NCBI RefSeq assembly: GCF_036429475.1
Contig: NZ_CP144125.1
Coordinates: forward strand, 1,240,001 to 1,304,000
Length of the DNA stretch: 64,000 nucleotides
Source: Halalkalicoccus sp. CGA53
GTDB taxonomy: Archaea > Halobacteriota > Halobacteria > Halobacteriales > Halalkalicoccaceae
Direction of reading: 5' to 3'
Each line of letters starts with the position of its first letter. Within the stretch, counting starts at the first letter, position 1. This document shows, piece after piece, positions 1 to 64,000 of the stretch. The notes under the pieces are model-generated. The model saw nothing but the letters and a program-made list of their open reading frames with translations. It had not been told where the DNA came from and made no database searches. Made by a program: the position numbers and the translations under genes.

Positions 1-1
1 C

Positions 2-319
2 GAGACGTTCGAAAAGGCGACAGTCGAAGGAGCGGAGCTAGACGGCGTGACGTTCTACCGGATTACCGTCGATCCGGGATGGGTGTGGTCCGACCACTAC
101 GGATCCGTGATCGGAGCAGAGAGCTGTCCGGAGCGACACCGTCTGTTCATGCTCTCCGGGGAGATGACGGTCGAGATGGACGACGGCACCCGGGAAACGC
201 TTCGAGAGGGCGACGTCTCGGTGATAGCGCCGGGACACGACGCGTGGACGGAGGGAGACGAGCGAGCCGTGTTCCTCGATATCGACCCGGGACGAGGCGG
301 ACACGATGAGCAGCGATAA
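2..319 (+). CDS. Cupin-domain protein, 5' end outside the window
   Basis: The reading frame is open from the first complete codon at base 2, so the true start is probably upstream. A GTG at 47 is the first start codon inside the window. The visible part looks like a single small cupin barrel: a VWSDHY segment, then CPERHRLFMLSGEMTVEMDDG, then the second-motif-like GDVSVIAPGHDAWTEGDE. These match the two conserved cupin motifs loosely; there is no full set of metal-binding histidines, so a catalytic role is uncertain. It overlaps the following hydrolase gene by 14 bases, which suggests one transcript. Substrate unknown. Confidence 0.7.
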   Translation, partial: ETFEKATVEGAELDGVTFYRITVDPGWVWSDHYGSVIGAESCPERHRLFMLSGEMTVEMDDGTRETLREGDVSVIAPGHDAWTEGDERAVFLDIDPGRGGHDEQR

Positions 320-1640
320 ACGGAGGACCGAGGACCGGAGCGGCTCCGTCGTTTCGCCGGACGGCACCGAGATAGTGTACTGGACCAGCGGCACGGGACC
401 GCCGCTCGTCCTCGCCCACGGCAGCGGGGTGAGCGATCACCGACGATGGGAGATCGCCGGGGTTCGCCCCGCGCTGGCGGAACACGTGACAGTGTACGCC
501 CTCGACCGCCGTGGTCGGGGCGAGAGCGGCGATAGCCCCGAGTACTCGCTGGAGAAGGAGGTAGCGGACGTAGTGGGCGTCGTCGAGGCGGTCGGCGAAC
601 CGGTCGCGTTGCTCGGCCACTCCTACGGGGCGACTATCGCACTCGAGGCGTCCCTTCTGACCGACGGTATCGCCAGACTCGTGCTCTACGAACCGGGGAT
701 CGCCGTCGGCGATCACGAGCTCGCCCCTCCGGAGGTCGTCGCCGAACTGAACGACCTCCTGGAGGAGGGGGAGAACGAGGAGGCGCTCCTGCTCTTCTGC
801 CGGGTGATCGCGGGTCTCACGCCGGAGGAGATCGACGTCTTCCGATCGGACCCGAGCTGGCGGGACCGGGTCGATGGTGCGCACACCCTGCCCCGGGAGG
901 AACAGGCGATAGCGGACCTCGAACTCCGGCCCGCCCGGTTCGCGGGGATGACCACACCGACCCTCCTGTTGTCCGGCGGGGAGAGCCCCCGGGCGTACCA
1001 GGATGCGACGGCCGTGGTGCACGGAGCGCTCGCGAACAGTCGGATCGTCACCTTCGAGGGCCATCACCACGTGGCGATGCAGACCGCCCCGGAGCGGTTC
1101 GTCGAGGAGGTACTCGCGTTCGTCCGCGAGACGAGCGGACACCACACGGAGGGGAAATCCACGACGACGGAGACGTACGACACCGAATCGGAGGCCGACC
1201 CGAAACGGGTCGTCGATCGCTGGTTCGCCGAGTTCTGGGGCGAGTTGAACCCCGATATCGTCGACGAACTCGCCGCGGAGGATATCCTGTTTCACTACAC
1301 GCTCGTCGGCGAGGTCCGTGGGCGCGAAGCGGTGAAAGCGCGCATCGTCGGGTTCGCGGAGCTCTTTCCGGACGGGGGCTTCGAACTGACTCACGAACCG
1401 ATCGCCGAGGGCGAGTGGGTCGTCGCCCGCTGGGAGGGTGGGGGCACGCACACCGGCCCCGCGTGGGAGCTGTCGGTCGGCACCCTCCCGGCGAACTCCG
1501 GCAGGACGGCTCACTACACCGGTACGACGGTCTACCGCGTCCGCGACGGTACCATCGCCGAGGAGCACGGACAGGCGGACTACATCGCGGCGATGCAACA
1601 GCTCGGTCTCGTCCCGGGAGGCGACGAGGCGACGGACTGA
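306..1640 (+). CDS. Alpha/beta hydrolase fused to a C-terminal SnoaL-like domain
   Basis: 444 residues. Residues about 15-275 are an alpha/beta hydrolase: oxyanion-side HGSG, DRRGRGESGD strand, nucleophile elbow GHSYG, and a C-terminal His in GHHHVAMQ. Residues about 300-435 form an NTF2-like domain of the SnoaL/ester-cyclase type (VVDRWFAEFW near its start, YTGTTVYRVRDGTIAEE near its end). The hydrolase half resembles the stand-alone hydrolase at 38609-39400, including DRRGRGESGD, LGHSYGA, LVLYEP and APERFV-EVLAFVRE, so the two are paralogues. The fusion could couple a hydrolase to a small-molecule-binding domain; substrate unknown. The start overlaps the cupin gene. The TGA stop is the first trinucleotide of the inverted-repeat element at 1638-1740. 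Confidence 0.85.
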   Translation: MSSDKRRTEDRSGSVVSPDGTEIVYWTSGTGPPLVLAHGSGVSDHRRWEIAGVRPALAEHVTVYALDRRGRGESGDSPEYSLEKEVADVVGVVEAVGEPVALLGHSYGATIALEASLLTDGIARLVLYEPGIAVGDHELAPPEVVAELNDLLEEGENEEALLLFCRVIAGLTPEEIDVFRSDPSWRDRVDGAHTLPREEQAIADLELRPARFAGMTTPTLLLSGGESPRAYQDATAVVHGALANSRIVTFEGHHHVAMQTAPERFVEEVLAFVRETSGHHTEGKSTTTETYDTESEADPKRVVDRWFAEFWGELNPDIVDELAAEDILFHYTLVGEVRGREAVKARIVGFAELFPDGGFELTHEPIAEGEWVVARWEGGGTHTGPAWELSVGTLPANSGRTAHYTGTTVYRVRDGTIAEEHGQADYIAAMQQLGLVPGGDEATD

Positions 1641-1740
1641 GAGGGATCATCGTAGGAGTTCGTACTTCCTCGATTCGAATCGAACGACACCGATGAGACG
1701 TGTGCCCGAGAGGTCCGGGTGGCTACGACGATCCCTCTGA
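1638..1740. repeat. MITE-like inverted-repeat element, copy 1, at a stop codon
   Basis: A 97-bp unit lies between TGA (1638-1640) and TGA (1738-1740). Its ends are inverted repeats: GAGGGATCATCGTAG on the left, CTACGACGATCCCTC on the right, 14 of 15 positions pairing. The left TGA is the stop codon of the upstream hydrolase. The core aligns by eye over most of its length with the copy at 59224-59327 and more weakly with 43097-43193. No ORF of its own. I infer a non-autonomous transposable element with a 3-bp target duplication; a structured 3' UTR element is the alternative. Confidence 0.75.
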
Positions 1741-1876
1741 GAACTACAACCGCTGGGTCGACCCACGGCGGTGAGTGCAGCGACGTCCCTCGCTCCCGTC
1801 GGTGGCCGCTCTGCGGGATCGGCCTGCCGGACCGTGGTTCGGTGGTCGCCGCCCGTAGACGACGCCGGACCTCGCC

Positions 1877-2740
1877 CTACAGCCGATCGTCGAGCGCGCG
1901 CTCGCGCCAGGATTCGGTGTCCGGCACCTGGTTGAAGGTGTAGATGTGGACGCCCCGGATGTCGTAGCTCGGATCGTTGACGTACGGGGCGAGCCCCTCG
2001 ATCAGTTCGTCGGGCGTGTAGACGCCGCGTGAGCCGATCAGCTGCTTGACGAAGCCGACCACGCCGGTCGTCTTCTTCAGGAACTCGATCGAGTCGCCGA
2101 CGCCGACCTTCTGGGAGATCCCGATGAGCCGCTGGTAGCTCAGCACGCCCGGAATGCCCACCTCGACCGGGAGCTCGATCCCTCGGTCGCGGATCTCGCC
2201 GACCCACTCGATCACCGCGTCGGGATCGTAACAGAGCTGCGTGACGATGTACGTCGCGTGGGGTTCCTTCTTCGCCATCGACTCCGCGAGCGTCTCCTCG
2301 GAGAGGAACGCGTGGCCCTCGGGATAGCCCGTGATACCGATCTCCTCGAACGGGTGCTCGAGCTCGTCGAGCGCCACGAGCAGCTCGTAAGCCGACTCGA
2401 ACTCGCCGACGGGCTCCTCGCGGTCACCGCCGGGAACGAAAAGGTCCGTGACGCCGGCCTCCGCGAGCAGCTCGACGATCTCAGCGAGGTGCTCCCGATC
2501 TCTGACGTAGCGCGCGGCGACGTGCGGGACGATCTCGTACCCCGCTGCCGCACCCTTCACGGTCCACTCGAGCGTCGCGTCGAGGCCGAGCGTGGGCGAG
2601 GTGGTGATCGCGATCGTCGCCCCGTCCGGCAGGTGGTCCATCTGCTCGCCGAAACTGTCGAACGGCATCAGCTCGAAGCGCGGCGCCGTGAGCAGCATCG
2701 GGACCCCCTCGTCCATCGCCGAATCGGATCCGAGTGCCAT
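1877..2740 (-). CDS. Methylenetetrahydrofolate reductase family protein (MetF-like)
   Basis: 287 residues, close to the usual length of a single-domain MetF. The fold is recognisable from HVAARYVRDREHLAEI near residue 75, LFVPGGDREEP (flavin/folate pocket), and THATYIVTQ-type segment ATYIVTQLCYD followed by PVEVGIPGVLS. Expected reaction: reduction of methylene-THF to methyl-THF, or the reverse as an oxidation feeding one-carbon units into the folate pool. It is the last gene of a leftward cluster with a GcvT/DmdA-like protein and a dimethylglycine-dehydrogenase-like flavoenzyme. No promoter box is obvious in the 93-base gap upstream, so cotranscription is likely. It may serve one-carbon catabolism rather than methionine synthesis. 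Confidence 0.85.
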   Translation of the reverse strand: MALGSDSAMDEGVPMLLTAPRFELMPFDSFGEQMDHLPDGATIAITTSPTLGLDATLEWTVKGAAAGYEIVPHVAARYVRDREHLAEIVELLAEAGVTDLFVPGGDREEPVGEFESAYELLVALDELEHPFEEIGITGYPEGHAFLSEETLAESMAKKEPHATYIVTQLCYDPDAVIEWVGEIRDRGIELPVEVGIPGVLSYQRLIGISQKVGVGDSIEFLKKTTGVVGFVKQLIGSRGVYTPDELIEGLAPYVNDPSYDIRGVHIYTFNQVPDTESWRERALDDRL

Positions 2741-2833
2741 CCCGTCAGCCTCCTGCGGCGGTGTCGGGGAGTCGGTGCGAGCGGGCGAGCGCTACCCCCT
2801 CTTCGGTCTCTCGGACCCGGACACCACCGCGGC

Positions 2834-4222
2834 TCACTCGCCGGCCTCCTCGCGTGCGTGGAGTTTCGCCTGCTCGCGCGCGCTCGGGTTCACCGAGGGC
2901 TTGAACGGCACCTTCGAGACCGTCGCGTAGACCGGCTCGCCCGGCTCCTCGGCGTACTCGTCGGGGAGGTGGACCTCGAACTCGACGTCCGCGTCGACGT
3001 CGTAGACGCTGTCGTCGAGCGGGACGTCGAGGCCCTCGAGTTTTTCCGCGGGGACGAACGCCAGCGCGAGGTTCGTCTCGAGTTCGGGGTTGTACCACGG
3101 CGAGGTGACGTAGCCACACTCCTCGCCCGTCTCGGGGTCGGAGACGAGCCAGAAGTCGGGCGCGTAGTCGCGGATCGGCTCGCCCGCCATCTTCAGCCCC
3201 ACCATCTTGTGGTTGAACGGGTAGTCGCCCGCCTCGATCCGCTCCTGCTGGCGTTCGAGTTCCTCCTTGCCGACGTACTCTCCCTCCTTTTTCGAGGGGA
3301 CCTGGTAGCCGAGGTTCACCTGGAACGGCGAGGTCTCGTGGTCCATGTCCTGGCCCCACGAAAGGATGCCCGCGGCGATCCGGCGGTGGTGGGCGGGCGC
3401 GACCTGCATCCCGCCGTGCTCGACGACCGACTCGTGGACCGGGTCCCAGACGCGTTCGGCGTTCTTACTCGCCTCTCTGACGTAGATCTCGAAACCCTTC
3501 TCGCCGGAGAAGCCCGTCTGGCTCACCAGACAGGAGACGCCGTCGATCTCCGCCTCCATCAGCCCGTAGTAGGGTATCTCCTCGACCTCCTCGCCGACCA
3601 CGTCGACCATCACGTCGACCGACTTCGGCCCCTGGATCTGCATCGGCGCGACGTCGATCTCGTCGATCTCGACGTCGAAGTCCATCCCGACGTTCACACC
3701 CTGGAGCCACTGCATGAGCGTCGAATCGGAGATCGAGAACCAGAACTCGTCCTCGGCCGGTCGGAGCAGGACGGGGTCGTTCAGGATCCCGCCGTCCTCG
3801 TTACAGAGGATGACGTACTTGCCTTTCATCGCGTCGATCGCGGTCGCGTCGCGCGTGATGACGTAATCCGTGAGCGCCTCCGCGTCCGGCCCCTTCACAC
3901 GGATCTGGCGCTCGACGGCGACGTCCCAGATCGTCACGTGGTTGACGAGCGCGTCGTACTCGGCCATCATCCCGCCCTCCTCGGGTTTCAGCATCCCGCG
4001 GGGGTGGTAGACGCGGTTGTAGACGGTCGCACGCCACGCGCCGTTCTCGACGAACGACTTGTGGAAGAAGGGCGACTTCCGGACCCGCGTCGAGACGAGC
4101 ATCTCGATGCCCGGATCGCCGGACTGGCGCAGGTTCCTGGGCAGCACCCGGTCCGACTGGTCGACGCTCGGGTAGTTCGGGTGCGACTGCTCCTCTATCG
4201 ACGGCGGCTCGCTGTTCGCCAT
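2834..4222 (-). CDS. GcvT-family THF-dependent methyltransferase, DmdA/LigM-like
   Basis: 462 residues, longer than a standard glycine-cleavage T protein (about 370) and close to LigM. The pattern TVYNRVYHPR, then IWDVAVERQIRVKGPDA, then KYVILCNEDGGILNDPVLLR and SDSTLMQWLQG, is what I recall of the DmdA/LigM branch of the GcvT fold, which moves methyl groups from sulfonium, methoxy or amine donors to tetrahydrofolate. A C-terminal GCV_T_C barrel begins near residue 335 (FNHKMVGLKM). A TATA-like CACTTTTGG on this strand (about 4247-4255) lies 28 bases before the ATG, so it may have its own promoter. The metF-type gene follows directly, as in known demethylase clusters. The methyl donor cannot be told from sequence. 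Confidence 0.8.
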   Translation of the reverse strand: MANSEPPSIEEQSHPNYPSVDQSDRVLPRNLRQSGDPGIEMLVSTRVRKSPFFHKSFVENGAWRATVYNRVYHPRGMLKPEEGGMMAEYDALVNHVTIWDVAVERQIRVKGPDAEALTDYVITRDATAIDAMKGKYVILCNEDGGILNDPVLLRPAEDEFWFSISDSTLMQWLQGVNVGMDFDVEIDEIDVAPMQIQGPKSVDVMVDVVGEEVEEIPYYGLMEAEIDGVSCLVSQTGFSGEKGFEIYVREASKNAERVWDPVHESVVEHGGMQVAPAHHRRIAAGILSWGQDMDHETSPFQVNLGYQVPSKKEGEYVGKEELERQQERIEAGDYPFNHKMVGLKMAGEPIRDYAPDFWLVSDPETGEECGYVTSPWYNPELETNLALAFVPAEKLEGLDVPLDDSVYDVDADVEFEVHLPDEYAEEPGEPVYATVSKVPFKPSVNPSAREQAKLHAREEAGE

Positions 4223-4264
4223 GCCAGAGCTTCTCTGTGTCCCCCCAAAAGTGTTCTGCTACCC

Positions 4265-5500
4265 TCACCGCCGGTTGATGATCGTCGCCTCGTAGCCCTG
4301 ATCCTCGATCGCGCGCGTGATCTCCCGAGAGTGGCCCGACCCGCTCGTGATCACGCTGAAGACGAGGTACGCCTCCCCGACGGCGAGGTCCTCGACCGCC
4401 CGGTCGTGGCGCACCCAGCGAATGTTCGCGTCGTGCTCGGCGATGATCCCCGAGATGTCGGCCATCCGTCCGGGGGCGTCGGTGATCTTCACCCGGAGGT
4501 GGAGTAGCTGCTCGCGGTCGGTCATCGCGTGGATCAGCACCGTCTGGAGCATCGGCATGTCGAGGTTGCCACCACAGAGAAGCGGCATCACCGTCTCGCC
4601 CGAGACGTCGAGGTCGTCGGAGAGCAGCGCCGCGACGCTCGCCGCACCCGCACCCTCGACCAGCTGTTTCGCCCGTTCGAGCAACAGCAGGATCGCCCGG
4701 GCGATCTCGTCGTCGCTCACGGTGAGCACCTCGTCGACGTGGCGCTTGATCACCGAGAGGGTGAGTTCGGAGACCCCGCCGGTCGCGATGCCGTCGGCGA
4801 TCGTCCCGACCGTGTCGAGCGTCTGTGGCGTGCCCTTCTTCAGGCTCTCGGGCACCGTCGCCGCCTCCTCGGCCTGCACCCCCACGATCCGGGTCTCCGG
4901 GCTCAGTTCGGCGAACGCGGTCGCGATCCCCGAGATGAGCCCGCCGCCGCCGATCGGGACGATCACCGTGTCGACCTCGGGGAGGTCCTCCGCCATCTCG
5001 ACGCCGAGCGTTCCCTGCCCGGCGACGATCGCCGGGTCGTCGTAGGCGTGGACGAAGGTCGCCTCCCCGTCCTCCTCGGCGAGCCCCTTCGCGTGGGCCA
5101 TCGCCGCCTGAAAGTCCCGCCCCTCGAGTTCGACCGTCGCGCCGTAGCCACGGGTGGCGTCGATCTTCGTCTGCGGGGCTGCTCTCGGCATCACGATCGT
5201 CGACTCGACGCCGCGTTTCGTCGCCGCGAGTGCCACACCCTGGGCGTGGTTGCCCGCGCTCGCCGCGATGACGCGTTCGACCCCGCCCTCTTCCTCACAC
5301 TTCCTGATCTTGTTGTACGCCCCGCGGGTCTTGAACGAGCCCGTCCACTGGAGGTGTTCCATCTTCAGGAACACGTCGGCACCGACCATCGCCGAGAGCG
5401 AGGTGCTCTCCTCGACCGGCGTCCGCTTGACGACGCTCTCGTCGTCGAGGCGCTCCAGTGCCGCCTCGATCTCCGCGAATCCGAACTCCGTTTCTGTCAT
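4265..5500 (-). CDS. Threonine/serine ammonia-lyase with ACT domain
   Basis: 411 residues. PLP-dependent fold II enzyme: the PLP lysine sits in GSFKTRGAYNKI (about residue 54), the substrate loop in ASAGNHAQGVA, and the phosphate-binding glycine loop in PIGGGGLISGIA. A C-terminal ACT domain begins about residue 328 (LLHLRVKITDAPGRMADISG), as in allosteric threonine dehydratases (IlvA/TdcB-like). Reaction: threonine to 2-oxobutyrate plus ammonia, or serine to pyruvate. It lies between the two GcvT-type genes, 18 bases after the flavoenzyme, so a role in disposing of serine made from glycine and methylene-THF is plausible (inference). A biosynthetic isoleucine role remains possible. Confidence 0.88.
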   Translation of the reverse strand: MTETEFGFAEIEAALERLDDESVVKRTPVEESTSLSAMVGADVFLKMEHLQWTGSFKTRGAYNKIRKCEEEGGVERVIAASAGNHAQGVALAATKRGVESTIVMPRAAPQTKIDATRGYGATVELEGRDFQAAMAHAKGLAEEDGEATFVHAYDDPAIVAGQGTLGVEMAEDLPEVDTVIVPIGGGGLISGIATAFAELSPETRIVGVQAEEAATVPESLKKGTPQTLDTVGTIADGIATGGVSELTLSVIKRHVDEVLTVSDDEIARAILLLLERAKQLVEGAGAASVAALLSDDLDVSGETVMPLLCGGNLDMPMLQTVLIHAMTDREQLLHLRVKITDAPGRMADISGIIAEHDANIRWVRHDRAVEDLAVGEAYLVFSVITSGSGHSREITRAIEDQGYEATIINRR

Positions 5501-5518
5501 GGCCGACCCTCACGCCGC

Positions 5519-8011
5519 CTACCGAAGAATCTTCTCCCGCCCGGGGTCGAACAGTGGCTCGCTCGCGACCGTCGCGCCGTACCGCTCGCCCTCGTAGGCG
5601 ATCTCCAGACCGGCCCCCTCCTCCGCGTACCCGGTCGGGAGGTAGCCGTAGGCGATCCCGGCGTCGACGCTGTAGCCGTAGTCCGCCGCGTTCACGTAGC
5701 CCACCAGCTCCTCGCCGTCGTAGATCGGCTTGCCCGAGTCGACGACTTTTCCCGACTCGTCGAGCGTGAGCGGCGTGAGTTCTCTCCCAGGATCGCCACC
5801 CTCCTCGAGCGCCGCTTTCCCCACGAACTCGGTCCCCGTGTCGACTGCGAAGCCCATCCCGGCCTCGTACGGGTCGTACTCCGGGGTGACGTCGGTACCC
5901 CAGAGCCGGTACCCCTTCTCCAGACGGAGCGAGCCGAGGAACGCACCGTTGCCGAGTGGAACCATTCCGTGTTCCTCTCCCGACTCCCAGACGAGGTCCC
6001 AGAGCCGCCCGCCGTACTCCGTGGGCGCGTAGAGCTCCCAGCCGAGTTCGCCGACGTAGGAGACCCGGAGCGCCGTCACCGGGACCGAGTCGACGTAGAA
6101 CTCCTTCGCGCGGAAGTAGCCGAACGCCTCGTGCGAGAGGTCCTCGTCGGTCAACGGCTGGAGCACCTCGCGCGCCTTCGGCCCCCAGACGCCGAGCCCA
6201 CACTGATCGGAGACGTGCGGGTCGATCGAGACCTCCCCCGATGCCTGCTCGCGGATCCACCGCGTGTGCTCGGTCGCCGACGAGCCGCCGCCGGTCGTCG
6301 CGACGAACCGATCCTCGCCCAGCCGCGTGATCGCCATGTCCGCGAGCACCCCGCCCGCCTCGTCGAGCATTGGCGCGTAGCGTACCTGGCCGACGTCGAC
6401 GTCCATGTCGTTGGTGAACACGCGTTGTACGACCGCGAGGCTGTCCGGTCCCGTGATCTCGATGCCGGTATATCTGGAGAGGTCGTAGATCCCGACGCGG
6501 TCGCGCACCGCCTGGTGTTCGGCGCCCTGGATCGGCGACCACTCCTTCGCGAGCCAGCCCGAGCGTTCGGGCACGTCGTACTCGCTCAACAGGCCCTCGT
6601 TCGTCTCGAACCACTGGGGCACCTCCCAGCCGCCCGATTCGACGAACTCAGCGCCGAGTTCCGCCTGCCGGTCGTAGAAGGGGCTCCGGCGCAGCCCGCG
6701 CTGGTTCACCGGCTGCCCGCGCGGGTGGATCAGTTGGTAGACCTCCTGGTACTGCTGGCCGCCGCGCGCCCGCGAGAACGCCCGGCTGCCGGAGTGGGGC
6801 TGGAACCGCGAGATATGCGCACCGCTCGCGTCGAGCCGTTCGCCGTCGAGCTTCGGGACGCCCTCGTCCATCCACGACGCGATCACGTTCCCCGCACCGC
6901 CCGACTGCGTGACCCAGATGGCGAGCGCCCACCAGAGTCCCTCCGTCTCCTCGCTCTCGCCGAGGATCGGCATCCCGTCGGGGGTGAACGAGAACATCCC
7001 GTTGAACGCGCGGTCGAACTCACAGTCCGAGAGGGCTGGAATCAGCTCGCTGGCGGCGTCGTACGCCGACCGGTCGATGTCGGGGTGGGTCGGCTCGGTG
7101 AAGTGGCGTTCGGTGAACTCCCGGATCGAGGGCATCTCCTCGGCTTCTTCCGGCGCGGCGATGTCCTCCGGCGGTACCAGGAGCGGTTCGTGGTTGTACG
7201 ATCCGACGCCGTAGGAGTCGCGATGCTGGCGGAAGTAGAGCGCGTAGTCCTGGTGTCTGAGGATCGGCTCCTCGAGTTCGGCCTCCGCGCCCGCGAGTTC
7301 CGAGAGCGGCTCGCTCACGAGATACTGGTGGGCGCAGGGCACCAACGGAACGTCGAAGTCGACCATCTCACCGAGCAGCGGCCCCCAGATGTTCGTCGCC
7401 ACCAGTACCTCCTCGCACTCGATCCGACCCCGATCGGTGACGACCGCCGAGACCTCACCACCCTCCGTCTCGATGTCGGTGACCGTCGTGTGGCCGTGGA
7501 ACTCCGCTGCACCCGTGTCCATCGCGGCCCGCGCCATCGTCTCGGAGACGTCGACCGCGTGGGCCTTGCCGTCCGTGGGGACGTAGTAGCCGCCGTGGAT
7601 CACGGACTCGTCGACGAGCGCGAGCCGCTCGCCGACCTCCTCCGGCGAGAGCAGTTCGCCGTCCTCGATGCCGAAGGAGACGCCGTACTCTCGCTTCCGT
7701 TTGAGGTACTCCCAGCGTTCGGGGGTGTAGGCCACCTCGATGCCGCCACAGGGCTCGTACCCCTCCAGATCGGTGTAGAGCTCCTGCGTGTAGCGCGCGA
7801 GCCGGGTCATCAGCCGGTTCTCGGTGGTCTGGAAGACCAGCCCGGGGGCGTGCGAGGTCGACCCGCCCGTCTCGAACAGCGGACCCTGGTCCACGACGAC
7901 GATCCCCTCGCGGCCGCGCTCTGCGAGGTGGTAGGCGGCCGAACAGCCGACACAGCCCGCCCCGACCACGACCGTCTCGGCGCGCTCGGGAAGGGCGCTC
8001 TCTGTGCTCAT
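5519..8011 (-). CDS. Dimethylglycine/sarcosine dehydrogenase-like flavoprotein with GcvT domains
   Basis: 830 residues from the ATG at 8011. An open frame extends further upstream to 8353 but runs through the IclR gene and lacks family similarity, so I reject it. N-terminal FAD-binding fold: VVVGAGCVGCSAAYHLAERG (residues about 14-33). GGSTSHAPG places a His at about 54 where dimethylglycine dehydrogenases attach FAD covalently. The second half (from about residue 440) is FAO_M plus GCV_T and GCV_T_C, which pass the formaldehyde equivalent to THF as methylene-THF. Domain order and length match mammalian and bacterial DMGDH/SARDH. A TATA-like GGCTTATGTC on this strand (about 8031-8040) lies 25-28 bases before the ATG. 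Confidence 0.88.
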   Translation of the reverse strand: MSTESALPERAETVVVGAGCVGCSAAYHLAERGREGIVVVDQGPLFETGGSTSHAPGLVFQTTENRLMTRLARYTQELYTDLEGYEPCGGIEVAYTPERWEYLKRKREYGVSFGIEDGELLSPEEVGERLALVDESVIHGGYYVPTDGKAHAVDVSETMARAAMDTGAAEFHGHTTVTDIETEGGEVSAVVTDRGRIECEEVLVATNIWGPLLGEMVDFDVPLVPCAHQYLVSEPLSELAGAEAELEEPILRHQDYALYFRQHRDSYGVGSYNHEPLLVPPEDIAAPEEAEEMPSIREFTERHFTEPTHPDIDRSAYDAASELIPALSDCEFDRAFNGMFSFTPDGMPILGESEETEGLWWALAIWVTQSGGAGNVIASWMDEGVPKLDGERLDASGAHISRFQPHSGSRAFSRARGGQQYQEVYQLIHPRGQPVNQRGLRRSPFYDRQAELGAEFVESGGWEVPQWFETNEGLLSEYDVPERSGWLAKEWSPIQGAEHQAVRDRVGIYDLSRYTGIEITGPDSLAVVQRVFTNDMDVDVGQVRYAPMLDEAGGVLADMAITRLGEDRFVATTGGGSSATEHTRWIREQASGEVSIDPHVSDQCGLGVWGPKAREVLQPLTDEDLSHEAFGYFRAKEFYVDSVPVTALRVSYVGELGWELYAPTEYGGRLWDLVWESGEEHGMVPLGNGAFLGSLRLEKGYRLWGTDVTPEYDPYEAGMGFAVDTGTEFVGKAALEEGGDPGRELTPLTLDESGKVVDSGKPIYDGEELVGYVNAADYGYSVDAGIAYGYLPTGYAEEGAGLEIAYEGERYGATVASEPLFDPGREKILR

Positions 8012-8030
8012 GTCCCAACTCGTTCCGACC

Positions 8031-8041
8031 TCGACATAAGC
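8031..8041 (-). promoter_or_regulatory. TATA-like box for the dehydrogenase gene
   Basis: On the minus strand the sequence reads GGCTTATGTCG, centred about 25-27 bases before the ATG at 8011. This is the usual spacing for haloarchaeal leaderless transcripts. It would let the catabolic genes be transcribed separately from the regulator upstream. Confidence 0.45.
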
Positions 8042-8055
8042 CTCACGGTGACGTC

Positions 8056-8862
8056 TCACACACCGGGCCCGGCCTCGGCGATGGCCCGCTCCAGCGCCTC
8101 GCCGGCCTCGCGGATCAGCGGTGCGGCGCGCTCTTCGAACTCCGCCGCGGTCTGTCGGTAGGTCGGGACGGACATCGAGAGCCCGCCGACGACCGTGTCG
8201 TCGGGTTCGCGGACCGCGACACCGATCGAGCGCAACCCCTCGGCGTACTCCTCGTCGGTGATGGCGTAGCCCCGCTCGCGGATCTCCTCCAGGTCGGTGG
8301 CGAGCGCCGCCTCGGTCGTGATCGTCCGGTCGGTTCGCTCGGGGAGCCCCCACCGATCGAGGACGTCGCGAACGCGTTCGGGCGGGTACGCCGCGAGGAT
8401 CGCCTTCCCGCCACCGACGCAGTGCATGTGGTAGTACGTCCCCGACCGCGAGAGCGCGTCGGTCCCGCGGACGAGGTCGTCACGGTAGGGGTTCGAGGGG
8501 TGGTAGGACTCGTGGATCGTGATCGCCCGCCCGTCGTTCTCGACGACGAAGTCGACCTCCTCGCTGGTCCGCTCGGCGAGATCGCGGACCGCCTCGCCGG
8601 CGAGGCGGTAGGCCGGCTTCCGGAGTCGTGCGTACTCGCCCCGGTGGTGGAACTTCAGCCCGACATGGTAGCGTTCTCCCTCCTTCGCGAGGTAGCCGCG
8701 GCGCGTGAGCGTCGCGAGGTGTTTGAACGCGGTGCTCCGGGCGAGGCCGACCTCCTCGGTAACGGTCGCGAGCGTCGCCCCCTCCAGACGCTGGATCACC
8801 GCCACGATCTCGAGCGACCGCTCGGTCGTCGTTACCCCCGACCGCGGCTCGTCTCGTGTCAT
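8056..8862 (-). CDS. IclR-family transcriptional regulator
   Basis: 268 residues. An N-terminal winged helix-turn-helix (residues about 14-65: ERSLEIVAVIQRLEGATLATVTEEVGLARSTAFKHLATL) is followed by the IclR effector-binding domain (about 85-265) with the typical GGGKAILAAYPPERV and RGYAITDEEYAEGLRSIGVAV segments. It is the first gene of the leftward one-carbon cluster, 44 bases before the dehydrogenase, so it most likely controls that cluster in response to a pathway metabolite. A palindrome-like TTCG-N7-CGAA lies next to its TATA box, which suggests autoregulation. Confidence 0.92.
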   Translation of the reverse strand: MTRDEPRSGVTTTERSLEIVAVIQRLEGATLATVTEEVGLARSTAFKHLATLTRRGYLAKEGERYHVGLKFHHRGEYARLRKPAYRLAGEAVRDLAERTSEEVDFVVENDGRAITIHESYHPSNPYRDDLVRGTDALSRSGTYYHMHCVGGGKAILAAYPPERVRDVLDRWGLPERTDRTITTEAALATDLEEIRERGYAITDEEYAEGLRSIGVAVREPDDTVVGGLSMSVPTYRQTAAEFEERAAPLIREAGEALERAIAEAGPGV

Positions 8863-8885
8863 GGCTCCGAGGAAGGTCAGCGAGG

Positions 8886-8909
8886 ACTAAATAGTTCGGG
8901 TATTTCGAA
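8886..8909 (-). promoter_or_regulatory. Promoter and possible operator of the IclR gene
   Basis: CTAAATA on the plus strand (minus-strand TATTTAG) is centred about 27 bases from the ATG at 8862. Directly upstream of it, 8895-8909 reads TTCGGGTATTTCGAA, a TTCG-N7-CGAA inverted repeat. A very similar TTCGGTATATCGAA occurs at 9153-9166. Placement beside the TATA box fits a regulator site, but the binding protein is not shown by the sequence. Confidence 0.45.
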
Positions 8910-9603
8910 CAGTCGCCCCCATCCGGTCGATCGCCTCCGGCCGTCCGGACGGGAGGACGGTACCCTGTTACACGGTAGCATCGTTGTGACGAAAACTAGA
9001 TTCCCGATTCGGCCTGTTCGAACACGTCCGAGCCCCTCTCCGCCCGCTACGCACGACCTCTCACCCTGGTATCACCACGAATTACAGCAGTACGAGTGTC
9101 ACAGAACGGTCCCTCGACGCGCTCGCCGAGCAATACTTGCCGCCGCGTCCGATTCGGTATATCGAAACAGTTCTGCTGGGCACGAGGTAGACGTGACCCG
9201 ACCCCTTAGAGGATATCAAAAGTAATACCCCACTTCCCTCGTTATCTACTGAAATCGCTGGAACCGGTGCAGAGCGACTTTCCGTCCCTCTATGGGAAGC
9301 CCCTGTACTGATAGTTCCGATGAGTGGAGACCGGACACTACCTCTCACTATCGTCCTGCTTTCGTCTTTTACGGGTTCTGGACGTCTTCGGACCGTCCCT
9401 TCCCCCGGGATCAGTAAACGAGTAATTAGTAGTAGGAAGAGAGACGTCTCCGGAGCGTTCTCCGTGTCGAAAGCCGCTGGACGAAGGCGTCGCGATCCAT
9501 CCGGATTCGACTCGCCTGCGCTCGCGGTCAGTCACGAACCTCGCGCCACACCCCGCTGTGGAACGGCTGCCGGTGAGCCGTGCCGAGGAACGCTGGGGCT
9601 ACT
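8910..9603. other. Long intergenic stretch with no convincing gene
   Basis: About 700 bases between the IclR gene and the hairpin repeats downstream of purH. Short ORFs here (for example 9082-9348 on the minus strand) have no acidic haloarchaeal composition, no recognisable domain and no promoter spacing. A second TTCGGTATATCGAA occurs at 9153-9166. An AT-rich patch around 9416-9440 could be a promoter, but nothing recognisable follows it. I see no tRNA. Confidence 0.5.
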
Positions 9604-9790
9604 CCCGTCACTCCTTCGCTTCCGCTCAGTCGTGCCGAAAACACCGGACGCGAGCGAAGCGAGCGTTCGAGCTTCAGGCACGATTTCACTGCCGTTTAAT
9701 CGTGCCTGAAACACCGCGAGAGTCAGGCTCTCGCGAGCTTCCGTCACTCCCTCGCTCGCGCTCAGTCGTGACGGAAACACCGACTTCCGG
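9604..9790. repeat. Three related hairpin units at the 3' end of purH
   Basis: Three imperfect units each end in GAAACACCG or GAAAACACCG on the plus strand: 9604-9647, 9671-9716 and 9736-9782. The middle unit contains a 12-bp perfect inverted repeat (TTCAGGCACGAT ... ATCGTGCCTGAA). The third contains TTCCGTCAC ... GTGACGGAA. The third unit overlaps the last codons and stop of purH; the other two look like copies of that 3' end laid out downstream. They may act as terminators or be REP-like palindromes; the sequence does not decide. Confidence 0.6.
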
Positions 9791-11372
9791 TGAACGCCAT
9801 CGCCATTCCTTCCCCGTCGGCGGCCGCGACGACGTCCTCGTCGTTCACCGACCCCCCCGGCTGGACGACGGCCTCGACGCCCGCCTCCGCGGCGACCTCG
9901 ACCCCGTCCGGAAAGGGGAAGAAAGCGTCCGAGGCCATCACCGAACCCGCCGGACCCTTTCCCTCGGCGTGTTCCTCGGCCTTCATCGTCGCGAGTCTGA
10001 CCGCGTCGACCCGGCTCACCTGCCCCATCCCGATCCCGACCGTCTCGGTCCCTTCGGCGAGGACGATGGCGTTCGACTTCACGTGTTTCACCACGCTCCA
10101 GGCGAAACACATCGTCTCTCGCTCCTCGTCGGTCGGCTCGCGATCGGTGACGACCTCCAGGTCCTCGGAGGCGACCCGTTGCCCGTCGCGCTCCTGGACG
10201 AGCCGACCGCCCGCGAGCGGTTTCTCCGCGAGAGGGCTCTCCCCGTCGTCGTACGGCTCGAACTCCCCCACGTCGAGTACGCGGAGGTTCTCCGTCTCGC
10301 GGAGCACCTCGAGCGCGTCGTCGGTGTACCCCGGCGCGACGACGACCTCCTTGAACGAGTCGGTGATCGCCGCCGCGGTCTCGCGGTCGCACTCGCGGTT
10401 CAGCGCGACGATACCCCCGAACGCGCTCATCGGATCGGTCGAGAGCGCCCGATCGTACGCCTCGGCGACTCGGTCGCCGAGCGCACAGCCTGCGGGATTT
10501 GCGTGTTTGATCACCGCGGCCGCCGGTGCGTCGAACTCCCGGATCAGCGAGAGCGCGGCGTCGGCGTCGTTGTAGTTGTTGTACGAGAGCGCCTTCGCTC
10601 CCTCGTTCAACTGCTCGGCTCCGACCACGCTCGGGCCGTCCGAGCGCTCGGCGTAGAGCGCCGCCTCCTGGTGTGGGTTCTCCCCGTAGCGCAGGTCGGC
10701 CGCACGGTCACCCGAGAGCAACCGACGAGCCGGGAACCTCCCCCCGCGATCGCCGTCGATCCGCACCCCGTCCGAACCGACCTCGACGCGGCCCTCCGCG
10801 AACCACCGCACCGCACGCGGGTACGCCCGAAACTCGCCCTCGTACAGCACGCGATGTTTCAGCCCCTCCTCGGTGTCGTCCTCGTACACCGGAACCGGCT
10901 CCTGGGTGACGATCGGTCCCGAATCGACCTTCGCGTGGTCGATCTCGCCCTCCGAATCCGTCGCGTCTGTGACGACGTGGACCGTACAGCCCGTCACCCG
11001 CACGCTGGCGTCGAGCACCTGCCGATGAGCGTCGGCACCCGGAAACGCCGGAAGGAGCGACGGATGGACGTTGAGGGTCGTCGGTACCTCCGAGAGGAAC
11101 TCGTCGGTGAGGATGCGCATGTAGCCGTCGAGACAGACCAGATCGAACCCGTAGGCCGAGAGCGCGTCGACCACCCGGCGTTCGTGCTCGCGGCGGGACT
11201 CGCCCTCGCCCTGGACCACCGTCTCGGTCGGAATCGATCGCTCGGCCGCGCTCTCTACGATCGGCGCGTCCTTCCGGTTCGTGAGGAGGACGGCCAGCTC
11301 GGCGTCGGTCGTCTCCACGAGGTTCAGCAGGTTTCGACCCCGATTGCTCGCCAGACCGGCGATCCGTGTCAT
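9762..11372 (-). CDS. purH: PurN-PurH fusion: GAR formyltransferase plus AICAR formyltransferase
   Basis: 536 residues from the ATG at 11372. A longer frame to 11432 adds 20 residues before the usual MTRIAGLASNRGRN start and is not needed. Residues 1-195 are a GAR transformylase (PurN) with NVHPSLLPAFPGADAH and HVVTDATDSEGEID. Residues about 215-535 are the AICAR transformylase part of PurH: LRYGENPHQEAALY, LSYNNYNDADAAL and IKHANPAG, where bacterial enzymes usually have KH-NPCG. The IMP cyclohydrolase (MGS) domain is absent, as in other haloarchaeal fusions I know. It catalyses two folate-dependent steps of purine synthesis. Divergent from purB. TATA-like CGATTTTCG (minus strand, about 11396-11404) lies 28 bases upstream. 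Confidence 0.92.
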   Translation of the reverse strand: MTRIAGLASNRGRNLLNLVETTDAELAVLLTNRKDAPIVESAAERSIPTETVVQGEGESRREHERRVVDALSAYGFDLVCLDGYMRILTDEFLSEVPTTLNVHPSLLPAFPGADAHRQVLDASVRVTGCTVHVVTDATDSEGEIDHAKVDSGPIVTQEPVPVYEDDTEEGLKHRVLYEGEFRAYPRAVRWFAEGRVEVGSDGVRIDGDRGGRFPARRLLSGDRAADLRYGENPHQEAALYAERSDGPSVVGAEQLNEGAKALSYNNYNDADAALSLIREFDAPAAAVIKHANPAGCALGDRVAEAYDRALSTDPMSAFGGIVALNRECDRETAAAITDSFKEVVVAPGYTDDALEVLRETENLRVLDVGEFEPYDDGESPLAEKPLAGGRLVQERDGQRVASEDLEVVTDREPTDEERETMCFAWSVVKHVKSNAIVLAEGTETVGIGMGQVSRVDAVRLATMKAEEHAEGKGPAGSVMASDAFFPFPDGVEVAAEAGVEAVVQPGGSVNDEDVVAAADGEGMAMAFTGSRCFRHD

Positions 11373-11539
11373 GCTGGAGTCCGGGCGCGCTGCCTCGAAA
11401 ATCGTTGTGGTCTCGTCGTCCCCGTTGTACATGTCCGTGTATCGAATCCGCGTAGCACAGCCTCGGAACCCCTCGTTCTGTGCGGGGATACGATTCGGAC
11501 ACCGACACGACTTTGCCTCGACTCGCTGTAGCCTCGCCC

Positions 11540-12928
11540 ATGACCGACGCCCGCCGCGCGCTCGACGCGGTCTCCCCGCTCGACGGCCGGTACGCGACGA
11601 AGACGGAGCGGCTCGTTCCCTACGCGAGCGAGGCCGCGCTGATGCGCGCCCGTACCCGGGTCGAAGTCGAGTACCTCCTCGCGCTCTCCGAGCTCCCGGA
11701 GACCCCGTTCTCGGTCCCCGAGAGCGACCGTGAACGGTTCAGGGCGATCTACGGGGGCTTCGACGATGCCGACGCCGACCTGGTGAAACGGATCGAGGTC
11801 TCCGGGACGGAGCGCTACGACGCGACCAACCACGACGTGAAGGCGGTCGAGTACTTCCTGCGCGAGCGACTGGGGGAGGAACTGCACCCGTGGATCCACT
11901 TCGGGCTGACCAGCGAGGACGTGAACAACCTCGCCCACCGACTGCTCCTCCGGGCTGCGGTCGAGGACGTCCTCCTCCCGTCGCTCTCCCGGGTTCGATC
12001 GGACCTCCGCTCACTCGCGACCGAACACCGCGACGTCCCGATGCTCGCGCACACCCACGGACAGCCCGCCACACCGACCACCTTCGGCAAGGAGATGGCC
12101 GTCTACGTCTCTCGACTCGATCGAGCGATCGAGTCGATCGAGTCGAGCGTCGAGGGACTCTCCGGAAAGCTCGCGGGCGCGTCGGGCGTCTACGCGGCAC
12201 ACGTCGCCGCATACCCCGATGTCGACTGGCGGGCGTTCTCGGAGGGGTTCGTCACCGACCTCGGCCTTCGATATACGCCGCTCGCGACGCAGGTCAACCC
12301 CTGTGACGACCTGGCACACCTGTTCGACGCCCTCCGACGGGCGAACTCCGTCCTGCTCGACCTCGATCGAGACGTCTGGGAGTACGTCTCCCGGCGCTAC
12401 CTCGGCCAGCGTGCCGAAGCGGGAGAAACCGGCAGTTCGACGATGCCGCACAAGGTGAACCCGATCGACTTCGAGAACAGCGAGGGTAACCTCTCGAAGG
12501 CGAACTCGGATCTCGTCTTCCTCGCGGACTACGTCACCACCTCGCGGCTCCAGCGCGACCTCTCGGACTCGACGGTGAAGCGAACGATCGGCTCCACACT
12601 CGCACACTGCCTGATCGGCTACGAGAAAGCGGGCACCGGTCTCTCGACGATCGTCCCGAACGAGGCGGTGATGGCCGAGGACCTCGAGCGAAACCCCGAG
12701 GTGCTCGGCGAGGCGATCCAGACGATCCTCCGCCGGGAGGGTCACGCCGACGCCTACGAACGGGTGAAAGCGCTCACGAGGGGCCGACGCGTCTCGCTCC
12801 CGGAGCTTCGCGACGCGATCGGGGAGATGGACGTCGGTCCCGCGGTCCGGGGCGAACTCCTCTCGCTCGCGCCGGAGGGCTACGTCGGGCTGGCGAGCGA
12901 ACTCGTGGACGAGGTGGCCGACCGGTAG
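11540..12928 (+). CDS. purB: Adenylosuccinate lyase
   Basis: 462 residues from the ATG at 11540; the frame opens earlier (11480) but family members begin with the short tail before AVSPLDGRYA. It cleaves SAICAR and adenylosuccinate, releasing fumarate, in purine and AMP synthesis. The fumarase/aspartase superfamily signature GSSTMPHKVNPIDFEN is at about residue 300. The catalytic region AHTHGQPATPTTFGKEM is near 170, and the N-terminal DGRYATKTERL is intact. A TATA-like GACTTTGCC at about 11509-11517 lies 27 bases before the ATG. Divergent arrangement with the purN-purH fusion places two purine enzymes under one intergenic region. Confidence 0.95.
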   Translation: MTDARRALDAVSPLDGRYATKTERLVPYASEAALMRARTRVEVEYLLALSELPETPFSVPESDRERFRAIYGGFDDADADLVKRIEVSGTERYDATNHDVKAVEYFLRERLGEELHPWIHFGLTSEDVNNLAHRLLLRAAVEDVLLPSLSRVRSDLRSLATEHRDVPMLAHTHGQPATPTTFGKEMAVYVSRLDRAIESIESSVEGLSGKLAGASGVYAAHVAAYPDVDWRAFSEGFVTDLGLRYTPLATQVNPCDDLAHLFDALRRANSVLLDLDRDVWEYVSRRYLGQRAEAGETGSSTMPHKVNPIDFENSEGNLSKANSDLVFLADYVTTSRLQRDLSDSTVKRTIGSTLAHCLIGYEKAGTGLSTIVPNEAVMAEDLERNPEVLGEAIQTILRREGHADAYERVKALTRGRRVSLPELRDAIGEMDVGPAVRGELLSLAPEGYVGLASELVDEVADR

Positions 12929-12983
12929 CCCGGCGAACCGGGACCGCCGAGGGGGTTTTCGTGGTGGCGCTCTCCACTCCTGC

Positions 12984-13910
12984 ATGAACGTCGTCTCGAC
13001 CTCGCCGTCCGGTACGGAGATCCTCTGTGCGCTCGGCGTCGAACCGGTCGCGGTCTCTCACTCCTGTGACTACCCGCCACGAGTGCGCGACCTCCCCGTG
13101 ATCGACCGATCGCGAGTCGACGGTGGATCGAGCGGCGAGCGTCACCGCCGGACGATCGAGGTGAGCGCCGACGGCCACGTCTACGAGATTGACCTCGAGA
13201 CACTCGAAGCAGTCGAGCCCGACCTGGTCGTGAGCCAGGAGGTCTGTGGCGTCTGTGCGGTCGATACCACGTTGATCGAGGAGGTCCTCACCGAGACCGA
13301 GATCGGTCCGGAGGTCGTCGGGATGCACGCCGACCGGTTCGAGGACCTCTTCTCCTGCATCCGGGAGGTGAGTGTGGCCGTCGACCGGGAGGACGAGGCC
13401 GAGGAGCTGATCGGCGTGCTCCGCGAACGGGCCGAGCGGATCGAGGCCGAGACTGCGGAGCTCGACTCCCCGCGCGTCGTGGTCGTGGAGTGGATGGACC
13501 CGCTCGTCGTCGCTGGCCGGTGGGTGCCCGATCTCGTCTCGATCGCCGGCGGCGAGTACGGCCTCGCTATGCCGGGAGAGAGCGCGGCGAAGCCCTCCTG
13601 GGAGGCCTTCCGCGAGTACGACCCCGAGGTGATCGTCGTCACGCCGTGTGGCTACTCCGTTCGTGAGACGGTCGCGAAACGCGAGGAACTGTTCGCCCGC
13701 GAGGGGTGGGAGGAAGTGAGTGCAGTGCGGTCCGGGGACGTCTACGCGATGGACGGCGCGAGCTACCTCACGCGGTGGACGCCCCGTCTGGTTGACGCGC
13801 TGGAGCGTCTCGTCTGCCTCCTCCACCCGGACACCTTCGGCGAGCCGCCGCGGGACGTCGTCGCGCTCCGTGACACTCTTGCTACCGGCCCTCGTACTGG
13901 CGACCGGTGA
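12984..13910 (+). CDS. BtuF-like cobalamin/iron-chelate-binding-fold protein without signal peptide
   Basis: 308 residues. The N-terminus MNVVSTSPSGTEILCALGVE and later DLVVSQEVCGVCAVD and WMDPLVVAGRWVPDLVSIAGG follow the class III periplasmic binding protein fold (BtuF/FepB type). The protein has no Sec, Tat or lipobox signal, so it should be cytoplasmic, as in the uncoupled cobalamin-binding proteins annotated in many haloarchaea. Corrinoid binding is therefore a family assignment, not something the sequence proves. A TATA-like GGGTTTTCG (about 12953-12961) lies 27 bases before the ATG. It is followed after four bases by a small membrane protein gene. Confidence 0.8.
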   Translation: MNVVSTSPSGTEILCALGVEPVAVSHSCDYPPRVRDLPVIDRSRVDGGSSGERHRRTIEVSADGHVYEIDLETLEAVEPDLVVSQEVCGVCAVDTTLIEEVLTETEIGPEVVGMHADRFEDLFSCIREVSVAVDREDEAEELIGVLRERAERIEAETAELDSPRVVVVEWMDPLVVAGRWVPDLVSIAGGEYGLAMPGESAAKPSWEAFREYDPEVIVVTPCGYSVRETVAKREELFAREGWEEVSAVRSGDVYAMDGASYLTRWTPRLVDALERLVCLLHPDTFGEPPRDVVALRDTLATGPRTGDR

Positions 13911-13914
13911 CCTG

Positions 13915-14118
13915 ATGGCAACCGAGAAAGACCGACTACCGAGCGATGGGACGATGCGGATCGTCGGCATCGCGCTCCTGCTCGTCGGGACGGTACTGCT
14001 CGTCGGCCTGCTCCCCTCCGTCGGGGTGACGCCGACGATGATCGCCGGGATCGCCGTGCTCGCGCTCGCGGTCGGTACGCTGCTCGTGAGCATCAGCCGG
14101 TCGGAGCGGGCGGTTTAG
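13915..14118 (+). CDS. Small two-helix membrane protein
   Basis: 67 residues from the ATG at 13915, four bases after the BtuF-like gene. Two hydrophobic helices (about 15-35 and 39-60) are followed by a basic/acidic tail ending RSERAV. It resembles the 60-residue protein at 21107-21289 in layout, starting MAT..., with two helices and a GTLLV-S-S-RAV tail. The stop codon overlaps the stop of the convergent dapE gene by two to three bases. Function unknown. Confidence 0.7.
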   Translation: MATEKDRLPSDGTMRIVGIALLLVGTVLLVGLLPSVGVTPTMIAGIAVLALAVGTLLVSISRSERAV

Positions 14119-15182
14119 TAGGAAGAGAGCGCCTCGGTCAGGACGGAGGCCGCCCGCTCGACGTCCGCGGTCCGGACGTACTCGCGCGGTCCGTGAGCGA
14201 CCGCACCTTCCTCGTCGGCGAGCACGCCGGGCCCGAAGACGACCGTCGGTGCGGCCGACGCGAAGTACGACGCTTCGGTCGCCGCCCCGAACGCCCGTGG
14301 CGAGCGAGCGCCGGCGTCGACCAGCGCCCCGACGACGCGCGCGTCGGGATCGGTCTCGAACGCCTCGAGGAACGGCGTCTCCCGGTCGGCGTGGCGGTAC
14401 TCGGCGTGGAGGTCGAGCCCCCGAAAGTGCTCGTTGAGCGCCCGCGCGAACCCCTCCTGCGTCTCGGGGGGAACGCTCCGGCGGTCGACCGCGAGTCGGC
14501 ACTCCGCGGGGACCTGGTTCGTCGCCTCCCCCCCGTCGATCGTCGTCGGGGTGAGCGTCGGCGCGCCCAGCTGGGGGTGTTCGGGCGGCTCATCCGGTCG
14601 CTCCGTGAACGACTCCAGCGCGTCGACCACCCGTGCCGCGATCCGGATGGCGTTCTCGCCCGCCCCGGGTTCGGCCGCGTGGGCGTTCGTCCCGGTACAG
14701 GTGATCGTCCCCTGGAACCGCCCCTTCGCCGCGGTGCAGACCGCGAGATCCGTCGGCTCCCCCACGATCACGCAGTCGGCCCGTTCCGGAAGATCCCCGT
14801 CCACGAGCGCCGCCGCACCGATCGAGTGGACCTCCTCGTCGGGCGTTACCGCGAGCGTCACGGTTCCACGGGGATCGCTCTCGAAGAACGCTGCCAGCAT
14901 CGCGGCGAGCGGCCCCTTCGCGTCACAGGAGCCCCGGCCCCGGATCACGCCCTCCTCCCGTGCGTAGGGGACGTGCGGTGGGACCGTGTCGACGTGTGTG
15001 TTGAGAACGACGTGCGGTGAGCCGTCCCCGCGCGTCGCGAGCACGTTTCCCGCCTCGTCGACGTCGGGATCGACTCCCCCATCGGAAAGCGTCTCGCACA
15101 GCAGTTCCCGTATTCCGTCGACCGACTCGTGTGAGGGCTCTCTCACCGCGCGTTCGAGGAACGCGATCGGGTCTGCGCTCAT
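14115..15182 (-). CDS. dapE: Succinyl-diaminopimelate desuccinylase-type M20 peptidase
   Basis: 355 residues from the ATG at 15182, which overlaps the dapF stop (ATGA). M20 metallopeptidase: first metal-site motif VVLNTHVDTVPPH, bridging Asp in GRGSCDAKGPLAAM, Glu pair in TPDEEVHSIG, and a dimerisation domain starting near GRFQGTITCTG with a conserved NAHAAEP. It would remove succinate from N-succinyl-LL-diaminopimelate to give LL-diaminopimelate. M20 specificity is hard to read, but position as the last gene of a complete DAP-pathway operon supports DapE over ArgE. Confidence 0.87.
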   Translation of the reverse strand: MSADPIAFLERAVREPSHESVDGIRELLCETLSDGGVDPDVDEAGNVLATRGDGSPHVVLNTHVDTVPPHVPYAREEGVIRGRGSCDAKGPLAAMLAAFFESDPRGTVTLAVTPDEEVHSIGAAALVDGDLPERADCVIVGEPTDLAVCTAAKGRFQGTITCTGTNAHAAEPGAGENAIRIAARVVDALESFTERPDEPPEHPQLGAPTLTPTTIDGGEATNQVPAECRLAVDRRSVPPETQEGFARALNEHFRGLDLHAEYRHADRETPFLEAFETDPDARVVGALVDAGARSPRAFGAATEASYFASAAPTVVFGPGVLADEEGAVAHGPREYVRTADVERAASVLTEALSSY

Positions 15183-16006
15183 TCCACCGCCGTCCCCGTA
15201 TCCGGAACGGGACACTCGACGCGCCCGTCGTACGTCACGGGGCCGCGGAGCGTCGCCTCGCCGTCCTCGTCCACGGTGACGACGAGGTCGCCGCCGGGAG
15301 GCGAGACCGTCGCCCGCGTCTCGTCACTCAGTCCGAGCCGGCGGGCGACCGCGAGCACCGCGACCGCGCCGGTCCCGCAGGCGAGGGTCTCGCCCTCGAC
15401 ACCGCGCTCGAACGTCCGCTGGTAGAACCTCTTCCCACTCCCCGCGGCGAGCGTGACGTTCGCCCCCTCGGGGAAGACCTCGCTGTGTCTGATCGGTGGC
15501 GCCATCTCCTCGAGATCGACCGCCTCCACGTCCTCGACGAAGGTCACGGCGTGCGGGACGCCGGTGTTCACCGCCGTCACCTCGTACCCCTCGACCTCCT
15601 CCGCGACCAGCGGCTCCTCGCGCGCCAGTGGAACGCTCTCCGGATCGAAGCGTACCTCGCCCATCCCGATCTCGGCGTCGTCGTCGCCCACGGTCGTCGG
15701 CCGAACCCCCGCGGGCGTCTCGATCAGGATCTCTTCACCTGACTCGAGTCCGAGCCGATCGGCCGTCCAGGCCGCGACACACCGCGCGCCGTTGCCGCAC
15801 ATCTCCGCCGTGCCGCCGTCGGGCTGGTAGAGCGCCATCTCCACCCGTGGCGGGTCGCCGTCGTGCGGCTCGAGGACGAGCACGCCGTCGACGCCCTCGC
15901 GCTCGCAGTTCTCGACCGCGAACGCGCTCCACGGTGCGGAGAGATCGGCGCTCGCGACGAGGAAGGCGTTGCCAGCACCGTGGTACCGATCGAGGCTTAG
16001 AGCCAC
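15179..16006 (-). CDS. dapF: Diaminopimelate epimerase
   Basis: 275 residues, GTG start at 16006, overlapping the lysA stop by ten bases. Both active-site cysteines are visible: EMCGNGARC (about residue 70) and LACGTGAVA (about 215). The N-terminal YHGAGNAFLV corresponds to the substrate-binding KMHGLGNDF of bacterial enzymes. It interconverts LL- and meso-diaminopimelate just before LysA. The gene is translationally coupled to lysA upstream and dapE downstream. Confidence 0.93.
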   Translation of the reverse strand: MALSLDRYHGAGNAFLVASADLSAPWSAFAVENCEREGVDGVLVLEPHDGDPPRVEMALYQPDGGTAEMCGNGARCVAAWTADRLGLESGEEILIETPAGVRPTTVGDDDAEIGMGEVRFDPESVPLAREEPLVAEEVEGYEVTAVNTGVPHAVTFVEDVEAVDLEEMAPPIRHSEVFPEGANVTLAAGSGKRFYQRTFERGVEGETLACGTGAVAVLAVARRLGLSDETRATVSPPGGDLVVTVDEDGEATLRGPVTYDGRVECPVPDTGTAVE

Positions 16007-17238
16007 GACACCTCACGCTCCAGCCTGGTCACGTCCGTCGTCGTCTCCCGCCGACGGTCGATAGCCCCTTCGGAGCCGTCGATCGCCACGGTCGCGGGCC
16101 GCGGCCGGGAGTTGTACTGACTCGCCATCTCGTAGCCGTACGCACCGGCGTTACCGATCGCGAGCAGGTCGCCACGCTCCGGTCTCGGGAGGTCGCGACC
16201 CTCGCCGAGGACATCCGCGCTCTCGCAGATCGGGCCCGTCACGGTCGCCGAGACCGTCTCGCGTGCCTCCGCGTCGGGCGCGAGGCTGGCGATCTCGTGG
16301 TAGGCGTCGTAGAGGGCGGGCCGGGCGAGCGTCGTCATCCCGGCGTCGACACCGACAATCACCTCTCCCTCGATGGGTTTCACCGTGTTCACGCGGGTGA
16401 GGAGGACGCCCGCGTCCGCGACGAGATACCGGCCCGGTTCGACGACGAGCGTCGCGTCCACTTCGCCGAGCGCCTCCCTCGTGGCCTCCGCGACGGCCGC
16501 CAGGTCGATCGGTTCCTCGCTCTCTCGGTATGGCACGCCGAACCCGCCGCCGACGTCGACGAACTCCAGCTCGACGGGAACCGATCGGGCGAGCTCGCCC
16601 ATCCGCGAGACGAGTTCGCGGTGACTCTCGAGCTCCTCGCCGGAGACGCCGCTGCCGACGTGGGCGTGCAGGCCGACGACGTCGAACCCACGTTCGGCGG
16701 CGTCCGCGACGACCGCCTCCGCCCGGTCGTAGGGCACGCCGAACTTCGCGTCCGCGCCCGTCCTGACCTTCTCGTGGTGGCCCGCGCCGATGCCGGGGTT
16801 CACCCGGACGCAGATCCGCCCCCAGTAGCCCCGTTCGTCCAGCCGGTCGACCGTGTCCCGTGCACCCACCGTGATCGTGAACGCCGGGTCGCGCCGGCCG
16901 GTCGCGATGGCGAGGTCGAGGTCCTCCTCGGGCGGGTTCACCGCCGTGTACTGCACCTGTTCGGGGGGGAAGCCCGCGTCGAGCGCGCGCTCGACCTCGC
17001 CGGCGGATGCACACTCGACGCCCGCGCCGCAGGCTTCGAGCGTTCTGAGTACCGTCCACGCGGTGTTCGCCTTCGCGGCGTAGTGGACCTCGGCATCCGA
17101 AAACGCCGAGGCGAACCGGTCGTAGTTCTCGCGCACCCGCTCTAGATCCTGGACGTAGAGCGGGGTCCCGTTCGTGTTCGCGAGCCCGGTCAGCCGGGAG
17201 GTGTCCCAGTCGGCGAGCCGTCTCACTCGCTGGCTCAC
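15997..17238 (-). CDS. lysA: Diaminopimelate decarboxylase
   Basis: 413 residues from the GTG at 17238, which forms a GTGA overlap with the dapD stop. Longer upstream reading in this frame runs through dapD and is Arg-rich, so it is excluded. Fold III PLP enzyme: PLP lysine in VHYAAKANTAW, HAHVGSGVSG loop, glycine-rich DVGGGFGVPY, EPGRYLVADAG, and the C-terminal GPICESADVLG cysteine plus GAYGYEMASQYN. It converts meso-diaminopimelate to lysine, the last step of the pathway encoded by this operon. Confidence 0.94.
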   Translation of the reverse strand: MSQRVRRLADWDTSRLTGLANTNGTPLYVQDLERVRENYDRFASAFSDAEVHYAAKANTAWTVLRTLEACGAGVECASAGEVERALDAGFPPEQVQYTAVNPPEEDLDLAIATGRRDPAFTITVGARDTVDRLDERGYWGRICVRVNPGIGAGHHEKVRTGADAKFGVPYDRAEAVVADAAERGFDVVGLHAHVGSGVSGEELESHRELVSRMGELARSVPVELEFVDVGGGFGVPYRESEEPIDLAAVAEATREALGEVDATLVVEPGRYLVADAGVLLTRVNTVKPIEGEVIVGVDAGMTTLARPALYDAYHEIASLAPDAEARETVSATVTGPICESADVLGEGRDLPRPERGDLLAIGNAGAYGYEMASQYNSRPRPATVAIDGSEGAIDRRRETTTDVTRLEREVSWL

Positions 17239-18071
17239 GATCGCAACGCCTCCTCGCGCTCGGTCGCCTCCACCGTGCTCGCCTCGATGTCGAGGGCGAC
17301 TACGGCCGGCTTGTACGCCCCGCCCGGAAAGAGGTCGTGCTCGCCGAGCGAGGATTCGACGAACCGGGTGAACGCACGGCGTTCCGGGGGGAGTTCCCCG
17401 TAGACGACCTCCTCCTCCACGAGGTCGTAGATCGGGATTCGGGGGGTGAGCAGCGTGTTCTCCGCGACGACGCTTCCCTCGCCGACGACGAAGCCGCTCG
17501 TGACCCGACAGCCCGCACCCAGCGAGACTCCGTCTTCGACGACGACGGGGGTCCCCTCGACCGGTTCGAGCACGCCGCCGATCAGCGTGTTCGCCCCGAT
17601 CTTGACGTTCTCGCCGATCTGTGCACACGAGCCGACCGTGTCACAGGAGTCGACGAGCGTCCCGTCGCCGACGTGTGCCCCGACGTTGACGAACGCAGGA
17701 CTCATCAGTATCGCGTCCCCGCCGACGTACGCTCCCCGCCGGATGACGGTGCCGTCGGGCGTGTTTCTCGTACCGCGCTCGGCCAGGTCGTCCGTTCTCC
17801 GGAGCGGGAGCACGTCGTAGTAGGTGACGCCGCCGTACTCCCTGGGTTCGGTCGCGGAGAGCCCGAACGTGAGCAGTATCCCTCGCTTCACCCACTCGTT
17901 TGCCTCCCACTCGTCACCGCGCTTCTCGGCGGCCCGGATCTCGCCGGTTTCGAGCGCGTCGAGGAACGTCTCGATCGTCGCGCGCTCGTCCGCCCCCGTG
18001 TCGGCCGCCGTGAGCCCCTCCTCCGAGCGCTCCCACAGCGCCTCGACCTCCGCCTCGAGTGTCCCGCTCAT
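17235..18071 (-). CDS. dapD: Tetrahydrodipicolinate N-succinyltransferase
   Basis: 278 residues. A helical N-terminal region (about 1-95) precedes a left-handed beta-helix of hexapeptide repeats, seen as GTVIRRGAYVGGDAILM, NVGAHVGDGTLVDSCDTVGSCAQIGENVKIGAN and VSLGAGCRVTSGFVVGEGS. These are typical of DapD. It transfers succinate from succinyl-CoA to tetrahydrodipicolinate, committing this organism to the succinylase branch of lysine synthesis. The start overlaps the dapB stop by four bases and the stop overlaps lysA by four, indicating translational coupling. Confidence 0.92.
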   Translation of the reverse strand: MSGTLEAEVEALWERSEEGLTAADTGADERATIETFLDALETGEIRAAEKRGDEWEANEWVKRGILLTFGLSATEPREYGGVTYYDVLPLRRTDDLAERGTRNTPDGTVIRRGAYVGGDAILMSPAFVNVGAHVGDGTLVDSCDTVGSCAQIGENVKIGANTLIGGVLEPVEGTPVVVEDGVSLGAGCRVTSGFVVGEGSVVAENTLLTPRIPIYDLVEEEVVYGELPPERRAFTRFVESSLGEHDLFPGGAYKPAVVALDIEASTVEATEREEALRS

Positions 18072-18823
18072 ACCGATTCGTCCGTCATCACGTCGGAAAA
18101 ATCATACCATCCCGGCGAACGCGACGCGAGCCAGGTCGCCGCGTCGAGCGCGCCCTCGGCGAACACCCGCCGGCTCTCCGCGCGGTGGGTGAGCCGAAGC
18201 TCCTCGCCGCCGCCCGCGAGCAACACCTCGTGTTCGCCGGTGATCGTTCCCGCGCGCCGGGCGTGGACGCCCACCTCCCCCACGTTTCGTGGAGACTCGC
18301 CCTCGCGGCCGTGGACTCGCCCGCTCGTCTCGCGCGCCGATTCGATCCCCTCCAGTACCCTCTTCGCGGTGCCGCTCGGCGCGTCGCGCTTTCGGTTGTG
18401 GTGGGTCTCGGTGAGTTCGATATCGTACTCCGGGAGCGTCGCCGCCGCCTCGCGCACGAGCGCCGAGAGGACGTGGACGCCCCGGGAGAAGTTCGCCGCC
18501 TTGAGCACCGGAACCGACTCACTGGCCGCTCGCAGCCGCTTTTCCTGTTCCTCGTCGAAGCCGGTCGTCCCGATCACGCAGGGGATCCCGATCTCGGCAC
18601 AGGTCTCGACGTAGCCGACGCCGGAGGCCGGGCCGCTGAAGTCGACGAGGACGTCCCCGCCCCGTTCGGCGAACAGGTCGGGGAGCTGCGCAGCGAGCGC
18701 TCCGGGTCGCTCCGCGGTCCCGCTCACACCCCAGTTCGTCTCGCAGTCCTCGCGACCCTCGGCGACCTCGCGGACCGCGGTCCCCATCGCACCGTCCATG
18801 CCCGTCGGGACGACCTCGATCAT
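18068..18823 (-). CDS. dapB: Dihydrodipicolinate reductase
   Basis: 251 residues from the ATG at 18823 (overlaps the dapA stop as ATGA). The nucleotide-binding N-terminus reads VVPTGMDGAMGTAV, where the family usually has a G-A-x-GRMG loop; the Arg is missing, a mild divergence. VIGTTGFDEEQ and the catalytic segment ETHHNRKRDAPSGTAK are intact. It reduces dihydrodipicolinate to tetrahydrodipicolinate with NAD(P)H. Second gene of the lysine operon. Confidence 0.92.
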   Translation of the reverse strand: MIEVVPTGMDGAMGTAVREVAEGREDCETNWGVSGTAERPGALAAQLPDLFAERGGDVLVDFSGPASGVGYVETCAEIGIPCVIGTTGFDEEQEKRLRAASESVPVLKAANFSRGVHVLSALVREAAATLPEYDIELTETHHNRKRDAPSGTAKRVLEGIESARETSGRVHGREGESPRNVGEVGVHARRAGTITGEHEVLLAGGGEELRLTHRAESRRVFAEGALDAATWLASRSPGWYDFSDVMTDESV

Positions 18824-19731
18824 CCGACCACCGGCTCCGGCGCCGGGGCGTCCGCCAGGTCGGAGAGCACCGATTCGAGCCGCTCCCTCGTCGCCTCCGT
18901 CGGCCGGGTGAGCGGCAGTCGGAGGTCGGGGCGGCAGTGTCCGCGCATCGCCATCGCCTCCTTCACCGGAATGGGGTTCGACTCGTCGAACAGCGCGCGC
19001 ATCACGGGTCCGAGTTCGTGGTGCCACTCGCGGGCGCGCTCGTAGTCGCCCGCGAGCGCCGCGCCGACCATCGCGCAGGTCCGCTCGGGTTCGACGTTCG
19101 CACAGACGCTGATCGTGCCGCGTCCGCCGATCGAGAGCACCGGCAGGGTGAGCGCGTCGTCACCGGAGAGCACCGAGAAGGACTCCTCGCGTGTGCGCTC
19201 GACCACCTCGCCGATCAGCCCGAGGTCGCCGCTGGCGGCCTTGTAGCCGACGACGTTCTCGTGTTCTGCGAGACGGACGGTGCTCTCGACGTCGATCGAC
19301 CGGCCCGTCCGCCCGGGGACGTTGTAGACGATCTGTGGCAGGTCGACCCTATCGGCGACCGCGAGGTAGTGCGCCTCCATGCCCTCGGGTTCCGGGCGGT
19401 TGTAGTACGGCGAGATGAGGAGGAATCCGTCCGCGCCGGCGTCGGCCGAGCGTTCGGAGAGCTCGAGCGCCTCGCGCGTGTTGTTGCTCCCGCTGCCGGC
19501 GATGACGGGGACGTCCTCTACCGCATCGACGACCGTCTCGACGACCTCGACGTGTTCGTCGTGGCTGAGCGTCGCCGACTCGCCGGTCGAGCCGACCGGT
19601 ACGAGGCCGTCGACGCCCGCGCGTTCGAGGCGCTGGGCGTCCGCCCGGAGTGATTCGTGGTCGATGCGTCCGTCTTCCGTGAAGGGCGTCACCATAGCGG
19701 GGTAGACGCCCTCGAACGTGGGGTGTGTCAT
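18820..19731 (-). CDS. dapA: Dihydrodipicolinate synthase
   Basis: 303 residues. TIM-barrel NAL-family enzyme: GSTGESATLSHDEH near residue 46, the tyrosine of YNVPGRTGRSI (about 138), and the Schiff-base lysine in NVVGYKAASGDL (about 165). It condenses pyruvate with aspartate semialdehyde. First gene of the operon dapA-dapB-dapD-lysA-dapF-dapE. No strong TATA box is evident in the short upstream region; the 268-base gap is shared with the divergent NYN-domain gene. Confidence 0.93.
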   Translation of the reverse strand: MTHPTFEGVYPAMVTPFTEDGRIDHESLRADAQRLERAGVDGLVPVGSTGESATLSHDEHVEVVETVVDAVEDVPVIAGSGSNNTREALELSERSADAGADGFLLISPYYNRPEPEGMEAHYLAVADRVDLPQIVYNVPGRTGRSIDVESTVRLAEHENVVGYKAASGDLGLIGEVVERTREESFSVLSGDDALTLPVLSIGGRGTISVCANVEPERTCAMVGAALAGDYERAREWHHELGPVMRALFDESNPIPVKEAMAMRGHCRPDLRLPLTRPTEATRERLESVLSDLADAPAPEPVVG

Positions 19732-19999
19732 TGCTGTCTGGGTTTCGTCGTCGCAGGTGTGATGGTCGCGCGGTGCCCGGGGACGGCCCGCGACGAGGTC
19801 GCCACACTCGCCGGGAGCCTCACGCCGCGCGTTTTTTCGAGAAGAGTGACGCCACGCTCTCCGGTACCGCGAGCGACGGGCGTGGCGACCGGCGCATGCT
19901 CGGGCCTACAGCGTCATCCGACTTAGTGGTTGCGAGACCCGTCCGACCGGGACGACCCGTCTGAGAAGACCTTTTACCTGCACCTGCGCAGTGCCGCGT

Positions 20000-20497
20000 A
20001 TGACCGAGATCCACCCGGACCAGCGCGTCGCCGTTCTGGTCGACTCGCAGAACCTCTATCACACGGCACAGAGCGCCTACTCGCGGAACGTCGACTACTC
20101 CGCACTGCTCGAGGAGGCGGTCCAGGGCAGACGGCTCACCCGTGCGATCGCCTACGTCATCGTCGCGGAGTCCGAGGGCGAGGAGACGTTCTTCGAGGCG
20201 CTCACCGACATCGGCTTCGAGGCGAAGAAGAAGGACATCAAGACCTACGCCGACGGCTCGAAGAAGGCCGACTGGGACGTCGGGATGAGCCTCGACGCGG
20301 TGACCCTCGCCTCGCACGTCGACGCAATCGTCCTCTGCACCGGCGACGGCGACTTCTCCCGGCTCTGTTCGCACCTCCGTCACGCCGGGGTCCGCGTCGA
20401 GGTGATGGCGTTCGGCCAGTCCACCGCCGAGGAGCTGATCGACGCGACAGACGCGTTCGTCGACCTCTCCGAACGGGAGGACACGTTCCTGCTCTGA
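20000..20497 (+). CDS. NYN-domain (LabA/DUF88-like) protein, putative ribonuclease
   Basis: 165 residues from the ATG at 20000; a TATA-like CTTTTACC (19971-19978) is about 26 bases upstream, which favours this ATG over the GTG at 19991. PIN-like NYN fold with the acidic residues expected at the metal site: VAVLVDSQNLYH near the start, KKADWDVGMSLDA in the middle, and IVLCTGDGDFSRLC. Families with this domain are thought to act as RNases. The substrate is unknown. It stands alone, divergent from the lysine operon. Confidence 0.85.
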   Translation: MTEIHPDQRVAVLVDSQNLYHTAQSAYSRNVDYSALLEEAVQGRRLTRAIAYVIVAESEGEETFFEALTDIGFEAKKKDIKTYADGSKKADWDVGMSLDAVTLASHVDAIVLCTGDGDFSRLCSHLRHAGVRVEVMAFGQSTAEELIDATDAFVDLSEREDTFLL

Positions 20498-20535
20498 TCG
20501 CCGCTCTCTGCGCCCTGCCAGCTGCCGCTCACTCC

Positions 20536-20961
20536 TCACCTCTCACTCGCAGAAAGACACCCCAGGCGCCGCTCGTTCGACCGGCGCCGACGCCTCGTCT
20601 CCCCGACGAGGTGTCGGTACTCCTCTCCCTTCTCGCCGTCGAGGCTTACGAGGAACACGTCCCCCTCTTCGGCCGAGAGTTCTTCCCAGGGGACGACCCG
20701 TTCGTCGACGAGTCGGCCGTCGTCTTCGAGCAGGAGTACGACGAACCGGCCGTCGACGACTCGGTCGACGACGGCGACGTAGTCGTCCGACGACCGTGCT
20801 AGAGCGTCGGTGCTCGCGGTCGATCGGTCGTCCGAACGCGCATCGCACCAGCCCGGCGGGTGCCCGCTCCGTCCGGCGGCGCTAGCGCTCCCGGCGAGTC
20901 CCGTGAGGCCGATCGAGCCGAGCAGTGCGAGCAGTGTCCGTCGCGAAGTCGTCGAACGCAT
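20536..20961 (-). CDS. Tat-exported DUF3006-like small protein
   Basis: 141 residues. The N-terminus has a twin-arginine signal (TTSRRTLLALLGSIGLTGLAG, cleaved after about ASA). The mature part carries a short beta domain (DYVAVVDRVVDGRFVVLLLEDDG ... VVPWEELSAEEGDVFLV) that resembles DUF3006. The C-terminus is basic (ETRRRRRSNERR), unusual here. Function unknown; DUF3006 proteins are often found beside exported metallo-beta-lactamase-like proteins, but none is adjacent. Transcribed from a clear TATA box at 20986-20991. Confidence 0.7.
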   Translation of the reverse strand: MRSTTSRRTLLALLGSIGLTGLAGSASAAGRSGHPPGWCDARSDDRSTASTDALARSSDDYVAVVDRVVDGRFVVLLLEDDGRLVDERVVPWEELSAEEGDVFLVSLDGEKGEEYRHLVGETRRRRRSNERRLGCLSASER

Positions 20962-20983
20962 GCCGCCGCTGGTCCCCTCCTCG

Positions 20984-20993
20984 GGTATAAACC
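20984..20993 (-). promoter_or_regulatory. TATA box of the DUF3006-like gene
   Basis: Minus strand reads GTTTATACCC, centred about 27 bases before the ATG at 20961, consistent with a leaderless haloarchaeal transcript. Confidence 0.6.
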
Positions 20994-21106
20994 TGAGCCG
21001 GGGGTCACTGGCGTTCTCGGTACCGTCCGCTTCTGCGACGACGTCGAGTCGAAGCGTCGCTCGAAGCGGGCTCGCCGAACCGAGCTCCTCCGAAGCACGA
21101 GAACCG

Positions 21107-21289
21107 CTAGACCGCTCTGCCGCCCTCGGAGACGCCCACGAGGAGGGATCCGGCGGCCAGGCCGAGCGTGCCGATCGCGGCCAGCGCGAGCGGAACGTCG
21201 AGGGTGAGTGTGCCGCTCGCGATCAGGATAGCGGTGCTCGCAGCGATGAGACCGACGCCCAGGACGACCATCTTCTGATCCGTTGCCAT
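21107..21289 (-). CDS. Small two-helix membrane protein, paralogue of 13915-14118
   Basis: 60 residues from the ATG at 21289; the frame is open for 17 more codons upstream but these lie in the promoter. Two hydrophobic helices (about 8-27 and 33-52) and a C-terminal GVSEGGRAV tail parallel the 67-residue protein at 13915-14118. A strong TATA box (TATATA at 21312-21317) lies 25 bases before this ATG. Function unknown. Confidence 0.7.
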
Positions 21290-21308
21290 CGGTCGGAGTT
21301 GGTACCGG

Positions 21309-21322
21309 GGGTATATATTTTT
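21309..21322 (-). promoter_or_regulatory. TATA box of the small membrane protein gene
   Basis: Minus strand reads GAAAAATATATACC, a purine-rich BRE followed by a TATA core centred about 25 bases before the ATG at 21289. One of the clearest promoters in the window. Confidence 0.7.
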
Positions 21323-21497
21323 CACCAAAATCGACAGCAAGCGCCGCGTTATCGCCTGTCACAGTCGACTCACGACGGGGTCGGCGGTTCCGAGGGACAC
21401 GCCCCGACCGGTGTCCTCCACGGACGACTTCGGACGGGTCGTCCGTCGGGACACTCGACTCCGAAGCCGTTATGTGCTAACGAGTGTCACGAGTCGT

Positions 21498-22976
21498 ATG
21501 GATCACGCGACGGCGGTTCGGTTGACGGGTCGCCGATCGACGTGTGCCGAGTTCGAGCGGCGGGTGAGCGAGCAGGCGGCGGGGCTCCGGGAGGCGCTCG
21601 TGGCTGGGCGGTTCGAGGGAGCGTTCGCCGTCGGCCTCGAACTGGAGGGTTACGCCGTCGATACGACGGGACGGCTCGCCCCGGTTCCGGAGGCCGCGTT
21701 CGGGTCGATCTGCGAGCGCGAACTCGGTCGGCACAACGCGGAGCTGAACACGCCGGCGACCCCGTTCGATCCCGAGGGCCTCGTCGGACAGGCCGAGAGC
21801 CTCCACGAGCGGGTGGGGTCTCTCGACCGGACGCTCGCCGTGAGCGGTCTGGCGTTCGTCACCGACGGGATCTGGACGATCGAGCCGCCCGAGGGTGCGC
21901 TGGCGTACCTGAGCGAGCGTCGCGAGGAAGAGGGGGTCGAACTGGGGGCGAACCTGGCGCCGAACCCGCGCTATCACGCGCTCGACGCCGACATCACCGC
22001 ACACGGCCCGGTCGAACTCGCTGTCCCCGGTTGCCACCGGCGCTTTCCCACCATCCTCGTCGAGTCGCTCGGCACCTCGATACAGGTCCACCTCCAGGTG
22101 CCGACGGGGTCGTTCGTCCGGTGTTTCAACGCCGCCATCCGGACCGCGGGACCGGTGCTGGCGCTCGCGGCGAACGCGCCGTTTCTCCCCCCGGGGCTCT
22201 ACGACGACGACGTCGATCCGGAGGCGGTCCTCGACGCCACCGCGGAGCTCAGGATCCCGGTGTTCGAGTCGATGAACGTCGAAGAGCCCGGGAAGGTCCG
22301 CCTCCCGGAGGACCTGGCGTCGCTTGCCGAGATCGTCGACCGCCTCGTCGAGGACCGTCTCTGTGCGCCCTACCTGCGCGAGTGGGTCACCGACGAGCCC
22401 AGGCGCGGGTTCGCCGACGAGCACTGGGAGCTGCTGCACAAACAGGGGACGTGCTGGCGGTGGATCCGCCCCGTGCTCGGTGCGTCCGGCCCGCGGATCG
22501 AGTACCGGCTGTTGCCGACCCAGCCGAGCGTCGCCGACGTCCTCTCGTTCCAGGCGCTCGTCGCCGGCCTCCTCCACGGGATCCTGACCACCCACCACCC
22601 GCTCGCGGAGCTCCCGTGGGACGATGCCAGGGACTCGTTCTACGCGGCCGCGCGGGACGGTCTCGACGCCGACCTCGCGTGGCTCACCGCGGACGGCGAC
22701 CGGACGGACGATCCCGAGGAGATCTACGACGAGCTGTTCTTGCTCGCCCGCCTGGGCCTCGCGGATCGCGGGCTCGACGACGGTCATATCGACGACCTGC
22801 TCGCCCCGATCGAGACCCGTTGGGAGCGGCGGATGACGCCGGCCGACTGGAAACGCGAGCGGGTCCGTGAGCGCCTCGCGGAGGACGAGAGACTCGCGAC
22901 GGCGATCGAGGGGATGCAGCGGGCGTACATCCAGCGGAGCGCGAGCGGCGAACCGTTCGCCGAGTGGATCCGCTGA
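21498..22976 (+). CDS. Glutamate-cysteine ligase (GCS2) family protein
   Basis: 492 residues from the ATG at 21498; a TATA-like GTTATGTGC about 25 bases upstream supports it over the upstream ATG at 21411. [13 protein letters not shown] (residues about 46-58) matches the GLE-E start of the GCS2 catalytic fold; [25 protein letters not shown] and [14 protein letters not shown] follow in the expected order. Members ligate glutamate to cysteine or another amine using ATP. Haloarchaea are known to make gamma-glutamylcysteine, but the usual GshA is shorter (about 360), so this longer protein may be a different gamma-glutamyl ligase. Exact substrate open. Confidence 0.75.
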
Positions 22977-23126
22977 CCGGGCGATCCCTCTCGTTGCTCG
23001 GGTGTCCTCGCTCCCGGAGAGAAACGACGCGGCGACGCCGACAGGCCCCGCGTTCGGCCCGCCGAGCGCGGCGAGGCCAGCGAGGACAATCGGCGTCGAC
23101 GAGGACGCTCTCCTGCGTGGGGCCGC

Positions 23127-24526
23127 TTACGCCGTCGGCTTTACGTTCTGGTTCGAATCGAAGAGGTTCGTCGGGTCGTACTCGTCCTTCAGCGCGACGA
23201 GTCGCTCGTACGTCGGTCCGAACGTCGTCCGCATCGTCTCGTCGTTCTCCTCGAGGAAGCCCGGGAAGTTCAGGTAGACCGAGCCGTCGGAGAACCCCCG
23301 CATATCGGCGATGCAGTCGCGAGCCCACTCGACGTTCGCGTCGTCGTCTCTCGGGTCTTCCCAGTTCGCCTCGACGCCGAGGAGGAAGGGCGCGTGCCGA
23401 CCGGCGAACGCGCTCTCCTCGACACCGGTGTCGCCGATCGCCCCGCCCAGTTGCCAGACGTCGACGGTCGAGAGCGGCGACGGGGCGGCGTCGGCCCAGT
23501 AGGCGATCCGGTCGATGGCCGACGCGGAGAGCCCGTCGAGGTAGAGCGATTTCCAGTAGTAGCGCATCCCGTCCGGGTAGTCCCCGTCGAGGACGCGCTG
23601 GAACTCCGTGTAGGACGTCACACCGCTGAGATCGGCGAGTGGCTCGTCGAACTCCCGGAGCGGCGCCAGTGCGCGCTCGCCCTCGGCGGCCGGACCGGCG
23701 TAACAGCCCATGAGCGCGAACTTCCCCTCGTGAACCCGCTCGGCCGGAAACAGCTCCTCCTCCGGGAGTTCGCCGGCGAAGACGAGCGTGCTGATCTCCC
23801 TCGGTGCGTCGGCGACGAACTCCCGGTAGTCGCTCAGCACCTCCCGGAGCCGATCGCCCGGGTAGAACCCCAGACAGGTCGCGACGTCGGGACCGACGGG
23901 ATGCAGGTCGAACTCGAAGCCTGTGACCACCCCGAAGTTCCCGCCACCCCCGCGGAGCCCCCAGAACAGCTCCGCGTTCTCCTCCGCGTTCGCGGTCAGG
24001 TACTTGCCGTCGGCGGTGACCAGGTCCACCGACCGGAGGTTGTCACAGCTCAGGCCGTACTTACACCGGAGGTGTCCGATGCCGCCGCCGAGCGTGAGCC
24101 CCGCGACGCCGGTGTCGGAGACGACGCCGCCGGGCGTCGCCAGGCCGAACGCCTGTGTCTCGTGGTCGAGGTCGGCCCACGTCGCGCCCGCCTGGACCCA
24201 CGCCACCCGTGCGTCGGGGTCGACCCACACCTCGGTCATCTCCGAGCAGTCGACGACGAGCCCGTCGTCACGGACCGCGGTTCCGGCCACGTTGTGCCCC
24301 CGCCGCGAACCGAGAGTGGGAGGTCCTGCTCGCGTGCGAACTCCACCGCGCTGGCGACGTCCGCGACGCCGGCACACCGCACGATCAGCGACGGGTATCT
24401 GTCGATCATTCCGTTCCAGACCGCGCGGGCGTCGTCGTAGTCGGGGTCCCCGGGTCGGATCACCCGCCCGTGGACGTCCGCTCGGAACCGGTCGATCCGC
24501 CCGTCGTCGACGGTCGTCCGTGCCAT
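23127..24526 (-). pseudogene. BBE-type FAD-linked oxidase with a single-base frameshift
   Basis: Read through a one-base correction, this is a complete oxidase of about 466 residues. The N-terminal part is in one frame from the ATG at 24526 (ARTTVDDGRIDRF ... VDVA-like SAVEFAREQDLPLSVRGGG); the rest is in another (HNVAGTAVRDDGLVVD ... FDSNQNVKPTA). The break is at about 24294-24301, where CGGGGG-CAC has lost one C. The family motif RGGGHNVAG spans the break, and its His is the usual covalent FAD attachment site. The FAD-binding half has LTLGGGIGHL and FWGLRGGGGNFGVVT; the BBE C-terminus ends in YDPTNLF. Either a recent null mutation or a sequencing indel; everything else is intact. Confidence 0.82.
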
Positions 24527-24675
24527 ACGCCATCGTTCGACGCGGTCGGTGGTAACCTCATCCGTGGTGCGGGATTCGACCGCGTGAACGCCCGTTCGAC
24601 ACCTGAGACGACTCTCACCCTGCGGACGGGACAGGACTAATACCCGTGCCACCGTCTACCGGGACACGAGAGCAG

Positions 24676-25584
24676 ATGGGCCTCGACGACGAGCGACCGC
24701 GGGAGGACGAACGCCCACCGCCGGGCTCGCCGATCCTCGAGGCGGTCCTCGAGAACGCGCGGAACCAGCGATATCTCGGCCAGCGCCTCGATGCGACGGG
24801 CGACCGCGTCGATACCGACCTGCTCGGGGACATCGTTCGACACGGGCCGGTGTTCGAGGCGCTACGTGAACAGCCGCTGGACCGCCGGGAGATCGAAGCG
24901 CGCCTCGACGTCTCACGGGCGACGAGCCACCGGTTCACGCAGTGGCTCGACGAGCGGGGCTTCGTCGAGAAGGTAGAGGGCCGGTTCCGGCTGACGGGTC
25001 GCGGCGAGGCCGTCGCCGACGAGGTGCTCCGGTTCGAGGCGACCCTCCGGACCGTCCAGCGGCTGGGACCGCTCCTGGACCTCATCTGTGAGAACCACCA
25101 GGAGTTCGTCGTCGAACCGTTCGTCGGCGCGCGGGTGACCCGCGCCGAACCGGACGACCCCTACCGCCCGATCCAGCGGTTCGTCGCGCTGCTCGGCGAG
25201 GCGGAGCGCTTCCGCGGCTTCAACACGACGCACATGGCGCCGTTCGTCCTCGGCGAGTTCCACCGACAGATCTTCGAGGAGACCGACGCGGAGATCGTCT
25301 ACCTGCCACACGTCGCCGAGACCCTCTTCGAGACGTACCCCGAGCGCGCTCGGGAGGCGGTCGACGACGGACACCTGACCCTCCGGACGCGCGAGGAGCT
25401 CCCGTACGGCCTGGCCGTCTTCGACGAGCGCGTCGGGATCGGCGGATACGACGAGGATACGGGGCTCATGCAGGTATTCGTCGACACGGACGCCCCGATC
25501 GCTCGCGAGTGGGCCGAGCGGATCTACGCCTCGGTCAGGGCGGACTCGGAACCGCTCGGGGACCACCTCGACCCGTCACGGTGA
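24676..25584 (+). CDS. Haloarchaeal HTH regulator (FilR1/DUF1724-like)
   Basis: 302 residues from the ATG at 24676 (a GTG at 24646 would add ten). An N-terminal winged HTH (about residues 50-105: LLGDIVRHGPVFEALREQPLDRREIEARLDVSRATSHRFTQWL) precedes a region around 110-300 that resembles the methanogenesis-regulator FilR1 middle domain, with FVVEPFVGARVT, YLPHVAETLFETYP, and GIGGYDEDTGLMQVFVDTD near the C-terminus. Haloarchaeal genomes carry many such one-component regulators. It is divergent from the frameshifted flavin oxidase and may control it. Ligand unknown. Confidence 0.8.
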   Translation: MGLDDERPREDERPPPGSPILEAVLENARNQRYLGQRLDATGDRVDTDLLGDIVRHGPVFEALREQPLDRREIEARLDVSRATSHRFTQWLDERGFVEKVEGRFRLTGRGEAVADEVLRFEATLRTVQRLGPLLDLICENHQEFVVEPFVGARVTRAEPDDPYRPIQRFVALLGEAERFRGFNTTHMAPFVLGEFHRQIFEETDAEIVYLPHVAETLFETYPERAREAVDDGHLTLRTREELPYGLAVFDERVGIGGYDEDTGLMQVFVDTDAPIAREWAERIYASVRADSEPLGDHLDPSR

Positions 25585-25660
25585 CCGGTCGCCACCGCCG
25601 AGGGACGGCTCCCGTCGGCCGACGGAAACCGTTTTTCCGCTCCCCCGCCGAGAGCCGGGA

Positions 25661-26128
25661 ATGACCGACGAACCGTTCGAGGAGGTCCCGAGGCTGCGCC
25701 GGATCGCAGACTACCAGTTCGGCACCGGCGCGGGCGAGGCGCTCTTCTCCGGCGAGCTCTCGGTGACGCGCTCGTCGAGCGGTCGGCCCGTCCAGGTGAT
25801 CGCGCCCGAGGGCCGACTGGTCACCTTCGGCCAGGACGGCCGGTTCACACTCGGGATCGCCGGCGGTGAACGGCTTCGGAGCGCGCTCTCGCACCCGAGG
25901 TACAGGGTAGTCGTGAACGAGGAGTCCGAGCCGTTCGTCCGCGACGGGAAGAACGCCTTCTCGAAGTTCGTCCTCGAAACCGACCCGGAGATCCGCGGCG
26001 GCGACGAGGTGCTCGTGGTGAACGACTCCGACAGCTTGCTCGCGGTCGGGCGAGCCGAACTCGATTCGAGGGCGATCGCAGACTTCGAGACCGGGATGGC
26101 CGTGAAGGTGCGCGAGGGCGCCGACTGA
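25661..26128 (+). CDS. PUA-domain RNA-binding protein
   Basis: 155 residues. The C-terminal ~75 residues (from FVRDGKNAFSKFVLETDPEIRGGDEVLVVNDSDSLLAVGRAEL) form a PUA domain as in archaeal tRNA-guanine transglycosylases and pseudouridine synthases; the first half resembles the short C2-type lead-in seen in ArcTGT relatives (RRIADYQFGTGAGEALF). No catalytic domain is present. It precedes the NAC gene and the tRNA methyltransferase, so a tRNA- or translation-linked role is likely (inference). Promoter-like CGTTTTTCC lies about 27 bases before the ATG. Confidence 0.85.
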   Translation: MTDEPFEEVPRLRRIADYQFGTGAGEALFSGELSVTRSSSGRPVQVIAPEGRLVTFGQDGRFTLGIAGGERLRSALSHPRYRVVVNEESEPFVRDGKNAFSKFVLETDPEIRGGDEVLVVNDSDSLLAVGRAELDSRAIADFETGMAVKVREGAD

Positions 26129-26172
26129 CCGGGAGCGCCACGTTTTTCCCCCCACGTCCCGACCCCGCGAGT

Positions 26173-26547
26173 ATGTTCGGAGGAGGCGGACTCGACCCGC
26201 GGAAGATGGAACAGATGATGAAACAGATGGGGATCGACACCGAGGAGATTGAGGCGACGCGCGTCGTCATCACCACCCCCGACGGCGACCTCGTCTTCTC
26301 GGACGCCGACGTCACGAAGATCGAGGCCCAGGGCCAGGAGACCTACCAGATCGTCGGCTCGCCCGACCTCGAGGAGGGTGCGGAGGCCGCCGGCGCGGTC
26401 GATGCGGCCGAACCCGCCGAAGCCGAGATCCCCGACGCCGATATCGAGATCGTCGCGACCCGTGCCGGCGTCGGGAAGGACGAGGCGCGGAAAGCCCTCG
26501 AAGCGACCGACGGCGACCTCGCCGCGGCCATCGCGAACCTCGAGTGA
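26173..26547 (+). CDS. nac: Nascent polypeptide-associated complex protein (archaeal NAC)
   Basis: 124 residues. The N-terminal GGGLDPRKMEQMMKQMGI leads into the NAC beta-barrel (ATRVVITTPDGDLVFSDADVTKIEAQGQETYQIVG), and the last ~40 residues form a UBA domain (DIEIVATRAGVGKDEARKALEATDGDLAAAI). This is the archaeal homodimeric NAC that binds nascent chains at the ribosome exit. An acidic Ala/Glu linker separates the domains. CACGTTTTTCC lies about 27 bases before the ATG. The stop overlaps the TrmI start (GTGA). Confidence 0.95.
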   Translation: MFGGGGLDPRKMEQMMKQMGIDTEEIEATRVVITTPDGDLVFSDADVTKIEAQGQETYQIVGSPDLEEGAEAAGAVDAAEPAEAEIPDADIEIVATRAGVGKDEARKALEATDGDLAAAIANLE

Positions 26548-27266
26548 CGGCGGTCGTCCTCGTCCACGACGACCGCGAGTACCTCCGCGAGCCGGGTGCG
26601 GAGCTCCAGACGGACCTCGGCGTCCTCACCGTACCGGAGGACGTCTCCTCGGGAGACGTCCTCGAGACTCACCTCGGAGAACGGTTCACCGTTCGTCGCC
26701 TCCGCGGCCCCGACCTCTTTCACCACTTCGAGCGCACCGGTGCGCCGATGCTGCCCCGCGATATCGGCCTCGTGATCGGCGAGACCGGCGTCGCCGCCGG
26801 CGACCGAGTGCTCGACTGCGGCACCGGTACGGGGGTGCTCGCGAGCTACATGGGCAGGCTCGGCGCCGAGGTCACCAGCTACGAACGCGATCCGGAGTTC
26901 GCGGAGGTCGCCCGCGAGAACGTCGCGCTCGCCGGGGTCTCCGACCGGGTCGAGGTGCGATCGGGTGACCTGCTCGACGAGATCGACGACCTCTCGGGGT
27001 TCGACGTGCTCACGCTCGATACCGGCGACGCTCCCGAGATCGTCGCACACGCCGACTCGCTGCTCCTCCCCGGAGGATTTCTCGCCGTCTACTCCCCGTT
27101 CGTCGAGAGCACCCGCGAGGTCGTCGAGGCCGCCCGCGAGACGCTCTCGGAGGTCCGGACCGTCGAGACGATCCAGCGCGAACTCGACGTGGACGGGAGG
27201 GGAACGCGACCGAGCACCGCGCCGGTCGGCCACACCGGCTACCTCACGATCGCTCGCCGGGCGTAG
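26544..27266 (+). CDS. trmI: tRNA (adenine-N1)-methyltransferase TrmI-like
   Basis: 240 residues, GTG start overlapping the NAC stop. An N-terminal beta domain is followed by a Rossmann SAM-binding fold: motif I RVLDCGTGTGVLASYMG (about residue 93), the acidic motif II end in TSYERDPEFAEVARENV, and motif IV DVLTLDTGDAPEIV. The upstream segment LRRLRGPDLFHHFERTGAPMLPRDIGLVI-type lead-in fits TrmI. It should methylate N1 of A57/A58 in tRNA. The 3' end overlaps the convergent gene at 27244 by 23 bases. Confidence 0.9.
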   Translation: MTAVVLVHDDREYLREPGAELQTDLGVLTVPEDVSSGDVLETHLGERFTVRRLRGPDLFHHFERTGAPMLPRDIGLVIGETGVAAGDRVLDCGTGTGVLASYMGRLGAEVTSYERDPEFAEVARENVALAGVSDRVEVRSGDLLDEIDDLSGFDVLTLDTGDAPEIVAHADSLLLPGGFLAVYSPFVESTREVVEAARETLSEVRTVETIQRELDVDGRGTRPSTAPVGHTGYLTIARRA

Positions 27267-27846
27267 CCGCCTCCACGAGCAGCGAGCGCAGTTCCTTCCG
27301 GTAGCCCGCGTGCTCGCGGTCCAGCCCGTCGTCCCGGACCGAGAGGACGTCCGCGAGCGAGATAGCGGGATAACCCCCACCGGCGACGTGGTAGCCCGCG
27401 TCCGCCCAGACCGCGACGAGCCCCTCCATCGGCACCCGCCGTCCATCGGCCGGGATCACCGCGCCGTAGGTGAGGAGTTCCACCTCGCGCCCACCGAGCG
27501 ACGTCGTTCGCGTCGACCGGCGCCTCACGTCCTCGAAGCCGTTGTCGGTCATCGTCTCGCGTATCGCGTCGTCGACCCGCGAGACGACCAGTCGGGTGAG
27601 CAGGCCGCTCTCACCCGGGTCGCGGTCGGCGAACGAGACGCGTGTCGCGACGTAAAAGCGCCAGAGCCGGTCGATCCCCGTCGCCTCCTCCACCCGCTCG
27701 CGCAGCGTGCGGTCCTCGTAGAGCTCGGTCCGGGCCTCGACGTGCACGCCGAGGAGTCTGACGACGGTCTCCTCGACCGTCTCGACGTGGTGCCACCCCT
27801 CGCGAACCCGGTCGGGGACGCGGGCGACCTCCGAGGCCTGTGCCAT
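27244..27846 (-). CDS. Conserved haloarchaeal protein of unknown function
   Basis: 200 residues, no signal peptide or membrane helix. Regular acidic composition and a TATA box (27872-27877) 28 bases upstream support it as a real gene. The sequence alternates helical and beta segments (REGWHHVETVEETVVRLLGVHVEARTELYED; VRRRSTRTTSLGGREVELLTYGAVI) and I do not recognise a catalytic motif. Its last 23 bases overlap the 3' end of trmI in antisense. Confidence 0.65.
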   Translation of the reverse strand: MAQASEVARVPDRVREGWHHVETVEETVVRLLGVHVEARTELYEDRTLRERVEEATGIDRLWRFYVATRVSFADRDPGESGLLTRLVVSRVDDAIRETMTDNGFEDVRRRSTRTTSLGGREVELLTYGAVIPADGRRVPMEGLVAVWADAGYHVAGGGYPAISLADVLSVRDDGLDREHAGYRKELRSLLVEAATPGERS

Positions 27847-27868
27847 CCTCCTACCAATCGTCTGCCAG

Positions 27869-27880
27869 CGGCATATACTG
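27869..27880 (-). promoter_or_regulatory. TATA box of the 27244-27846 gene
   Basis: Minus strand reads CAGTATATGCCG; the core is about 28 bases before the ATG at 27846. Confidence 0.6.
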
Positions 27881-27946
27881 TCGGCCGTCGGTCACCGGCG
27901 GGGTCCCGACCCCAACCACTAAGACAGCGGACACGAAACCCCGGCC

Positions 27947-28843
27947 GTGGAGAGACGTACGGCGACGTCGCTGGTCCTCGCGGTCTGCTGTGTCTTCGCG
28001 GTCGGCCTCGCCGCGGCCACCCTCACAGACACCAGTGCCACACAGCCCGGCGTTCCCGGGGGAGACAACGAGAGCGGTGGCATCCTCGCCCCGCCGGCGG
28101 GCGAGGATGCCACGGGCGCGGCGGACGAGGTCGACGTTCCGTACCTCTCGGAGATCCTGCTCGTCCTCGGGGTGCTCGCCGCGGTCGGCCTGCTGTATTA
28201 CCTCTATCACGACTGGCGGGCGGCGTTCGGGTTCGTGCTCGCGCTGCTCGTGATTCTCGCGCTCGTCTACCTGTTCTTCCAGCTGGTCGGCCCGCCCGAG
28301 TTCCCCGGAGGGGCGATGGACGAGCCACGGGAGCCGCCGGACGTTCGGGAGGGAGCCGGCGGCGAGGACGACGGCGCCGTTCCGCCCGTCTCGACCCCGA
28401 CACTCCTGCTCGTCGGGCTCCTCGCGCTGGCGCTCGTCGGCACCGCGCTGGCGTTGTTCGGACGGGTCGGAGACCGCACCGAGAACGAGGTCGTCGCCGC
28501 GGAGGCCGAGGGCGACCGGCGGAGCGCCGAGGCGGCCGCGATCGGCGGGGCGGCCGGCCGGGCCGCCGACCGGATCGAGGAGCGAGAGACGTTCGACAAC
28601 GAGGTCTACCGCGCCTGGCGGGAGATGGTCGGTCCGCTCGAGGTACCGAACCCGGAGACGACGACGCCCGGCGAGTTCGAGGCGGCCGCCGTCGAGGCAG
28701 GTGTCGAGCGAGGTGACGCCGCCGCGCTCACCGCGCTGTTCGAGGAGGTCCGCTACGGCGGCCGGGAGGCCTCGGGCGAGCGCGAGCGCCGAGCGGTCGA
28801 GACGCTGCGGCGGATCGAAACACGGTACGGGGCCGAGTCGTGA
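27947..28843 (+). CDS. Membrane protein with C-terminal DUF4129-like domain
   Basis: 298 residues, GTG start. Hydrophobic segments: one near the N-terminus (about 8-26, signal-like), two between about 68 and 115 (ILLVLGVLAAVGLLYYLY; FVLALLVILALVYLFF), and one at about 150-172. The cytoplasmic C-terminus (about 195-298) has FDNEVYRAWREMVGPLEVPNPETTTPGEFE, the DUF4129 pattern. In haloarchaea this gene heads a cluster with DUF58 and small membrane proteins, often with a MoxR ATPase; here no moxR is visible. Overlaps the next gene by four bases (GTGA). Confidence 0.82.
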   Translation: MERRTATSLVLAVCCVFAVGLAAATLTDTSATQPGVPGGDNESGGILAPPAGEDATGAADEVDVPYLSEILLVLGVLAAVGLLYYLYHDWRAAFGFVLALLVILALVYLFFQLVGPPEFPGGAMDEPREPPDVREGAGGEDDGAVPPVSTPTLLLVGLLALALVGTALALFGRVGDRTENEVVAAEAEGDRRSAEAAAIGGAAGRAADRIEERETFDNEVYRAWREMVGPLEVPNPETTTPGEFEAAAVEAGVERGDAAALTALFEEVRYGGREASGERERRAVETLRRIETRYGAES

Positions 28844-30738
28844 ACGGTCGACGGCTCTGGCTTCTCGTGGGCCTGCTGGCGTTCGTGCTGGGGACCGCGG
28901 TGTGGGCGTTTCCGGGGCTCGTCGCGCTCTCGATGGACGAGGCGGTGCTGGTGCTCGTCGGCCTGCTCGCGCTCGCGCTCGCGGTCGGCCAGGTCAGGAA
29001 ACGACGGGGGTCGCGGATACGGACCGTCCGGACGCCCGACCCCGAACGCCCGCTCCCGACGGGGACCCCCGGCGAGGGGACGGATCGGACGATCAGACTG
29101 CTTCGTGACGGGCGCAGGGTCCCCCACCAGCAGCGAACGGAGCTGCGCTCGCGGATCGAGGAGGCGCTCGTCGGTGCGCTCTCTGTCTATCGGGGACGAC
29201 CGGACGCCCGACGGGCGGTCGAGGAGGGGTCTTGGACCGAGGACGGGGCGGTCGCGGCGTACGCGGCGGGCGAGTCGCCGCCGACCGATCCGCTCGGACT
29301 CGTCCGTGGGCTCGTGGGTGAGTCGCGCTCGTCACGCGCGCTCAGGCGGACCGTCGACGCGCTCGCCGCCGTGAAGGAGGGCGAGGGAGAGCCGGTCCCC
29401 GTCGGCGACGAACCGGAGCGGCGCCCGCCGGTCCGACGCGCGCTCGACACCGACGAGAACGGGGTCGCCGCACGCAGACGGACCGACCGCTGGAGCGGCG
29501 TCGGGGCCCTCGCGCTCTCGGGGATTGGCCTCGGCGTGCTCGTCCGCTCGCCCGCGGTGGTCCTCGCGGGTGCGGTCGGCGTCGGCTACGCGGCGTACGC
29601 CGCCGCCGGCTCCGAACCGCCGGTCGACCTCTCGATCGAACGTCGGGTGAGCGCCGAGCGACCGGACCGGGACGAGACGGTGACCGTCGAAACGACCGTG
29701 ACGAACGGGGCGGATCGGACGCTCTTCGACCTCCGGTTTCTCGACGGCGTGCCGGAGACGCTCGCGATCGCCGAGGGCTCGCCACGGGTCGGGGCGACGC
29801 TCCGGCCCGGCGAGTCGGTGACGGTGGAGTACACGCTCACCGCGGAGCGTGGCGTCCACTCGTTCCCGCCCGCGACGGCGCTCGTCCGGTCGCTCTCGGG
29901 GAGCGTGGAACTGGAGTGCGTGCTCGTCGCGGAGACGACGCTCGTCTGTACGCCGCCGCTCCGACCGACCGTCTCGCCGGTCCCGCTCCGAGCGGGGGCG
30001 ACCCGGTTCGCGGGGCAGGTCGGAACCGATCGAAGCGGCGAGGGCGTCGAGTTCTACGCCACCCGGGAGTACCGCCCCGGCGACCCGCTCTCGCGGATCG
30101 ACTGGAACCGGAAGGCGCGCACGGGGGAGCTCTCGACGCTCGAGTTCCGGGAGGAGCGCGCGGCGAGCGTCGTCGTGGTCGTCGACTCCAGGAAGGGCTC
30201 GTTTCGCGCGCCCGATCCCGACGACGAGAGCGCGGTCTCCCGCTCGATCGACGCCGCGGGGGCGATGGTCGCCCGGCTGCTCGACGACGGAAACCGGGTC
30301 GGTCTCGCCTCGCTCCACCCCGACCCCTGCTGGCTCGCGCCGAGCGCCCACCGCGACCAGCGGGTCCACGCCGCGGAGCTGCTCGCGACACACCCGTCGT
30401 TCGATCCGGTCCCGCCGGAGGGGCGCTTTCTCTCCTGGCGGTGGCGGCGGCGCTTCCTCCGCAGGCTCCCGGGCGACGCCCAACTGCTCGTCTGCAGCCC
30501 GCTGCTCGACGACCGGATCGTGAGTCTGCTGCGGACGCTCGAGGCGACCGGTCACCCGGTAACGGTCGTCAGTCCCGATCCCACGACCGACAGCTCGACC
30601 GGCGAGCGCCTCGTCCGGATCGAACGCGCGCTCAGGCTCACCGGGCTCCGCGAGGCGGGCGTCCGGGTGATCGACTGGCCCTGGGAGGAGGGGATCGACC
30701 TGCCGCTCGAACGGGCCCGGACGGGGTGGCGGCGATGA
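28840..30738 (+). CDS. DUF58 protein fused to an N-terminal membrane/helical region
   Basis: 632 residues, GTG start overlapping the previous stop. Residues 1-52 hold two membrane helices; about 80-200 form a soluble helical region (RTELRSRIEEALVGALSVYRGRPDARRAVEEGSW). From about 205 (RRRTDRWSGVGALALSG) comes a second helix pair, a beta-rich CARF-like/Ig-type part (SIERRVSAERPDRDETVTVETTVTN), and the DUF58 signature EFYATREYRPGDPLSRIDWN (about 404-423) followed by a VWA-like VVVVVDSRKGSF. The N-terminal part is a separate gene in relatives I recall, so this looks like a fusion. Likely a MoxR-type assembly or stress factor at the membrane. Confidence 0.82.
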   Translation: MNGRRLWLLVGLLAFVLGTAVWAFPGLVALSMDEAVLVLVGLLALALAVGQVRKRRGSRIRTVRTPDPERPLPTGTPGEGTDRTIRLLRDGRRVPHQQRTELRSRIEEALVGALSVYRGRPDARRAVEEGSWTEDGAVAAYAAGESPPTDPLGLVRGLVGESRSSRALRRTVDALAAVKEGEGEPVPVGDEPERRPPVRRALDTDENGVAARRRTDRWSGVGALALSGIGLGVLVRSPAVVLAGAVGVGYAAYAAAGSEPPVDLSIERRVSAERPDRDETVTVETTVTNGADRTLFDLRFLDGVPETLAIAEGSPRVGATLRPGESVTVEYTLTAERGVHSFPPATALVRSLSGSVELECVLVAETTLVCTPPLRPTVSPVPLRAGATRFAGQVGTDRSGEGVEFYATREYRPGDPLSRIDWNRKARTGELSTLEFREERAASVVVVVDSRKGSFRAPDPDDESAVSRSIDAAGAMVARLLDDGNRVGLASLHPDPCWLAPSAHRDQRVHAAELLATHPSFDPVPPEGRFLSWRWRRRFLRRLPGDAQLLVCSPLLDDRIVSLLRTLEATGHPVTVVSPDPTTDSSTGERLVRIERALRLTGLREAGVRVIDWPWEEGIDLPLERARTGWRR

Positions 30739-31244
30739 GCGTCGAGCGAGCGAGAGAGATCGACCGCTCGCCAACGCGCGTCGGCAGTGCGCTCGCGCTC
30801 TCGGCCGGCGCGCTCGCGCTCGCGCCCGGTGCGAGCACGGTCGGTGCGGGCGTCCTCGTCGGCGCGCTCGGCCTCCTCTCGCTCCTGAACGGCCTCCTCT
30901 TCGCCCGCCGCGGGCTCGTCACACTCGGGAGCACACTCCTCGTCGCGGGCGTGCTGGTCGCCGGCGTCGAGGGCGCATCCACGCTCCTCGTACTCTGGGG
31001 GGTCGTCGCAGGTGTCTTCGCCTGGGACGTCGGCCAGAACGCGCTCTGTCTGGGCGAGCAGCTCGGCCACGAGGCGGAGACCGTCCGGGCCGAACTCCTC
31101 CACGCCGGGTCGAGCGCGGCGGTCGGGCTCGGGACGGCGGCTCTCGGCTACGGGGTCTACCTCGTGGGCACCGGCGGACGACCCGTGGCGGCGGTGGTCC
31201 TCCTGCTGTTCGCCGCAGCCGTGCTCGTCGCCGCGCTCTCCTGA
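30735..31244 (+). CDS. Polytopic membrane protein of the DUF4129/DUF58 cluster
   Basis: 169 residues from the ATG at 30735, overlapping the DUF58 stop (ATGA). Five hydrophobic stretches can be seen (about 20-36, 40-55, 60-75, 79-100, and two near the C-terminus), with short polar loops and a charged N-terminus (SVERAREIDRSPTR). The position as the third gene of the operon matches the small membrane proteins usually found with haloarchaeal DUF58 genes. Function unknown. A 130-base gap with a fresh TATA box separates it from the AI-2E transporter. Confidence 0.75.
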   Translation: MSVERAREIDRSPTRVGSALALSAGALALAPGASTVGAGVLVGALGLLSLLNGLLFARRGLVTLGSTLLVAGVLVAGVEGASTLLVLWGVVAGVFAWDVGQNALCLGEQLGHEAETVRAELLHAGSSAAVGLGTAALGYGVYLVGTGGRPVAAVVLLLFAAAVLVAALS

Positions 31245-31341
31245 CGAGGTCGGCCGCACCCGTTTGCCGGCGGTCACCGACACCTGCTTGCGATCACCGG
31301 TGAGGGACGACGACCGGCCTCGTGTGCAGACGGAATTCTCC

Positions 31342-31352
31342 CACGTTATACA
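31342..31352 (+). promoter_or_regulatory. TATA box of the AI-2E transporter gene
   Basis: CACGTTATACA, core at 31345-31350, about 28 bases before the ATG at 31376. This spacing decides for that ATG over the GTG-initiated extension at 31322. Confidence 0.6.
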
Positions 31353-31375
31353 GCTCGGTGGCGTATGCACTGCCC

Positions 31376-32410
31376 ATGAGTTACCGACCCGCCGCGGCAC
31401 CGACCTCGGAACGGAGAGTCCTCGCGATCCTCGCGCTCGCGAGCTGTGCGCTCGCGCTGTTCGTCGCGCTGCCTTACCTCCAGTATATCCTCCTCGGGGG
31501 CGTCCTCGCCTACGTCCTCGCTCCCGCACAGCGAACGCTCGCGCCCGTATTCGGCCGGACGGGCGCTGCGCTCTCGCTGCTCTCGACCGCCGTCGTCCTC
31601 CTGATCCTGCCGGTGCTCTACGTGCTCTCGATCGCCGTCCGTCAGGCCTCGGGACTCGCCACGACCGCCCAACGAGAGGGGTGGAGCGCCGCGGGAATCG
31701 AGCGCGAACTCCAGGCGATCGGCGGCGGCTTCGACGTCGATCAGGCGATCGCGACCTACGAGACCCACCAGACCGAGATCGACGGCGGCGTCCAGGGCGT
31801 GCTGAGCGGCGCGGCCGGGTTCGTCGGCGGGGTTCCCTCGATCCTGATCGGGCTCACCGTGACGGCGTTCGTCCTCTTCTCGCTGCTGCGCGACGGCGAC
31901 CGACTGGCCGCCTGGCTCCTGCAGGTCGCCCCGATGCGCGAGACATATCGAGATGAGCTGTTCACCGAACTCGACCGGCTCATGTGGGCGTCGGTCGTCG
32001 GCAACGTCGTGGTCGCGGCGATCCAGGCGGTGCTCCTCGGCGCCGGGCTCTACCTGCTCGACGTCCCCGGGGTGGTCCTCCTCACCGTCGCGACGTTCGT
32101 CCTCGCGCTGTTGCCTCTGGTCGGCGCGTTCGCGGTCTGGGTGCCGGTGTCGATCTACCTCCTAGTGCTCGGCCGACCGGGTGCCGCCGCGATCCTCGCG
32201 GTCTACGGCGCGATCGTGAGCGCCTCGGACCTCTACCTGCGACCAGCGATCATCGGCAAGAGCGGCACGCTCAGCTCGGGAGTCATCGTCGTCGGGATCT
32301 TCGGCGGCGTCGCCGTCTTCGGTGCCGTGGGCCTGTTCGTCGGCCCCGTGATCATCGGGAGCGTGAAAGTGGTCTTGGAACTGTTCTCCCGGACGACGCC
32401 CCACGCGTAG
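31376..32410 (+). CDS. AI-2E family transporter
   Basis: 344 residues. About eight membrane helices in the family's usual arrangement: two at the N-terminus, one after a short loop (about 65-90), a soluble helical region (about 95-150), then a run of helices to the C-terminus. Typical segments include PYLQYILLGGVLAYVLAP, the central LFSLLRDGDRL, MWASVVGNVVVAAIQA and GPVIIGSVKVVLELF at the end. The family includes TqsA and sodium/proton antiporters; substrate here unknown. Confidence 0.88.
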   Translation: MSYRPAAAPTSERRVLAILALASCALALFVALPYLQYILLGGVLAYVLAPAQRTLAPVFGRTGAALSLLSTAVVLLILPVLYVLSIAVRQASGLATTAQREGWSAAGIERELQAIGGGFDVDQAIATYETHQTEIDGGVQGVLSGAAGFVGGVPSILIGLTVTAFVLFSLLRDGDRLAAWLLQVAPMRETYRDELFTELDRLMWASVVGNVVVAAIQAVLLGAGLYLLDVPGVVLLTVATFVLALLPLVGAFAVWVPVSIYLLVLGRPGAAAILAVYGAIVSASDLYLRPAIIGKSGTLSSGVIVVGIFGGVAVFGAVGLFVGPVIIGSVKVVLELFSRTTPHA

Positions 32411-32483
32411 CCCGATACGGGAGACGGTCGCCGGACCGGTCAGGTTTCGAAACTGTAAACAAACCGATCACGTGCTGCCCGGT

Positions 32484-33126
32484 ATGGTCCACCCCCGCCT
32501 GTGGTCGTCCTTCGCGAAGTCGGCGCCCGGGTCCAGTTTCTTCGCCGGGTTCGCCGTCGTCCTCTGCTTCGCGGCCGCGCTCGCCGCCGGCGTCTGGTAC
32601 GTCGGCGAACTGCTCGTCGCGAGCACCGACGCCACCGTGACGGTCGACCGACCCGGATTCGGGGAGGAAGAGCGCGACGCGGGCGACCTGCTCCGGGAGG
32701 AGGCGCAGTCGTACGCCGGCTGGGCGTTCTTCGTCCCGTTCGTGGTCTGGTTCTCCCTCGACGGCCTGGTCCACCTCGTTGCCCGGTCCGTACACGGCGA
32801 GGGCGGGTTCGCCGAGACGCTCGCGGTCGTCGGATGGGCGTTCGTCCCCGAGTCCCTCCGTCTCGGAGCCGGCCTCGTCGCCGTCCGGTCGGCCGCCTCT
32901 CGGATCGATCCCGACGCCCCGATCGAGTCGTTCTCGGAGACGTTCGTCGCGGCGCTCACGTCGTTCGACGCGCCGCTGCTCGCGGTCGGGGTGGTCGTCC
33001 TCCTCTGCCAGCGGGCGATCCTCACGGCGGGGCTAGAGGAGACCCACGACCTCCCCACGCTGACGGCCGCACTCGCCGTGGGGGCTCCCGCTCCTGCTCT
33101 GGGGGCTGCTCACGCTCCTCGCGTGA
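32484..33126 (+). CDS. Yip1-like membrane protein with a frameshift near its 3' end
   Basis: About 214 residues when corrected. The start is the ATG at 32484 (TATA-like CTGTAAAC about 27 bases upstream), not the GTG at 32472. Membrane helices near 17-37, 75-95, 105-125, 155-175 and the C-terminus, with an extracytoplasmic loop at 40-70, fit the Yip1/DUF1282 family. At about 33079-33084 a run of five Gs shifts the frame. With four Gs the protein would end GLPLLLWGLLTLLA and stop at 33126, five bases before the convergent MgtE gene. Uncorrected, translation runs to 33245 inside that gene. A one-base insertion or sequencing error is the simple explanation. Confidence 0.72.
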
Positions 33127-33130
33127 GGGA

Positions 33131-33709
33131 TCAGAACCCGAGCACGAGCGCCGAGACGCCGATGAAGATCACCATACCGAAGACGTCGACGACGTTCGTG
33201 ACGATCGGGATGGTCATGTCGTCAGGGTCGATTCCGAGCCTGTAGGAGGCGTAGGTCGTCGCGAAGCTGAAGAACACCGCGAGGACGGCGACGGACATCC
33301 CGCTCACGAGCGAGATGACGAGCAGCGTCGCGAACGGAAGCGGCGAGCCGATGAGGATTCCGAGGAGGTAGGCACCGATCGCCAGCGCGGTGAAGATGGT
33401 CGCCGCGAGCGCGAGGATCGCCCCGACGTTCGCCCAGAGCGTTCTGTCCCTGGGACTGAGATCGGTCATCCCGAGGTGAAACCGCGTCGAAAGTCGAGAG
33501 GAGAGGATCGCCCCGAGGTTACCGCCCGTCCCGATCATCGTCGGCACCATCACCGCGAGGATGCCGTACTGGTTGAGCATCTCCTCGGCGTCCTCCAGGG
33601 TGATCCCGGCGAAGAGCACGATCAGCGAGAGGACGATGAGGAGGGGAAACATGTTCCCCACGATCGTCTTCCAGTTCCACGTCCCGAGCGATCCCTGCGG
33701 GACGGCCAT
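33131..33709 (-). CDS. MgtE-type membrane domain protein (second of a pair)
   Basis: 192 residues, about five membrane helices, consisting only of the MgtE transport domain. Signature region: VPTMIGTGGNLGAILSSRLSTRFHLG (residues about 53-78) and DPDDMTIPIVTNVVDVFGMVIF near the end, which correspond to the ion-path segments of MgtE. No N-terminal or CBS gating domains. Its ATG overlaps the stop of the partner gene by one base, so the two half-size proteins probably assemble into one magnesium/divalent-cation channel (inference from pairing). Confidence 0.88.
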   Translation of the reverse strand: MAVPQGSLGTWNWKTIVGNMFPLLIVLSLIVLFAGITLEDAEEMLNQYGILAVMVPTMIGTGGNLGAILSSRLSTRFHLGMTDLSPRDRTLWANVGAILALAATIFTALAIGAYLLGILIGSPLPFATLLVISLVSGMSVAVLAVFFSFATTYASYRLGIDPDDMTIPIVTNVVDVFGMVIFIGVSALVLGF

Positions 33710-34278
33710 CAGGCGAGCACCTCCACGAGGCCCACGGAGAAGAGCAGAAAGAGCATCCCGAAGACGTCACCGACCGTGGTGACGATCGGCCCGACGAGGT
33801 TGTCGGGGTCGTAGCCGTGTTTGTAGCCCACGAAGATGAGTCCGAGAAGGACGGAGATCATGACGACCGACGTCAGCACGCCGGCGATCAGCATGATGCC
33901 GACGAGTTCGTAGAGCGCGGCGACCTGCCAGCCCATGAGGAGGAGCGCGAGCCATGTGATCACCCCGATCACGAGCGAGATGCCGATCCCGTTGATGAAC
34001 GAGGCCACCACCGCGTTCAGGAGGCGTTCGTCGCGCTGGAAGCGGGGTTCGATCAACCCCTGGTGGAGCCCGCTCGAGATCCGGCCACCCAGCGCGCCGT
34101 AGACGTTGCCGCGCGTGGCGAGGAAGACCGGCACCATCACGAGCAGGCCGGGAAACCGCCTGACGCTCTCGACCATCCCCTCGAGGACGAGTCCGGAGAA
34201 GAGGCCACCGCAGAGTGCGACGACGAGGACGGGAAGCGCCTCGCGGTATATCGACCGGAAGTCGTCCCACGCGCTCAT
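33709..34278 (-). CDS. MgtE-type membrane domain protein (first of a pair)
   Basis: 189 residues from the ATG at 34278; a longer frame runs into the divergent promoter. About five helices with MgtE segments VPVFLATRGNVYGALGGRISSGLHQG and DPDNLVGPIVTTVGDVFGMLFLLF. It lacks the soluble regulatory domains of bacterial MgtE. A TATA-like GGTTTAACC (34302-34310) is 27 bases upstream. The divergent neighbour has PhoU and TrkA_C domains and may provide the missing regulation. Confidence 0.88.
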   Translation of the reverse strand: MSAWDDFRSIYREALPVLVVALCGGLFSGLVLEGMVESVRRFPGLLVMVPVFLATRGNVYGALGGRISSGLHQGLIEPRFQRDERLLNAVVASFINGIGISLVIGVITWLALLLMGWQVAALYELVGIMLIAGVLTSVVMISVLLGLIFVGYKHGYDPDNLVGPIVTTVGDVFGMLFLLFSVGLVEVLA

Positions 34279-34299
34279 TGTGGGTGCGTCGTTCAATGT

Positions 34300-34311
34300 G
34301 CGGTTAAACCT
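34300..34311 (-). promoter_or_regulatory. TATA-like box of the MgtE pair
   Basis: Minus strand reads GGTTTAACCG, centred about 27 bases before the ATG at 34278. Confidence 0.5.
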
Positions 34312-34406
34312 AACGAGATGAGCCGACACGCATCGACGGGTTCCGACGGCAACACTCGTCGACGACGGCGGGAAACCTTTTTCCGTGATACACGGAGCAG
34401 TAGGGT

Positions 34407-35615
34407 ATGGAAGAGTTCGAGGGGGACACGCCGTCGGCACCGATCTCGTACGAGCCGGTGAGCGTGAAGGACGTGCTGGTGGAGATGAAAGACACCGCGG
34501 AGCTGCTGATCGACCTCTCGTACGCCGCGGTACTCCACCGGGACGAGGAGCTCGCCCGGGAGGTGCTCAAGCTTGAGGGTCGGATGGACGTCCTCGAGAT
34601 GCGGGCGTGGATGGGGCTGATGATGGCCGCGCGGACGACAGACGACGCCGAGGCGCTCGCACCGGTCATGGGGATCGTCGGCGCGACGGACACGATCAGC
34701 GACGCCGCCGGCGACATCGCGAAGATCGTCCTGGAGGAGATCGGGCTCCCGGAGGCGATGCGCGCGGCGATCCCGGAAGCCGTCGAGACGCTCGTCCGGG
34801 GCACGGTCACCCCGGGCTCCGAGTACGCCGGACGGACGCTCGTGGAGACCGACCTCGAGTCCGAGACTGGCGTGCGCGTTATCGCGATCCGCCGAGGCGA
34901 GGAGTGGCTACTCAACCCGGGCCCCGAGACCCGCATCGACGCCGAGGACGTCGTCTTCCTTCGAGGGCCCGAGGTGGCGATCGACGAGGTCTTCGAGACG
35001 TTCACCGGGACCACGTACGAGGCACCCGAACTCGACACCCCGGATATCGACGACCTCGAACGGGCCGTCGACACGATCGTCCACATGAAGAACCTCTCGG
35101 AGCTTGCGGTCGACCTCGCCTACAGCAGCGTGCTCTTCGACAGCGAGGCGCTCGCCGAGGAGGTCAGGAACCTAGAGATCGAGGTCGACGCGATGGAGTC
35201 GCGCTTCGAGGCGTGGACGCTCCGGGCGGCAGCCGACGCGCCCGATCCGGTGGCGCTGCGGGGCCTGATCCACCTCGGGAGCGCGACCGAGGTGATCAGC
35301 GACGCCGCCGTCGAGATCAGCGATGGCGTGCTGCGCGAGATCGGCGTCCACCCGGTCGTCCAGATGGCCGTCGAGGAGTCCGACGAGATCATCACCCGGA
35401 TCGAGGTCGAAGAGCGGAGCGCGCTCGACGGCGTGCCGATCGTCGGAGGGGTCCCGGAGACGGAGTCGACGATGTCGGTGATCGCCATCCGCCGCCCCGG
35501 CGAGGGCTGGCTGCTGGTCGGCGGGGCCGACGCCGAGATCAGAAGCGGCGACGTGCTCATCTCGAAGGGGACGCGAACCGCCGCCGATGCGTTCGACGAA
35601 CTCTCCCGGGCCTGA
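34407..35615 (+). CDS. Tandem PhoU-like/TrkA_C regulator of ion transport
   Basis: 402 residues built as an internal duplication. Each half has a PhoU-like helical region followed by a TrkA_C (RCK_C) domain: residues about 15-205 (VKDVLVEMKDTAELLIDLSYAAVLHRDEELAREV, then VRVIAIRRGEEWLLNPGPETRIDAEDVVFLRGP) and about 215-402 (IVHMKNLSELAVDLAYSSVLFDSEALAEEV, then MSVIAIRRPGEGWLLVGGADAEIRSGDVLISKG). It is divergent from the split MgtE genes. I infer cytoplasmic gating or ligand sensing for these transporters; RCK_C domains bind small ligands or ions. Confidence 0.88.
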   Translation: MEEFEGDTPSAPISYEPVSVKDVLVEMKDTAELLIDLSYAAVLHRDEELAREVLKLEGRMDVLEMRAWMGLMMAARTTDDAEALAPVMGIVGATDTISDAAGDIAKIVLEEIGLPEAMRAAIPEAVETLVRGTVTPGSEYAGRTLVETDLESETGVRVIAIRRGEEWLLNPGPETRIDAEDVVFLRGPEVAIDEVFETFTGTTYEAPELDTPDIDDLERAVDTIVHMKNLSELAVDLAYSSVLFDSEALAEEVRNLEIEVDAMESRFEAWTLRAAADAPDPVALRGLIHLGSATEVISDAAVEISDGVLREIGVHPVVQMAVEESDEIITRIEVEERSALDGVPIVGGVPETESTMSVIAIRRPGEGWLLVGGADAEIRSGDVLISKGTRTAADAFDELSRA

Positions 35616-35702
35616 ATCCTGTCGTCCGGGCGATCGTCGTTACTTCTGACGCACCGCCGATCCGTACTGGCGGTCATCCGCGAACGGTCACGACCGGCCG
35701 TA

Positions 35703-36014
35703 TCAGTGGTCGTCCTCGCGCCACTTGTGCTCGCATTCGGTGCAGACGAAAAACCGCGTCTCCGACTCGTCGGCCGACCGGATCTGCTGCATGTACCAGA
35801 ACGCCCGGTCGTTCTCGCAGTTCGGACAGCGGGCGTCCGTGGTGGGGAGCCCGCTCCCCTCGGCGCCGCTCTCGATCACCTCGGTCTCCTCCTGGGCCTC
35901 GGTCAGCGTCGTCTCGCTCGCCCTGTCGCGCGCCTGTTCGTGTCCACAGCTCCCACAGACCCACGCCTCCTCGTTCGCCCGCATCATCGACCCACACTCG
36001 TCACAGAACTCCAT
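35703..36014 (-). CDS. tfs: Transcription factor S (TFIIS-like cleavage factor)
   Basis: 103 residues with two zinc ribbons. N-terminal: C4, C7, C20, C23 (FCDECG ... WVCGSCG). C-terminal: CPNC ... CTEC, with the hairpin tip IRSADESETRFF carrying the Asp-Glu pair that stimulates transcript cleavage by RNA polymerase. Length matches archaeal TFS. A TATA-like CTTTTAGACC on this strand (about 36040-36048) lies 30 bases upstream. Confidence 0.95.
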   Translation of the reverse strand: MEFCDECGSMMRANEEAWVCGSCGHEQARDRASETTLTEAQEETEVIESGAEGSGLPTTDARCPNCENDRAFWYMQQIRSADESETRFFVCTECEHKWREDDH

Positions 36015-36087
36015 AGTGGCTCTCCTATCCGGTTCGGGGTCTAAAAGCGTCCGGATTCGCGCCGATCGCTCCCGGCGTTCGACCCGC

Positions 36088-36345
36088 TCAGCCCTCGCCC
36101 TCGGACTGGCCCGGTTCGCCCACCGCCTCGATCGGGAGCGCGCCGTAGACCTCCGACTCCAGTTCGTCGACGGACTCGAACGAGTCGCTTCCTGTCTCGG
36201 AGACGACCTGGCCCAGGTTCGCCTCGCCGTCGGCGAACAGGACGGTCACGTCGTCGAGTTCGGTCGCCGCGTCGTTTCGCGTCACCGGATACGAGAGTTC
36301 CGAGAGCTCCGCCTCGACCCGACTCAGCTTCACCTTGCGTGTCAT
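36088..36345 (-). CDS. DUF5789-family haloarchaeal protein
   Basis: 85 residues from the ATG at 36345; a much longer open frame upstream is antisense to the MFS gene and has no family features. The sequence runs TRKVKLSRVEAELSELSYPV, LFADGEANLGQVVSE, ESVDELESEVYGALPIEAVGEPGQSEGEG; this pattern and length match a small protein family I know only from haloarchaea. No catalytic residues or membrane helices. It lies 74 bases downstream of tfs-side DNA, on the same strand upstream of tfs. Function unknown. Confidence 0.72.
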   Translation of the reverse strand: MTRKVKLSRVEAELSELSYPVTRNDAATELDDVTVLFADGEANLGQVVSETGSDSFESVDELESEVYGALPIEAVGEPGQSEGEG

Positions 36346-36426
36346 ACGTCCACGTACACCACGGGGCGGCTTGAGCCTTCCTCGAATGAGAACGGTGAAG
36401 CGGGTCGCCCGCTCAGTCGGAACCGG

Positions 36427-37701
36427 ATGGTAGGCTTCGGCTTCGACGTCGATCGGCGCGTGCTCGCGCTCGCGTTCGCGCGCATGGCCGACGGCGTCGG
36501 CAACTCCTTTCTCATCATCGTCCTCCCCCTCTACATCGCGAGCGGGCTCGTCTCCGGTCGCACGTTCGGGCTCACCGAGAGCGCTATCATCGGGATCGTC
36601 CTCTCGACGTACGGCCTGCTCAACAGCGTCAGCCAGCCGCTCACGGGCTACCTCTCCGACCGGACGGGACGGAGACAGCGGTTCATCCTCGTCGGCCTCG
36701 CGATCCTCGCGCTCATGAACCTCGTCTACCTCGTCGTCTCCTCGTACGCCGCGCTCGTCGGGATCCGCGTGGTCCAGGGGATCGCCGTGGCGTTCATCGT
36801 CCCTGCCTCGATCGCCCTCGTGAACGAACTCGCGACCGCGGGGAACCGGGGCGGGAACATGGGCGTCTACAACACCTTCCGACTGATCGGCTTCGGTGCC
36901 GGACCGGTCGTCGCGGGTGCGGTCGTCGCCGCGGGGCCGTACTCGGGACTCGGACTCTCGATCTCCGGCTTCGACGCCGCGTTCTACGTCGCGGCGGGCA
37001 CCGCCGCGCTGAGTTTCGTCCTCGTGGCGATCCTCGTAAGCGATCCCGAGACGGTCGAACGCTCGCGAAAGCGCCTCCGGATCGCCGTGCGCGATCCGAC
37101 CGGCGAGACGGCGCTCGACACGACGTTCACGCTCGGTCTCGCCTCGCTGTTCATGGCGACGTCGATCGCGCTGTTCGCCACGCTCCAGCCGCAGGTGAAC
37201 GTCCTGCTCGACCAGGGCTCGACCTGGTTCGGCGTCCAGTTCGCCGCGTTCGTCCTCGCCCAAGTGCTGCTCCAGACGCCGATCGGCCGGGCGAGCGACC
37301 ACCTCGGGCGAAAGCCCTTCCTCCTCGCCGGCCTCGTCCTCCTCGGACCGACGACGCTCGTCCAGGGCTTCGTCCCGACCTCGGAGCTGATGTTCCTCGC
37401 CCGGTTCGCCCAGGGCGTCGCCGGCGCGATGGTGTTCGCCCCGGCGCTCGCGCTCGCCGGGGACCTCGCCACGGGTGGCGACTCCGGAAAGCGCCTCGCC
37501 GTACTCACGATGGCGTTCGGCCTCGGCATCGCCGCCGGACCGCTCCTGGCGGGCTTCCTCGTCCCCTACGGCTTCCCGGTGCCGTTCGCCTTCGGTGCGG
37601 GCCTCTCGATCGTCGGCCTCGTGCTGGTCTATACGCAGGTCGAGGAGACGATCGGAGTCGGGACACCGACGGAGACGCCCGAGCCGGCATCACGGGACTG
37701 A
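36427..37701 (+). CDS. Major facilitator superfamily transporter
   Basis: 424 residues from the ATG at 36427, with about twelve membrane helices in two six-helix halves. The MFS loop 2-3 signature is visible as GYLSDRTGRRQRFILVG (residues about 75-91), and its half-copy in the second domain as GRASDHLGRKPFLLAG (about 287-302). This resembles multidrug-efflux MFS proteins. The long upstream reading to 35725 runs through tfs in antisense and is rejected. Substrate unknown. Confidence 0.9.
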   Translation: MVGFGFDVDRRVLALAFARMADGVGNSFLIIVLPLYIASGLVSGRTFGLTESAIIGIVLSTYGLLNSVSQPLTGYLSDRTGRRQRFILVGLAILALMNLVYLVVSSYAALVGIRVVQGIAVAFIVPASIALVNELATAGNRGGNMGVYNTFRLIGFGAGPVVAGAVVAAGPYSGLGLSISGFDAAFYVAAGTAALSFVLVAILVSDPETVERSRKRLRIAVRDPTGETALDTTFTLGLASLFMATSIALFATLQPQVNVLLDQGSTWFGVQFAAFVLAQVLLQTPIGRASDHLGRKPFLLAGLVLLGPTTLVQGFVPTSELMFLARFAQGVAGAMVFAPALALAGDLATGGDSGKRLAVLTMAFGLGIAAGPLLAGFLVPYGFPVPFAFGAGLSIVGLVLVYTQVEETIGVGTPTETPEPASRD

Positions 37702-37853
37702 TCTGACGGCGTTACTCCCCCCGTTGCCCGTCCAGTGGACCGTCGAGCGACGGGCGAAGCCGAGTTCGCCGATCACCCGTTCGACCCTCTCGCAGCTCTC
37801 GACCCACCTCCGCCGGACGACTTTTGTCGCCGGACGTGGTCGTTCGATCGACC

Positions 37854-38360
37854 ATGGCAGACAGTGACTTGCGCGAGGTGCAGAGACCGCTGAAAGAGGA
37901 GTACGAGAGCGACCCGGAAGCGGCGAGGATCACGATGACCGCGACCGGCGAGGGCCACGACGACGTCCGGTCGTGCAGCGTCGACATCGGCCGGGCGATC
38001 TACGAGGCGGAGCTCCACGAGGGTGCCGGCGGTCCGGGCTCCGCGGCGTGTTCCGGCGACCTGCTCCTTGGTGCGCTCGCCGCCTGCTCGCAGCTCACCG
38101 CACAGGCGGTCGCGGAGAACTTCGGTGAGGAGGTCGAGATCTCGGTCGAGGCCAGCGGCGACCTCGACCTGCGGGGGACGATGGGGATCGACGAGGACGT
38201 CCCGGTGGGGTTCGAGGGAATTAGGCTCGAGACGACGGTCGAGGGCGAGCTCTCCGAGGAGACGGCGGAGGCACTGGAGAGGTACACCGAGAAGTACTGC
38301 GTCGTCTACCGGACGCTCTTGGATCAGCCGACGATCGAGACGTCGTGGACGTTCGAGTAG
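37854..38360 (+). CDS. OsmC-family protein
   Basis: 168 residues from the ATG at 37854. OsmC/Ohr fold with the two redox cysteines in expected places: the first in SAACSGDLLLGALAACSQL (helix start; two candidate Cys), the second in ERYTEKYCVVYRTLLD. Members reduce organic hydroperoxides or handle sulfur species in the cytoplasm. A TATA-like CTTTTGT (37821-37827) precedes the start by about 30 bases. Confidence 0.87.
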   Translation: MADSDLREVQRPLKEEYESDPEAARITMTATGEGHDDVRSCSVDIGRAIYEAELHEGAGGPGSAACSGDLLLGALAACSQLTAQAVAENFGEEVEISVEASGDLDLRGTMGIDEDVPVGFEGIRLETTVEGELSEETAEALERYTEKYCVVYRTLLDQPTIETSWTFE

Positions 38361-38608
38361 CCACGAGAGCCACCGAATCCCGAGACCGACCGAACGTGTC
38401 GCGAGCAGGGCGCCGTTCGACGTGGCGTCCCGTGCCCCTCCCACCGCGGTCGTCGGCGGTCCCGGTGTCGTCCACCTCTCGCCCGTCGCCCATTCGAGCC
38501 GAACGCGGGACGGTGCGCGGGGCGGAAGGACGTCGCGGTTTCCGCACACGGCCGAGGTGTGCGAAACTGTGACGTGGCCTGGAGACGTACTCGTTCCGTC
38601 GAGGAACG

Positions 38609-39400
38609 ATGGAAGCAGTCACGTCGGCGGACGGCACGGAGATCGCGTACGAACGGACGGGGAGCGGTCCACCGCTCGTGCTCGTGCACGGGACGACCGC
38701 CGATCACACCCGGTGGGACCCGGTCCGTCCCGCCCTCGAGGAACAGTTCACGGTATACGCGATGGACCGTCGAGGTCGGGGCGAGAGCGGGGACGCCGCC
38801 GACTACGAGCTGGACCGGGAGTTCGAGGACGTGGCCGCCGTCGTCGAGTCGATCGACGAGCCGGCCGTCCTGCTCGGCCACTCCTACGGCGCACTCTGCT
38901 CGCTGGAGGCGGCCTTGCGAACCGACGACCTGCGCGCGCTCGTCCTGTACGAACCGCTGTTCCCCACAACGGAGGCCGCGCTCTACTCCGAGGACGTTCT
39001 CGCCGAGATGGAGGCCCTTCTGGAGGGCGGCGAGGACGAGCGGGCACTGCTTCTGCTCTTCGAAGGGATCGCCGAGCTATCCTCGGCCGAGATGGACACG
39101 CTTCGTTCGGCGCCGAACTGGCCGACCCGCGTGGCAGCCGCTCACACCGTGCTCCGCGAGTCGCGAGCAGAGAACGAGTACGAGTTCGACGCGGCCCGGT
39201 TCGCGGCCATGACCACGCCGACCGTGCTGTTCTCGGGGAACGAGAGCCCACGGTCTCTCGAGGACTCGACGGCGGCGGTCGACGAGGCGCTCCCGAACAG
39301 CCGGATCGTCGTCTTCGACGGGCTGGGACACGGCGCGATCGACGCCGCGCCGGAGCGCTTCGTCGACGAGGTGCTCGCGTTCGTCCGCGAGACGGACTAA
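38609..39400 (+). CDS. Alpha/beta hydrolase, paralogue of the fusion protein at 306
   Basis: 263 residues. Strand-turn motifs of the fold: LVLVHGTTADH (oxyanion region), MDRRGRGESGD, nucleophile LGHSYGA (about residue 92), and the general-base His in FDGLGHGAIDAAPERF near the C-terminus. It shares DRRGRGESGD, LLGHSYGA, LVLYEP, TTPT-LFSG-ESPR and VDEVLAFVRE with the hydrolase half of 306-1640 but lacks the SnoaL-like extension. Substrate unknown; such enzymes hydrolyse small esters or epoxides. Confidence 0.85.
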   Translation: MEAVTSADGTEIAYERTGSGPPLVLVHGTTADHTRWDPVRPALEEQFTVYAMDRRGRGESGDAADYELDREFEDVAAVVESIDEPAVLLGHSYGALCSLEAALRTDDLRALVLYEPLFPTTEAALYSEDVLAEMEALLEGGEDERALLLLFEGIAELSSAEMDTLRSAPNWPTRVAAAHTVLRESRAENEYEFDAARFAAMTTPTVLFSGNESPRSLEDSTAAVDEALPNSRIVVFDGLGHGAIDAAPERFVDEVLAFVRETD

Positions 39401-39508
39401 CCGATCGGCGGTCACACGACCCTGCCTGCTCCCGATCGACTGCGGGCAGGCTCACCGGCTGGCTCTCCCGGCTACGCGGCGCGAGCGAGACGCCAGTGCC
39501 GAGCGGCC

Positions 39509-40273
39509 TCACTCGAACTCCGGGTCGCGCTTCTCGACGAACGCCGCCATCCCCTCGCGCTGGTCGTAGGTGCCGAACAGCCCGCTCCAGAGGCGGCGTT
39601 CGTAGGCCAGCCCCGCCGACTGGGGCATCTCGTGGACCTGGTTGAGCGCTTCCTTCGCGGCGCTGAGCGCGAACCGCGGCTGTGCCGCGAGCCGGTTCGC
39701 GAGCTTCGCGACGACCGAATCGAGCTCCTCCTGGGCGACGACCTCGCCCACGAGACCGACCGCCGCAGCCGACTCGGCGTCGAGGCGCTCGCCGAGAAAG
39801 ACCATCCTCCTCGCTACCGGATCGCCGACGATCCGCGAGAGCCGCTGGGTGCCGCCCCAGCCGGGAACGATCCCGAGTTCGATCTCGGTCTGGCCGATGA
39901 CGGCGTTCTCGCTCGCGATCCGGAGATCGCAGGCGAGCGCGAGCTCCGCACCCCCGCCGAAGGCGTAGCCGTTCACCGCGGCAACGACGGGTGCTGGATG
40001 GGTCTCGATCGCGTCGCAGACCCGGTGGCCGAGTTCGGCGTACTCCATCGCCTCCGCGACCGAGAGCTCGCCCATGTAGGAGATGTCCGCTCCGGCGACG
40101 AACGCCCTCTCGCCCGCACCGGTGAGGACGACAGCGCGGGCGTCCGTCGTCTCGTCTAGCGCGTCTTCGAGCGCGCGGAGCGTCTCCAGGTCGAGCGCGT
40201 TCAGGCTCTCGGGGTTGTCCACGGTGATCGTCGCGACCGGGCCGTCACGCTCGACCGAAAGGGTACCTGCCAT
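39509..40273 (-). CDS. Enoyl-CoA hydratase/isomerase family protein
   Basis: 254 residues, the usual crotonase length. Oxyanion-hole segments AFVAGADISYMGE (about residue 60) and NGYAFGGGAELALACDLRIAS (about 100-120) are intact, as is the second catalytic Glu in TEIELGIVPGWGGTQRL. Likely hydrates trans-2-enoyl-CoA in fatty-acid or amino-acid breakdown. The C-terminus ending FVEKRDPEF also fits the family. A TATA-like GTTTAGG (minus strand, 40297-40303) lies 27 bases upstream of the ATG. Confidence 0.92.
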   Translation of the reverse strand: MAGTLSVERDGPVATITVDNPESLNALDLETLRALEDALDETTDARAVVLTGAGERAFVAGADISYMGELSVAEAMEYAELGHRVCDAIETHPAPVVAAVNGYAFGGGAELALACDLRIASENAVIGQTEIELGIVPGWGGTQRLSRIVGDPVARRMVFLGERLDAESAAAVGLVGEVVAQEELDSVVAKLANRLAAQPRFALSAAKEALNQVHEMPQSAGLAYERRLWSGLFGTYDQREGMAAFVEKRDPEFE

Positions 40274-40368
40274 GCTCGGGCATCGGCAGGCGGTGGCCTA
40301 AACGTTCGGCTGGCGGCGACGAGGGCTCGAAGACGTAGGCTGAAGTGTGTCCCCGGGGATCGGGAACT

Positions 40369-40878
40369 ATGGACTGGACACGCGACGTGCTCTCGTCGCT
40401 CGCGACGAACGACGTCGACCTGGTCGCCTCCCTGCCGGACGGGGCGCTCGACCCGCTGCTCTCGGCGCTGGAGTCCGAGTCGAGGATCGAGACGGTCACG
40501 GCGACGCGCGAGGAGGGAGCGGTAGGGATACTCTCGGGCGCCTGGCTCGGGGGCCGACGCGGTGCGCTCGTCTGCCAGTCGAGCGGACTCGCGACGACGG
40601 TGAACGCGCTCTCGTCGCTCAACAAACCCGCTCGGATCCCGTTCCTCGGCATCGTCTCGCGCCGGGGCGACCTCGGCGAGTTCAACCTCGCGCAGGTGCC
40701 GTTCGGCTACGCCGCGTCGTCGGTGCTCGACGAGATCGGGATCAGAAACCGGACGGTGTCCGATGCGAGGGAGATCGGCGACGCGGTCGACCTCGCCGCG
40801 AAGACCGCCTTCTCGACCGAGGAGCCGTACGTCCTCCTGCTGGACGCGACGGTCACGGGGGCGAAAGATGAGTTCTGA
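40369..40878 (+). CDS. Sulfopyruvate/phosphonopyruvate decarboxylase alpha-like subunit
   Basis: 169 residues from the ATG at 40369. It has the pyrimidine-binding half of a ThDP enzyme: TREEGAVGILSGAWLGGRRGALVCQSSG (with the activating Glu in REEGA) and FLGIVSRRGDLGEFN. This matches ComD-type alpha subunits of sulfopyruvate decarboxylase; the PP-binding half is in the next gene, which overlaps by 11 bases. Methanogens use ComDE to make coenzyme M, which haloarchaea do not make, so the substrate here is open (sulfopyruvate from sulfonate breakdown, phosphonopyruvate or a related 3-substituted pyruvate). Confidence 0.8.
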   Translation: MDWTRDVLSSLATNDVDLVASLPDGALDPLLSALESESRIETVTATREEGAVGILSGAWLGGRRGALVCQSSGLATTVNALSSLNKPARIPFLGIVSRRGDLGEFNLAQVPFGYAASSVLDEIGIRNRTVSDAREIGDAVDLAAKTAFSTEEPYVLLLDATVTGAKDEF

Positions 40879-41446
40879 TCCCTCCCGAGCGGACCAGGCG
40901 ACCTGTACCGAGGCCGTCCTCGACGTGACCCCGGACGCGGCGGTCGTCTCGAACCTCGGCGTCGCCTCGTACGTCCTCGCTGGGGTCAGGGACCGAAAGC
41001 GAAACTTCTACTGCTGGGGGAGCATGGGGCTCACGACGCCCGTGGGGCTGGGTCTCGCCCTCGCGACCGACGATCCCATCACCGTGCTCGACGGCGACGG
41101 ATCGACGCTGATGTCGCTGGGGGCGCTCGCCACCGTCGCCGACTGCGACCCGTCGAACCTGACGGTCGTCGTCTTCGACAACGCGGTCTACGCCACGACG
41201 GGGGGCCAGCGCTCGCACTCGGAGACGACCGACTTCGCCGCGGTCGCCGAGGGCGTCGGGCTCTCGGCCACCCACGTCTCCAACGACGACGCCTTCCGGG
41301 AAGCCTACCGGGAGGCGGTCGAGGAGGAGGCTGCGACCCTGATCGCCTGTGACGTCGCCCCGGCCGACCCCGACGCCCGCCCGCCGCTCGACGCCACGTA
41401 CGTCAAACGGCGGTTCAGGAGCGCGGTCGTGGATCCGAACCGGTGA
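40868..41446 (+). CDS. Sulfopyruvate/phosphonopyruvate decarboxylase beta-like subunit
   Basis: 192 residues from the ATG at 40868, inside the last codons of the alpha gene. It is the ThDP-diphosphate-binding half: GSMGLTTPVGLGLALA, then the GDG...N motif (GDGSTLMSLGAL to VVVFDNAVYATTGGQ), which binds magnesium and ThDP. Order and sizes match ComE. Neither half alone is a full ThDP enzyme, and the translational overlap supports a heteromeric product. No sulfonate transporter or sulfolactate dehydrogenase is adjacent. Confidence 0.8.
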   Translation: MSSDPSRADQATCTEAVLDVTPDAAVVSNLGVASYVLAGVRDRKRNFYCWGSMGLTTPVGLGLALATDDPITVLDGDGSTLMSLGALATVADCDPSNLTVVVFDNAVYATTGGQRSHSETTDFAAVAEGVGLSATHVSNDDAFREAYREAVEEEAATLIACDVAPADPDARPPLDATYVKRRFRSAVVDPNR

Positions 41447-41497
41447 GGATCCTGAGAGCCACGGTACCGGAAAGCGAACCCGGGCGGAACCCGACGA

Positions 41498-41507
41498 GTA
41501 AAGTATC
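41498..41507 (+). promoter_or_regulatory. TATA-like box of the DUF5797 gene
   Basis: GTAAAGTAT centred about 27 bases before the ATG at 41529. Confidence 0.5.
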
Positions 41508-41528
41508 CGATCGCCGTAGCCCTCGCCG

Positions 41529-42014
41529 ATGACCCTCTCCGACGAAGCGCGTTCGCGACTGGCGGACGTCGTCTCCCTCCAGCCGACGAAGAACGCCGAA
41601 CTCGCCGAGCGCTGGGAGATGGAGGGCGGCAGCGAGGTGCATCGGTACCTCGAGGGGGAGCTCCGCGAGTACTACTACCGCGACGAGAACAGCCTGATCC
41701 GGGCGACGCCCGAGGCGGCCGAACTGGTCGGGGTCGACCCGGGCATCGAGGACGACGAGGGCCGAACGATCGTCCGCGTTCCGGAGTTCCAGGTGCAGGT
41801 CTTCTCGGTGCTGCCCGGTCCCGAGGAACGCTCACAGAGCGTCGTCGCGACGCTGCACGACCTCAGAGACGAGTATGGGATCGACCCCGACGCGACGGAG
41901 GTCAGATCCGCGCTCCAGAGCCTTCGGAGGAAGGGCGTCGTCGAGATCGTCTACCGGACCGTCCCGACCTTCCGCCGGGCGACCGACGACGTCACCGTCG
42001 AGGAGAGCGAGTGA
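41529..42014 (+). CDS. DUF5797-family haloarchaeal protein
   Basis: 161 residues. The pattern DEARSRLADVVSLQPTKNAELAERW, then HRYLEGELREYYYRDENSLIRATPEAAELV, and the C-terminal ATEVRSALQSLRRKGVVEIVYRTVPTFR, fits a conserved haloarchaeal family. The N- and C-terminal parts look like winged-helix-type folds, so DNA binding is possible but not shown. It is convergent with the DUF5787 gene. Confidence 0.78.
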   Translation: MTLSDEARSRLADVVSLQPTKNAELAERWEMEGGSEVHRYLEGELREYYYRDENSLIRATPEAAELVGVDPGIEDDEGRTIVRVPEFQVQVFSVLPGPEERSQSVVATLHDLRDEYGIDPDATEVRSALQSLRRKGVVEIVYRTVPTFRRATDDVTVEESE

Positions 42015-42040
42015 GTTCGAGGGAAAACGGCGCTCTCCTC

Positions 42041-43084
42041 CTACGGCCGGTACCGCTCCCTCCGGCGGTCGAGCAGGTCCCTGATACCCTTTCCCGGTCC
42101 ACCCTCGATCGGCCAGCCCCGCGTCCTCCAGGCGGGCGGCTCCGGTGAGAACTCGGGACAGGAGCCGGAACACTCTCGTGCGCTCGGGTGTCGTCCCTTC
42201 GCCGCACACCAGGGGAGAAGGGCCCCCGCCTCCTCTCGTAGCGCGAAGTGACGGCAGTCTGGGCGCATCGTCTCTCTGTACCGACGCCACCCCCGCTCGT
42301 ACGCCCGTTCGGCGATCTCCAGCCGGCGCCCGGCCTTCTCTGCACTCGAAACGTACTCGAACTCGGTCGCGGAGCGGTCGAACTCGCTCGGCGAGGGTCG
42401 CTCGCCGATTTCGGTCCCCGGTTTCGAGACCGCGAGTTTTCGAGGGTGCCACTCGACGCGTGCCGGCTCCGCTTCCTCGAACTTCATCGTGAGGATGCCG
42501 ACTTCCACGGGCAGGGACTCGAACAGCGCGGGCTCGACTTCCTCTCCGGTGCGGGCGGTCGCGACCCACACCTCGTCGGCGAGCGCGAGCGCGACGTCGC
42601 GTTCGACCTGCGCGGCGAGCGCCCGCGCCGCGCTCGCGTCGAGGTCGGGCTTGTTCTCGATCGCCGCGATCGAGCGTACCCAGTCGGGGTAGGCCCACTT
42701 CCGCCTGATCTCGATCCGGTTTCCGTTCCGTCTGGTCTCGAGGATTCCCCGTTCCGACGCCTCGTGGACCGCCTCCCGGACGTAGCGCCAGGGGTAGTCG
42801 GGTTTCGGGAGCGCGTCGCGGTACCAGCTCCAGTCCTCGGGAGCGTTCCGGACGACGTGGAGCAGGTCGGAGGTCAGTCGCTTCGGGCCGAACCGTTCTC
42901 GCTGGCTGAACGCCTCCCGGTCGACCTCGATCACGATCGTGTCCCAGCGCCGTCGCTTCGTTCCCAGCTGTCGGGAGACGAGGACGCCGCGCTCCTCGGG
43001 GAGCCGACCGCCGGGCGGCCACTCCCGTTCGGCCCACCGGCAGGTCAGTAGCTCGAAGACGAACTCCGAGCGCTCCCAGCTCAC
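42041..43084 (-). CDS. DUF5787-family haloarchaeal protein
   Basis: 347 residues. Very regular family features: ERSEFVFELLTCRWAEREWPP at the N-terminus, RQLGTKRRRWDTIVIEVD, then LLHVVRNAPEDWSWYRDALPKPDYPWRYVREAV and SIAAIENKPDLDASAARALAAQ. The acidic/lysine pattern around WDTIVIEVD and ENKPDLDAS recalls PD-(D/E)xK nucleases, but this is only an impression. C-terminal part has four cysteines (DCRHF, PWCAA, ECSGSCPEF) that could bind a metal. The ATG is only 13 bases from the inverted-repeat element at 43097-43193, which separates it from the NUDIX gene upstream. Confidence 0.78.
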   Translation of the reverse strand: MSWERSEFVFELLTCRWAEREWPPGGRLPEERGVLVSRQLGTKRRRWDTIVIEVDREAFSQRERFGPKRLTSDLLHVVRNAPEDWSWYRDALPKPDYPWRYVREAVHEASERGILETRRNGNRIEIRRKWAYPDWVRSIAAIENKPDLDASAARALAAQVERDVALALADEVWVATARTGEEVEPALFESLPVEVGILTMKFEEAEPARVEWHPRKLAVSKPGTEIGERPSPSEFDRSATEFEYVSSAEKAGRRLEIAERAYERGWRRYRETMRPDCRHFALREEAGALLPWCAAKGRHPSARECSGSCPEFSPEPPAWRTRGWPIEGGPGKGIRDLLDRRRERYRP

Positions 43085-43096
43085 CCCTCGGCCACC

Positions 43097-43193
43097 TCAG
43101 AGGGGTCGTCGTAGGGGCTCACGCGTCCTCGATTCGGTTCGAGATGAGTTCACCGGATCACTTCCTCTCGGACGGCTACGACGATCCCTCTCA
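43097..43193. repeat. MITE-like inverted-repeat element, copy 2, at a stop codon
   Basis: A 91-bp unit between TCA (43097-43099) and TCA (43191-43193). Ends: GAGGGGTCGTCGTAG on the left and CTACGACGATCCCTC on the right, inverted repeats differing at one position. On the minus strand the right TCA is the TGA stop of the NUDIX gene. The core keeps CCTCGATTCG-type sequence shared with copy 1 but is otherwise more diverged. The left end is 13 bases from the ATG of the next co-directional gene, so the element sits inside what was probably one operon. Confidence 0.7.
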
Positions 43194-43616
43194 GTAGCCG
43201 TTCTCCTCCAGGAACCGGTGGGCGTCCTCTAGGATCTCCCGCGGGCCGTCCTGGGTGATCGTGTTGATCGCCTGCTCGTAGTCGCGCCACTGGAGGTCTC
43301 GGTGTTCGGTCGAGAGTTCGGCGGAGGCCTCGAACGACTTCGCGACGAACAGGTGGACCGTCTTGTGGATCGTCGTCCCGTTGGCCTGGAAGACGTAGTC
43401 GTAGTCGTCGCGGAAGCCATCTAGGAGTCTGAAGTCCTCGATCCCCGCTTCCTCCGTTACCTCTCGTATCGCCGTCTGCTGTAGCTCCTCGTCCCCCTCG
43501 ACGCCGCCTTTGGGGAACTCCCAGTCCCCGGGACGGCTCTTGAGGAGGAGGTACTCGCGCCGTCCGCGCGTATCCCGGAACAGGATCGCGCCGGCGCTGA
43601 CCGCCTCGACTGTCAT
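43191..43616 (-). CDS. NUDIX hydrolase, diadenosine-tetraphosphatase type
   Basis: 141 residues from the ATG at 43616; longer upstream readings run through the divergent promoter. The Nudix box is complete: GGVEGDEELQQTAIREVTEEAGI (about residues 37-59). The preceding SRPGDWEFPKG and the short length fit bis(5'-nucleosyl)-tetraphosphatase-like enzymes that clean up dinucleoside polyphosphates. A TATA-like CTCATTACG on this strand lies about 28 bases upstream. The stop codon coincides with one end of the inverted-repeat element, and the DUF5787 gene follows on the same strand. Confidence 0.87.
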   Translation of the reverse strand: MTVEAVSAGAILFRDTRGRREYLLLKSRPGDWEFPKGGVEGDEELQQTAIREVTEEAGIEDFRLLDGFRDDYDYVFQANGTTIHKTVHLFVAKSFEASAELSTEHRDLQWRDYEQAINTITQDGPREILEDAHRFLEENGY

Positions 43617-43771
43617 TACCCACAGGTAAACGATCACCCGTAATGAGGATATCGGACGATTGGAGGAGTGAGGCGTGCGGTTCGTTCGTACGGCACATCC
43701 CGGTCGCGGACGACTGAACGGTCCGCCCGAAGTTGCCAAAAGAGTTTACTGGCCCAACACGAACCTCCAGT

Positions 43772-44312
43772 ATGCGCCGCCGCACGGTCCTCACCAGCGC
43801 CGGCACAGTCGTCTCGATGAGTGGCTGTCTCGGAGACGATGGCAACTCCGATCCAAACGACGAGGACGGCGGGTGTCCGGATCTGGACCTGGACGACGAA
43901 CTCGCCTACTCGCCCCACGAACCGACGCGGCTGTTCGAGGCCGTGGACGGGGGTATCGTCGACGTCGCGATGCTCACCGATCCGGACGACGCCGCGCGGT
44001 TCGACTCGGATCTCGACACCGAGGACGAGTCGTTCATTGAGGAGACCGATTTCGGTACCGAGGCCGTGATGGCGCTTCAGATCGGCTCCTCCGGGGACCC
44101 CACCGCTCCCGTTCCGCTCGGCGTGGAGCGGGACGGAGAGACGATCCGCGCACACCTGTATCGAAGAGAGCGGGTTGCCCGAGGACCTGATGATGTACGC
44201 CCTGTTGATCCGAGCGGAAACGGGTTCGGATACCGTCGAGACTGCCGAGGTCGTCCACTACGAGGACGGCAGCGGGAGCCGGCTGTCGAGCGAGTCGACT
44301 ACCCGCGTGTGA
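43772..44312 (+). pseudogene. Tat-type lipoprotein with a frameshift
   Basis: Starts at the ATG 43772 with a RRRTVLTSAGTVVSMSGCLG signal, i.e. a twin-arginine lipoprotein signal with a lipobox Cys (about residue 19), then an acidic DGNSDPNDEDGG linker. The soluble part has TEAVMALQIGSSGDPTAPVPLGV. At about 44155-44163 (after RAHLY) the frame changes: one base fewer (or two more) gives EESGLPEDLMMYALLIRAE and stops at 44312 after STTRV. Uncorrected, the protein becomes Arg-rich and runs into the HAD gene at 44377. The family is unknown to me; it is a typical small haloarchaeal lipoprotein. Confidence 0.7.
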
Positions 44313-44373
44313 ACTCGTGGACCACCATGTCACCTGCCCACAGCGCTAACCGGCTGGCGATCGCATCCCCTCC

Positions 44374-45057
44374 ATGACCGACCGCGACGATGCGCTCTGT
44401 TTCGACATGTACGGCACGCTCTGCGAGACGGGGAGCGTCACCCGAACCCTTCGTGCCGAACTCGGGATCTCCGCGGGGTTCGCCGCCGCAGTGGACGAAC
44501 TCTGGCGGCACAAACAGCTCCAGTACTCCTACCAGCGCGGGCAGATGGGCGAGTACGCCCCCTTCTCGACGGTCACCGCCGACGCGCTCTCGTACGCGCT
44601 GGCGTACTACGACATCGATCCCGGTACAGAGGTCCGCGAGCGGATGCTCGCCGCTTACGACCACCTCGACGCGTTTCCGGACGCGGTCGAGTCGCTCGCC
44701 GGGCTTCGCGAGGCGGGCTACGGCTGCTGGGTGCTCTCGAACGGCGACCCGGAGATGTTGGAGACGCTCTCGGAGAACGCGGGGCTCACACCGCATCTAG
44801 ACGGGCTGGTGAGCGCCGACGAGGTCCGGACGTTCAAGCCGGCTCCGGCGGTCTACGAGAACGCGGCCGACCGGCTCGACCGCCAGATCGGGGAGTGTCG
44901 GCTCGTCTCCTCGAACGCCTGGGACGTGGCCGGGGCGGCGAACGCGGGCATGGCGACCGCGTGGGTGAACCGGAACGGCGAGCCAGCCGAACGCGTCGGT
45001 GGCGACGCCGACATCGAGGTCGACTCGCTCGCCGCGCTCGCCGAACGCCTCGGCTGA
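44374..45057 (+). CDS. Haloacid dehalogenase type II-like HAD hydrolase
   Basis: 227 residues. HAD motifs: I LCFDMYGTLCE (nucleophile Asp about residue 10), II VLSNGDPEML (about 125), the Lys of motif III in EVRTFKPAPAVYE, and motif IV SSNAWDVAGAANAGM, all in the form typical of L-2-haloacid dehalogenases. The cap domain lies between about residues 17 and 95. Whether it dehalogenates or acts as a phosphatase cannot be told from sequence. A TATA-like GCTAACC about 28 bases upstream gives it its own promoter. Confidence 0.85.
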   Translation: MTDRDDALCFDMYGTLCETGSVTRTLRAELGISAGFAAAVDELWRHKQLQYSYQRGQMGEYAPFSTVTADALSYALAYYDIDPGTEVRERMLAAYDHLDAFPDAVESLAGLREAGYGCWVLSNGDPEMLETLSENAGLTPHLDGLVSADEVRTFKPAPAVYENAADRLDRQIGECRLVSSNAWDVAGAANAGMATAWVNRNGEPAERVGGDADIEVDSLAALAERLG

Positions 45058-45216
45058 GTGAGTCGTGCCGATGAACGCTCTACGAGTAAACTCGGTGTGA
45101 CTGCACTACTCGACACCGATCGCGACTCGCACCGACGTCAACAGGAGAGTGCTCACTCGCTGCTGGTACCGTTTCGAACTCCGTAGGTCAAAAAGTTGTC
45201 CATCGGTCTGGACCGT

Positions 45217-47076
45217 TCAGCGGCCGCGCCCATGACGGCGTCCACCCGCTCGATCGAACCCGACTGCCTGACCGTCGCGGGTCGGATCGGCCGCACCGAT
45301 CAGTTCGTCGCCGATCTCGATCACCTGGACGTTCCCGTGGGTTTCCACGTTGCCCCAGACCAATCCCCACTCGGCCGTCTGCGCACGGGCGTCATCGGGA
45401 ACGCCCGTCTCGTAGTGGACGGGCCGGAGGTTGTTCGTGAAGACGCTCGGTTCCACGATTGCGTCCAGTGGGTCGAGGTCGTAGACGATCGAGTGGAGGA
45501 TCGCGTGCGCGGTCGCCGTGATGATCCGGACGCCGCCCGGCGAGCCCGCGGTGAGGATCGGCTCTCCGTCCGCCAGAACCATCGAGGGACTCATGCTGCT
45601 GAGAGGACGCTTTCGAGGTTCGACCCTGTTTGGCCCTTCTGGGGTGGCGCTGAAGTCGGTTAGCTGGTTGTTGATCAGGAAGCCCCGGCCGGGGACCATC
45701 TTGCCAGATCCCATGAACTGTTCGATCGTAGACGTGTACGAGACGGCGTTGCCCCACCTGTCGACGACCGAGAAGTGGGTCGTGGCGCCCGATAGTTCTG
45801 CCGAGGCTGGAGCCCCCATCGACTGGAAGTCCCTCGGACTCCCCGGCTGTGAACTCGTTGCCCAGCCCGGGAGGTCGTAGACGGTCGATCCGATCTCGAT
45901 CAGATCCGCACGTTCGGCGAGGTACGCTTCCGAGAGCAGCCCTTCGAGGGGGACGTCGACGAACTCGGGGTCGCCGAAGAACGCATTCCGATCGGCCCAC
46001 GCTACCGACTGAGCCTCGGCGAGGATGTGATACTTCTCCGGCGAACGAATTCCGTACTCCTCGCCCCCTAGAAGTTCGAATAGCTTGAGGATGTAGTAGA
46101 CGATAGCACCACCGGAACTCGGAGGTGGCTGAGAGACTAGCTCGTAGCCATACCAGTTCTCGCGGACTGGCTCGTCGAGGGTAACGTCATAGACGGCTAG
46201 ATCCTCCTCGTCGACGACTCGCTCGGGCTCCCGGGCGTGCTCCCGTATCGTGGCTGCCATATCCTCGGCGATCGGTCCCTCGTAGAACGCCTCGGCGCCA
46301 TCCCGTCTTATCAGTCGGAGGGTATCCGCCAGGTCCGGATTGGTCATCGTGTCGCCCACCTCGAAGAGGGTCCCGTCGTCGTCGGTGAACGTCTCGAGCG
46401 CGGCGTCGTTGAACTTGCCCGTGTGAGCGGCTATCTGGGAAGCGAGGAACGCGTCGACGGTGAAGCCTTTACGTGCGAGCCTGATCGCGGGTTCGATCAG
46501 ACGCTGACGCGGCCGCGTGCCGTACAGTTCGCGCGCCGTCTCGAGCCCCCGGACGGTACCGGGAACGCCCATGGCCTCGCCTAACTGGATCCGTTGAGCG
46601 AACGGAATGACGGTCCCGTCCTCATCGAGGAACTGGTCCACCTCGGCGTTCCGGGACGCCCGTTCGCGGCTGTTGACTATGTCGACCGTACCGGTCTCGG
46701 CATCGTATATCACCATGAACCCACCTCCGCCGATACCGGAGCCGTGAGGCTGAGTGACGGTCAGTACGTACTGGAGCGCGATCGCGGCGTCGACGGCGTT
46801 TCCCCCCTCTCGGAGGATCGTCGCGGCAACCGCCGACGCGATCGGGTCTACCGATGAAACCATCCCGTCGGCGGCTCGAACCTCTCGGCCGCACGTGAAC
46901 TGTGGTTTCTCGCAGCTGAAGCCCGGGACGTCCGTCACGGCTTGATAGTCGGCGGCGACGGACGATGGGACGATACCGAGCCCGGTAGCCGCTCCTGTCA
47001 GTGCGAGAAACGCTCGACGGTTTAGCCCCGGTCGATAGCTTCTTTCCGAACTTTTCTTATCTTCTTTTCGAACCAT
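45217..47076 (-). CDS. ggt: Tat-exported gamma-glutamyltransferase
   Basis: About 619 residues from the ATG at 47076 (an ATG at 47121 would add 15 Lys-rich residues read through the promoter). Twin-arginine signal LNRRAFLALTGAATGLG, cleavage near SVAAD. Ntn-hydrolase GGT: N-terminal MVSSVDPIASAVAATILREGGNAVDAAIA, HGSGIGGGGFMVIYD, and SQPPPSSGG; the autoprocessing/catalytic Thr is in GATTHFSVVD, followed by NAVSYTSTIEQFMGSG, and the Gly-rich SPGGVRI loop. It hydrolyses or transfers gamma-glutamyl groups outside the cell. C-terminal basic tail (GGRRHGRGR) is unusual. Codon use near the start is AT-rich. Confidence 0.9.
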   Translation of the reverse strand: MVRKEDKKSSERSYRPGLNRRAFLALTGAATGLGIVPSSVAADYQAVTDVPGFSCEKPQFTCGREVRAADGMVSSVDPIASAVAATILREGGNAVDAAIALQYVLTVTQPHGSGIGGGGFMVIYDAETGTVDIVNSRERASRNAEVDQFLDEDGTVIPFAQRIQLGEAMGVPGTVRGLETARELYGTRPRQRLIEPAIRLARKGFTVDAFLASQIAAHTGKFNDAALETFTDDDGTLFEVGDTMTNPDLADTLRLIRRDGAEAFYEGPIAEDMAATIREHAREPERVVDEEDLAVYDVTLDEPVRENWYGYELVSQPPPSSGGAIVYYILKLFELLGGEEYGIRSPEKYHILAEAQSVAWADRNAFFGDPEFVDVPLEGLLSEAYLAERADLIEIGSTVYDLPGWATSSQPGSPRDFQSMGAPASAELSGATTHFSVVDRWGNAVSYTSTIEQFMGSGKMVPGRGFLINNQLTDFSATPEGPNRVEPRKRPLSSMSPSMVLADGEPILTAGSPGGVRIITATAHAILHSIVYDLDPLDAIVEPSVFTNNLRPVHYETGVPDDARAQTAEWGLVWGNVETHGNVQVIEIGDELIGAADPTRDGQAVGFDRAGGRRHGRGR

Positions 47077-47200
47077 GCTTGTCTTGTGTGACTTTAAACG
47101 CTTATCCACTTTTTTATTCATTCACTATACGATTATCTCGATTATTGGTTGATTTTGATTTTCAATCTTTATCACAACCCCGTAGGATGTTGTCACATCG
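47077..47200 (-). promoter_or_regulatory. AT-rich promoter region of the gamma-glutamyltransferase gene
   Basis: This stretch is far richer in A and T than the surrounding DNA. On the minus strand CGTTTAAAG (about 47092-47100) lies just over 20 bases before the ATG at 47076, and CGTATAGTG (about 47123-47131) lies before the alternative ATG at 47121. Which TATA box is used decides the protein start. Confidence 0.5.
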
Positions 47201-47848
47201 TGCCCGGCAATAAGTGTTGACTATACTATCATATCTGTTTAGTAATAAATAGAGCAAATCGTTCACCGTCCGAGATACGGCGCTTGGATGGTCGATCAGC
47301 CATACGCTCATCCCGATACGACGTATCTTGTTGAAGCCAGCCGCGGGGAACCTCGCTGGAACGTTAAGAGGACCGTACACCTGGTGCACAGCGTTTTGAT
47401 CCGGGATCGAGGCGATCAGTGATGGTGCCAAATCACGCTACGACGTATCGAGATGAGCACAGCTACATCGGCGATCGAACCACGCTCGTTACGGTATTCG
47501 ATTCGATCAGCTATCGAAATAGCTGATCGGGACCTTCGGTGGGGAACCTCGGTTTCGCCGAACGAACTCTTTCGTCCCGGGTGACGACCTCTGATAAGGA
47601 CGGTCGTAACCGTTTACCGGTAATCATCTGTACGGGTCGGCGATCACCGGCAAGTGACGAAACGGTCTTTATGATAGGGACGACGCTCTCCGCTCTTCGC
47701 TTCGGAGTCGTCTCAGGATGGTCTACGAACTCCGGATCGGCTATCGATAGGTGATGGCGGAAACGACTCCGTGCCAACCCCCTGCCAGCTTCACTCGCGA
47801 GTGATACAGGTGGACTTTTGACGCCGGCTCGCATGGACTCGCACAGTC
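47201..47848. other. Intergenic stretch with a perfect palindrome, no convincing gene
   Basis: About 650 bases with lower GC than the rest and no ORF of clear haloarchaeal type. Short frames on both strands (for example 47162-47431 minus and 47539-47754 plus) have no recognisable domain. The one clear structure is GATCAGCTAT-CGAA-ATAGCTGATC at 47505-47528, a 10-bp perfect inverted repeat with a 4-base loop. A TATA-like GGACTTTTGACG (about 47811-47822) leads to the uS10-like gene. The stretch may be decayed acquired DNA. Confidence 0.5.
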
Positions 47849-48181
47849 ATGACCTTCGTCACCACCCTCACGCTCGAAAGCGGGGATCGGGCGGTGCTCG
47901 ACGAGGTGGTCTCCGAGATCGCCACGCTCGTCGAGCGGAAAGGCGCGCAGATGAAAGGGCCCCATCCCAGCCCGCCGCGGTCGCTGAGCGTCCCGCAGTA
48001 CCGGCGGCTCGCCGAGGGAGAGCGCTACTCGCCGTGGCGCTACACCGTCTACACGAGGACGATCGAGATCGTCGGCCACGACCAGGCCGCCCGGATCGTC
48101 GCGGGTCGCGAGTACCCGGACTCCGTCCACATCGAAGCCGAGGTCGAACAGGTCAAGCCGCTCGGCCACCGGAACGCGTAG
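47849..48181 (+). CDS. uS10-fold ribosomal-protein-like paralogue
   Basis: 110 residues. It follows the S10 ferredoxin-like fold: TFVTTLTLESGDRAVLDEVVSEIATLVERKGAQMKGPHPSPP, then YSPWRYTVYTRTIEIVGHDQAARIVAGREYPDSVHIEAEVEQV. Canonical archaeal S10 sits with EF-1A, which is absent here, and differs in its loop, so this is a second, divergent uS10/mL48-type member as found in many haloarchaea. Role unknown; ribosome association is a family inference. Confidence 0.83.
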   Translation: MTFVTTLTLESGDRAVLDEVVSEIATLVERKGAQMKGPHPSPPRSLSVPQYRRLAEGERYSPWRYTVYTRTIEIVGHDQAARIVAGREYPDSVHIEAEVEQVKPLGHRNA

Positions 48182-48793
48182 CTCCTCCTCTCTCGACGTC
48201 CAGAAATCGTAACTTTGGATCCGGAACTCTCGGGTTCCCCGTGGTGGTGATCACTACGGAGACGAAGTGGGTCCCCACGTCTCACACCCGCTCCTGGTGA
48301 ATCGATAGCGTCGTGGCTATTTCAGAAACGTTTCCGGCGGTTGCAGGCGAACCGCTGTATTTTCACCCACCAGTCGTAACGGGTGGACGCTCACGTACCG
48401 GATGGCCCGTGTAACGGCGTCCGAGTGGGGGGTAGTGTGCCTCCCGTCCCTCTCGTCCCCGGATTTGAGGGACGAGGTTCGTAGCCGGGAACCCGGCTCC
48501 TCTTTCGAGGCTGGTCCTGGCACACGGAGCGACAGTTACTGGATATGGTGGGAGTAGCGACCGGGCTGTCTACAGCGAGTATCGGAAAGCAGCCACCTCA
48601 GATGGGTGCCTCTGAAAGCCCATCCGATCGACAGATAAATGGGGGGTGGGTGCAGTGGTGGCTGTGGTAGCACAGCCCGCGTTGCTACCGTTGAGTATGG
48701 AGTACCTCCTGGTGTATAAACCGTGACAGTGACTCACATTATTACACAGTGTCGTGTATTATTTCCGATTATCCTCCCCGCTGTTGGGGTTTC
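48182..48793. other. Intergenic stretch with a run of hairpins; possible structured RNA
   Basis: About 610 bases without a convincing ORF. It contains successive inverted repeats: CGTCCCTC...GAGGGACG (about 48445-48473), AGCCGGG-AA-CCCGGCT (about 48483-48498), GATGGG...CCCATC (about 48601-48624), and GGTAGCA...TGCTACC (about 48666-48689). Strand of any transcript is unclear. A TATA-like GTGTATAAACC occurs at 48713-48722. I compared it with RNase P RNA, SRP RNA and tRNA by eye and saw no match. Confidence 0.45.
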
Positions 48794-49084
48794 TCAGAGC
48801 GTCAGATCTCTGAACGTCGTGCCACCGCACGTACACTCCGGGGAAGCGCTCACTATGTGGATCGTCCCGTTCTCCTCGCGGCGTGCTGGATACGTCGACC
48901 CGCACTCCGTGCACGTTGCTGTGATCGGTTTCGTTCCGTCCTTCACGGCTGCCCCCTCTCCGGGCCGTATGCTGTCAGGCGCCACCCGATATATAAGCTC
49001 GTCTTCTAGTTCGTAGACAGGTTCTGGGAAAGCGACTCCTGGTGCTACGACCCACCCGACGACTGTGCTGCTCGTGTGATTCAC
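48794..49084 (-). CDS. Small zinc-ribbon protein of unknown function
   Basis: 96 residues, GTG start (no other candidate start in the first half). The C-terminal third has a probable zinc-binding site: TATCTECGSTYPARREENGTIHIVSASPECTCGGTTF, i.e. C-x2-C and C-x-C pairs about 22 residues apart. The N-terminal half (YELEDELIYRVAPDSIRPGEGA) is acidic as expected for a haloarchaeon. I do not recognise the family. It is about 100 bases from the left edge of the insertion sequence, transcribed away from it. Confidence 0.6.
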   Translation of the reverse strand: MNHTSSTVVGWVVAPGVAFPEPVYELEDELIYRVAPDSIRPGEGAAVKDGTKPITATCTECGSTYPARREENGTIHIVSASPECTCGGTTFRDLTL

Positions 49085-49178
49085 GGTCGAACGGTACTGA
49101 AAACAGGAACACCCCCCCTTTCACAGGAGTCGTGTCAGAGGCTACCCGTGTGGATGGGGGGTTAGTAACGATTGGCGA

Positions 49179-49186
49179 TTCGGCTT
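49179..49186. repeat. Left target-site duplication of the IS1595 element
   Basis: TTCGGCTT, identical to the copy at 50190-50197 on the other side of the element. Confidence 0.85.
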
Positions 49187-50189
49187 CGCTCTTCGGAAGC
49201 AGGTTGTTGGTCGAGTAGAGCTGGCGCTGGAGAAGCGTAGCGGGCAAGGGTGACGCTGCCGCGTCACCCGAATGCAATGTTCCCATTTGAATTGCTTAGC
49301 TCAGAGGCGAGCGCCGCGAACCTGCTACAGCAGGTTCGCTGGCGTGACGGCCTCTACTGCCCGCGCTGCCAGTCTGAGTCGGTGATCAAACACGGCAGCT
49401 TTCGAGAGTATCAGCGGTATCTCTGTAAGGATTGCGACCGCACGTTCAACCCAAAGACCGGCACGATCTTCGCGCACGCGAAGATCGGCCTCGATAAGCT
49501 CTTGTTCGCGTTCTACTTGTTGCTCCGGTTCAACACGAGTATCCGCCAACTTGACGCTGAACTTGACGTGTCGTATCGGTCGCTTCGGCGGCGCGTCGAG
49601 CAGTTCGCCAGAACGCTCGACGCGCCAGCCATCGATCTCGTGGGGCCCGTCGAAATCGACGAAGTCTACGTGACTGCGGGGTTGAAAGGCCGCGAGCGCG
49701 ACTCCCGGTCGCGCTCGCGTGGGCTCTCGAAACGTGGTCGCGGAAGCTATGCTCAGGACAAGCCACCAGTGTTCACACTCGTTGATCGTGGTAGCGACCA
49801 GCGATACGTCGTCCCAGCGAAATCCGCTGATGAATCGACCGTTCGACTCCTCCTCGGCGACTGCGAGGAGGAGTCGCTCACTGTCTACACTGACGGATTT
49901 CGAGCATACGATCCACTCGAAGAGGACGAGAACTACCAGCGAGAAGCCGTGATTCATAGCGAGGGCGAATATGTCGATGGAGACGCACACGTGAACACCT
50001 GCGAGAGCCACGCGTCGCTTCTGCGACGGTGGCTCTCGCCCCATCGGGGCGTCTCAAAAGACAAGCTCACACCGTATCTCAGAGCGTTCCAGCTTCGCCG
50101 AAGAATCTTACGAAAACCCGGTCAAGAAGCTCTCGAAGAGGTCGTTCGAACTGTACTCTGATTCACCAACAACGTGCTTCCCATGAGCG
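49187..50189 (+). mobile_element. Intact IS1595-family insertion sequence (ISH4-like)
   Basis: 1003 bp, one transposase gene. The terminal inverted repeats match over about 25 bases: left end CGCTCTTCGGAAGCAGGTTG, right end (complement) CGCTCATGGGAAGCACGTTG, both continuing TTGGT. The element is bounded by direct 8-bp copies of TTCGGCTT at 49179-49186 and 50190-50197. An 8-bp duplication is normal for IS1595. Intact ends, duplication and ORF suggest recent movement. It lies in intergenic DNA, about 130 bases before the M20 amidohydrolase gene. Confidence 0.88.
49277..50161 (+). CDS. IS1595-family transposase
   Basis: 294 residues from the ATG at 49277. N-terminal zinc ribbon (YCPRCQSESVIKHG ... 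YLCKDCDRTFNPKTGTIF) followed by an HTH-like region (LDAELDVSYRSLRRRVEQF) and the DDE catalytic domain of the ISXO2/IS1595 type: first Asp in VEIDEVYV, second in VYTDGFRAY, and the third-residue region DAHVNTCESHASLLRRWL. The ORF is intact and sits between the terminal repeats, so the element may be active. Confidence 0.92.
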   Translation: MFPFELLSSEASAANLLQQVRWRDGLYCPRCQSESVIKHGSFREYQRYLCKDCDRTFNPKTGTIFAHAKIGLDKLLFAFYLLLRFNTSIRQLDAELDVSYRSLRRRVEQFARTLDAPAIDLVGPVEIDEVYVTAGLKGRERDSRSRSRGLSKRGRGSYAQDKPPVFTLVDRGSDQRYVVPAKSADESTVRLLLGDCEEESLTVYTDGFRAYDPLEEDENYQREAVIHSEGEYVDGDAHVNTCESHASLLRRWLSPHRGVSKDKLTPYLRAFQLRRRILRKPGQEALEEVVRTVL

Positions 50190-50197
50190 TTCGGCTT
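50190..50197. repeat. Right target-site duplication of the IS1595 element
   Basis: TTCGGCTT, identical to 49179-49186. Removing the element and one copy restores continuous intergenic DNA. Confidence 0.85.
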
Positions 50198-50320
50198 TAA
50201 AGAACTGCTGCTTGCTAGCACTGGTCGGTTGATGAGCGTCCCGCACAGGTCGTGAGGTGAGAGATACCTGGTGGATGTCGAGCACGCGCTTCTAAGTGCC
50301 CCCCGTTCCTCTCCGAACCC

Positions 50321-51589
50321 ATGAGCACGCTGTCCGATCACCTGACCGAGCTCCGTCGTGACCTCCATCGTCACCCCGAACCCGGCTGGCGGGAGTTCTA
50401 CACGACCGCCCGGATCGTCGAGGAGCTAGAGCGGATCGGCGTCGACGAGGTCCACGTCGGGCCCGACGCGCTCGATTCGGAACTGCGCTTCGGCGTCCCC
50501 GACGAGAGCGAGTTCGAGCCGTGGCGGACGCGGGCGGAGGCGCTCGGCGTCGACCCCGAGACGCTCTCCCGGATCGGTGCGGGCGAGACCGGCTGCGTGG
50601 CGGTCGTCGGCTCCGGCGAGCCCGTGGTGGGGCTGCGAGTCGACATCGACGCGCTGCCGATCACCGAGGCGGATACGGATCACCTCCCCGCCGATGACGC
50701 CTTCCGCTCGGAGCACGAGGGCTACATGCACGCCTGCGGCCACGACGCCCACGCGACGATCGGTCTCGGCGTGATCGAGCGTCTGAAGGGGGAGTTCGAC
50801 GGGACGCTGAAGGTGTTCTTCCAGCCCGCCGAGGAGCTGATCGGCGGGGGGAAGGCGATGGCGGAGAGCGGCCACCTCGACGACGTGGAGTACCTCCTCT
50901 CCGTTCACGTCGGCCTCGATCACCCCACCGGGGAGGTCGTCGCCGGGATCGACGGCTTCCTCGCGGTGTCGCACGTCGAAGCCGAGTTCCGCGGCCAGTC
51001 CGCCCACGCCGGGGCACGCCCCGAGGAGGGCAAGAACGCGATCCTGGCGATGGCGACAGCCGTTCAAAACCTCTACGGCATCCCGCGGCACGCCGACGGG
51101 GAGACGCGGGTGAACGCCGGGAAGGTCGGCGGCGGCACGGCGTCGAACATCGTCGCCGAGCACGCGTTCGTCGAGGCGGAGGTCAGAGGCGAGACGACCG
51201 AGCTGATGACGTACATGCGCGAGCACGCCGACCGGATCCTCCGTGCGGCGGCGGAGATGCACGACTGCGAGGTCGAGATCCGAACCGAGGGTGAAGCCCC
51301 GAGCGCGGTGAGCGACGAGGAACTCGTAGAGGTCGTCGCCGACGTCGCCCGGGAGGTCGATGGAGTCGACACGGTGCTCGATCGGGCGACCCTCGGCGGG
51401 AGCGAGGACGCGACCTACCTGATGCAGGCGGTCCAGGAGGGGGGCGGCTACGCCGCCTACGTCGGGATCGGGACCGACCACCCTGGAGGGCACCACACCC
51501 CGACGTTCGACGTGGACGAGCGCTCGATCGGGATCGGGATCGATACCCTTTCCGGAGCGGTCGAGCGGATCGTCGCCGACCGTCCGTAG
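50321..51589 (+). CDS. M20-family amidohydrolase (AbgB/IAA-amidohydrolase-like)
   Basis: 422 residues. N-terminal LRRDLHRHPEPGWREF is the hallmark of the M20D branch; metal ligands follow in MHACGHDAHATIGLG and FFQPAEELIGGGKAM, and the dimerisation domain contains GQSAHAGARPEEGKNAI. The C-terminal GGSEDATYLMQ and GTDHPGGHHTPTFDVDE complete the active site. Family members cut N-acyl amino acids, p-aminobenzoyl-glutamate or auxin conjugates. A TATA-like CTTCTAAGTG (50290-50299) lies about 27 bases upstream, inside the 124 bases after the insertion sequence. Confidence 0.9.
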   Translation: MSTLSDHLTELRRDLHRHPEPGWREFYTTARIVEELERIGVDEVHVGPDALDSELRFGVPDESEFEPWRTRAEALGVDPETLSRIGAGETGCVAVVGSGEPVVGLRVDIDALPITEADTDHLPADDAFRSEHEGYMHACGHDAHATIGLGVIERLKGEFDGTLKVFFQPAEELIGGGKAMAESGHLDDVEYLLSVHVGLDHPTGEVVAGIDGFLAVSHVEAEFRGQSAHAGARPEEGKNAILAMATAVQNLYGIPRHADGETRVNAGKVGGGTASNIVAEHAFVEAEVRGETTELMTYMREHADRILRAAAEMHDCEVEIRTEGEAPSAVSDEELVEVVADVAREVDGVDTVLDRATLGGSEDATYLMQAVQEGGGYAAYVGIGTDHPGGHHTPTFDVDERSIGIGIDTLSGAVERIVADRP

Positions 51590-51639
51590 CTCGGGACGCT
51601 GCCCGCCAAGATTATGCCGGCGAGCCCCGACCGACCGGT

Positions 51640-53901
51640 ATGCGCGATGCGGGGCACGACGGCATCAGCGTTCTCCACGTCGACGACGACGCGGCGTTCG
51701 CCTCGCTCACCGCGACCTACCTCGAACGGATCGACGCGGGGCTGTCCGTCCGGTCGGAGACGAGCGTCGAGACGGCCGTCGACCGGCTTTCGTCTACCGC
51801 CGTCGACTGCGTCGTGAGCGACTACGAGATGCCCGAGGCGACCGGCATCGACTTCCTCGACCGGGTTCGAGAACTGGACGCGACGCTCCCGTTCGTCCTC
51901 TACACCGGCCGGGGGAGCGAGGAGGTCGCGAGCGAGGCGATCTCTGCGGGGGTGACCGACTACGTCAGGAAGGGCGGCGGCACCGCCCAGTACGAGGTGC
52001 TCGCGAACCGGATCCGGAACGCTGTCGAGCGTCACCGCGCCGAGCGCTCGCTCTCCGAATCGGAACGGCGACACGAGCGGCTCATCGAGGCCTCGCCGGC
52101 GAGCATCGTGATCCTCGACGCCGGGGGAACGATCCGGTACGCGAACGAGAGCGCCGCGACGCTCGTCGGGGCGGACGAGGGGGCGGAACTCGTCGGCCGG
52201 GACGGGCTCTCGTTCGTCCACCCGGATGACAGAGCCCGTTCGGAGGAACGGATCCGCCGGGTCCTCGCGCGGGACGAGGTCGCCCCCCGGACCGAGACGC
52301 GACTGCTCACGCTCGACGGCGACGTCCTGTACGCGACGATCGCCACCGCGCCCGTCAGGTTCAGGGGGGAGCCGGCCGGCCAGGTCGTCCTCACCGACGT
52401 CACGGCCCGACGCGAGCGCGAGGAGGCGCTTCGGACCCGGGCGGCGGTAATGAACACGGCGCTCGACGGCCTCGCGCTCCTCTCCGGGGAGACGTTCGTC
52501 GAGGTGAACCGGGCACACGCCCGGATCTACGGCTACGAGCGTCCGGAGGAGCTCGTCGGGACGTCGTGGAAGCGCCTGTACGCCGAGCGGGAAGCCGACC
52601 GGATCGAGCACGAGGTCCTGCCCACGCTCGACGAGGAGGGCGGGTGGCGCGGGGAGGCGACCGGCCGCAGACGCGACGGTAGCGGGTTCCCGCAGTCGCT
52701 CTCGCTGTCGCTCACCGACGACGGCGAGATCGTCTGTGCGGTCCGGGACGTGACGGAACAGCACGACCGCGAGCGGACGCTCGGCGTCCTCCACGAGGCG
52801 ACCCGGCGGCTGATGCGCGCCGGGGACCGTGGGGAGGTCGCCCGGATCACGACGGACGCCGCGAGCGACGTCCTCGGCTTCCCGCTCTGTTCGGTCCGCT
52901 GGTACGACGCCGAACGTGACACGCTGGTGCCCGCGGCGGTCACCGACGAGGCGCGCACGCTGCTCGGCCCGATCGAGCCCTTCGAGCGGGGCGAGAGCCT
53001 CTCGTGGGAGACGTTCGACACCGGAGAGCCGTCGGTCTTCGAGGACATCCGCGAACACGACGCCGCGCTTCACGCGACCACCGGCGTCCGGACGATGCTG
53101 AAGCTCTCGCTGGGCGAGCACGGCCTGCTCACGATGGCGTCGAGGACCGCCGACGACGTCACCGACGCGGACGTCTTCCTCGCCCGGGTCCTGGCGGCGA
53201 ACGCCGAGGCCGCGCTCGACCGCGCGGAGCGAGAGCGCCAACTCCGAGAACGAGAGTGCGAACTCACCCGGCAGAACGAACGTCTCGACGAGTTCGCGAG
53301 CCTGCTCGCCCACGACATCCGGAACCCGCTCAACGTCGCGACCGGCCACCTCGACCTGGCCCGCCGCGAGCGCGAGAGCGACCATCTGGATCGCGTCGCG
53401 TCCGCGCACGACCGGATGGCGGCGCTCGTCGAGGACGTCCTCTCGCTCGCGAGGGAGGGCGGGCGGATCGAGGCGCCGGAGCCGGTCGACCTCGCCCGCA
53501 CCGCCGAACGGGCGTGGGCAAACGTCGAGATTGGCGAGACGACGCTCGAGACGACCTGCTCTCGACCGGTTCTCGGGGATACCCGCCGGCTCGAACGCCT
53601 CTTCGAGAACCTCTTTCGGAACGCGGTCGAACACGCGGGCGAGGAGGTGACGGTCCGCGTCGGCGACCTCCCCGACGGGTTCTTCGTCGCCGACGACGGC
53701 CCGGGCGTCCCGGAGGACGTCGTGGAGGACCTCTTCGAACCGGGGATCACCGCCTCGCCCACGGGAACGGGGTTCGGGCTGGCGATCGTCGAGGAGATCG
53801 CCGAGGCACACGGCTGGTCGGTCACCCTCCGGGAGAGCGCGTCCGGAGCCCGGTTCGAGGTCCGGGGCGTCCACGACGCCACCGCCGACACGGACGGCTG
53901 A
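51640..53901 (+). CDS. Sensor histidine kinase: receiver, two PAS, GAF, HisKA, HATPase
   Basis: 753 residues, no membrane helices, so cytosolic. An N-terminal receiver (about 8-125; phospho-acceptor Asp61 in CVVSDYEMPE, and Lys in YVRKGGG) is followed by PAS1 (about 145-260), PAS2 (about 262-380), a GAF-type domain (about 385-530), HisKA with His558 in LLAHDIRNPLN, and a HATPase_c (N box ENLFRNAVEHA, G1 DDGPGVP, G2 GTGFGLAIVEEI). Hybrid layout common in haloarchaea. It is directly upstream of the nitrile hydratase operon but has its own TATA (GATTATGCC, about 51608-51616); a functional link is unproven. Confidence 0.92.
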   Translation: MRDAGHDGISVLHVDDDAAFASLTATYLERIDAGLSVRSETSVETAVDRLSSTAVDCVVSDYEMPEATGIDFLDRVRELDATLPFVLYTGRGSEEVASEAISAGVTDYVRKGGGTAQYEVLANRIRNAVERHRAERSLSESERRHERLIEASPASIVILDAGGTIRYANESAATLVGADEGAELVGRDGLSFVHPDDRARSEERIRRVLARDEVAPRTETRLLTLDGDVLYATIATAPVRFRGEPAGQVVLTDVTARREREEALRTRAAVMNTALDGLALLSGETFVEVNRAHARIYGYERPEELVGTSWKRLYAEREADRIEHEVLPTLDEEGGWRGEATGRRRDGSGFPQSLSLSLTDDGEIVCAVRDVTEQHDRERTLGVLHEATRRLMRAGDRGEVARITTDAASDVLGFPLCSVRWYDAERDTLVPAAVTDEARTLLGPIEPFERGESLSWETFDTGEPSVFEDIREHDAALHATTGVRTMLKLSLGEHGLLTMASRTADDVTDADVFLARVLAANAEAALDRAERERQLRERECELTRQNERLDEFASLLAHDIRNPLNVATGHLDLARRERESDHLDRVASAHDRMAALVEDVLSLAREGGRIEAPEPVDLARTAERAWANVEIGETTLETTCSRPVLGDTRRLERLFENLFRNAVEHAGEEVTVRVGDLPDGFFVADDGPGVPEDVVEDLFEPGITASPTGTGFGLAIVEEIAEAHGWSVTLRESASGARFEVRGVHDATADTDG

Positions 53902-53943
53902 TCGAACGCATAGGACTATGCCCGTGTGAGCGGTGTGTGCGCT

Positions 53944-54615
53944 ATGAACGGGATCCACGACCTTGGCGGAATGGACGGCTTCGGTCCACCCGACCATCAC
54001 GAGCACGAGGGAGCGTTCGGCGAACCGTGGGAGGGCGGCGTCTACAGCCTCTTCGTCGCGACGCTCGGCAACGGGCTCGCCGAGCTCGACGAGTTCCGGT
54101 ACGCGATCGAACGGATGCCCCCGGAGACGTACCTCGACGCGAGCTACTACGAGCGCTGGCTCGGCGCGTTCGAGACGCTACTGCTCGAAGCGGGCGTGAT
54201 CGATCCCGAAGAGGTCGAAGAGCGGGTGACCGCGTTCGAGACCGAGGAGATGTCGCGCCCTGCCCACGAATCGGGGGTGTCGTTCGCGGCGCTCGCCGAC
54301 GGCGTGGCGGACGCCTACTCCTCGCGGCGCGAGGGGCGGGAGCCGCGGTTCGCGGCGGGAGAGCGGGTGAGGGTGCGACGCGAGGCGCCGCGGGGACACA
54401 CGCGGTGTCCGCGCTACGCTCGCGGCGCGACCGGCACCGTCGATCGGGTGGTCGGAACACACGTCCTCCCCGACGCGAACGCCCACGGCGAGGCGGGCGC
54501 GGAGCCGGTCTACACCGTCGGGATCGAGGCCGAGGAGCTCTGGGGATCGGAGGGGGAGACGAACGGGTCCGTCCACCTCGACCTCTGGGAGTCGTATCTG
54601 GGGGTGCCGGAGTGA
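53944..54615 (+). CDS. nthB: Nitrile hydratase beta subunit
   Basis: 223 residues from the ATG at 53944; MNGIHDLGGMDGFGP is the family's canonical N-terminus, so the GTG at 53926 is rejected. Helical part ends near residue 100 (TYLDASYYERWLGAFETLLLEAGVI). The C-terminal SH3-like barrel starts at FAAGERVRVRREAPRGHTRCPRYARGATGTV, with the Arg-rich loop that contacts the alpha metal centre, and ends SVHLDLWESYL. Together with the alpha subunit it hydrates nitriles to amides. TATA-like GACTATGCC (about 53912-53920) lies 28 bases upstream. Order beta-alpha-accessory is typical of cobalt-type enzymes. Confidence 0.93.
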   Translation: MNGIHDLGGMDGFGPPDHHEHEGAFGEPWEGGVYSLFVATLGNGLAELDEFRYAIERMPPETYLDASYYERWLGAFETLLLEAGVIDPEEVEERVTAFETEEMSRPAHESGVSFAALADGVADAYSSRREGREPRFAAGERVRVRREAPRGHTRCPRYARGATGTVDRVVGTHVLPDANAHGEAGAEPVYTVGIEAEELWGSEGETNGSVHLDLWESYLGVPE

Positions 54616-55235
54616 CCGAACGAACGCACGGCCGACCGGAGATCGTGGAGGAGCTCGCAGAGCGCGACCCGGAGGCCCGCGCACGGGCGCTCCAGTCGCT
54701 GCTGATCGAGCAGGGACTCCTCTCGACCGACGCGATCGACGCGGTGATCTCCCACTACGAGACCGAGGTCGGGCCGATGAACGGCGCGCGCGTCGTCGCC
54801 CGGGCGTGGACCGATTCGAGCTACAGAGAGCGGCTGCTCTCGGACGCGACGGGCGCGATCGGTGAGGTAGGGATCGAGGTCGACGAGGACGTCGTCGAGA
54901 TCCGGGCGGTGGCGAACTCCTCCGACACTCACAACGTCGTGGTCTGTACGCTCTGTTCGTGCTACCCGTGGACCGTGCTCGGGCTGGCGCCGACCTGGTA
55001 CAAGTCGCCGGAGTACCGCTCGCGGATCGTCCGCGAACCCCGCGCGATGCTCGCCGAGAGCTTCGACCTCGATCTCGACGAGTCGATCGGGATCGACGTC
55101 TGGGACAGCACCTCCGAGGTGCGGTACATGGTGCTCCCGCAGCGCCCGCCCGGGACCGAGGACCTGGACGAGGAGGAACTCGCGGAACGTGTCACGCGTG
55201 ACGCGATGATCGGCGTGGAACGGCTCGCGCCATGA
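54612..55235 (+). CDS. nthA: Nitrile hydratase alpha subunit, cobalt-type
   Basis: 207 residues, GTG start overlapping the beta stop (GTGA). The metal-binding claw is VCTLCSCYPW with C112, C115, S116 and C117; Thr after the first Cys is the cobalt-type form (iron enzymes have Ser). Following VLGLAPTWYKSPEYRSRIVREPR is also family-typical. In known enzymes the second and third cysteines are oxidised to sulfinic and sulfenic acids. The alpha subunit lies between beta and the accessory gene with four-base overlaps on both sides. Confidence 0.95.
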   Translation: MTERTHGRPEIVEELAERDPEARARALQSLLIEQGLLSTDAIDAVISHYETEVGPMNGARVVARAWTDSSYRERLLSDATGAIGEVGIEVDEDVVEIRAVANSSDTHNVVVCTLCSCYPWTVLGLAPTWYKSPEYRSRIVREPRAMLAESFDLDLDESIGIDVWDSTSEVRYMVLPQRPPGTEDLDEEELAERVTRDAMIGVERLAP

Positions 55236-55606
55236 GCCTTGACGATGCCCGTACGGCAGAGGGTCTGCCGACCGACGGCGAGGAACCGGTCTTCGACTCG
55301 CCCTGGCAGGCCCGCGCGTTCGCGCTCGCGGTGGCGACGACCGATACCAGCCCCCTCGACTGGCACACCTTTCAGGCCGAACTCGTCGCGGCAATCGACG
55401 ACGGGATCGGCGAGGACGGGGAGGGGATCGAGGAGGTTTACTACCGGCAGTGGCTCACCGCGATCGAGACGCTGCTGGTCGACCGCGGCGTCGTCGACGC
55501 CGGGGCGCTCGCCGACCGCGTGGACGAGTTCGAGGTCGGCGAACGCGACGCCTCCGAGTTCGTCGAGGGCGACCCGCACGGCCACTCCCACGGCCACGAC
55601 CACTGA
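55232..55606 (+). CDS. Nitrile hydratase accessory protein with His-rich tail
   Basis: 124 residues. It resembles the N-terminal part of the beta subunit, as the cobalt-type activator (P14K/Nha3-like) does: FDSPWQARAFALAVATTD and EEVYYRQWLTAIETLLVDRGVVD. These activators carry the metal-loaded alpha subunit for exchange into the enzyme. The C-terminus ends HGHSHGHDH, a possible metal-binding tail that I do not recall in bacterial activators. ATG overlaps the alpha stop (ATGA), completing a three-gene operon. No amidase gene is adjacent. Confidence 0.88.
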   Translation: MSLDDARTAEGLPTDGEEPVFDSPWQARAFALAVATTDTSPLDWHTFQAELVAAIDDGIGEDGEGIEEVYYRQWLTAIETLLVDRGVVDAGALADRVDEFEVGERDASEFVEGDPHGHSHGHDH

Positions 55607-55655
55607 TCCGATCCCGGAACCCGGTGTACGCGACACCACGGCCGGGGAGGACGTC

Positions 55656-55856
55656 TCACCCGTCGAGATCGGGATCGAACAGCTCCTCGACGGCGCAGTC
55701 GTAGTGGCGGGCGAGCTTGAACGCGAGCCCTAGCGACGGGTCGTAGCGCTCGCGCTCGATCGAGTTGATGGTCTGGCGTGTGACGCCGACGGCGGCGGCC
55801 AGGTCCGCCTGACTCTCCCCGGTTCGGCTTCGCCGTTCTCGAAGGTCGTTTCTCAT
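55656..55856 (-). CDS. Cro/CI-type helix-turn-helix regulator
   Basis: 66 residues from the ATG at 55856. Nearly the whole protein is one HTH_3 domain: LRERRSRTGESQADLAAAVGVTRQTINSIERERYDPSLGLAFKLARHYDCAVEELF. This short form (YgzD-like) is usually paired with a DUF2178-type membrane protein, as here: its ATG overlaps the upstream stop by four bases. Two palindromes in the operon promoter (56307-56339) are the likely binding sites. Confidence 0.92.
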   Translation of the reverse strand: MRNDLRERRSRTGESQADLAAAVGVTRQTINSIERERYDPSLGLAFKLARHYDCAVEELFDPDLDG

Positions 55857-56269
55857 GCACGTCGCCGGAGCACCGTGTAGATCACGCCGAAGACGGTGTA
55901 GACCGCGACGAGCGCCCACACCGACCCGTGGAACGACGGTGGGAGCGTGAGGACGCCGCCGTCTTCGAGCACGAGGCCGCCGGGCGCGCCGATGACGAGC
56001 GCGAACGCGAAGACGCCGAGGGTGTAGTCGCTCGCCCGCCGTTCGATGGCTGTCTCGCGCTCGTCGTACAGTCTCACCGGGCTGAACCACCAGACGCCGA
56101 GCATGCCGGCGAAGCCGGCCCAGTAGACCAGCACCCCGGCGAGGAACTGCTCGAGGCGGATCCCCACGAGCAGGCCGAGGATGCCGACCGCGAGCGAGCC
56201 GTAGATCAGTCGTCTGTGTCGCCGCCGTCGGGCGAGCGGTTCCGTCGTCGGTGCTGCGTGGTCGGTCAT
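55853..56269 (-). CDS. DUF2178-family membrane protein
   Basis: 138 residues, four predicted membrane helices (about 22-38, 42-62, 85-105 and 115-133) with a conserved cytoplasmic loop VRLYDERETAIERRASDYTLGVFAFA. That D-E-R-E segment is the hallmark of DUF2178. The pair of DUF2178 protein and small HTH regulator recurs in archaea; function is unknown, and a membrane-stress or signalling role is a guess. First gene of the two-gene operon, with tandem operators upstream. Confidence 0.82.
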   Translation of the reverse strand: MTDHAAPTTEPLARRRRHRRLIYGSLAVGILGLLVGIRLEQFLAGVLVYWAGFAGMLGVWWFSPVRLYDERETAIERRASDYTLGVFAFALVIGAPGGLVLEDGGVLTLPPSFHGSVWALVAVYTVFGVIYTVLRRRA

Positions 56270-56290
56270 GGTAGATGGATGTCACCGGGT

Positions 56291-56339
56291 GTAAAGCACA
56301 CGTGCCGTAAAGTATCCTTTACAGTAAAGCACCCTTTAC
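56291..56339. promoter_or_regulatory. Tandem operator array before the DUF2178/HTH operon
   Basis: Two palindromes of the form GTAAAG-N4-CTTTAC lie one base apart at 56307-56322 and 56324-56339, with an extra GTAAAG half-site at 56291-56296. They are about 38-70 bases upstream of the ATG at 56269, with AT-rich TTTAC blocks that may also serve as the TATA region. The 17-bp spacing (under two helical turns) fits binding of two dimers of the small HTH protein. Beyond this, 56345-56588 shows no gene. Confidence 0.75.
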
Positions 56340-56588
56340 ACTACATCCTAAAACTATCGCTCGCGGTCAGCCCCCCGCTGTCGTCGTCATACGAACCGAC
56401 AAGACGCGGTCGAACGGCCCACTCTCGATCGGACGTCTCTGACGACCGTGGTTCCCTGAACGGGCACGCGAGCGACGTCCGCAGCGATCGCCCAGAGCGT
56501 CCGCCGTCGGTCGTCGACGGTCACCCCCCTTCCCGCCGCTCGACGGCGCGATACACTCCGTCTCATCCGGACGACGGTGTTCGATCGT

Positions 56589-57380
56589 TCATTCGGCCAG
56601 AAAGCGCCGGACGCTCGCGTCGAAGCCCCGTTTCCGCTCCTCGAACGCACCGTGGCCGGTGCCGGGAAGCAGCTTGAGCGTCGCGTCCGGTATCACGTGG
56701 GCGGACTCCGCGATCAGGTCGGCGGGAAAGAGCGGGTCCTCGTCGCCGCCGATCACGAGCGTCGGCACGTCGATCTCGCTGAGAACGTCCCCCGCGTCGT
56801 GATCGAGGCAGGCGGTCACGGAGACGAGGAAGTCCTCCGGCTCCTCGGGTCGCGGGACGACCGGCGGGAGCCGTCCGAGCGCGCCGTAGACCGCCCGGCG
56901 GCGCGGGTCCTCGTACGTCACCCTGATCGTATCTCGATACAGCTCCTTCCAGTGGTTCCCACGTCCCAACTCTCGCCAGCGTTCGACGATCCGTCTCCCC
57001 TCCTCGCCCAGGCGATGTGCGGCGACGGCGATCACCAGTCGGTCGACGCACCCCGAGTGCTCAGCGCCGAGGTGTTGGGCGATCAGCCCACCCATCGAGA
57101 CGCCGAGGACGTCCGCGGGGCCGACCTCCGCCAGTACCTTCGCGTAGCCCGTCGCCATCTCCCGCGTCGTCGTTTTACCACCGAGTCCCCTCGGTCGACT
57201 CACCACGTGGACGGTGTACCTGTCGGTGAACGGCCGGTAGTACCGCCGGAGGACGAGTCGAACGACCAGGGGCGTCTCCGTAGGCCCCAGCGCGTCACCC
57301 AGCCCGGGCAGTACGACCAGCGTTCGGGAGCCGTCACCGACGGTGATCGTCGGGTGACCGGCAACCGTCTCTCGGTCCAT
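56589..57380 (-). CDS. Alpha/beta hydrolase
   Basis: 263 residues. LVVLPGLGDALG (oxyanion region), nucleophile in VLGVSMGGLIAQHLG (about residue 95), acid in VIGGDEDPLFPAD (about 213), and catalytic His in LLPGTGHGAFEE (about 245) form a complete triad. The lid region (about 130-190) is helical. It is unrelated in detail to the hydrolases at 306 and 38609. It lies 40 bases before the 3' end of a PAPS-reductase-like gene on the same strand. Substrate unknown. Confidence 0.85.
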   Translation of the reverse strand: MDRETVAGHPTITVGDGSRTLVVLPGLGDALGPTETPLVVRLVLRRYYRPFTDRYTVHVVSRPRGLGGKTTTREMATGYAKVLAEVGPADVLGVSMGGLIAQHLGAEHSGCVDRLVIAVAAHRLGEEGRRIVERWRELGRGNHWKELYRDTIRVTYEDPRRRAVYGALGRLPPVVPRPEEPEDFLVSVTACLDHDAGDVLSEIDVPTLVIGGDEDPLFPADLIAESAHVIPDATLKLLPGTGHGAFEERKRGFDASVRRFLAE

Positions 57381-57420
57381 ACCGGGAAAACGGTCGGGGC
57401 GTGGATAGCTCTCCCCCCGA

Positions 57421-58377
57421 TCACATGTAGCCCAGATCGCGAAGCCGCGCCATCACGCCCTCCTTGTCCTGGGCGCGGCCCTCGCGCTCGGTCGTTCCCT
57501 CCAGGTCCTGGAGCCACGCGGGGTGGTCGGCGCTCTTTCCCGACCCTCCCTGCGTGCCGAGCGAGCGAAAGCCCTCGAAGTACTTCGGCGAGACCGGGAG
57601 GTCCTCCGGTACCAGGTCGTTCGGCAGGTCTTCGGAGCTCTCGGGGACGTATCCCACGGGAAAGCCCTCGACCAGGTCGGGGACGACGAAGCGCCAGAAG
57701 GCGTCCCAGACCGCCCGTTCGTCGAACTGCAGGATCGGATGGATCCGGTCGTGCGGCGGGTACTTCTCGGAGTCGTGACGCGGGCTGAAGAACGTTTCAT
57801 TCGCCCTTGCGTCCTGTTCGTCCCAGCGAACGCCCGAGAAGATCCCGTCGAAGCCCTCTCGCTCTACGATCTCGTTGAGCGCGACGGTCTTCAGCAGGTG
57901 GTTGCCCTCGTAGCTGTCGGCGGTGAATTTCAGCACCTTCTCGTCGTACTCCAACTTCTCCCGAAGTTCGCGCCGGTTCCGCTCGTTCAGGTCGGCTACG
58001 GGAACCTCGTCGCCGGGATCGACGCCGAGGCGTTCGAAGTCCTCGTTTCGGGCGTAGCGCAGGTCGAGGTCAAGGCGCTCGGCCCACTGATCGGCGAACG
58101 CGAGCGTCTCGGGGAAGTGTTCATAGTGGTCGATGAAAACGACCGGAGGGAGTTCGTGGTCGAACTCGGCACAGACCTCGAGGAGCACGTAGAGCACGAG
58201 CGTCGAGTCCTTCCCGCCGGTCCACATCACCGCCGGGTTCTCGTACTGTTCGAGGGCGAGACGCGTCACCTCGACCGCCTTTCCCAGTTTCTCCTCCATC
58301 GCGGGGTAGTCCTCCGGGCCTTCGTCCCTGCCGTCGTCGTAATCGACCTCGACGTACCCGGGAAAGCTCTGGCTCAT
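57421..58377 (-). CDS. PAPS-reductase-family PP-loop protein, copy A
   Basis: 318 residues from the ATG at 58377; an ATG at 58428 would add 17 atypical residues. The ATP-pyrophosphatase loop is VMWTGGKDSTLVLYVL (about residue 50), followed by FIDHYEHFPETLAF. Further marks are GNHLLKTVALNEI, FSGVRWDEQDARANETFFSPR and the C-terminal PVSPKYFEGFRSLG and RLRDLGYM. Members of this group include APS/PAPS reductases and related sulfurtransferases. It is very similar to the gene at 59487-60458 along its whole length. No downstream sulfite reductase is visible. Confidence 0.85.
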   Translation of the reverse strand: MSQSFPGYVEVDYDDGRDEGPEDYPAMEEKLGKAVEVTRLALEQYENPAVMWTGGKDSTLVLYVLLEVCAEFDHELPPVVFIDHYEHFPETLAFADQWAERLDLDLRYARNEDFERLGVDPGDEVPVADLNERNRRELREKLEYDEKVLKFTADSYEGNHLLKTVALNEIVEREGFDGIFSGVRWDEQDARANETFFSPRHDSEKYPPHDRIHPILQFDERAVWDAFWRFVVPDLVEGFPVGYVPESSEDLPNDLVPEDLPVSPKYFEGFRSLGTQGGSGKSADHPAWLQDLEGTTEREGRAQDKEGVMARLRDLGYM

Positions 58378-58596
58378 TCGTCGGGGAGAGACGAGACTCT
58401 CGGCTATCACCTTTGTCATGTGGATCACCGGACTGGCTGCGGTCCCCGTTCGGCCGAGTCTCGACGCGTCTGTATCGGGATGACGTGAGAATGGAGGTCG
58501 GGTTCGGGGGGGAGGGTCCCCTCTCGCTCTCTCCGGCGCGGATCGACCGGTCCGTCGTCGGTCGAATCTGGGTAGCCGACACTTCCGACACGGCAG

Positions 58597-58609
58597 AAAG
58601 GGTTTAGAT
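58597..58609 (+). promoter_or_regulatory. TATA-like box of the 58630-59226 gene
   Basis: AGGGTTTAGATAC, core centred about 26 bases before the GTG start at 58630, supporting that start. Confidence 0.5.
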
Positions 58610-58629
58610 ACTCACATGTTCGACACGCT

Positions 58630-59226
58630 GTGAACGGGGACGAGTACGATCACCCGCTGCTGGGCGTGAACAGAGGCTACACACTCGTCGGGTTCCTCTA
58701 CCTGATCCTGGGTGGGATCGTCGCGGTCGCCGATCCCGTACACACCTCCGGGGTTTCCTCCGCCGCAGAACTCCTCGTTCCCGCGTCGCTGGTCGTACCG
58801 TTCCTCTATGCGGTGAGCAACGGTGGCCCGCTTCTCGCGTTTCTGTTGAGTCAGCAGACGCTCGGGGCGATGTACCTTCTCGATCTGCTCACCGGGGGAG
58901 CGACCGTCGACCCGGTCGCCCCCCTGATCGCGCTGATGGTGGGTGCGGGAGCCGCCGGGGTGGCGGTCTACGCGACCGGCGTCCACCGTACCCGCCAGGT
59001 TCGCGTCCCCGTCTACGAGGGGTACCGGGCGAACCTCCTCTTCGCGTCCGTCTGTTACCTCGGAGCGGCTGTCGTTCTATGGACCACGTGGGACCACTGG
59101 CGCGTCCTGCGGGGAGCTATCCCCCTCTTCGAGGTCATCGACGGGATGTTCCTCGTCTCGGGGTGTCTCGTGATCGCGTACTGGCCGATCTGGATTCGGA
59201 CGCTGAATCCGGCGGGCTCGGTCTGA
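58630..59226 (+). CDS. Polytopic membrane protein, unknown function
   Basis: 198 residues, GTG start. About six hydrophobic segments: residues 15-35, 45-63, 66-87, 93-115, 130-150 and 165-188, with short loops and a basic patch between the fourth and fifth (HRTRQVRVPVYEGYR). No recognised motif. It lies between the two PAPS-reductase-like paralogues but on the opposite strand. Its TGA stop is the left flanking trinucleotide of the inverted-repeat element at 59224-59327. Confidence 0.68.
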   Translation: MNGDEYDHPLLGVNRGYTLVGFLYLILGGIVAVADPVHTSGVSSAAELLVPASLVVPFLYAVSNGGPLLAFLLSQQTLGAMYLLDLLTGGATVDPVAPLIALMVGAGAAGVAVYATGVHRTRQVRVPVYEGYRANLLFASVCYLGAAVVLWTTWDHWRVLRGAIPLFEVIDGMFLVSGCLVIAYWPIWIRTLNPAGSV

Positions 59227-59327
59227 TAGGGATCATCGTAGAAGTTCATACTTCTCCGATTTCGAACCGAGCGACATCGGTGACACGTGTACCCGAGAGA
59301 TTCAGTTGACTACGATGATCCCTATGA
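59224..59327. repeat. MITE-like inverted-repeat element, copy 3, at a stop codon
   Basis: A 98-bp unit between TGA (59224-59226) and TGA (59325-59327). Ends TAGGGATCATCGTAG and CTACGATGATCCCTA pair perfectly over 15 bases. The left TGA is the stop codon of the preceding membrane-protein gene. The core aligns well by eye with copy 1 (GTTC-TACTTC, CGAACGACA/CGAGCGACA, ACGTGT-CCCGAGAG). It carries no ORF. Confidence 0.75.
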
Positions 59328-59486
59328 GTTCCCGACCGGTGAGACCCCCGCTCGCCCGTGACAGGTGTAGACGTTCACGAGTACACGCGTCAGGCGTCGT
59401 ATCCAACGAACGTCCGCACGCGCTCTATTCGACGAGTCCTCTGTGTACGAACGAGATAGAGGGTTCCAGAAATCGTCCGCCGACTC

Positions 59487-60458
59487 TCACATGTAGCCGA
59501 GATCGCGAAGCCGCTCCATCAGGTCCTCTTTGTCCTGGGCGCGGCCCTCGCGCTCGACGGTGTTCTCGACGTCCTGGAGCCAGGCGGGGTCGTCCGTGGA
59601 CTTCTGCGTGCTGACCTCGCTGCCGAGCGACCGGAAGCCCTCGAAGTACTTCGGCGAGACGGGGATGTCCTCCTGTTTCACGCCCTCCGGGAAGTCGTCG
59701 TAAGACTGCGGGACGTAGCCGTCCTCGGGGAAGTTCTCCACCGTATCGGGAACGACGAAGTACCAGAAGGCGTCCCACACGGCACGTTCGTCGAAGTGGA
59801 GGATGGGCTGGATGCGGTCGTGGGGCGGGTAGATCTCGGGGTCGTGACGCGGGCTGAAGAAGGTCTCGTCGGCGCGAGCGTCCTGTTCGTCCCAGCGTAC
59901 GCCGGAGATCACGCCGTCGATCTCGTGCTCCTCTAAGGCGTTGTTGAGCGCGACCGTCTTCAGCAGGTGGTTACCGACGTAGGTGTCGAGCAGGAACGGG
60001 AACGTCTCCTCCTCGTACTCGAGCAGGTTGCGCACGTGATGTTGGTTCTGCTCGTTCAGTTCGTCGATCTCGATGTCGTCACCGGGCTGGAGGCCGTGTC
60101 CCTCGACGTACGCGCCGACGTCCTCGTTGCGCGCGTAGATCACGTCGAGGTCCCACTCCTCGGCCCAGCGGGCGACGAACTCGTGGATCTCGTCGAAGTG
60201 CTGGTAGTGGTCGATGAACACCGCCGGGGGCACCTCGAGGTCGAAGCGCTCTGCGACCTCCTTGATGAAGTAGAGCGTGAGCGTCGAGTCCTTCCCCCCG
60301 GTCCACATCACGGCGGGCTTTTCGTACTGCTCCAGGCCCTCTCGGGTCACCTCGATCGCCTTCTCGATCTTCGCCTCGATCGTCGGGTAGTCCTCCGGCG
60401 ACTCGCTCTCGCCGTCGGTGTACTCCACGTCGAGGTACTCCGGGAAGTTCGCTGACAT
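59487..60458 (-). CDS. PAPS-reductase-family PP-loop protein, copy B
   Basis: 323 residues. Same layout as the copy at 57421: VMWTGGKDSTLTLYFI (about residue 50), FIDHYQHFDEIHEF, GNHLLKTVALNNA, ISGVRWDEQDARADETFFSPRHD, PVSPKYFEGFRSLG and the ending RLRDLGYM. Differences cluster in the middle (residues about 105-150) and near SEVSTQKSTDDPAWLQ. Probably a sulfur-assimilation reductase or a related ATP-dependent enzyme; duplication may reflect different partners. An inverted repeat CACAA-N5-TTGTG occurs upstream at 60485-60499. Confidence 0.85.
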   Translation of the reverse strand: MSANFPEYLDVEYTDGESESPEDYPTIEAKIEKAIEVTREGLEQYEKPAVMWTGGKDSTLTLYFIKEVAERFDLEVPPAVFIDHYQHFDEIHEFVARWAEEWDLDVIYARNEDVGAYVEGHGLQPGDDIEIDELNEQNQHHVRNLLEYEEETFPFLLDTYVGNHLLKTVALNNALEEHEIDGVISGVRWDEQDARADETFFSPRHDPEIYPPHDRIQPILHFDERAVWDAFWYFVVPDTVENFPEDGYVPQSYDDFPEGVKQEDIPVSPKYFEGFRSLGSEVSTQKSTDDPAWLQDVENTVEREGRAQDKEDLMERLRDLGYM

Positions 60459-60811
60459 CGTAATTAGATCTCATTAGGCGTTCGCACAAAGTAATTGTGG
60501 GACACACGGTACCAGACGCCGGGTCAGCGGTAGGGCGCTGTCGGGTCTTCGACGTCGCGGAGCGCTGGCTGTCTCGGTATCGAGTTCCCCGTCACCCCTG
60601 GTCGGGGCCGGAGTCCCTCGGGAGCACTCGATGGGGAGACGGTGGTGCCGTCGCCCGGATCGGTCGTCGACCGACTCGGTTGCGACGGCGGATTGCTCCG
60701 TCGTCCGGTGGCCGGACCGAAGGCCCTCGACCGGCCGTCGAGGTGACCTCAGCCCGCTCGCGCGAGTCGGAGCTCTCCGGCGCGGCCGACACGGGTTAGC
60801 TATTTGTCTTC
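60459..60811. other. Intergenic region between divergent genes
   Basis: About 350 bases. The left end is AT-rich (GTAATTAGATCTCATTAG, 60459-60477) and includes an inverted repeat CACAA-N5-TTGTG at 60485-60499, the probable promoter and a possible operator for the PAPS-reductase-like gene. The middle shows no gene. The right end has TTAGCTATTTG (60796-60806) before the next gene. Confidence 0.5.
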
Positions 60812-61789
60812 ATGGTGCATACAGACCTCGGACGACGACCCCACCCGGATCCCGATCTACACGACCCGAATACCGATCCCACACCGATGAACCCGACCGA
60901 CAGGGAGCTACACCGTGGCTCCGACGATCCGATCCACCGCGACAGCGCGTACTTCGACGAGCGCGCCGACCGGTTCCGGGCGGTCGAGCGGACCCTCTCA
61001 GAGCGGGCCTGCGTCTCGGGAGGCCGGAACGAACTGCCGAGATCGAACGAGACAAGGGACGAAATCGTAGAGAGCCCGGCGGCGTACGGAACGATCGACG
61101 ACGTCTCGATCGTTCCGACGGACGGGCTCCCGGAGTGGTACACGGAACGCGTGTCCCACGGGGAATCGACCGCACAGGGGATCGAGAGCTGTACGCTCGA
61201 GGCGAGCCCCGTGGGGGGTCGTTCCGGCGGTCCGATCGCCCTGCTCGCCGCCGACGAGTACCTCCGACTCGACGTGCTGGTCGACGGGGTGCTGTGGGAC
61301 ACCTACGTCCCGGTGCCGCGCACCCCAGAGGAGTACGAGGGGTCGTCGCTGGCCACGCTCAGAGAGCGCCTCGACGGTCGCCCTATCGAGCGGTTTCACT
61401 GCGCGCGGATGCCGATCAGATACGACGATGGCCGGTACGTCCCCGACTACGCCACGGGAAGCTACGACCGCTGGCTCAGGGAGCGCGGGTTCGTCCGCTG
61501 GTCGGCGTCGGAGGGGTACGAACTGAGACCCGGGCTCCGTGTGCCGAAACTCGTCGCCGGCGTCCTCTCGGTCGTCGTGGGCTGTTCGATCGCGCTCGCC
61601 GCGACCTGGGCATTCTTCGCCGTCACGGTCCCCGAACTGTTCCTCGTCGGACTCTGGTACCTGCTCCCGCTCTCGTATCTGGGCTCGGCACTGCTGGCAC
61701 GCCGCGTGTTCAGAACGGTCTTCGGGTGGCTGGGCGAGCGACGGCGACGCGGCTCGGTCGCCCGCGTCAGGAGCGGTCGCTCCCGGTGA
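60812..61789 (+). CDS. Two-helix membrane protein with large soluble N-terminus
   Basis: 325 residues from the ATG at 60812; the ATG at 60887 (residue 26) is an alternative better spaced from the AT-rich promoter. Residues about 40-245 are soluble and charged, with a compact beta-rich part (EEYLRLDVLVDGVLWDTYVPVPRTPEEY ... RMPIRYDDGRYVPDYATGSYDRWL). Two C-terminal membrane helices (about 252-275 and 280-300) are followed by a basic tail (GERRRRGSVARVRSGRS). I do not recognise the family. Confidence 0.65.
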   Translation: MVHTDLGRRPHPDPDLHDPNTDPTPMNPTDRELHRGSDDPIHRDSAYFDERADRFRAVERTLSERACVSGGRNELPRSNETRDEIVESPAAYGTIDDVSIVPTDGLPEWYTERVSHGESTAQGIESCTLEASPVGGRSGGPIALLAADEYLRLDVLVDGVLWDTYVPVPRTPEEYEGSSLATLRERLDGRPIERFHCARMPIRYDDGRYVPDYATGSYDRWLRERGFVRWSASEGYELRPGLRVPKLVAGVLSVVVGCSIALAATWAFFAVTVPELFLVGLWYLLPLSYLGSALLARRVFRTVFGWLGERRRRGSVARVRSGRSR

Positions 61790-61817
61790 CGGTAGACGAT
61801 CCGAGAAACCGGTCGAG

Positions 61818-62387
61818 TCAGCCGCTGATGAACTTGTTGTCGCGCCAGTTGACGCCGGGCTGGTCGTTCTGTGCGGCGTTCGGCCCCTCGACGACCTCGA
61901 CGCTCGCGGGCCGTTCCTCGCCGTCGACGATCTTCGTCGCCTCGAGTTCGCCGTCGTACTCGGTGATCGCGGTGAGCGTGCCCTTCTCCGCGAGGCGGGC
62001 GATGTCACAGAGCACCTCGTACATCTGGTACTGCAGCGCCGTGTTCTGAAGGACGGTCTCCTTGTCGCCTTTGAACGCGGCGAACTCGACGAGTTCGGAG
62101 GGGATCTCCTCTTCCTCTTCGCCCCAGGCCGGCGGGCCGCCGGCTCGCTGGGGCTCTTCCTCGTAGACGCGCACCTCGGTCACGCTCGCTTTGAGCTGCG
62201 CTGTGGGGGTGTACTTGCTTACGGTTCCTTCGGTCGCGACCGCCCTGACGATCAGGGTGTTGTTCCGGCGGGTGATGTCGATGTCCTCGATCTCACCCGG
62301 GAGTCGCGGATCGTCTTCGAAGTACTCGAAGACCTCTTCGAGGGGCAGTTCCAGCGTCGAGTGAAGGTGGTATACGCGGCCTGACAT
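61818..62387 (-). CDS. Conserved haloarchaeal protein of unknown function
   Basis: 189 residues from the ATG at 62387 (the frame continues upstream as Arg-rich non-coding sequence). SGRVYHLHSTLELPLEEVFEYFEDDPRLPGEIEDIDITRRNNTLIVRAVA suggests a ferredoxin-like or START-like beta-alpha fold; the middle has a very acidic EEEEE loop, and QYQMYEVLCDIARLAEKGTLTAITEYDGELEATKIVDGEE follows. No signal or membrane helix. I recall similar proteins only in haloarchaea. A TATA-like box was not found within 40 bases; ACTTATAGC is 85 bases upstream. Confidence 0.7.
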   Translation of the reverse strand: MSGRVYHLHSTLELPLEEVFEYFEDDPRLPGEIEDIDITRRNNTLIVRAVATEGTVSKYTPTAQLKASVTEVRVYEEEPQRAGGPPAWGEEEEEIPSELVEFAAFKGDKETVLQNTALQYQMYEVLCDIARLAEKGTLTAITEYDGELEATKIVDGEERPASVEVVEGPNAAQNDQPGVNWRDNKFISG

Positions 62388-62508
62388 GGGTTCTCCGTGA
62401 TCGCGTTGGGTTCCACGCTCGGTGGACGAGCCGACCACGATGACCGGACACGCGTACATACGCGCCCGGGACTTATAGCTCCTGTCCCTCGCGGCCGCCA
62501 GCGGCGGC

Positions 62509-62853
62509 TCACTCGGCGTCGAGCGTCGCCGCGAGCTCGCCACGCTCGTGGAGTTCGGCGAGCACGTCGCTGCCGCCGACGAACTCGCCGTCGACGAACG
62601 TCTGGGGGGTCGTCTCCCAGCCGCTGTGTTCCTTGAGCGCGACGCGGAACTCCTCCAGCGACTCGAGCGTGTCGACGCACTCGACGTCCTCTCGGTGCTG
62701 TTTGATCAGCCGCAGCGCGCGGTCGGAGTAGCCACACTGGGGCATCAGCTCGTTGCCCTTCATGAAGAGGACGACCTCGTTCTCGGCGATGGCGGTGTCG
62801 ACGCGCTCGGTGACCTCCTCCTGCGGGAGACTCTGGTTCGGGTTGAACGGCAT
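62509..62853 (-). CDS. Monothiol glutaredoxin (Grx4-like)
   Basis: 114 residues. Thioredoxin fold of the Grx4/GrxD type: VVLFMKGNELMPQCGYSDRALRLI, WETTPQTFVDGEFVGGSDVLAEL. The active site is CGYS where the family normally has CGFS. These proteins carry Fe-S clusters with a low-molecular-weight thiol. Haloarchaea use gamma-glutamylcysteine rather than glutathione, and a GCS2-type ligase is at 21498. A TATA-like GATTAGTTCC on this strand lies about 25 bases upstream. Confidence 0.9.
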   Translation of the reverse strand: MPFNPNQSLPQEEVTERVDTAIAENEVVLFMKGNELMPQCGYSDRALRLIKQHREDVECVDTLESLEEFRVALKEHSGWETTPQTFVDGEFVGGSDVLAELHERGELAATLDAE

Positions 62854-62918
62854 GGCTCCCCCTAGCCGGCCCAGGAACTAATCGGTTGCGTAGCCGGTAC
62901 GGGGAAACCCGGTTTCGA

Positions 62919-63554
62919 CTACCCGCCGTCGCTGCCGACGGGGATCACCTGCACGAGCGAGTAGACGGGGACGCCGCTCACGTCCTCGACGCCCTGTTTG
63001 TCGACCATCACCGCACACGCGACCGGCTCTCCGCCGCGCTCCCTAATCGCCTCGACGGTCTCGGTCATCGTCGTCCCGCTCGTGATCGTGTCGTCGACGA
63101 CGTAACAGTCCCTGTTCCTGATGTCGGCGAAGTTCCGCGAGAAGCTCCCGCCCAGGTCCTCGATGTCGCCGTCCTCCCACTGGTGTTTCCGGGGGGCGTA
63201 GGTACAGAGGTCGGTCTCGAGCTCCGCGCCGACCATCGTCGCGATCGGCGCGCCGGCCTTCTCGATCCCCACGGTGAGGTCGATCTCGTCGCCGTGTTTC
63301 GTCAGCAGGTCCGCGAGCGCCCGCGAGACGTGTCGCAGCCGGGCGCTGTCGCGGCCGATCGCACTCCAGTCGACGTGGATGTCCGCCGGGCTGCCCGGGT
63401 CGGGCCGTTCGACCGGTTCGTCGCCGCCCCCGCGTTCGACCAACCAGCTCGCCGTCTCCCGCGAGACGTTGAGTTCGTCCGCGATCTCGCCCTTCGAGAG
63501 CCCGCGGGCGGCGAGGTCCGCGGCGCTCTCGATCAGGTCGTCGACGTTCTTCAT
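62919..63554 (-). CDS. gfcR: GfcR-type transcriptional regulator (HTH plus PRTase domain)
   Basis: 211 residues. N-terminal HTH (about 1-45: DLIESAADLAARGLSKGEIADELNVSRETASWLVERG) joined to an orotate-phosphoribosyltransferase-like domain with the PRPP loop in CYVVDDTITSGTTMTE (about residue 145). In Haloferax the homologue GfcR (earlier called PyrE2) activates sugar-degradation genes. Here it follows the glucose dehydrogenase gene with a four-base ATGA overlap, as in other haloarchaea, which supports the same role. The PRTase domain probably senses a metabolite. Confidence 0.92.
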   Translation of the reverse strand: MKNVDDLIESAADLAARGLSKGEIADELNVSRETASWLVERGGGDEPVERPDPGSPADIHVDWSAIGRDSARLRHVSRALADLLTKHGDEIDLTVGIEKAGAPIATMVGAELETDLCTYAPRKHQWEDGDIEDLGGSFSRNFADIRNRDCYVVDDTITSGTTMTETVEAIRERGGEPVACAVMVDKQGVEDVSGVPVYSLVQVIPVGSDGG

Positions 63555-64000
63555 GTGCTGAATTCGAGGGCGGTTTTTATAGTCGTGTCGTCGTCCCCGA
63601 ACGCCTTCTCCACTTCGTCGAGGCCGTAGATCCCGGTGACGAGGTCCGAGAGGAAGCTCTCGGGAAGCGAGGAAAGCGAGTCGCTCGCCGCCTCGAAGTG
63701 ATGCACACCCGAGTTGACGCTGCCCACGAGCGCCTTGTTCTCGAGGACGAACTCGCGGTGGAGTGTCCCTCCGTCTATCTCGAACTCCCAGGAGGAGGGC
63801 ACGCCCAGCAGCGCCCCGACGCCGTTCGGCGCGAGCGCCTCGATCGCCTCGAAGGCGTGTGGCGCGTAGCCCGTCGCCTCGTAGACGAAGTCCATCGACT
63901 CGTGGACCGCTCTCAGTTCGGAGACGGGCGTCTCCCGCGAGTCGACGTACGTCGCCTCGAGCGACTCGATGAGGTCGATCGTCGGGTCGGGTCGGTCGCG
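63551..64000 (-). CDS. gdh: Glucose 1-dehydrogenase, C-terminal part
   Basis: The gene enters from beyond the right edge. 149 codons are visible, read from about 64000: RDRPDPTIDLIESLEATYVDSRETPVS, then MDFVYEATGYAPHAFEAIEALAPNGVGALLGVPSSW, NKALVGSVNSGVHHFEAA and DDDTTIKTALEFST. These match the C-terminal nucleotide-binding half of haloarchaeal medium-chain zinc glucose dehydrogenases, first enzyme of the semiphosphorylative Entner-Doudoroff route. The zinc-binding N-terminus is outside the window. The stop overlaps gfcR by four bases. Confidence 0.9.
   Translation of the reverse strand, partial: RDRPDPTIDLIESLEATYVDSRETPVSELRAVHESMDFVYEATGYAPHAFEAIEALAPNGVGALLGVPSSWEFEIDGGTLHREFVLENKALVGSVNSGVHHFEAASDSLSSLPESFLSDLVTGIYGLDEVEKAFGDDDTTIKTALEFST

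Follow-up and report, generated by a model that had tools for sequence, protein, structure and literature searches.

The window, a 64,000-nucleotide stretch of the Halalkalicoccus sp. CGA53 genome, carries three short units with inverted ends, each lying between two copies of the triplet TGA or of its complement TCA, and the proximal triplet is in all three cases the stop codon of a well-scoring open reading frame (Table 1). This arrangement raises the question of whether the units are mobile elements that insert into stop codons and regenerate them and, if so, to what extent the stop codon itself is preferred. All three units, with their inverted ends and matching flanks, are present at the positions given in the original prediction. 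The inverted arms of copy 1, including the duplicated triplets, extend over 19 nt and are 89% complementary. The host protein of copy 3 (198 aa) gave no match in a Pfam search.

Table 1. Coordinates of the three elements of the window, their flanking triplets and their host genes (TSD, target-site duplication).
Feature	Position	Strand	Description
Copy 1 element	1641..1737	+	97 bp, GAGGGATCATCGTAG...CTACGACGATCCCTC
Copy 1 left terminal inverted repeat	1641..1655	+	from inverted-repeat search
Copy 1 right terminal inverted repeat	1723..1737	-	from inverted-repeat search
Copy 1 proximal TSD TGA	1638..1640	+	stop codon of gene 306-1640
Copy 1 distal TSD TGA	1738..1740	+	next base G
Copy 1 host gene	306..1640	+	444 aa, alpha/beta-hydrolase and SnoaL-like domain (Pfam)
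Copy 2 element	43100..43190	+	91 bp, most diverged among the window copies
Copy 2 flanking TCA pair	43097-43099 and 43191-43193		43191-43193 is the host stop codon
Copy 2 host gene	43191..43637	-	148 aa, NUDIX protein, stop 43191-43193
Copy 3 element	59227..59324	+	98 bp, TAGGGATCATCGTAG...CTACGATGATCCCTA
Copy 3 flanking TGA pair	59224-59226 and 59325-59327		59224-59226 is the host stop codon
Copy 3 host gene	58630..59226	+	198 aa, stop 59224-59226

The window units did not arise by chance, since the core of the terminal inverted repeat (TIR), AGGGATCRTCGTAG, has 93 matches in the genome when at most one mismatch is allowed, compared to a single one for the reversed control pattern, and a BLAST search of copy 1 against its own genome (G000; 4.04 Mb, two contigs) identified 40 places, nearly all near full length, down to E ~4e-7. 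With a sequence profile built from 38 copies we found ~60 copies of this family (family 1) in G000, 103 matches in G001, a genome of the same genus that is 61% complete, and 34 in G002, both G001 and G002 being fragmentary MAGs; many copies had been expected genome-wide, and this was confirmed both in the own genome and, with about 100, in a relative. Family 1 elements are nearly throughout 91-101 bp long and non-coding, with 15-bp TIRs; most of them start with TAG, they occur in both orientations, and their first ~28 bp and last ~26 bp are kept across the class, the middle being variable. An exact search for the 15-base TIR, allowing either pyrimidine, was positive in 32 of 391 Halobacteria genomes. 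The TIR was also found in named Natrialba, Natrarchaeobius, Salinadaptatus, Natronolimnohabitans and Haloferax records, as well as in 'Halococcaceae' MAGs, in which the element positions match those on the G001 and G002 contigs. A BLAST search against phages returned one 20-base match only, which was judged to be chance, and the viral contigs containing the 15-mer were not accepted as true carriers (a short pattern, a very large collection and one match per contig).

Empty sites were probed for with the two flanks (75+75 bp) of each of 33 stop-codon copies, joined together. The site of window copy 2 is empty in G001, where it reads GGCCACCTCAGTAGCC (CTCAG), and the site at 1744418 is empty in G002, where it reads GGCTCAGTC (CTCAG). 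The plasmid copy C1:87695 corresponds to an empty site on a Haladaptatus salinisoli plasmid, GACGACTGAGCTC (CTGAG), which is the RefSeq-annotated stop of WP_227357113.1, the orthologous TetR/AcrR gene. Empty sites in relatives, predicted to read CTGAG, were therefore recovered, as CTCAG for window copy 2 and as CTGAG in Haladaptatus. At the sites of window copy 1 in G001 and of 2731309 in G002, the orthologous gene keeps its stop TGA in the corresponding position and carries no insert (CTGAC), and one G001 copy compared with G000 fits a clean 3-bp duplication (L169/L105). Of the generic traits of MITEs, small size, lack of coding capacity, TIRs, a flanking TSD and empty orthologous sites are present in the family, which consists of mobile non-autonomous elements.

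The target of these insertions was reconstructed from the flanks. Among 32 G000 copies with equal flanking triplets, 31 have TGA/TGA or TCA/TCA, which represent one target on opposite strands. The elements of other genera were partly found by a TSA-containing pattern and are TSD-biased, so that our statement on the TSD uses only the set from a TIR-only search in other Halobacteria, in which the triplet was TSA in 20 of 22 matched pairs, the remaining two being GCT and AGT. A or T precedes CTSAG in 95% of the stop copies, compared to 47% of all TGA stops, and follows it in 42% of the stop copies and 89% of the non-stop copies, compared to 26%. The reconstructed target is roughly WCTSAGW, with duplication of the central TSA (3 bp), and insertion into CTGAG/CTCAG with a 3-bp duplication, as originally proposed, is borne out by both the TSD counts and the empty sites. 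The central base of the target is G or C, because the matched triplets are nearly always TSA although CTNAG sites with A or T at the centre are available (50 of 216 non-coding sites). The rule is not absolute, given the GCT and AGT triplets outside the genus and apparent CTAG sites in G009, which belongs to a neighbouring genus. Some T-variant copies in G009 (TAGGGATTATCGTAG; L181, L206) are flanked by CTA and TAG, which suggests that they inserted into CTAG and duplicated 2 bp (TA).

To count stop-codon placements, genes were called with a codon-usage caller trained on G000 acidic ORFs, and RefSeq annotation was used only for the Haladaptatus record. The duplicated triplet is the exact stop of a called gene in 36 of 62 copies (58%) in G000 (64 were located; two others overlap called genes), and in at least two more copies (L011, L036) the decay of the triplet from TGA to CGA has moved the gene end by three bases, to the element's TAG. 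These counts support the claim that the proximal duplicate regenerates the stop codon and leaves the protein intact. As a null, we took the non-coding CTSAG sites outside elements in a 464-kb sample of G000; among these 159 sites there are 43 stop codons (27%) and 116 others, and the excess of stops among the copies is significant (P=2e-5). With the null limited to sites that are non-divergent and lie 100 bp or more from a start, the share of stops rises to 48% and the excess falls to P=0.03. In G001, stops carry 16 of 45 non-overlapping copies, no significant excess over the null (P=0.18), and in the sets from other Halobacteria the stop fraction, resting on the G000-trained gene caller, is equal to the null (24 of ~85, ~28%). 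Several copies lie between convergent genes, and copies adjoin ordinary genes. The identity of triplet and stop codon is therefore valid for all three window copies, not for the family as a whole, and a general stop-codon habit was overstated. The habit does exist but is special only in part: placement on stops is enriched about 2-fold in G000 and at background level in other genera, and the habit is mostly as target chemistry and the removal of harmful insertions predict, with a possible residual stop preference in G000 beyond target and selection.

A second family, unrelated in sequence, is ~79 bp long (TACGGACTGCTGT...ACAGCAGTCCGTA) and shares its target with family 1. Its duplications are mostly TGA/TCA and 17 of its 27 copies are on stop codons; examples in G000 are L119:11205-11283, L122:801-879 and L137:10860-10938, and some are nearly palindromic. 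The stops at 1354043 and 2731309 carry family 1 in G000 and family 2 in G001, and the stop at 1000547 carries family 1 in G000 and another element in G002. Oppositely oriented family 1 copies were observed at the same stop at 687336 (vs G002) and at 25742 (vs G001). When 453 gene ends were scanned without regard to family, nine stop-TSD insertions were identified, all from these two families. L412 (G002:C331, ~296-380, reverse strand) has, at the stop codon orthologous to that of G000:C2:1000547, a short unit, TACTGATCG...GTTCAGTA, between TCG and TCA, possibly a third family.

Some further arrangements were observed around these elements. At L022 1500-1679 (G000:C2:2863008-2863186) a family 2 element is nested inside a family 1 element. 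An ORF of ~263 aa, resembling by eye a TauE/SafE-type exporter, lies between two inward-facing element copies on the chromosome (G000:C2:386918-388006, L004 513-1601) and, inverted, on the 280-kb contig (G000:C1:24357-25396, L114). The triplets of the right copy on C1 differ, with TGA inside and TCA outside, as expected if the gene was moved by the two elements together, as a composite. Downstream of G000:C2:1755313 (flank-probe query 2478-2539), the sequence ACCGGTGATCGCCAGTACGGG...GGACTACGACCGTCC is probably another dispersed repeat, since it matches many places in relatives.

The excess over the null, the stop placement of an unrelated family and the occupation of the same stops by different or reversed elements could all be explained by active targeting of gene 3′ ends, with a transposase or a host factor (e.g. 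linked to transcription termination) steering insertion to stops beyond base preference. We consider this unlikely. An active stop preference is unproven because only the P=0.03 excess is left in comparison with promoter-free sites, and elements with the same TIRs in other genera have a background stop fraction. Inversion between the TIRs could account for the two reversed cases. That certain stops are used more than once may point to a preference or just to a shortage of permitted sites, as CTGAG is found at only 43 of 457 stops, about a tenth of genes.

Still less probable is that copies at gene ends are positively retained, as an mRNA-stabilising 3′-end hairpin, a terminator or an insulation between convergent genes. 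The position of several copies between convergent genes would fit such a role, the TIRs form a 15-bp stem and the RNAs of the window copies fold more stably than shuffled sequences (z -1.7, -2.4, -4.4); however, the stem is accounted for by the TIRs themselves, outside of which we found no covariation and no conserved consensus fold (alifold consensus -1.74 kcal/mol), the element end has no T-run, copies are found in either orientation and many orthologous genes are without the element. As for a conserved 3′-UTR element or RNA that is inherited with its gene and is not mobile, the chance is negligible. Some sites are occupied in the same orientation in sister species (L175/L032), which such inheritance would produce, and some other sites are occupied there as well, in many cases by an element of another kind or in the opposite orientation. 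Against it stand the unrelated host genes, the TSDs, the class-wide dispersal and the precise empty orthologous sites, and it is by these empty sites that the reading is refuted: it would require distant species to share the sequence at a given stop, and this fails at several sites, where the orthologues have the stop but are insert-free. An RNA element was likewise rejected, as an Rfam search with the element gave no match and no consensus fold was found.

The preferred reading, that of non-autonomous mobile elements, raises the question of the transposase. The IS5/IS1031-type transposase domain DDE_Tnp_1_2 (PF13586) was found in none of 11 genomes searched and DDE_Tnp_4 (PF13359) in none of nine, and 27 DDE_Tnp_1 loci were without these TIRs and without any TSA-flanked inverted ends. 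TIR pairs at IS length were absent from the genomes covered by a limited search; the partner may be elsewhere or extinct. Unpaired TIRs in many Halobacteria were considered as IS ends and rejected, most of them having a degenerate partner ~98 bp away; the remaining ones had no matching far end, and no transposase was apparent in the ORFs of four loci. A literature search returned no paper on IS1031 in haloarchaea and none on CTNAG targets. The description as a MITE-like mobile element stands, and the assignment to IS1031 within the IS5 family is not supported at the gene level: neither a transposase gene nor an IS with these TIRs was found in the genomes searched, and the duplicated triplet is TSA, not TNA with just any central base.

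The mechanism that we propose, and which we regard as highly probable, is that of a non-autonomous MITE family mobilised in trans, with a WCTSAGW target, TSA duplication and accumulation on stop codons by selection. A transposase supplied in trans would recognise the 15-bp TIRs and conserved subterminal sequence (~28 bp on the left, 26 bp on the right) and would cut the palindromic WCTSAGW with a 3-bp stagger, inserting the ~98-bp unit and thereby duplicating the central TSA, which is TGA on one strand. Where this TGA ends a reading frame, the stop would be restored by the duplicate on the proximal side and the protein left unchanged, and the element's initial TAG would give a second in-frame stop directly behind it (TGA-TAG). 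About a quarter of the non-coding CTSAG sites of G000 are stops, and insertions into coding sequences or promoters would be purged by selection, so copies would pile up on stop codons. We infer that the transposase acts in trans and is of the DDE type, and that selection is the main cause of the enrichment. More tentatively, and with considerable doubt, two or more unrelated kinds of miniature element (the 98-bp TAGGGAT... and the 79-bp TACGGACTGCTG...), forming a parentless set that spans the class, might depend on a single haloarchaeal transposition activity, the gene for which would belong to the host or be domesticated and would not be that of an IS. This activity would read WCTSAGW, and stops would thereby be the main safe sites, re-used at the same genes across species.

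PIF/Harbinger transposons and their MITEs use the target CWCTTAGWG, of which TTA is duplicated. The present target is similar to theirs in its palindromic W-CTNAG-W form and in the duplication of the central triplet; those transposons, however, are eukaryotic and have T or A at the centre, whereas here it is G or C and no DDE_Tnp_4 homologue was found in the genomes searched. The IS1031 subgroup of the IS5 family produces a TNA direct repeat, e.g. TGA in ISLrh (PMC12016507), and shares with the present family a 3-bp TNA-type duplication, here nearly always of the TSA subset only. Unlike that subgroup, the present family has no IS1031-type transposase gene in the genomes searched, and the ISLrh TIR (GAACCTGTC...) differs from the TIR described here.

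Among elements already described, the closest are the small mobile repeats (SMRs) of Haloquadratum walsbyi, SMR-A and SMR-B (PMC3119063), the mobilisation of which is called enigmatic by the authors. In the sections on them, SMRs are similarly non-coding, 80-110 bp long, with prominent inverted repeats and tens of copies, and no transposon with matching ends is given for them. They differ in that SMRs are reported there without target duplication and insert into PATEs/IS605 or other mobile elements, whereas the present family has a 3-bp TSA duplication and is located at gene ends. The H. walsbyi MITEs described in the same source resemble our elements in their TIRs, target duplication, a length too short to code and presumed mobilisation in trans, but they share ends with known haloarchaeal transposons, no such partner being found here, and the sections describing them do not mention placement on stop codons.

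The elements described here represent a transposon strategy for a gene-dense genome, in which the duplicated core is a stop codon, the gene product stays intact and the TAG terminus of the element adds a second stop. The occurrence of two unrelated families with the same rule makes it testable whether stop placement is written in the transposase or is the residue of selection, and the TSA duplication and the WCTSAGW target narrow the search for the missing transposase of small haloarchaeal repeats.

What the first reader, a model, noticed from the sequence alone, without database searches (positions are those of the whole stretch)
56291..56339. Two tandem palindromic operators with an extra half-site
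GTAAAG-N4-CTTTAC occurs twice, one base apart, plus a third GTAAAG upstream, all just before the DUF2178/HTH operon. The regular 17-bp repeat is a textbook layout for cooperative binding of a small Cro-like repressor, and gives a testable motif for a family whose role is unknown.
Basis: partly seen in the sequence, partly recalled or inferred. Interest (0 to 1): 0.6.

Follow-up and report, generated by a model that had tools for sequence, protein, structure and literature searches.

The report
Conserved tandem operator of Cro-like repressor
Two identical palindromes in front of a small membrane-protein and regulator operon are very probably the on/off switch where the 66-residue regulator shuts off its own genes, and the same DNA word recurs in front of the same gene pair in many salt-loving archaea and in several bacteria.

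Summary
No dinucleotide shuffle of the window reaches two matches. The best reading is the autoregulatory operator of the downstream 66-residue HTH protein. Of 81 haloarchaeal loci encoding this HTH (80 relatives plus the window), 73 carry the tandem, 67 at exactly 17 bp; reversed sequence never scores as high. Of 391 haloarchaeal genomes, 147 have the tandem and all 147 encode the HTH. A BRE/TATA-like element lies about 10 bp upstream of the first palindrome, so the palindromes should straddle the start site. The 'extra half-site' is a degenerate third site abutting the second. In methanogen relatives, an RQTI-to-RRETI change in the recognition helix goes with a different palindrome. Two-site versions also precede related genes on 12 of 21 plasmid loci scored, all 12 bacterial. 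In some haloarchaea the operator also precedes an ABC exporter, an EstD-like lipoprotein esterase or a serine hydrolase; in this genome it occurs once. Closest solved relatives: Deinococcus DR_2454 and CylR2. Binding, repression, cooperativity and the membrane protein's role are inferred, not shown.

The parts
56324..56339 (-). Operator site 1 (promoter side), GTAAAG-N4-CTTTAC
   Evidence: tandem conserved in 73 of 81 loci
56307..56322 (-). Operator site 2, GTAAAG-N4-CTTTAC, 17 bp from site 1
56291..56306 (-).
   Evidence: right half at this register in 16 of 41 long-leader loci
56349..56353 (-). TATA-like element (TTTTA on the minus strand)
   Evidence: TATA-like tetramers at this position in 59 of 69 loci against 0-3 of 69 in control windows
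56354..56359 (-). BRE-like element (CGATAG on the minus strand)
   Evidence: conserved upstream of the TATA-like element (logo)
56321..56325 (-). Predicted transcription start region, about 26 bp from the TATA centre, at the site 1/site 2 boundary
   Evidence: inference and standard archaeal promoter spacing (recalled)
55853..56269 (-). Leader gene: 138-residue four-helix membrane protein, DUF2178-like
   Evidence: model of 4 long helices, pLDDT 89
55656..55856 (-). 66-residue Cro/CylR2-like HTH protein, overlapping the leader gene by 4 bp
55755..55778 (-). Codons for recognition helix residues 27-34 (RQTINSIE)
   Evidence: R27 and Q28 invariant in 55 aligned sequences; helix 27-34 in the model

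Best explanation
The palindromes are the operator of the HTH protein encoded by the second gene of the operon. A dimer binds each 16-bp palindrome through the conserved recognition helix. Site 1 lies between the TATA element and the predicted start, site 2 at and just after the start, and a weaker third site follows. Occupancy blocks RNA polymerase loading and sets the operon's own level by negative feedback. By analogy with CylR1/CylR2, the co-transcribed four-helix membrane protein probably senses an envelope signal and relieves repression. Conservation of the sites and of the gene pair is shown. Binding, repression, cooperativity and the sensing role are inferred.
For: 73 of 81 HTH loci carry two sites scoring 20/24 or better, 67 at 17 bp, while reversed upstream sequence peaks at 17/24. 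All 147 genomes with the tandem operator, of 391 searched, encode the HTH; 67 have the HTH only and 177 neither. The reversed pattern is absent from all 391. TATA-like tetramers sit just upstream of site 1 in 59 of 69 loci. In six loci (L036, L054, L061, L066, L073, L074) the first gene can start at an ATG inside site 2. Recognition-helix class tracks operator class in methanogens: RQT 11 of 19 with motif A and 2 of 19 with motif B; RRET 0 of 10 and 6 of 10. The HTH model matches DR_2454 and CylR2 (TM about 0.9) and the P22 c2 repressor-operator complex. The same operator precedes related genes on 12 of 21 plasmid loci, all 12 bacterial.
Against: No binding or expression data. Eight of the 81 loci lack the full tandem in the 1 kb scanned, and 67 genomes have a P0001 homologue but no tandem at the threshold used. 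L079 and L194 keep R27 and Q28 yet have no such site. Counts are not corrected for shared ancestry. The start site is predicted; in the window TTTACA (inside site 3) lies 26 bp before the ATG, so a leaderless transcript starting at the ATG cannot be excluded. The DUF2178-like model has no meaningful PDB fold match, so its sensing role rests on analogy.
Confidence: 0.78

Rival explanations
1. The palindromes are operators of a different regulator that happens to control this operon.
For: In a few genomes the operator precedes other genes as well: ABC transporter, esterase, serine hydrolase.
Against: All 147 operator genomes encode this HTH; palindrome class follows recognition-helix class; bacteria share the HTH and operator.
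Confidence: 0.08
2. The HTH binds the sites but acts as an activator, or as activator then repressor, as restriction-modification controller proteins do.
For: Controller proteins of this fold bind paired operators; the distal dimer activates and the pair represses (PMC4041747 passages). C.AhdI and C.BclI are among the fold matches.
Against: Site 1 lies downstream of the TATA-like element in most loci, a position suited to blocking rather than recruitment in archaea.
Confidence: 0.1
3. Site 2 acts in RNA as a 5'-leader hairpin rather than as a DNA site.
For: A palindrome downstream of the start would fold into a stem.
Against: Site 1, the same palindrome, lies before the predicted start, and the half-sites hardly vary, which suits a protein reading sequence better than a stem free to covary. 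I ran no RNA fold or covariation test on it.
Confidence: 0.03

Closest known systems
CylR2/CylR1 of Enterococcus faecalis
   Same: CylR2 is a 66-residue Cro-like protein (second-best PDB relative, E 4.6e-12; TM 0.9) paired with CylR1, a suspected membrane protein with three predicted transmembrane helices; CylR2 represses from promoter DNA (PMC3709268 passages).
   Different: Here the partner is a four-helix DUF2178-like protein, the operator is a tandem over an archaeal TATA promoter, and the gene pair is not next to a toxin operon.
DR_2454 of Deinococcus radiodurans (PDB 9k3w, 'PbsX family')
   Same: Closest solved structure by sequence (1.7e-12) and fold.
   Different: Bacterial; I did not see its operator or neighbours.
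Restriction-modification controller proteins (C.Esp1396I, C.AhdI)
   Same: Small Cro-like dimers on two adjacent palindromes in their own promoter; the two-dimer complex represses (PMC4041747 passages; C.AhdI fold match).
   Different: No restriction-modification genes recognised next to the operon (ORFs, read by eye); different operator; no evidence of an activation step.
CsmR of Haloferax volcanii
   Same: A haloarchaeal repressor with a promoter-proximal semi-palindrome, TATCA(N4)TGATA, adjacent to the TATA box (PMC13286277 passages).
   Different: Different motif and a large motility/chemotaxis regulon; the single-site operon here is unlike it.

Membership tests
CylR2-like Cro/C1 HTH regulators | about 66-residue single-domain HTH with CylR2 sequence and fold similarity | tested here: met
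CylR2-like Cro/C1 HTH regulators | co-encoded small membrane protein | tested here: met
   plus the four-helix model; DUF2178-like partner in haloarchaea, and HTH next to PF09946 genes in 29 of 30 methanogen-side loci
CylR2-like Cro/C1 HTH regulators | represses transcription from an inverted-repeat operator | not testable with these tools
   operator found and conserved; no binding or expression data
DUF2178 (PF09946) | match above the Pfam gathering score | tested here: not met
   P0002 scores 14.7 against 22.8, although a relative reaches 25.5; called DUF2178-like here
Restriction-modification controller proteins | linked endonuclease and methyltransferase genes | tested here: inconclusive
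   none recognised by eye among the ORFs of 53000-60500; no family search was run on those ORFs
Cooperative tandem-operator repressors | two dimers bind adjacent sites cooperatively | not testable with these tools
   near-fixed 17-bp spacing in Halobacteria is compatible only

The most novel reading that the evidence does not exclude
One repressor-operator code, the RQTIN-type helix reading GTAAAR-N4-YTTTAC, has been kept across Archaea and Bacteria in a membrane-protein/HTH module that works as a minimal envelope-sensing one-component pair. The site spacing is re-fitted to each transcription machinery: 16-21 bp over archaeal TATA promoters, and mostly 26-46 bp in bacteria. In some haloarchaea the module drives an exporter and secreted lipoprotein hydrolases, an archaeal counterpart of antimicrobial-peptide resistance circuits.
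Probability: 0.4. Interest if true: 0.75.

Novelty: new variant of a known kind. Interest (0 to 1): 0.6.

Why it matters
It gives a concrete operator and a small regulon for DUF2178-HTH pairs; a full-text search for DUF2178 in the held library found no paper. It ties the pair to ABC exporters and lipoprotein hydrolases in some haloarchaea. The covariation between recognition helix and palindrome offers a compact natural system for testing how a Cro-like specificity code evolves, and how one repressor type serves both archaeal and bacterial promoters.

Tried and rejected
Viral contigs gave no relative of P0002. The one other palindrome in this genome with at most 1 mismatch (L003) is a single site with no TATA-like element next to it by eye and no ORF over 61 residues starting in the 500 bases after it; it is treated as chance. 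Sigma-70 and terminator scans are not suited to archaea and were not used. The DUF2178-like model gave no usable PDB match. The idea that the 'extra half-site' is the operon's TATA box was set aside: the conserved TATA-like element is upstream of site 1, and several relatives have an ATG inside site 2. It is not excluded for this one genome. The neighbouring alpha/beta hydrolase (56589-57380) ends upstream of the operator and is not preceded by it, so it is not counted as a target. Literature searches for the palindrome, PbsX operators and haloarchaeal XRE autoregulation gave listings with nothing on this operator that I could see in titles and abstract starts; only the papers were opened, as passages.

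Full report
Observation. The window carries GTAAAG at 56291 and two perfect GTAAAG-N4-CTTTAC palindromes at 56307-56322 and 56324-56339, start-to-start 17 bp. Two matches never occur in 100 dinucleotide shuffles. In the 4.04-Mb genome the tandem with up to 3 mismatches is unique, and P0001 has no second homologue there at E 0.001.

Anatomy. The operon is on the minus strand: a 138-residue membrane protein (55853-56269) and a 66-residue HTH protein (55656-55856) overlapping by 4 bp. The HTH protein matches HTH_3 (6e-13) and, among solved structures, DR_2454 (9k3w) and CylR2. Its model (pLDDT 93.7) matches DR_2454 and CylR2 (TM 0.88-0.95) and the P22 c2 repressor bound to operator. The membrane protein is modelled as four long helices (pLDDT 89), has a nearly invariant DER motif and no convincing PDB fold match. 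Its DUF2178 match is below cut-off; a relative is above.

Conservation in Halobacteria. A search with P0001 found 469 relatives and kept the best 80 loci. With the window that makes 81; 73 have two sites scoring 20/24 or better, 67 of them at 17 bp. The best score in reversed upstream sequence is 17/24. The eight without it in the 1 kb scanned are L023, L035, L041, L047, L048, L077, L079 and L083. Of these, L023 and L048 (Halobacterium) have one site before the membrane protein and a near-perfect tandem downstream of the HTH gene, which in L023 stands in front of an ABC ATPase gene. L035, L047 and L077 have single or more distant sites; L041, L079 and L083 have none of note.

Genome-level association. 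The tandem (at most 1 mismatch to a slightly degenerate 33-mer) occurs in 147 of 391 haloarchaeal genomes, in 51 of 86 genera; the reversed control occurs in none. P0001 homologues (E at most 1e-10) occur in 214 of the same 391. All 147 operator genomes are among them; 67 have the HTH alone and 177 neither (Fisher p 3e-55; not corrected for ancestry).

Promoter geometry. TATA-like tetramers start 9-14 bp before site 1 in 59 of 69 loci, against 0-3 of 69 in six control windows, preceded by a BRE-like CGATAG in the window and a similar logo in relatives. The start should fall near the site 1/site 2 boundary (inference). The ATG that I assigned in 63 loci lies from 9 bp inside site 2 to 85 bp after it. 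In 41 loci with at least 20 bp between site 2 and ATG, 16 have CTTTAC (at most 1 mismatch) at the register of a third, directly abutting site; chance is about 0.005 per locus. The window's half-site is this third site.

Other targets. Among 67 distinct operator places that I assigned, 46 precede a DUF2178-like/HTH operon, 5 a DUF2178-like gene without a nearby HTH, 6 an ABC exporter, 6 an EstD-like lipoprotein esterase with DUF3887, 2 a beta-lactamase-fold serine hydrolase, 1 a small membrane protein, and 1 has no clear gene (families). I made this sum by hand from those outputs, dropping repeats; 37 of the 67 were picked, nearly all from genomes with several sites, so the 14 exporter and hydrolase cases are over-represented. 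The 30 loci returned by the class search split 26 DUF2178-like/HTH, 3 exporter, 1 esterase. In L209 the HTH operon, an esterase gene and an exporter operon lie within about 8 kb, the latter two each behind a tandem operator. In Halalkalicoccus a serine hydrolase follows the HTH. That genus is in the window genome's family: G060 and NC_014299.1 have the same 363534-base replicon and the same HTH position.

Beyond Halobacteria. A PF09946 search of 294 genomes of the phylum matched 124. Of the 30 loci it returned, all outside the window's order, 29 have the HTH. By helix class, RQT loci show motif A (GTAAAR-N4-YTTTAC, two sites) in 11 of 19 and motif B (GTTAR-N6-YTAAC) in 2 of 19; RRET loci show motif A in 0 of 10 and motif B in 6 of 10, the six all 21 bp apart (shuffle p at most 0.01). 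Of 524 plasmid records with a P0001 relative I fetched 22 and scored 21, setting aside L195 (Halalkalicoccus) as a haloarchaeal relative. Two-site operators (19/24 or better, none of 200 shuffles as good) occur in 12: Streptomyces (4), Lactiplantibacillus, Arthrobacter, Labrenzia, Eleftheria, Priestia, Bernardetia, Staphylococcus carnosus and Leptolinea. The nine misses are L194, L196, L198, L199, L203, L204, L205, L207 and L208; two of them (L194, L207) are archaeal. I chose which records to fetch and left out most staphylococcal and all enterococcal ones, so this is not a rate. The partner genes in bacteria vary: some are DUF2178 or DUF6442 proteins, others match no family well, and in L202 the next gene is a peptide deformylase.

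Mechanism. Dimers on sites 1 and 2 would cover the region from just after TATA to about +17 and block polymerase loading; site 3 would act at higher concentration. Conserved R27 and Q28 fit reading of the conserved outer bases of the half-site, by analogy with 434 repressor (recalled). Relief by the membrane protein is by analogy with CylR1, whose own role is not settled (PMC3709268 passages).

Verdict. What is added is deep conservation, promoter placement, the nature of the half-site, helix/operator covariation, additional targets in relatives, and the bacterial versions.

Noticed in passing
window 53926-55606: Three consecutive plus-strand ORFs look like nitrile hydratase beta, alpha (CTLCSC motif) and accessory genes; recognised by eye, not searched.
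   Followed up: no
window 57421-58428 and 59487-60458: Two similar minus-strand genes with a GGKDST motif look like duplicated PAPS-reductase-like proteins; recognised by eye.
   Followed up: no
L079 2001-2195 and L194 2501-2695: A subfamily with helix VTRQTINALEAE lacks the operator although R27 and Q28 are kept; in the Halobacterium plasmid it follows an ISH7A-annotated gene.
   Followed up: partly
L138, L139, L144, L149, L155: Tandem operators in front of DUF2178-like genes with no HTH nearby, suggesting that several membrane partners can share one repressor.
   Followed up: partly
L202 1201-1960 and L199 1201-1966: On two Bacillota plasmids the HTH gene is followed by a peptide deformylase gene instead of a membrane protein.
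   Followed up: no
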